From: Actinobacteria bacterium 21-64-8
Lineage (GTDB): Bacteria; Actinomycetota; Acidimicrobiia; Acidimicrobiales; RAAP-2
Direction of reading: 5' to 3'
Length of the DNA stretch: 16,147 nt
Assembly: GCA_002255315.1 (NCBI GenBank)
Contig: NCBD01000008.1
Coordinates: forward strand, 1-16,147
Positions 1 through 16,147 of this stretch are shown piece by piece. Made by a program: the position numbers and the translations under genes. The stretch's first letter is position 1. Every line of letters begins with the position of its first letter. The notes below the pieces were generated by a model. The model was given only the letters and a program-made list of their open reading frames with translations. It did not search any database and had not been told where the DNA came from.

Positions 1-1592
1 ACGGCGAGCAGGGTTCCGCTGCGCAGGTCGAACTCGGGCTGGTAGCGCAGGCGCAGTTGGCCCTTACTGATCGCTTCACGCAGTTCGATCTCGGTCTCTA
101 AGTGTTCGTTCACCCGCGCGCGCAGAATCTCGTCGAAGAGCACGAGCTGGTTCCCGCCGCGGCCCTTCGCTTCGTACATCGCGGTGTCGGCCATCGTGAC
201 GAGATCGTCGCCGAGGCGCGACCCGGCCTCAGAGACCGCGACGCCGATACTCGCCGAGTGACTGAAGTACTGGCCGGCCAGCTCGACGGGTTGGTTGATC
301 ACGCGCAGCAGTCGCTCGGCCGCGCCAAAGAGGACGAACTCGTCGACGTCACCCGAACAGAGAAAGACGAACTCGTCGCCCCCAAAACGCGCGATGTAGT
401 CGTCGTTGCGGATGCTGGTGCGAATGCGGTCGGCGATGGTGACGAGAATGTGGTCACCCACGGTGTGGCCCATGTAGTCGTTTAAGACCTTGAAGCGGTC
501 AATGTCGATAATCATCATCGCCACGCGCTGCTTTTCGTCAACGCGACGCTGGAGCTCTTCGACGAGCGCGCGCCGGTTCGGCAGGCCCGTCAAAAAGTCG
601 TGGTAGGCGTTAAAGGTCGTGCGCTCTTCGGCGACGACGCGCGCCTGGTACTGCACGATCAACGAGGCGATCACCTGGAGGGCTTGAATCTCGGACTTGA
701 CCCAGGCGTGGCGGTCAAAGTGAATAAAGCCGAGAATGCCCCACGTCGTATCGTCGGTGAGCAGGGGCACAGCCGCTCCCCCGACGGGCACGAGGTCGTC
801 GGCGTAGAGGTCGCCCGCGGCGTCGTTGATGCGCTCTAAGTACTCTTCGGTGACGTCGGGCAGGCCCATGAGATAGGGCGTGCGCAGTTCGCGCGTCGCC
901 ATAAAGACCGGGTCCGAGTCAAAGCGCACTTCGCCCAGGGGATCGGGTTCGGGAACGTTTTCGCGCACCGGCCACTCCGCCTCTAAGACGCTCACCTCGC
1001 GCTCGAGGTCGTTACGCCGTAGAAAGGCGACGTCGGCATTCGTAAAGGTCGCCAGTTCACTGGTGACCCAGTCGAGGACCTCCTGGCGATTCTTCGACGA
1101 CGCCGACATCAGTCGCTCCGAGACCTTGGTCACCAGTTCGTCCAAGCGTCGCTGGCGTAAGAGCTCGTCTTCTCGTGCGCTGAGCGTGGCGACGTGGCTA
1201 ATGAGCGCGGCGAAACCTTGGGCGAGCGAGCGCTCGTAGGCCGACCAGGTGCGTCCGTGGCGTCCGACCATCAACACACCCACTTCGGCCCCGTCGTGGA
1301 GGGTAATGGGCTCGACCAAGAGCCCCCAGTCGACGTGGCGCACGGCGCGCACGATGGGCCGTCCGGCGCTGCGTTCCTTTAACAGAGCCACCACGTCGGC
1401 GCGGAACTCCTCAAAGGCCGAGTCGGCGCCGGGATTGACCAGGGGCGCGACGCTGACCGCGGCCGGCACCGAGACGGCGACGGGCACGACGGCCACGAAC
1501 TCGGCACCCAAGATGGCGTGCTGGAGAGTCATGAGCGTAACCCGAGTCTCGCTCCCGGCCTTCATTAAGTCTTTCGGTGACGGTGTGCTCAC
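1..1592 (-). CDS. GAF-GGDEF(-EAL) signalling protein, 3' end outside window
   Basis: Probable cyclic-di-GMP turnover protein. Translating the minus strand gives about 530 residues without a stop before the left edge. Residues about 20-145 end in a GAF-like segment. Residues about 150-320 form a second, clearer GAF-like sensor ('WGILGFIHFD'). Residues about 325-480 are a GGDEF domain with an intact RFGGDEF signature near residue 400 and an upstream RNDD that fits the RxxD product-inhibition site, so diguanylate cyclase activity is plausible. The last residues (LRYQPEFDLRSG) match the start of an EAL phosphodiesterase domain, which lies outside the window, so I cannot say whether it is active. 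No signal peptide or membrane segment is seen, suggesting a cytosolic sensor. I chose GTG at 1592 because GAGG precedes it by 5 bases; in-frame ATGs at 1565 and 1532 are alternatives with poorer ribosome sites. Confidence 0.93.
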   Translation of the reverse strand, partial: MSTPSPKDLMKAGSETRVTLMTLQHAILGAEFVAVVPVAVSVPAAVSVAPLVNPGADSAFEEFRADVVALLKERSAGRPIVRAVRHVDWGLLVEPITLHDGAEVGVLMVGRHGRTWSAYERSLAQGFAALISHVATLSAREDELLRQRRLDELVTKVSERLMSASSKNRQEVLDWVTSELATFTNADVAFLRRNDLEREVSVLEAEWPVRENVPEPDPLGEVRFDSDPVFMATRELRTPYLMGLPDVTEEYLERINDAAGDLYADDLVPVGGAAVPLLTDDTTWGILGFIHFDRHAWVKSEIQALQVIASLIVQYQARVVAEERTTFNAYHDFLTGLPNRRALVEELQRRVDEKQRVAMMIIDIDRFKVLNDYMGHTVGDHILVTIADRIRTSIRNDDYIARFGGDEFVFLCSGDVDEFVLFGAAERLLRVINQPVELAGQYFSHSASIGVAVSEAGSRLGDDLVTMADTAMYEAKGRGGNQLVLFDEILRARVNEHLETEIELREAISKGQLRLRYQPEFDLRSGTLLA

Positions 1593-1629
1593 CAGTTCCT
1601 CGCTACAGTTCGGCTACCGCGATTCCCCA

Positions 1630-1658
1630 ATCGTACAAGGCATCACTAAAAAAACCAA
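1630..1658 (-). promoter_or_regulatory. Candidate sigma70-type promoter for the GGDEF gene
   Basis: Reading the minus strand, TTGGTT (1658-1653) and TACGAT (1635-1630) are separated by 17 bases and lie about 38 bases upstream of the GTG at 1592. The -10 hexamer matches consensus at 4 of 6 positions and the -35 at 3 of 6. Position and spacing are right but the match is modest. Confidence 0.3.
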
Positions 1659-1676
1659 GGGGACGAGGTGAAATAA

Positions 1677-1751
1677 ATGCCCCTGTCGCCAACAATGCGG
1701 TACCGCCCGTCCCCGATAGTGACGCCTCCCACGCACCGTGACGCCGTCTGA
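1677..1751 (+). CDS. Possible 24-residue leader ORF upstream of the RHH gene
   Basis: A short reading frame (MPLSPTMRYRPS..., stop TGA at 1749-1751) starts 8 bases after a GAGG ribosome site and ends 12 bases before the RHH start. No similarity is recognised, and proline and arginine are enriched. It could be a leader peptide coupling translation into the downstream gene, which itself lacks a clear Shine-Dalgarno. It could equally be chance, since short frames with a GAGG are common in such DNA. Confidence 0.2.
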   Translation: MPLSPTMRYRPSPIVTPPTHRDAV

Positions 1752-1763
1752 AAGCCAACGACG

Positions 1764-2207
1764 ATGGCGACGCCATTGCATACGGTAAGCAACACGAATA
1801 GTATGGGTAACGTGAGGACTGCCGCGACCGTTGGGTTTTCGATTGAAGCGGGCGACCGCGAACGCCTCCAACATTTGGCCGACGTTTTCGGCGGCGGCAA
1901 CAGGAGTGAGTTCTTAAGGAAGGCCATGAGTCTGATGGAGCGCGTTGAGGCGGCCGAACAACTGGGCAAACTGCAGGCTTATGGCCAGAGCCAGGCCGAT
2001 CGACGTGGACTTTCCCCGCAGGACATACCGCGCTTAGTCGAAGAGGCGCTGGCGAATCCCAATCCAAGAGCCGTGGCGGAGGCCAAACTTATCTGTGCGG
2101 CCCTTCGGGCTGAGGAAGCCCACGCGGAACCTCCGATGGCTACGACGAGGGAACTCTCCGACGCGGAAGTTTGGCTGCGCGAGGCCGTCACCACACGACC
2201 GCGATAA
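1764..2207 (+). CDS. Ribbon-helix-helix DNA-binding protein, antitoxin-like
   Basis: This 147-residue protein has a CopG/Arc/MetJ-like ribbon-helix-helix region at about residues 20-65: a beta strand ATVGFSIEA (21-29), a first helix (31-43), a GGGN turn, and a second helix starting RSEFLRKA. In this fold the strand pairs in a dimer and reads the DNA major groove. The remaining 80 residues are acidic and Ala-rich, without a recognised domain, and could hold a partner as RHH antitoxins do. The gene ends 7 bases before the PIN-like gene on the same strand, so the two are almost certainly co-transcribed, and autorepression by the RHH protein is the usual arrangement. The start is uncertain: ATG 1764 is used here, ATG 1803 would trim 13 residues, and neither has a strong ribosome site. 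Codon use is less G/C-ending than in the neighbours. Confidence 0.8.
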   Translation: MATPLHTVSNTNSMGNVRTAATVGFSIEAGDRERLQHLADVFGGGNRSEFLRKAMSLMERVEAAEQLGKLQAYGQSQADRRGLSPQDIPRLVEEALANPNPRAVAEAKLICAALRAEEAHAEPPMATTRELSDAEVWLREAVTTRPR

Positions 2208-2214
2208 GCGCCCC

Positions 2215-2760
2215 ATGAGCATTGCCGTAGTCGTGGCACCAGAGGTAATCGTGGCGGGCGCGGTTCGCATCGACGCGGACCTCCTCCAGTTCCCGGCGGT
2301 TCCACCACCCACTGGTCGCAGCGCCGTTGACGTCCTCGGCACGTTCGTGCGAGACACGTACGGCGATTTTCGCTTGGTACTCAGCGCCGACATTGTTGTC
2401 CAGTCGATACAAGCCGTCGCGACGATTTACGACTTTGATTTTGAACACCGAGAACAGTTGCTGGGCGAACTTTCACGGCTGGTGCACTTACGTGGTGGCG
2501 TATTCGTACGTCCAGAATCTGGTATTCAGTTTCCGAGCACCATGGACGCCGGCGCTCGGGCCACTCTCGAGTGCGCGGCCGCTCAAGCATTGGGGCATCC
2601 GCGAACCGTCATCGTCGTCACCGAGAATGAAAAATCTCTGCGTGGAGGAAACTGGCGACCAGCGGGTATCGCGTGGCACCGCGAATCGCACGTGCAGATA
2701 CTGTCACCTCACGAGTTCAACGCTTTCGTCGAAGAGGTCCGTCGCCGACGGCGCCCCTAG
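2215..2760 (+). CDS. PIN-fold-like protein with degenerate active site, probable partner of the RHH protein
   Basis: This 181-residue protein follows the layout of the 'putative toxin-antitoxin system toxin component, PIN family' (VapC relatives, usually metal-dependent RNases of about 140 residues). The first strand VVVAPEVIVAG (5-15) sits where VVLDTNVLVS is expected. FRLVLSADIVVQSI (52-65) matches the 'LVLSPELLEEL' block. MDAGARATLECA (110-121) matches 'DPDDDKVLELA'. VVTENEKSL (134-142) matches 'VTGDKDLL'. ILSPHEF (162-168) matches the usual C-terminal ending. The catalytic acids are mostly gone: first Asp to Ala8, Glu replaced near Gln63, and both Asp of the TGDxD block changed to Asn138 and Lys140; only Asp111 remains. 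It may be an inactive regulator, an altered nuclease or a decaying toxin. ATG 2215 is chosen, since earlier in-frame starts would overlap the RHH gene deeply. The PIN call rests on pattern alignment by eye. Confidence 0.7.
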   Translation: MSIAVVVAPEVIVAGAVRIDADLLQFPAVPPPTGRSAVDVLGTFVRDTYGDFRLVLSADIVVQSIQAVATIYDFDFEHREQLLGELSRLVHLRGGVFVRPESGIQFPSTMDAGARATLECAAAQALGHPRTVIVVTENEKSLRGGNWRPAGIAWHRESHVQILSPHEFNAFVEEVRRRRRP

Positions 2761-2831
2761 GCGCGAGCGTCGCCGTTCGTCACGAATGAGCGATACTTCG
2801 TACGCGACGCAGGACATCGTTCGCGAGCCTC

Positions 2832-5714
2832 TCAGTTGAGCTCTTGACCGCGAGGTTCTCGACTCATGACGCGCTCGATGGGCAGGCGAAGGCTTCGCGC
2901 GGAGGGTTCGGGTGAGCGGTGTAGGCGAAGCACCATCACCATTGCTTCGCCATCGTCAAAGGCCCAGCAGGCGCGGAAACGCTCGGAGAGGCTGATTAGT
3001 TCCTCGACGCGGCGCTCGCCCCCGAGTTCTACGAGGTCGCGCTCGTCGTTGGCGTATAAAAACAGCGGCGAGGCCGGTTGGGCGCCGATGCCGTGCAGTT
3101 CGGCCTGAATCCAGAGTCGCTCGAGCGCGACGAGTCGCTCGAGCGCGACGCCCCCGCGCACGAACCACTTGGGGTCGGGGCGCGGCACGGTGACGACCGC
3201 CAGGGCCGCACTCATCGACAGCGCCGCTTGCGTGCGCAGACCGAGCGCGTGACCGCCGCGGGTCTCGGCGAGGGCGGCCATGACGTCGTCGCGACCCAAG
3301 AGATCAAGGGCCGCGTACCCAAAGGCGTCCATTTCGAGGGTGCGCACGTCGAGTCCCTCTTCGATGGCGTCCTGGCCCGGCCAGCGCAGTTCGCCGGTCA
3401 TCTCGCGGTGCAGTTGGGGAATCAAGAAGCGCAGGCGGTCCGCTTCGCCAACGAGCGCCGCCACGTTGGCGAGTTCGGCGCGATCGGTAATCAGGTGCAA
3501 CTTGGCGCCCTCGCGCTCGACGCCGCGTCGAAGCTCGGCGAAGAGCTCGTCGTCGACGGGACCCGAGGGCTGGACGCGGCGATTGGTCGAACGCTGATAC
3601 ATCGCCTCTCGAAGCGGCACCAGGTCCACTTCGCGCTGATCGCCCAGTTGCATCGTCGCGACGTGGCGTGACAAGAGCCCCTCGGGAAAGAGCGACACGG
3701 GACCGAGTCGGGCGAGCGCGGCCGCTTCGACGCGCGCGTTAAAGAGCGCGGCGCCAATGGCGACGTAACTGCCGCGGTACTGTACGTCCATCAAGGTCGT
3801 CTTCTCGCGTGAGAGATAAAGGCGCACCTCGTATTCGTTGGCTTCAAAGCGCCAGGGTTGCACGTTGCCCCCCGAGGGCGCGCGCCGCGCGGCGTCGGCG
3901 ATGCGCACGACCGGGTCGCCCCCCGAAAGGGGCGGATCGTCGGGCACGGGCGTCGCCAAGTACTCGAGCTTGTTCTCGATCGCTACCGGCGCGAGGTCGG
4001 CCAAGATCTCCTCGACGTCAAAGCGCACACGTCCCGAGTTGAGCTCGCGGCCCAAGCCAAACTGGCGCACCGCCGAGGCGACGGTCGCCGCGCCGAGGGT
4101 CACTTCGCTCGCGAGTTGGGGCCAGGCGGTCAGGGTCTGGCCCAGTTCGAACATGGACGCGCCGGCGCGCGCCGAGACGTCACCGGCCCCCAGGATCCGC
4201 AGCGCAATGGGACTCTTTTGCTGGGTCGTCAAGTTGGAGAGCTGTTCGTAGGAGAGCTCGCCCAAGAGTCCGTGAAAGAGTGGGCGCTCGGGCTCGAGAT
4301 CGAAGCGTTCGACGTCGAGCACGCCGCGGTCGCTCGTCTCCATCACGACGGGCAGCTGGCGCCGACGCGCGCCTTCGCGCACCAAGACCTTCATGTCCAG
4401 TGAGTCACACTCTTCAATCACGAGGTCGAGGTCGTCGAGAAAGTGATCGAGGTTGTCGAGGGTCACGCCCTCTTGAAAGGCGACGACGGTGACGTAGGGG
4501 TCAATCTCGGCGATGCGTCGCGCGGCGACGACGGCCTTATTGACGCCGAGGTCCAGCACGCTCGCGGGTAGTCGGTTGAGGTTCGACAGTTCCACGTCGT
4601 CGAAGTCCGCGACGCGAATCTCGCCGGCGAGTCCCTCCATGGCGAGCACGTGGGCGACCGAGTGGCCCGCACTCATCCCCACGACGCCAATGCGCAGCGT
4701 GCGCAGGCGCGCCTGTTCGTCCTTCGTGAGTTTGTTGCGGTTTCGATCAAGGCGCAGACGCGCGTAGGGGCGCGGCGCGAGCACGCGCACCATGGCGCGG
4801 CGCCACGGGAAGTAGGCCCAGCGCGGCGACTCGCGCAGCATCGCTGCATCGGGCGCGGGCAGGAGTTGGCTGAGTTGGCGTTGCTGCTCGTCCACGCGGT
4901 CCACGATCTGCAGGGCGTCATCTTCACGCAGGGCGCGCACGATCTCACGATGCGCGCGTCGCTCGACGTCCAAGATCACCGGGCGCCACGACTGGGTGCG
5001 CACCGAGGTGAGCTCTTCGATGCTGCCTTCGCGCAGCGGCCCTCTCGCGAGTTGTTCGGCTTCGACGCGCATGGCCTGTTGGTGCTTGGGCGAGCTGAGC
5101 TCGTAGGTCTGCGAACGACGCCACGACACGGCGATCGTTTTAAAGCGCTCGTCGGGGAAGGGCACCGACTCGGTACCGACCTGCTGGGAGCCGGCCGACG
5201 CACCGACGCGAAAGAGGCGTTCGGCGGCCGTGGCGATGGCGAGTTCGGCCCCGAGCCAGTTCATCGCGTGGGTCGTCGAGCGCGACAGCGTGAGCACGGT
5301 GCGGTGACCCGCGGCGCTCTTGGACCAGGCGCCCTTGACCTCAATGACGCCGTTGGCGATCTCAGAGTCAATCAGTTTGGCGATCTCGCCAATCTCCGAG
5401 GAACTCGCCATCTCTTCGATGATCGCGGCTTCGTAACTTCCTTCTAGGGGCCCGTGAAAGCGCACGCCCGCGACGGGCTCGCCTTCGGGACTGAATCCGA
5501 GTAAGAAGAGCGAAACGTTACGTCCGTCTTCGAGTTCGCGTCGACGCATGGTGCCTTCGACGCCTCGACTGCGGTACTTACCTTCACCCTCTTCGAGGTA
5601 GATCTGCCAGAGGTCGGGCCGTTCGAGTGGGTGGTGTCCCTCAAAACGAATGCCGGAGGGGTCGACAAAACTTGAGCCGTAACGATAACGTCGCCCCGCG
5701 GCTTTGCCTGACAA
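2832..5714 (-). CDS. Rv1355c-family multidomain protein: acyltransferase-like + ThiF/E1-like + nitroreductase-like
   Basis: 960 residues, compared with about 715 for M. tuberculosis Rv1355c ('MoeY', function unproven). Residues 1-225 resemble GNAT or LuxI/N-acyl-amino-acid-synthase-type folds ('FLLGFSPEGEPVAGVRF' at 70-86, 'EIGEIAKLI' at 107-115); this is the least certain part. Residues about 335-460 are an E1/ThiF adenylation domain: GVVGMSAG at 343-350, DFDDVELSNLNR at 370-381, Lys393, and Asp437 in ECDSLDMK. No CxxC zinc pair and no downstream thioester cysteine exist; Cys436 and Cys916 are the only cysteines. Residues about 600-940 are nitroreductase-like, with the FMN-site motif APSGGNVQPW (612-621) and MYQRSTNRR (705-713). 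The start is TTG, supported by an excellent ribosome site. It converges on the PIN gene and diverges from the secreted protein gene. A molybdopterin role is historical annotation only. Adenylation plus flavin redox recalls RiPP or azoline-type modification, but that is inference. Confidence 0.9.
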   Translation of the reverse strand: MSGKAAGRRYRYGSSFVDPSGIRFEGHHPLERPDLWQIYLEEGEGKYRSRGVEGTMRRRELEDGRNVSLFLLGFSPEGEPVAGVRFHGPLEGSYEAAIIEEMASSSEIGEIAKLIDSEIANGVIEVKGAWSKSAAGHRTVLTLSRSTTHAMNWLGAELAIATAAERLFRVGASAGSQQVGTESVPFPDERFKTIAVSWRRSQTYELSSPKHQQAMRVEAEQLARGPLREGSIEELTSVRTQSWRPVILDVERRAHREIVRALREDDALQIVDRVDEQQRQLSQLLPAPDAAMLRESPRWAYFPWRRAMVRVLAPRPYARLRLDRNRNKLTKDEQARLRTLRIGVVGMSAGHSVAHVLAMEGLAGEIRVADFDDVELSNLNRLPASVLDLGVNKAVVAARRIAEIDPYVTVVAFQEGVTLDNLDHFLDDLDLVIEECDSLDMKVLVREGARRRQLPVVMETSDRGVLDVERFDLEPERPLFHGLLGELSYEQLSNLTTQQKSPIALRILGAGDVSARAGASMFELGQTLTAWPQLASEVTLGAATVASAVRQFGLGRELNSGRVRFDVEEILADLAPVAIENKLEYLATPVPDDPPLSGGDPVVRIADAARRAPSGGNVQPWRFEANEYEVRLYLSREKTTLMDVQYRGSYVAIGAALFNARVEAAALARLGPVSLFPEGLLSRHVATMQLGDQREVDLVPLREAMYQRSTNRRVQPSGPVDDELFAELRRGVEREGAKLHLITDRAELANVAALVGEADRLRFLIPQLHREMTGELRWPGQDAIEEGLDVRTLEMDAFGYAALDLLGRDDVMAALAETRGGHALGLRTQAALSMSAALAVVTVPRPDPKWFVRGGVALERLVALERLWIQAELHGIGAQPASPLFLYANDERDLVELGGERRVEELISLSERFRACWAFDDGEAMVMVLRLHRSPEPSARSLRLPIERVMSREPRGQELN

Positions 5715-5719
5715 AAGCG

Positions 5720-5729
5720 CTCCTCCTCC
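5720..5729 (-). promoter_or_regulatory. Strong ribosome binding site fixing a TTG start
   Basis: On the minus strand GGAGGAGGAG ends 5 bases before TTG at 5714. It is the best Shine-Dalgarno in the window and is the reason the TTG is preferred as the start of the Rv1355c-like gene. Confidence 0.8.
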
Positions 5730-5823
5730 AGAGCTCGGGTGCGAGCGCCACTACTCAGGTGGGCGTCGTCGAGAAAACTTTAGTTTGCGGGCTGGAATTT
5801 ATCGGTCTTTTGAACGTTAGAAG

Positions 5824-5851
5824 AATGCGCACCGTAAGAATGCAGCGCATT
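5824..5851. promoter_or_regulatory. Candidate operator: inverted repeat AATGCGC-N14-GCGCATT
   Basis: Two perfect 7-base arms (5824-5830 and 5845-5851) are separated by 14 bases, so arm centres are about two helical turns apart, which would suit a dimeric regulator. AAGAATGC also occurs as a direct repeat at 5821-5828 and 5836-5843. The site lies 110-140 bases upstream of the TTG start of the Rv1355c-like gene. The regulator is unknown. Confidence 0.35.
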
Positions 5852-5943
5852 TTATTGACATCACACTTCACCCATCGGCGCGGAACACTCGTCGCCAGTA
5901 GCACCCGCGACCCGATTCAACGAGGGCGACGGACGTGCGTTGA

Positions 5944-5955
5944 CGGTGATCACCG
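5944..5955. repeat. 12-base perfect palindrome CGGTGATCACCG
   Basis: A perfect self-complementary 12-mer midway in the divergent intergenic region. It could be a regulator half-site pair; palindromes of this size also arise by chance in a window this long. Confidence 0.3.
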
Positions 5956-6194
5956 GCGAAGGAACGAGGTCGACTGACGTCGCTAAAGTCGATGGGTCCG
6001 AGAGTGAACGAGTACGCCTGCGTTGCTCCCACCGACGTCTCCGTGGATGACCCTCTCGATCGCCTCGGTTGGTCACGCGTTCGATAAGCGTCCATAAGGG
6101 TTCGTCGAGTTGAGCCAATTCGAGTTCCCCTCGGGGACAACGTTGCTCAATGTTCGAAGATTGAAGGGGCAGCGATCCTTGGATCGATTGGCTT

Positions 6195-6200
6195 AAGGTG
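6195..6200 (+). promoter_or_regulatory. Ribosome binding site deciding the start of the secreted protein
   Basis: AAGGTG lies 6 bases before ATG 6207. The in-frame GTG at 6198 lies inside this site, so ATG 6207 is the better start. Confidence 0.6.
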
Positions 6201-6206
6201 ATTGAA

Positions 6207-7217
6207 ATGAAGTCGCGACGCGCACCGATAGCGCTTCCCTTAGCTCTCGTGATCAGCGCCGCAACCTCCCTGGTGGCTACTGGCGCAGACGCTGGTCAGT
6301 TAGCCCCCCAGACCATCAGCTTCACCTCAAAGACCTTTAATCCTGGCGCGGGCGCGGAGTACATTCCAATCGCCACCGGTGGTGCTTCAGGCAATCCCGT
6401 GGTCTTCTCCATTGACCCCTCCACATCGGCAAACTGCTCGCTCAGTCCGGTAACGGGATTGGTCACCTTCAATATTCCGCCCGGCCAGTCGTGCATCATT
6501 GACGCCAATCAAGCGGGAAATGCGACCTACGCCGCGGCGCTCCAAGTCCAACAGATCTTCACGGCTCCGCTGCTTCCTCAACTCGTATGGATCAATACCC
6601 ACGTGCCCACCTTGCGGATTGGAATGACCTACCAGTTCACTGCGTATGACAAAGGTGGTGGGGACGGGTCTGGAAATCCCATCGTTTTTAAACGGGACCC
6701 GTCATCGACGTCGGGATGCGTCGTGGCGTCGAGTGGGCTGACAATCTTCAGGGCACCCGGTGGTTATTGCGCAATCGACGCGAGTCAGGCGGGTGGCGGT
6801 GAGTACGCCGCGTCAGGCCTCGCAGGCTGGTCCTTTGTGGTCCGACCCGCCTTAGACACCGTGAACGCGGTGGGTTCGGCAACGATGAAAGTGGTCACGC
6901 TGTTCTACGGCACTTCACTAGCCTTACAGACGAAATTGAAGTCGCAATTGAGTGCGCTCGCCCACGCGATACAACGGGAAAATCTGAAATCGGTCACCAT
7001 CAATAGCTACGTCAACCTGAGCGGGGCGACTCGTACGGATCAAATACTGAGCACCCGGCTCGCCACGAGCGCCGCATCGTTCCTCAAGCGACGTCTTTCC
7101 ATCTTGAAGGTAACGGGCGTGGCGTTCGCCGTCTCGGGTCGCGGGGCGACTTCGTTTGTCGTCACTCCCTCAACGTCATTGGAGAACCGTCGGACGGAAA
7201 TCATCGCGACCAAGTAA
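6207..7217 (+). CDS. Secreted protein with two Ig-like repeats and OmpA-like C-terminus
   Basis: 336 residues. Residues 1-29 are a Sec signal peptide: basic MKSRR, a hydrophobic core, and an ADA cleavage site before Gly30. Two related repeats follow at about 35-115 and 124-205. Each has the pattern 'GNPxVFxxDPS', a Cys pair (Cys77/Cys96 and Cys171/Cys188) and a closing 'C(A/I)IDAxQAG'. These match the Ig-like repeats often seen in actinobacterial surface proteins, and each Cys pair probably forms a disulfide outside the cell. Residues about 225-336 resemble the OmpA C-terminal peptidoglycan-associating domain: a serine-rich strand (VTINSYVNLSG), LSTRLATSAASFL, a GRG, and a terminal NRRTEI. 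The protein is probably wall-associated, with the repeats projecting outward. Codon use is more A/T-ending than in the downstream operon. Its ligand or role cannot be told. Confidence 0.85.
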   Translation: MKSRRAPIALPLALVISAATSLVATGADAGQLAPQTISFTSKTFNPGAGAEYIPIATGGASGNPVVFSIDPSTSANCSLSPVTGLVTFNIPPGQSCIIDANQAGNATYAAALQVQQIFTAPLLPQLVWINTHVPTLRIGMTYQFTAYDKGGGDGSGNPIVFKRDPSSTSGCVVASSGLTIFRAPGGYCAIDASQAGGGEYAASGLAGWSFVVRPALDTVNAVGSATMKVVTLFYGTSLALQTKLKSQLSALAHAIQRENLKSVTINSYVNLSGATRTDQILSTRLATSAASFLKRRLSILKVTGVAFAVSGRGATSFVVTPSTSLENRRTEIIATK

Positions 7218-7427
7218 GGGTCCGCGTTGGCACTCCCGGCGGCTCTCACGGGCGTCACCTCAGTCGCGAGACGTGAACGACGTGACGAAACGCCTCGCGC
7301 GTACCTTGGACGTGTTCACCGTGACGAACATCAGTCCTCGTTGGATGAGCCAGTGAGCGAAGGACCACGTCGAGGTCTGATTAGTGGCTGGCCGCGCGCG
7401 ACTCGTTTTCGTCACGGTGAATGGTCG
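7218..7427. other. Convergent intergenic region, 210 bases
   Basis: Lies between the 3' ends of the secreted protein gene and rimI. No convincing gene and no U-tract terminator is seen. Its main content is a perfect long-range inverted repeat, listed separately. Confidence 0.6.
7315..7421. repeat. Perfect 14-base inverted repeat, arms 79 bases apart
   Basis: TTCACCGTGACGAA at 7315-7328 is repeated in exact inverted form at 7408-7421. The core 9-mer CGTGACGAA occurs again at 7281-7289 in direct orientation. A transcript from either strand could pair the arms into a 14-bp stem, so the element might act as a bidirectional transcript-end structure or RNA stabiliser. A small 107-base mobile remnant is another option, but no target-site duplication is seen at the edges. 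Confidence 0.6.
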
Positions 7428-7898
7428 TTAGCTCGGCACTTCTCGTGAGGGCAAGTCGGCCCAGAGCACGAGTGCGTCTTCGCCCGTTCGCTCGTAGTAG
7501 TTGCGCCGTACCCCCACCGGTTGAAAGCCGAAGCGAAAGTAGAGCGCCTGCGCGCGCGCGTTGGACGCCGCCACCTCCAACGTCGCGCGCGTCGCTCCGC
7601 GCAGGCGCGCGGCGTCGAGTCCCTCGTGCAACAGTGAGGTCGCCACCCCTCGACCTTCGTGACCCGGCAACGTGCCGAGCGTATTGACGTGGACGTCTTC
7701 GAGGATGAACATCAGTCCCAAGTAGCCCACGATGACGTCGTGCTCGACGGCGACGCTATAGCGGCGCGTCTCCGTGTTCTCGATCTCGTCGAGCAACATC
7801 GTGCGCGTCCAGGGTTCGGGGAACTGGGCGACTTCGAGCTTTAACAACTCGTTCACGTCGCGGCGTTCCGCGGCACGGATTTTCCAAGTCGTCGTCAC
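7428..7898 (-). CDS. rimI: Ribosomal-protein-alanine N-acetyltransferase RimI (GNAT)
   Basis: 156 residues, normal for RimI, which acetylates the N-terminal alanine of ribosomal protein S18; bacterial homologues may act on further proteins. The GNAT fold is complete: VIVGYLGLMF (55-64), acetyl-CoA loop GHEGRGVATSLL (79-90), 'LEVAASNARAQALYFRFGF' (107-125) and the RimI hallmark NYYERTGEDALVLW (133-146). The loop's usual basic first residue (Q/R-x-x-G-x-G/A) is Glu81 here, a mild oddity that may only weaken or shift CoA phosphate contact. The GTG start overlaps the tsaB stop (GTGA), so translation is coupled. It is the last gene of the operon; tsaD, which often follows rimI in actinobacteria, is not here. 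Confidence 0.93.
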   Translation of the reverse strand: MTTTWKIRAAERRDVNELLKLEVAQFPEPWTRTMLLDEIENTETRRYSVAVEHDVIVGYLGLMFILEDVHVNTLGTLPGHEGRGVATSLLHEGLDAARLRGATRATLEVAASNARAQALYFRFGFQPVGVRRNYYERTGEDALVLWADLPSREVPS

Positions 7899-8572
7899 GA
7901 GCGCTCGCGCGTCGAGAAGTTGACGACCGCGTCGGGTTCTCGTAAGTACAGCGGCGTCACCGTCGCCACGACGTCGCGCGTCGCGCCGAGACGCAGGGCC
8001 TCGAGGACCGGCGGCACCGTCAACTCCCCCGCGACCTGGGAGGCGAGTGGCGCCAAGACGTCCGCGTAGCGCGCGAGGCCGTCACCGCCCAAGGTCACCG
8101 CAGCGGCGCCCTCGCGCCACGTCGCGAGCAGCTCCGCGGGGGTCGTGACGACGGGCGCGTTCAGGGCGCGCACGTCTCGGTCGAGACGAAAACGCTGGAC
8201 GAAGAGTTCGCCGCGGCGAGCGTCAACGACGGCGACGAACTCTCCGGCGACCCCGTCACGTCGCGCCCCGTAGGCGAGCAGCTCGAGTGAGCTGAGCTCA
8301 ACGAGCGACGCGCCCACGCCCTGGGCGAAGGCGATGGCCGTCGCGACGCCCACGCGAAGTCCCGTGAAGAGTCCCGGTCCGTGGTCCACGACGACGCGCT
8401 CAATGGCGTGGGGCGCCAGCTTCGCCTGGCGAAGCAGATCGGCGATGGTAGGCACCAGCACTTCGTTGTGGTGGCGTTCGCCGGCGATCACTCGCGTCAG
8501 TTCCCGTCCCGTCGTCGTGGCGACGCCCACCGCGCACGCCGACGTCGCCGTCTCGATGGCCAGTACGTTCAT
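7895..8572 (-). CDS. tsaB: tRNA t6A biosynthesis protein TsaB
   Basis: 225 residues. TsaB is the inactive ASKHA-fold partner of TsaD; with TsaE it forms the complex that puts threonylcarbamoyl on A37 of ANN-decoding tRNAs. Visible hallmarks are MNVLAIETATSACAVGV at the N-terminus (ASKHA phosphate loop), HHNEVLVPTIADLL (34-47) and DHGPGLFTGLRVGVATAIAFA (63-83). The C-terminal half is more variable, as usual. ATG 8572 is chosen because it overlaps the tsaE stop as ATGA; an in-frame GTG at 8581 would add three residues (MGA). The gene is flanked by tsaE upstream and rimI downstream, both overlapping. Its essential partner gene tsaD must lie elsewhere in the genome. Confidence 0.93.
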   Translation of the reverse strand: MNVLAIETATSACAVGVATTTGRELTRVIAGERHHNEVLVPTIADLLRQAKLAPHAIERVVVDHGPGLFTGLRVGVATAIAFAQGVGASLVELSSLELLAYGARRDGVAGEFVAVVDARRGELFVQRFRLDRDVRALNAPVVTTPAELLATWREGAAAVTLGGDGLARYADVLAPLASQVAGELTVPPVLEALRLGATRDVVATVTPLYLREPDAVVNFSTRERS

Positions 8573-9045
8573 CGCGCCCACGCGTCGAGCGCTTTCGTGC
8601 GCGAGGTCGCGAGCGCGCCGCCGACCTCGAGGGTGCGACCCTCGTCGTCGTCACTGGTGAAGGTGACCGTGAAGACGTCACGACCAAAGAGTGAGGCGGC
8701 GAGCTCGCCCCACTCGACGAGCGCGACGCCCGCTTCTTCGACGAGTTCACCCAGGGCGAGGTCGAGCACTTCGCCGAGACTGGTCACGCGGTACACGTCG
8801 CAGTGGTGCAACGTCGTGACGCCTTGTGCGTTGTGGCACCGGTGTTGGCGAACCATCGTGAACGTGGGACTCGTCACGCGCTCGATCACCCCGAGACCGC
8901 GCGCGACGCCCTTGGTGAAGGTCGTCTTGCCGGCGCCGAGCGTGCCCGTTAACAGCACGACGTCGCCGCTGCGTAAGAGCGTCGCGAAGGCCTCACCGGC
9001 GGCGACCGTGGCGTCGGCGTCGTGGCAGTAGCGGCGCCAACTCAC
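8569..9045 (-). CDS. tsaE: tRNA t6A biosynthesis ATPase TsaE
   Basis: 158 residues, typical length. TsaE is the small P-loop ATPase that drives turnover of the TsaB-TsaD complex in t6A synthesis. Seen directly: Walker A GTLGAGKTT (34-42), the SPTF switch (59-62), HHCDVYR (80-86, equivalent of the family's 'H.DlYRl'), and VEWGE (110-114). The start is GTG at 9045, which overlaps the preceding UDG stop as GTGA. The C-terminal tail past residue 130 is poorly conserved. tsaE and tsaB are adjacent and overlapping, as in many bacteria. Confidence 0.94.
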   Translation of the reverse strand: MSWRRYCHDADATVAAGEAFATLLRSGDVVLLTGTLGAGKTTFTKGVARGLGVIERVTSPTFTMVRQHRCHNAQGVTTLHHCDVYRVTSLGEVLDLALGELVEEAGVALVEWGELAASLFGRDVFTVTFTSDDDEGRTLEVGGALATSRTKALDAWAR

Positions 9046-9587
9046 GACGTCTCTCGAAGTTCGCGCAGTCGTTGAAGATCCTCGCGCATCATCTCGACCA
9101 CGCTAGGCCCCCCGCGCAGGGCGGCCGCCGGATGAAAGGTGACCAGTCCACGCGCGACGCCCGTCGCAAAGACGCGACCTCGCACACTGGCGAGCGAGCC
9201 GCGGTAGCCAAAGAGCGCGCGTCCCGCCGTATTGCCGACGCCCAGCACGAGCGCGCGCGAAAAGAGCGCCAGTTGCTCCTCGAGCCAGGGACGACAGGTC
9301 GCAATCTCCACGGCCGTGGGCGTGCGATTCGCGGGGGGGCGACACTTAACGACGTTGGTGATGAAGTAGTCCTCGCGTTCGAGGTGCAATTCATCCACGA
9401 TGAGTCGGGTCAAGAGTTGACCGCTTCGCCCGACGAAGGGCTCGCCGCCCTCGTCTTCGCTACGTCCGGGCGCCTCGCCCACGACCACGAGCGTCGCACG
9501 CGCGGGACCAGAGCCGACGACCACGCGTTGGCGCGTCGTCGAGAGTTGACAGCGCGTGCAGTGGGGGAGATCGGAGAGATCGAGCAC
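9042..9587 (-). CDS. Uracil-DNA glycosylase, type-4 (4Fe-4S)
   Basis: 181 residues from the chosen GTG. Removes uracil from DNA as the first step of base-excision repair. The four iron-sulfur cysteines are visible: Cys10 and Cys13 (HCTRC), Cys82 (KCRPP) and Cys98. The catalytic-site block GEAPGRSEDEGG (38-49) is followed by PFVGRSGQLL (50-59), PANRTPTAVE (85-94) and the C-terminal HPAAALR (152-158), all as in family 4 (T. maritima-type) enzymes. The frame stays open a further 144 bases upstream, overlapping alr. I prefer GTG 9587, one base after the alr stop, because the family usually begins shortly before the first CxxC. There is no strong ribosome site, so translation probably depends on coupling to alr. 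A UDG gene inside a t6A/peptidoglycan operon is unusual. Confidence 0.92.
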   Translation of the reverse strand: MLDLSDLPHCTRCQLSTTRQRVVVGSGPARATLVVVGEAPGRSEDEGGEPFVGRSGQLLTRLIVDELHLEREDYFITNVVKCRPPANRTPTAVEIATCRPWLEEQLALFSRALVLGVGNTAGRALFGYRGSLASVRGRVFATGVARGLVTFHPAAALRGGPSVVEMMREDLQRLRELRETS

Positions 9588-9588
9588 G

Positions 9589-10740
9589 TCAGTCCACGAG
9601 GACGCGCGGCACCCGAGCTCCAATGCCGCAGAGAATCTCCCAGGTGATGGTCTGGGCCCGCTCGGCCCACTCGTCGGCGGTGATCGTCTCGTCGCCTTGA
9701 GGGCCGAGCAAGACCACGTCGTCACCGACACCTACCTCGTCGTCGCCACAGTCGATCAGGAGCTGATCCATGGTGACGGTGCCCGCGAGGGGGTAGCGCC
9801 GCGAGCCAATGAGTACTTCGGCGCCCGCGCCGAAGAGCCGGCGCGGGTAGCCGTCGGCGTAGCCAAAGGGTACGGTCGCGATCCACGCGTCGCGCTCGAG
9901 GGGGCGCTGACGGCCATAACTCGGACGCTCCCCCGCGCGCACGCGGCGCACCGCGACGACTTGGGCGCGCAGCGTGAGGGCGGGGCGCAGTTGCACGTGA
10001 CGCGCGTCGAGCGCGCCGACGAGCCACGCGTTGGGCAGATAGCCATAGAGCGCCAGTCCCACGCGCACCATCGAGCGCCTCGCCTCGGGGTAGCCGAGGG
10101 CGCCCGCGCTGTTGGCGGTGTGCAGCACGCGCGGGTGCACGCCGCGTGCGGCGAGGGCGGCGAGGGCCTCGTCAAAACGCTCGATCTGGGCGCGGGTAAA
10201 GGAGCGGTCGCTCGCGCTCGATCCGTCGGCGACACTGAAGTGGGTATAGAGACCCTCAAAGTCCAGCTCGGGCGCGCCGAGCAGCACGTCCACCACCTCA
10301 TCGAGGCCCTCGGGCGCGACGCCCATACGGTGCATGCCGGTGTCGAGCTTGACGTGCACGCGATGTCGTCCGCCCAGTTGCTTCGCCGACGCGGCCGCCG
10401 CCCGGGCGCCCGCGAGTGAGCCAATGGTCAAGGTCAACGAGTGACTCAGCGCGTCGGCGACGGTGTCGGCGGGAATCTCCGCCAAGAGCAAGATGGGGGC
10501 GCTGATGCCGGCGTTTCGTAGTTCGATGCCCTCGTCGACGATGGCGACCGCGAGTGAATCGGCCCCGCCTTGCAAGGCCGCCTTCGCCGCTAAGAGCGCC
10601 CCGTGCCCGTAGCCGTTGGCCTTGACGACCGCACAGAACTGCGTGGCGCCGAGTACGTCCCTCAACGCCGCGACGTTGTGGGCAATCGCGCTCGCCGAGA
10701 TCTCGGCCCACGCGGGACGGCGAACGCCCTCAACGGGCAT
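9589..10740 (-). CDS. alr: Alanine racemase
   Basis: 383 residues. Cytosolic PLP enzyme interconverting L- and D-alanine, supplying D-Ala for peptidoglycan. The PLP lysine is Lys40 in AVVKANGYGHG. The opposite catalytic base is Tyr275 in RPSYGRQ. Met324 in GTVTMDQLLID marks the substrate-side loop from the partner subunit, and HTANSAGAL (207-215) and VRVGLALYGY (225-234) are further family blocks. An N-terminal TIM barrel (to about 250) and a C-terminal beta domain are both complete. ATG 10740 overlaps the acpS 3' end by 11 bases. With glmS and glmM upstream, the operon supplies several early wall precursors. Confidence 0.96.
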   Translation of the reverse strand: MPVEGVRRPAWAEISASAIAHNVAALRDVLGATQFCAVVKANGYGHGALLAAKAALQGGADSLAVAIVDEGIELRNAGISAPILLLAEIPADTVADALSHSLTLTIGSLAGARAAAASAKQLGGRHRVHVKLDTGMHRMGVAPEGLDEVVDVLLGAPELDFEGLYTHFSVADGSSASDRSFTRAQIERFDEALAALAARGVHPRVLHTANSAGALGYPEARRSMVRVGLALYGYLPNAWLVGALDARHVQLRPALTLRAQVVAVRRVRAGERPSYGRQRPLERDAWIATVPFGYADGYPRRLFGAGAEVLIGSRRYPLAGTVTMDQLLIDCGDDEVGVGDDVVLLGPQGDETITADEWAERAQTITWEILCGIGARVPRVLVD

Positions 10741-11110
10741 CGCGCGCTTCAGAGGTCGCGACCACGATCGCCGCGGCCGAAATATCGGTGTGGGTGAGCG
10801 AGATCTCGAAGGTCGACAGGCCCAAACTGTTCGCGAGTTCGGCGGCCCGACCCGTCAAGTGCAGGCACGGCGCGCCGCTCGGCAGTTTTCGCACCTCGAT
10901 GTCGTGCCAGGCCGCGCCCCCGAGACCGACCTTCAAGGTCTTCAAGGTCGCCTCCTTCGCGGCGAAGCGCGCGGCGAGGCGTTCGGGCTTTAGTTTGGTG
11001 TCGCGGCGCTCGCGTTCGGTAAAGAGACGCTCGACGATGCGGGGTCGACGCGCCATGACTTCACTGAAGCGCACCACGTCACAGACGTCAATACCCACCG
11101 ACAGCGCCAC
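10730..11110 (-). CDS. acpS: Holo-[acyl-carrier-protein] synthase
   Basis: 126 residues. Transfers 4'-phosphopantetheine from CoA to the serine of acyl carrier protein, activating fatty-acid synthesis. Hallmarks: SVGIDVCDVVRF (4-15) with the metal-binding Asp8, and RFAAKEATLKTL (48-59) with Glu53 as second metal ligand. The C-terminal ISLTHTDISAAAIVVA (103-118) matches the family's 'iSHt...A.A.v' block, with Thr in place of the usual Ser before His. The GTG start overlaps the glmS stop by one base (TAGTG); a GGAG sits only 2 bases ahead, so coupled re-initiation is likely. An in-frame GTG four codons in is an alternative. Confidence 0.94.
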   Translation of the reverse strand: MALSVGIDVCDVVRFSEVMARRPRIVERLFTERERRDTKLKPERLAARFAAKEATLKTLKVGLGGAAWHDIEVRKLPSGAPCLHLTGRAAELANSLGLSTFEISLTHTDISAAAIVVATSEARDAR

Positions 11111-12951
11111 TACTCCACCGTGACGGTCTTAGCTAAGTTGCGCGGACGGTCCACGTTCTTACCGAGTCCGCGCGCCATGGCGTAGGCGAAGAGTTGTAAG
11201 GGGACGATGTCAATCATCGGGGTAAACATCGGCTCGGTGACCGGCACGCGCAAGACGTAGTCGGCGACCGCCTCAATCTTTTCGTCGTCGTCGGTCGCAA
11301 CCGCCACCACGGTCGCGCCGCGAGCCTTCACTTCGGCCAAGTTCGACAAGAGCTTCTCGTGCATCGCCGGATCGGTCGCGACCGCGACCACGACGACGCC
11401 GGGCTCAATGAGCGCGAGCGGTCCGTGCTTTAACTCGCCCGCCGGATAGCCCTCGGCGTGCAGGTACGAGAGCTCTTTCAGCTTCAGCGCCCCCTCGAGG
11501 GCCGTGGGAAAACCCACGTGACGACCGAGGAAGAAGAAGTCGCGCGCGCCGAGGAGCTGCTTGGCGACGTCGTCGACGTCGGCGCCGCGCGCTAAGACCT
11601 GGGCGACTTGGGCGCTGACGTGACTGAGCCCCAAGAATAAGGCGTCGACGTCACTCGGACTGAGGGTCTGACGAAGTTGGGCCAGTCGCAGCGCCAAGAG
11701 CTCGAGGGCCGCGACCTGGGCGACGAAGGCCTTGGTCGAGGCGACCGACACCTCGAGTCCGGCGCGGGTGTAGATCACGGCGTCGGACTCGCGCGCGAGC
11801 GACGAGTCCACGATGTTCGAGATCGCCACCACCCGCGCGCCACGACGGCGCGCCTCGCGAGCGGCCTGGATCGTGTCAATCGTCTCGCCGCTTTGGGAAA
11901 CCCCAATAACGAGCGTGCCCACTTCGACGATCGGGTCGCGGTAGCGGTACTCGCTCGCGATATCAACGTCCACGCCCAGTCGCGCCCAACGCTCAATGGC
12001 GTACTTCGCCACCAGGGCCGCGTGGTGCGAAGTGCCCGCCGCGACCAGCACGACGCGCTTGACGTCGCGCAGCTCGTCGTCACTGACGCGCAGTTCGTCA
12101 AAGGTAATGGTGCCGTCCTTACGTCGGCGGTCGAGCAACGTCGCGCGAATGGCGTCGGGTTGCTCGGCGATCTCTTTGCTCATGAAGTCGTCGAAACCGC
12201 CCTTTTCGGCGGTCTCGAGGTCCCAGTCAATCGTCAGTTGCTTCAAGCGAACCGGCGCGCCCTCGAGGTCAATCGCGCGAAAGCCCTCGGGGCCCATGCG
12301 CACGATCTCGTCGTCGTTCACCGCGTAAAAGGCCGTCGCGCGATCAAGAATCGCCGGGATGTCACTGGCGAGGTAGGTCACCCCCGGCGCGGTACCCACC
12401 ACCAACGGAGAGATGCGCCGCGCGGCGACGATGACGTCGGGTTCGGTCGCGTCCATCGCCGCGACCGCGAAGGCGCCTCGCACCGTGAGCAGCGACACGC
12501 GCACCGCCTCCATTAACTCAGCGCCCCCGCCGCGCGCCTCTTCGACGAGGTGGGCGAGTACCTCGGAGTCGGTGCGCGAGGAAAAGAGGTGGCCGCGCGC
12601 TTCGAGTTCGGCGCGAATCTCGGCGTGGTTCTCAATGATGCCGTTGTGAATAATGGCGACGTGGCCCGAACAGTCAAGGTGGGGGTGGGCGTTGACGGCT
12701 TCGGGCGCACCGTGGGTCGCCCAACGCGTGTGGCCAATGCCCGAGGTGAAGCCCCGGGGGGCCTTTTTGCACTCTTCTTTCAGCGCACTCACCGATTCGG
12801 TGCCTTCGGCGGTACGCGCTCGCCAGGTCTGGCCCTGGCGCACGAGGGCGACGCCCGCCGAGTCGTAACCCCGGTACTCCAGGCGCGTCAGGCCCTCCAA
12901 CAGGGTGTCGAGCGTGTCAGAGGATCCAACGACCCCAATGATGCCGCACAT
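11110..12951 (-). CDS. glmS: Glutamine--fructose-6-phosphate aminotransferase (isomerizing)
   Basis: 613 residues, full length. Makes glucosamine-6-phosphate from fructose-6-phosphate and glutamine, the entry step to UDP-GlcNAc. The N-terminal class-II glutaminase starts MCGIIGVVG, with Cys2 the nucleophile once Met is removed; RGYDSAG (27-33), GHTRWATHG (73-81) and HNGIIEN (102-108) complete that site. The linker GGFDDFMSKEI leads into two SIS sugar-phosphate isomerase domains, the first with AAGTSHHA and GVSQSGET (350-357). The C-terminus DRPRNLAKTVTVE matches the family's closing motif that caps the active site. It starts 39 bases after glmM, without a strong ribosome site. No glmS ribozyme is expected in such a short gap, and none is seen. 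Confidence 0.97.
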   Translation of the reverse strand: MCGIIGVVGSSDTLDTLLEGLTRLEYRGYDSAGVALVRQGQTWRARTAEGTESVSALKEECKKAPRGFTSGIGHTRWATHGAPEAVNAHPHLDCSGHVAIIHNGIIENHAEIRAELEARGHLFSSRTDSEVLAHLVEEARGGGAELMEAVRVSLLTVRGAFAVAAMDATEPDVIVAARRISPLVVGTAPGVTYLASDIPAILDRATAFYAVNDDEIVRMGPEGFRAIDLEGAPVRLKQLTIDWDLETAEKGGFDDFMSKEIAEQPDAIRATLLDRRRKDGTITFDELRVSDDELRDVKRVVLVAAGTSHHAALVAKYAIERWARLGVDVDIASEYRYRDPIVEVGTLVIGVSQSGETIDTIQAAREARRRGARVVAISNIVDSSLARESDAVIYTRAGLEVSVASTKAFVAQVAALELLALRLAQLRQTLSPSDVDALFLGLSHVSAQVAQVLARGADVDDVAKQLLGARDFFFLGRHVGFPTALEGALKLKELSYLHAEGYPAGELKHGPLALIEPGVVVVAVATDPAMHEKLLSNLAEVKARGATVVAVATDDDEKIEAVADYVLRVPVTEPMFTPMIDIVPLQLFAYAMARGLGKNVDRPRNLAKTVTVE

Positions 12952-12990
12952 GGTGGAAGTCTACTCGGCGGTCCCTTTTCCTTCTCTGGC

Positions 12991-14289
12991 CTAGAGCAGC
13001 GTGAAGCGAGCGCGCAGCGAATCGAGAAAACGCTCGACAAAGTCCGCCCTCGTCGCTTCGACCATGATCCGCACCACCGGTTCGGTGCCCGAGGGTCGAA
13101 TCAGAAGACGCACGTCGTGATCGTTGAGGGCGTAGTGAACACGCCACGTCTCAAAGTTCGTTCGCACGGCCTCTTCTTCGAAGTGTTCACGCGCGACGTT
13201 CACCAGGGCTTGGGGCACGCGCGTCCACGCGCGACGCGCGCGCTCGGCGAGGTCACCGTGGCGAAGGAGGTAGTCGCACAACAACAGACCCGTCAAGAGT
13301 CCGTCGCCGGTCGCGGCGAAGTCACGAAAAATAAGGTGCCCCGACTGCTCGCCGCCGAGGAGCCACCCGCGCTCTTCGAGCGCCACCAGCACGTTGCGGT
13401 CCCCGACGTCGGTCTCGACCACGGCGACGCCGAGCGTTTCGAAGGCGCGCAGTACGCCGAGATTGCTCATCGACGTGAGGGCCACTCCCCCGCCGAGCGT
13501 GCCGTGCGCGAGTCGATCGCTCGCGAACAGCACCATGAGGTCGTCACCGTTGCGTACGTGGCCCTCGGCGTCGACGGCGATCAAGCGATCGGCGTCGCCG
13601 TCAAAGGCCAGTCCGACGTTGGCGCCGTGTTCCTTGACGGCGGCGATCAGTTGGGTCACGTCGGTGGAACCCGCGTTGAGGTTGATATTCGTGCCGTTGG
13701 GTGCGGCGTGCAAGACCGTGAGCGTCGCGCCCGTCGCCAAAAAGAGTTCGGGCGCGACGTGCGACGCGGCGCCGTTCGCGCAGTCAATCACGACGCGCAG
13801 CGCGGAGAGATCCGCGGGCACGAGTTCGCGCAGACGCGCGCGGTACTGGGCTTCGGCCGCGTCGTCGATCGCGGGCAACGTGAAGTGCAGCGTCGTGGGT
13901 TCGGGCGCGAGGGCGAGGGCCGCTTCGAGTTCGAGTTCGCGCGAGCGATCGAGTTTCGAGCCCCCGAGTCCAAGGACCTTCAAGCCGTTGTCGTAGTAGG
14001 GGTTGTGCGACGCCGAGACGACGACGCCCGCCCCCCGGCGCGACTGGGCCACGAAGGCCACGCCGGGCGTCGTAAAAAAGCCCAGGTGCACGCCCTCGGC
14101 CCCGCCCTCGCGCAGTCCCGCGAGCACCGCCCCCGCGAGGGCCGGTGAACTTTCACGGGTGTCGTAGCCGACGTAGGTCGTCGAGGCGAGCACGCGCGCG
14201 ACGGCCCAACCGAGTTGGTAGGCGATCGTGAGGGTGACTTCGTCGCCGAAACGTCCGCGAATGCCGTCCGTACCAAAGCGCACGGGCAC
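12991..14289 (-). CDS. glmM: Phosphoglucosamine mutase
   Basis: 432 residues, slightly short of the usual 440-450. Converts glucosamine-6-phosphate to glucosamine-1-phosphate, the step after GlmS. All alpha-D-phosphohexomutase signatures are present in order: FGTDGIRG (5-12); VVSASHNPYYDNG (90-102) with Ser94 the phosphoserine; magnesium loop DGDADR (230-235); sugar loop GGEQSGH (312-318); and phosphate-binding RPSGTEP (398-404). The start is GTG, 5 bases after the rpsI stop, with no clear Shine-Dalgarno, so coupling to rpsI translation is likely; a second in-frame GTG two codons in would also serve. Linkage to rpsI on one side and glmS on the other is the standard actinobacterial arrangement. 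Confidence 0.97.
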   Translation of the reverse strand: MPVRFGTDGIRGRFGDEVTLTIAYQLGWAVARVLASTTYVGYDTRESSPALAGAVLAGLREGGAEGVHLGFFTTPGVAFVAQSRRGAGVVVSASHNPYYDNGLKVLGLGGSKLDRSRELELEAALALAPEPTTLHFTLPAIDDAAEAQYRARLRELVPADLSALRVVIDCANGAASHVAPELFLATGATLTVLHAAPNGTNINLNAGSTDVTQLIAAVKEHGANVGLAFDGDADRLIAVDAEGHVRNGDDLMVLFASDRLAHGTLGGGVALTSMSNLGVLRAFETLGVAVVETDVGDRNVLVALEERGWLLGGEQSGHLIFRDFAATGDGLLTGLLLCDYLLRHGDLAERARRAWTRVPQALVNVAREHFEEEAVRTNFETWRVHYALNDHDVRLLIRPSGTEPVVRIMVEATRADFVERFLDSLRARFTLL

Positions 14290-14294
14290 GGGTA

Positions 14295-14687
14295 TTAACG
14301 CTTCGAGTACTGAGGCGCCTTACGAGCCTTCTTGAGGCCGTACTTCTTCGTTTCCTTCTTGCGCGAGTCACGCGTCAAGAGGCCGGCCTTCTTCAGGGCC
14401 GGACGAACGGTCTCGTCAATTTCCAAGAGCGAACGCGAGATACCGAGGCGAAGCGCCCCCGCTTGACCGGCGACGCCGCCGCCTTCGATCGTGACGTCAA
14501 TGTCGTAGGTCTGCTGGGCGTCGAGCAAGCGAAGCGGCTCCATCACCATCTGGCGGTGCGTCGCCGAGGTGAAGTAGTTGTCAAAGGCGCGCGAGTTGAT
14601 CGTGATGGTGCCAGTACCCGGGCGCAGACGTACGCGCGCGACGGCCTCTTTGCGACGACCAGTGGTTTGAGTTAGCGGGGAAGTCAC
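14295..14687 (-). CDS. rpsI: 30S ribosomal protein S9
   Basis: 130 residues. S9 binds 16S rRNA in the small-subunit head, and its C-terminal tail reaches the P-site tRNA. The sequence matches the family end to end: [13 protein letters not shown] (9-21), [27 protein letters not shown] (73-91), and the basic tail [12 protein letters not shown] with the conserved terminal Lys-Arg. The start is GTG at 14687, supported by AAGGAG four bases upstream. That Shine-Dalgarno overlaps the rplM stop codon. Confidence 0.98.
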
Positions 14688-14691
14688 GGTG

Positions 14692-14697
14692 CTCCTT
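14692..14697 (-). promoter_or_regulatory. rpsI ribosome binding site overlapping the rplM stop
   Basis: Minus-strand AAGGAG sits within TTAAGGAG, sharing two bases with the rplM TAA, 4 bases before the rpsI GTG. It supports coupled, near-equal translation of L13 and S9. Confidence 0.75.
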
Positions 14698-15142
14698 AAG
14701 CGCGGCGAATGGCCGAGGTGTCGTAGGGCTGGGGCGCCTGGGCGGCGTGGGGGTGTTCGCTACCGGCGTAGACGAAGAGCTTGTCCATCTGGGCGCGACC
14801 CAAGCGATTGCGCGGGACCATGCCCTTGATGGCGTCAAAGACCAACTTCGCCGGGTCTTCGTCCATCAACTTCTGCCACGAGGTCGAGCGCAGTCCGCCC
14901 GGATAGCCCGAGTGGCGGTACTGGAAGTTCTGCGCGGCCTTGTTGGCGGTCACGACAATCTTGTCGGCGTTCACGATCACGATGTAGTCACCGGTGTCGA
15001 CGTGGGGTGCGAAATAGGGGCGGTGCTTACCGCGCAGCAGCGACGCGGCGACCGTCGCGAGACGACCGAGAATGAGCCCATCGGCGTCGATGAGGTGCCA
15101 CTCGCGGGTGATCTCGTTGACCTTGGGTGAATAGGTGCGCAC
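14696..15142 (-). CDS. rplM: 50S ribosomal protein L13
   Basis: 148 residues, typical. L13 binds 23S rRNA and is an early assembly protein of the large subunit. Conserved blocks: [17 protein letters not shown] (13-29), [53 protein letters not shown] and [14 protein letters not shown]. The start is GTG at 15142, with AAGGA upstream at good spacing. It is the first gene of the ten-gene minus-strand operon, with promoter-like and hairpin elements in its leader. In E. coli, L13 represses its own rplM-rpsI operon, so autogenous control here is plausible but not shown. Confidence 0.98.
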
Positions 15143-15164
15143 AACTCTTCCTTCAGCGAAAACT

Positions 15165-15186
15165 TTCGAGGCCCCACGGGCTCGAA
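15165..15186 (-). promoter_or_regulatory. Hairpin in the rplM leader, possible autoregulatory element
   Basis: In the minus-strand leader TTCGAG pairs with CTCGAA, and inside it CCC can pair with GGG beside a bulged base, giving a compact hairpin of about nine pairs. It ends about 22 bases before the rplM GTG, upstream of the ribosome site. It could be an L13-responsive leader element or simply a 5' stabiliser. Confidence 0.4.
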
Positions 15187-15196
15187 GGGACTCTCC

Positions 15197-15226
15197 ATCT
15201 TAGGAAAAAAATGGCCTCGGGGGCAA
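15197..15226 (-). promoter_or_regulatory. Candidate promoter of the rplM operon
   Basis: On the minus strand TTGCCC (15226-15221) and TAAGAT (15202-15197) are 18 bases apart, each matching the sigma70 consensus at 4 of 6 positions, with a T-rich stretch just before the -10. The expected transcript start is near 15190, giving a leader of about 50 bases that includes the hairpin. Confidence 0.45.
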
Positions 15227-15256
15227 ATTTTGGCCACAATCGTCCCCACAGACACC

Positions 15257-15273
15257 GTTTGGGGCGTCCAAAC
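15257..15273 (-). terminator. Hairpin just after the M13 peptidase gene, weak terminator candidate
   Basis: GTTTGG-N5-CCAAAC forms a perfect 6-bp stem 10 bases past the peptidase stop. It lacks a following U-tract, so it is at best a weak or non-canonical terminator, or a 3'-end stabiliser between the peptidase gene and the rplM promoter. Confidence 0.3.
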
Positions 15274-15283
15274 CGCGCCGCGC

Positions 15284-16147
15284 CTACCAGATCGTGACGC
15301 GTTCGGCGGGATCGAGCCACATCTTGTCCCCCTCGCTCACCCCAAAGGCTTCGTAGAAGGCGTCGAGATTGCGCGCGATCTGATTGCAGCGAAACTCACT
15401 GGGTGAGTGCGGGTCGACGGTCAAGAGGAACTCGACGTCCTCGTCGCGGTTCTTGCCCTGCCAGGCGAGCGCCCAGGCGAAAAAGAAGCGCTGGGCGCCG
15501 GTGAAGCCGTCAATGATCGGTGGCTCGGCACCGTTGAGCGAGAGCAGGTAGGCCTTCCACGCGATTCCCGCGCCACCGAGATCGCCAATATTCTCGCCCA
15601 GGGTAAAAGCACCGTTCACGTGCAGGTTGGGCTGTTGGCGCGGCGAGAGCGCGTCGTACTGGGCGATGAGTTTGTTGGTGCGCTCGACGAAGGCCGCGCG
15701 GTCCTCTGCGGTCCACCAGTCGCGGCGCAGTCCGGTGCCGTCAGACTTCGAGCCCTGGTCGTCGAAGCCGTGACCGATCTCGTGACCAATGACCGCGCCA
15801 ATGGCGCCAAAGTTCTCGGCGGCGTCGCGGTCCTCACCGAAAAAGGGCGGTTGGAGAATCGCCGCGGGAAAGGTGATGTCGTTATAGGTCGCGTAGTAAA
15901 AGGCGTTCACGGTTTGCGGGGTCGTCAACCACTCGGTGCGGTCAACTGGCTCGTCGATCTTTTTGAGCTCTCGCGCGAGTTCAAAGGCGTTCGCGCGCGC
16001 AATGTTGCCCATGAGATCGTCGGGGGCAATCTCGAGTTGACTGAAGTCTCGCCACGTGTCGGGGTAACCGATTTTCGGAGTGAACAGCGCCAACTTTTCG
16101 AGCGCGCGTTCGCGCGTCGCGGCACTCATCCACTCGAGCTCTCGAAT
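15284..16147 (-). CDS. M13 family metallopeptidase (PepO/Zmp1-like), 5' part outside window
   Basis: The C-terminal 287 residues of a zinc endopeptidase of the neprilysin family; full bacterial members are about 630-690 residues. The frame continues through the right edge (ELEWMSAATRERALEKL), so the Met at 16129 is internal. Seen in order: KIGYPDTWRD; NAFYYATYND (substrate-binding NAFY); HEIGHGFDDQGS, containing the HExxH zinc motif; GENIGDLGG, giving the third zinc ligand Glu; the Arg block PSEFRCNQIARNLDAFYEAF; and a final ERVTIW in place of the family's usual C-x-x-W ending. The M. tuberculosis relative Zmp1 has no signal peptide; whether this one does cannot be seen. It lies upstream of rplM on the same strand but is probably a separate transcript, given the promoter-like sequence and hairpin between. 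Confidence 0.95.
   Translation of the reverse strand: MRELEWMSAATRERALEKLALFTPKIGYPDTWRDFSQLEIAPDDLMGNIARANAFELARELKKIDEPVDRTEWLTTPQTVNAFYYATYNDITFPAAILQPPFFGEDRDAAENFGAIGAVIGHEIGHGFDDQGSKSDGTGLRRDWWTAEDRAAFVERTNKLIAQYDALSPRQQPNLHVNGAFTLGENIGDLGGAGIAWKAYLLSLNGAEPPIIDGFTGAQRFFFAWALAWQGKNRDEDVEFLLTVDPHSPSEFRCNQIARNLDAFYEAFGVSEGDKMWLDPAERVTIW

What the first reader, a model, noticed from the sequence alone, without database searches (positions are those of the whole stretch)
2832..5714. Three-part protein: acyltransferase-like + E1/ThiF + nitroreductase in one chain
Adenylation (E1-like) and flavin redox (nitroreductase-like) modules are fused, with a 225-residue N-terminal part that looks like a GNAT/LuxI-type acyltransferase. 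The E1 part keeps the adenylation residues (Arg381, Lys393, Asp437) but has neither a zinc CxxC nor a thioester cysteine; the protein has only two cysteines. This argues against sulfur-carrier or ubiquitin-like transfer, and hence against the inherited 'molybdopterin' label. It suits carboxylate activation followed by redox modification, perhaps of an acylated amino acid or peptide. No moa/moe gene is adjacent. The family is known (Rv1355c) but, to my knowledge, its chemistry is not.
Basis: partly seen in the sequence, partly recalled or inferred. Interest (0 to 1): 0.75.

Follow-up and report, generated by a model that had tools for sequence, protein, structure and literature searches.

The report
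One-piece oxazolone synthase beside c-di-GMP gene
This bacterial gene probably makes, in one protein chain, a small ring-shaped lipid-like molecule (an N-acyl oxazolone) that mycobacteria make with two separate proteins, and it keeps company with a c-di-GMP signalling gene in distant actinobacteria, which hints at what these puzzling molecules may be for.

The parts
2832..5714 (-). Three-domain protein, 960 aa, TTG start: proposed single-chain TrzA-TrzS N-acyl oxazolone synthase
5720..5729 (-). Shine-Dalgarno-like GGAGGAGGAG, 5 nt before the TTG start
   Evidence: sequence printed
5040..5690 (-). Residues 9-225: N-acyl amino acid synthase domain (LuxI/FeeM fold, TrzA type)
4341..4748 (-). Residues 323-458: ThiF/E1-like adenylating cyclase core; R381 at 4572-4574, K393 at 4536-4538, D437 (= D217 of the M. 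smegmatis enzyme, by spacing) at 4404-4406
2865..3911 (-). Residues 602-950: flavin-dependent oxidase (Acg/nitroreductase type); R762 (= R540) at 3429-3431, Q879 (= Q651) at 3078-3080, by spacing
3..1613 (-). Open frame of the partner gene: GAF-GGDEF and the beginning of EAL (c-di-GMP turnover), cut off by the start of the contig; homology begins near 1571

Best explanation
The gene encodes a one-chain N-acyl oxazolone synthase. Step 1 (inferred): the N-terminal LuxI/FeeM-fold domain moves an acyl group from acyl-CoA (or acyl-ACP) to the amine of an amino acid, most likely an aromatic one; tryptophan is the first guess because the rest of the protein is of TrzS type. Step 2 (inferred by homology with tested TrzS): the ThiF domain adenylates the carboxylate of the N-acyl amino acid with ATP (R381, K393, D437), and the amide oxygen closes on it to give a saturated oxazolone. 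Step 3 (inferred likewise): the FMN-dependent oxidase domain desaturates the ring product with O2. Shown here: domain make-up, predicted N-terminal fold, conserved residues, the split mycobacterial counterparts, conservation. Not shown: any activity, the amino acid, the acyl length. The product probably serves together with the linked GAF-GGDEF-EAL protein; which controls which is open.
For: Rosetta-stone evidence: in Mycobacterium/Mycolicibacterium loci L085, L086, L091 a separate ORF matching residues 21-226 (59-85 bits) directly precedes a separate ORF matching about 244-947; a TrzA-like frame lies within the 15-19 kb held in 10 of 10 unnamed split-type genomes, directly next to TrzS in 6 of them, and before TrzS in Nocardia farcinica L163. 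N-terminal model pLDDT 91.4 with best structural matches LasI, FeeM, TofI; the 2023 paper reports FeeM and BjaI as closest folds of TyzA (PMC10404671, passages). D217, R540, Q651, whose change to Ala impaired M. smegmatis TrzS (PMC12856293 section 7), correspond to D437, R762, Q879 by spacing (323 residues in 4 of 10 and 111 in 10 of 10 split-type rows); the first two are invariant in 34 of 34 rows, the third in 30 of 34. NF005901 equivalog cut-off passed.
Against: No activity was measured. Correspondence of numbering was inferred from spacing, not from the M. smegmatis protein itself. TrzA-like frames and the N-terminal domain share only 22-27% identity, so the amino acid may differ. The sequence sits in a 65%-complete bin and carries an 18-bp tandem duplication in the oxidase domain not seen in the other 33 rows of A3 that could harm this one copy.
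Confidence: 0.85

Rival explanations
1. The end product is an N-acyl dehydro-amino acid (as thalassotalic or stieleriacine-like compounds), with the oxazolone only a reactive intermediate that opens in water.
For: PMC12479983 (passages): ThiF and nitroreductase genes sit beside N-acyl amino acid synthase genes in producers of dehydro-N-acyl tyrosines, where no oxazolone was seen. PMC12856293: oxazolones hydrolyse easily in acid.
Against: The closest studied relatives (TrzS) release tryptazolones found in cells (PMC12856293). The gene here belongs to the TrzS family.
Confidence: 0.1
2. The neighbouring GAF-GGDEF-EAL gene is not a receptor: c-di-GMP controls the synthase, or both serve one biofilm/stress regulon, and the oxazolone is an envelope lipid or redox-active product.
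For: GAF of M. smegmatis DcpA is reported to bind GDP (passage in review PMC8846402; original not read). In BCG lacking the c-di-GMP phosphodiesterase BCG1419c the trzA orthologue BCG_1418c rises (log2 0.87; PMC11126594, passage), though by its number that gene adjoins the deletion. The studied TrzAS pairs make oxazolones of several chain lengths (PMC12856293 section 8), unlike a single tuned signal.
Against: Does not explain why a sensor-bearing GGDEF-EAL protein of one clade, rather than some effector, keeps to the synthase through several gene orders.
Confidence: 0.4
3. The linkage is inheritance without function: a synthase and a c-di-GMP gene that happened to be neighbours in an ancestor.
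For: Most fetched loci come from one genus, and of the 13 genomes outside it 10 are of one family and 3 of another, so they are not independent; TrzS on three Mycolicibacterium/Mycobacterium plasmids (L164, L166, L168) and L087 stand without a GGDEF gene in the DNA held.
Against: The pair is seen in three classes (by record titles and NCBI taxonomy) in at least four layouts: downstream, upstream same strand, upstream opposite strand, and separated by about 2.6-6 kb; presence/absence of the pair needs at least 6 changes on a GlmS tree of 31 genus rows, with both genes changing together; in G364 the three genes overlap by 4 nt each if the first possible starts are used.
Confidence: 0.15
4. A sulfur-carrier or ubiquitin-like E1 (molybdopterin/thiamine type), as an inherited 'molybdopterin' label would say.
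For: ThiF fold and adenylation residues.
Against: No zinc CxxC in 34 of 34 rows; MoeB/MoeZ/ThiF NCBIfam models score far under their cut-offs (30-67 against 152-647 bits); no moa/moe gene among the 15 window proteins scanned; a second ThiF-like frame (28% identity over 341-458; MoeZ-like by eye) exists elsewhere in the bin (L002).
Confidence: 0.02

Closest known systems
TrzA/TrzS (Rv1356c/Rv1355c and homologues of M. smegmatis and R. jostii RHA1), N-acyl tryptazolone pathway, PMC12856293
   Same: Same three activities predicted, same TrzS family (NF005901 passed), tested residues kept, often the same kind of c-di-GMP neighbour
   Different: Acyltransferase is fused to the N-terminus here; 22-27% identity to mycobacterial TrzA-like frames in that part; substrate untested
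OxzA/OxzB of Pseudoalteromonas rubra and TyzA/TyzB/TyzC (tyrazolones); PMC10404671 (passages), de Rond 2021 not held, known through citing papers
   Same: N-acylation, ATP-dependent cyclisation, O2-dependent desaturation
   Different: Two or three separate proteins; Tyr/Phe substrates; other ThiF subcluster according to PMC12856293
PRK14852 / NF011425, e.g. WP_011176612.1 of Nitratidesulfovibrio vulgaris (989 aa)
   Same: Same order: N-acyl amino acid synthase, ThiF, nitroreductase in one chain
   Different: Its first domain is FeeM (PF21926, 150 bits), which matches none of 48 of our N-termini and shows no profile similarity to them (hhalign probability 0.5%); the window scores 94 against a cut-off of 1337 bits: an independent fusion by this evidence
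RpfF/RpfR (DSF synthase and PAS-GGDEF-EAL receptor), passages in PMC8846402
   Same: Synthase of an acyl signal paired with a sensor-GGDEF-EAL protein (gene adjacency there is recalled)
   Different: Unrelated synthase; PAS instead of GAF sensor; ligand binding shown there, not here

Membership tests
Rv1355c/TrzS family (NF005901) | Score above the curated cut-off of 476 bits | tested here: met
   868 bits over 239-950
Rv1355c/TrzS family (NF005901) | ThiF adenylation residues and the residues tested in M. smegmatis TrzS (D217, R540, Q651) | tested here: met
   R381, K393, D437, R762 invariant 34/34; Q879 30/34; equivalence by spacing
Rv1355c/TrzS family (NF005901) | ATP-dependent cyclisation and O2-dependent desaturation of N-acyl tryptophan | not testable with these tools
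   needs enzyme assay
TrzA-type N-acyl amino acid synthase | Sequence similarity to the separate acyltransferase encoded with TrzS | tested here: met
   phmmer 59-89 bits to six mycobacterial frames; profile 212-220 bits to one Nocardia and two Rhodococcus frames
TrzA-type N-acyl amino acid synthase | LuxI/FeeM-type GNAT fold | tested here: met
FeeM family (PF21926) | Pfam match | tested here: not met
   0 of 48 N-termini match up to E 1; no hhalign similarity to one FeeM domain
PRK14852 (NF011425) three-domain proteins | Score above 1337 bits | tested here: not met
   93.9 bits
MoeB/ThiF sulfur-carrier E1 | Zinc-binding CxxC pairs | tested here: not met
   none in 34 of 34 rows
RpfF/RpfR-like signal and c-di-GMP receptor pair | Synthase gene near a sensor-GGDEF-EAL gene | tested here: met
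   75 of 80 loci; 13 of 13 genomes outside the genus
RpfF/RpfR-like signal and c-di-GMP receptor pair | RpfR-type PAS sensor | tested here: not met
   GAF instead; so it could only work like that pair, not belong to it
RpfF/RpfR-like signal and c-di-GMP receptor pair | Product binds the sensor and changes enzyme activity | not testable with these tools
   needs binding assay

The most novel reading that the evidence does not exclude
The N-acyl oxazolone (or its N-acyl amino acid precursor), made by a LuxI-fold acyltransferase joined to a ThiF-oxidase, is the ligand of the GAF module of the neighbouring GAF-GGDEF-EAL protein: an Actinomycetota counterpart of RpfF/RpfR in which an acyl-amino-acid signal sets c-di-GMP. 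It would include the DcpA-type protein of mycobacteria and would answer what oxazolones are for.
Probability: 0.3. Interest if true: 0.87.

Novelty: new variant of a known kind. Interest (0 to 1): 0.6.

Why it matters
The 2025 paper calls the physiological role of oxazolones a major unresolved question and mentions the c-di-GMP genes beside trzAS in one species. The wide, clade-specific and co-inherited linkage found here turns that remark into a testable hypothesis: an acyl-amino-acid signal read out through c-di-GMP in Actinomycetota. The one-chain enzyme is also a convenient reagent, since one protein should turn acyl-CoA, amino acid, ATP and O2 into an oxazolone.

Tried and rejected
Viral-contig scan with the whole protein: nothing confirmed. 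PDB sequence search with the N-terminal profile: no match up to E 10; with the GAF part of the partner: none up to E 1. Pfam on N-termini: only hits far under cut-off. Rooting the fused/split question with the Desulfovibrio-type protein failed: its branch is 10 changes per site; unrooted, fused (25 rows) and split forms (20 rows) are two sides of one branch (99/92), so one change, direction unknown. Rfam: no match in the window. Considered and rejected: molybdopterin/ThiS-type E1; misassembly of neighbouring genes (fused homologues in dozens of genomes); 'unique architecture' (Nitratidesulfovibrio fusion found). De Rond 2021 could not be read; its content is taken from citing papers. Paper searches behind the statement that the wide c-di-GMP linkage was not found in print; they cover one open-access library only.

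Results against the signalling reading: TrzS copies on plasmids of Mycolicibacterium sp. TY66, M. dioxanotrophicus and M. fortuitum have a P450 gene but no GGDEF frame and no TrzA-like frame within 7 kb; L087 has neither within 10 kb; two Rhodococcus plasmids have TrzA-like and GGDEF frames but no EAL frame. Of 34 plasmid records with a match I opened 8. L088 and L092 have a partner but no TrzA-like frame in the DNA held. The mycobacterial GAF is reported to bind GDP. A rough motif scan of 36 linked GAF-type segments found GGDEF in 32, GDDEF in 2 and neither in 2, and an EAL-like motif in 31 (13+4+2+2+2+1 spelled EAL or EVL, 5 spelled ELML or ELLL that may be off-site); the rest were not checked by eye. 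Five mycobacterial proteins of the partner clade are not near a synthase.

Full report
WHAT IS THERE. The frame 2832-5714 is open for 960 codons on the minus strand. It begins with TTG at 5714, five bases after GGAGGAGGAG, and this start coincides with the starts of relatives. Pfam sees ThiF (323-458) and a short nitroreductase match (602-623); NCBIfam's 'Rv1355c family' equivalog NF005901 covers 239-950 with 868 bits against a cut-off of 476. Residues 1 to about 235 lie outside that family and match nothing in Pfam near a cut-off. No CxxC occurs in any of the 34 rows; Cys436, beside Asp437, is however invariant. The bin is unnamed (65% complete); the nearest named relatives are mostly titled Acidimicrobiaceae or Acidimicrobiales, so Acidimicrobiia is the probable class.

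THE CHEMISTRY. It was published in December 2025 (PMC12856293; abstract, sections 4, 7 and 8 and passages read): TrzA (Rv1356c) N-acylates tryptophan; [quoted passage not shown] D217A abolished cyclised products; R540A and Q651A impaired the oxidase. By spacing (323 residues in 4 of 10 and 111 in 10 of 10 split-type rows) these are D437, R762 and Q879 here. Hence the window protein is best read as TrzA and TrzS in one chain. That is inference from homology and conserved residues; nothing was assayed, and the amino acid and acyl chain are guesses.

HOW COMMON IS THE FUSION. A scan of one genome per species found 271 relatives, of which the best 80 were kept, so the sample leans to close kin. 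In 62 of 80 one open frame covers the protein (query residues 11 or earlier to 950 or later); 3 are split over two frames (frameshifts), 5 are cut by contig ends, and 10 are split-type genes of Mycobacterium, Mycolicibacterium and Nakamurella. In the genus, 59 of 80 genomes carry the gene; in an even draw of 396 genomes of the phylum, 16 pass the NF005901 cut-off. The fused form occurs in Acidimicrobiia and in a record titled Nitriliruptoria, another class. On a tree of the shared part, fused and split forms are the two sides of one branch (99/92); the direction of the change is not known. An independent fusion with the same order exists: WP_011176612.1 of Nitratidesulfovibrio vulgaris, 989 aa, FeeM 43-198, ThiF 316-565, nitroreductase 609-638, filed as 'hypothetical protein' PRK14852. 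So the architecture is a variant of a known kind, reached twice on this evidence.

THE PARTNER GENE. The window holds, at 3-1613 on the same strand, an open frame with the GAF, GGDEF and beginning of the EAL part of a c-di-GMP turnover protein, cut by the contig start. Complete copies follow the fused gene in relatives (Pfam: GAF, GGDEF, EAL in 3 of 3 scanned). This is the layout of M. tuberculosis Rv1354c (GAF 28-171, GGDEF 212-345, EAL 354-609; PMC2994820, passages). A GAF-type partner was found in 75 of 80 fetched loci (in L017, L046, L048 and L052 only a fragment at a contig end), within 400 nt in 71 and 1.5-2.9 kb away in 4; of the 5 without, L083 and L084 end inside the synthase, L090 is a 4.5-kb contig, L080 has a GGDEF gene without a GAF match, and L087, with 10 kb on each side, truly lacks one. 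These loci are mostly one genus, so three other tests were made. (a) In 13 of 13 genomes outside the genus that passed the cut-off in the even phylum draw, a GGDEF gene lies within 6.5 kb of the synthase, and in all 13 it is of the GAF-GGDEF-EAL type; about 0.57 of 13 would be expected if GGDEF genes were scattered evenly. Ten of the 13 are of one family and three of another, so they are not independent. One of them, G364, has a single GGDEF match (E up to 1e-10) in 6.0 Mb, and there TrzA, TrzS and the GAF-GGDEF-EAL gene overlap by 4 nt each if the first possible starts are used. (b) In 80 genomes of the genus the partner orthologue (55% identity or more; paralogues listed reach at most 42%) is present in 58 of 59 genomes with the fused gene and in 1 of 21 without (Fisher 1.2e-16, not corrected for kinship; for G702 and G705 the paralogue status rests on E-value, as their rows fell off the capped list). 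The exception among the 59, G666, has a fragment of it at a contig end (L046); the exception among the 21, G664, has the orthologue 326 bases from a contig start. On a GlmS tree of 31 rows (window, 13 genomes with and 17 without the pair; 2 of 32 asked gave no GlmS) presence needs at least 6 changes, 4 of them forced by well-supported branches, with both genes changing together; this is one gene's tree, and incomplete bins can mimic loss. (c) On a tree of 59 GGDEF-EAL segments (from 24 of the 80 loci and from L125-L161; 57 different), 36 GAF-type linked rows and 5 unlinked mycobacterial duplicates form one clade (100/99) apart from 18 other GGDEF-EAL rows, 3 of which also lie within 7 kb of a synthase gene. 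The partner is thus one orthologous group, kept near the synthase through downstream, upstream, opposite-strand and separated layouts. It is not universal: plasmid copies of TrzS in three Mycolicibacterium/Mycobacterium records have neither it nor a TrzA-like frame within 7 kb.

WHAT IT COULD MEAN. The review describes RpfR, a PAS-GGDEF-EAL phosphodiesterase that binds the fatty-acid signal BDSF (the domain string and its gene pairing with the synthase RpfF are recalled). The pair in hand has the same plan with other parts: a LuxI-fold acyl-amino-acid synthase with two tailoring domains beside a GAF-GGDEF-EAL protein. The 2025 paper notes the adjacency in M. tuberculosis and the likeness of oxazolones to cell-cell signals, and could not detect tryptazolones in that species. 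The wider linkage was not found in print by the searches named in Tried and rejected. I put 0.3 on the ligand-receptor reading, 0.4 on a regulatory or regulon link of another kind, 0.15 on mere inheritance.

VERDICT.

Noticed in passing
window 3114-3149: Exact 18-bp tandem duplication (residues 856-861 repeated as 862-867) in the oxidase domain; absent from the other 33 rows of A3. Real micro-duplication or assembly artefact.
   Followed up: partly
window 1764-2207 and about 2216-2760, + strand: Two small ORFs, no Pfam match, lie between the fused gene and its partner on the opposite strand; by eye (recalled) like a ribbon-helix-helix/PIN toxin-antitoxin pair. The gap is about 1.26 kb here but about 150 nt in the close relative L016, so this looks like an insertion.
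   Followed up: partly
L009 14016-14912, L010 4663-5481, L011 4657-5478 and many other Acidimicrobiia loci: A third gene, GGDEF without EAL (about 270-300 aa), follows the GAF-GGDEF-EAL gene.
   Followed up: no
   Followed up: no
L164, L166, L168 (Mycolicibacterium/Mycobacterium plasmids): Plasmid-borne TrzS genes without TrzA-like or GGDEF frames but beside a cytochrome P450, a TetR regulator and a dienelactone hydrolase: perhaps another branch of the pathway.
   Followed up: partly
L162 (Nitratidesulfovibrio vulgaris plasmid): The independent FeeM-ThiF-nitroreductase fusion sits next to PEP-CTERM protein genes.
   Followed up: no
L016, L040, L047, L052, L075: Records titled Acidobacteriota/Acidobacteria or Candidatus Saccharibacteria carry this Acidimicrobiia-type gene; L040's contig has the length (50,317) of G099:C6, which the tools place in the window's own genus, so the titles are probably wrong.
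   Followed up: no
window 6198-7217, + strand: OmpA-like C-terminal domain just under the Pfam cut-off (24.7 of 27.2 bits) upstream of the fused gene, divergent; relation unknown.
   Followed up: no
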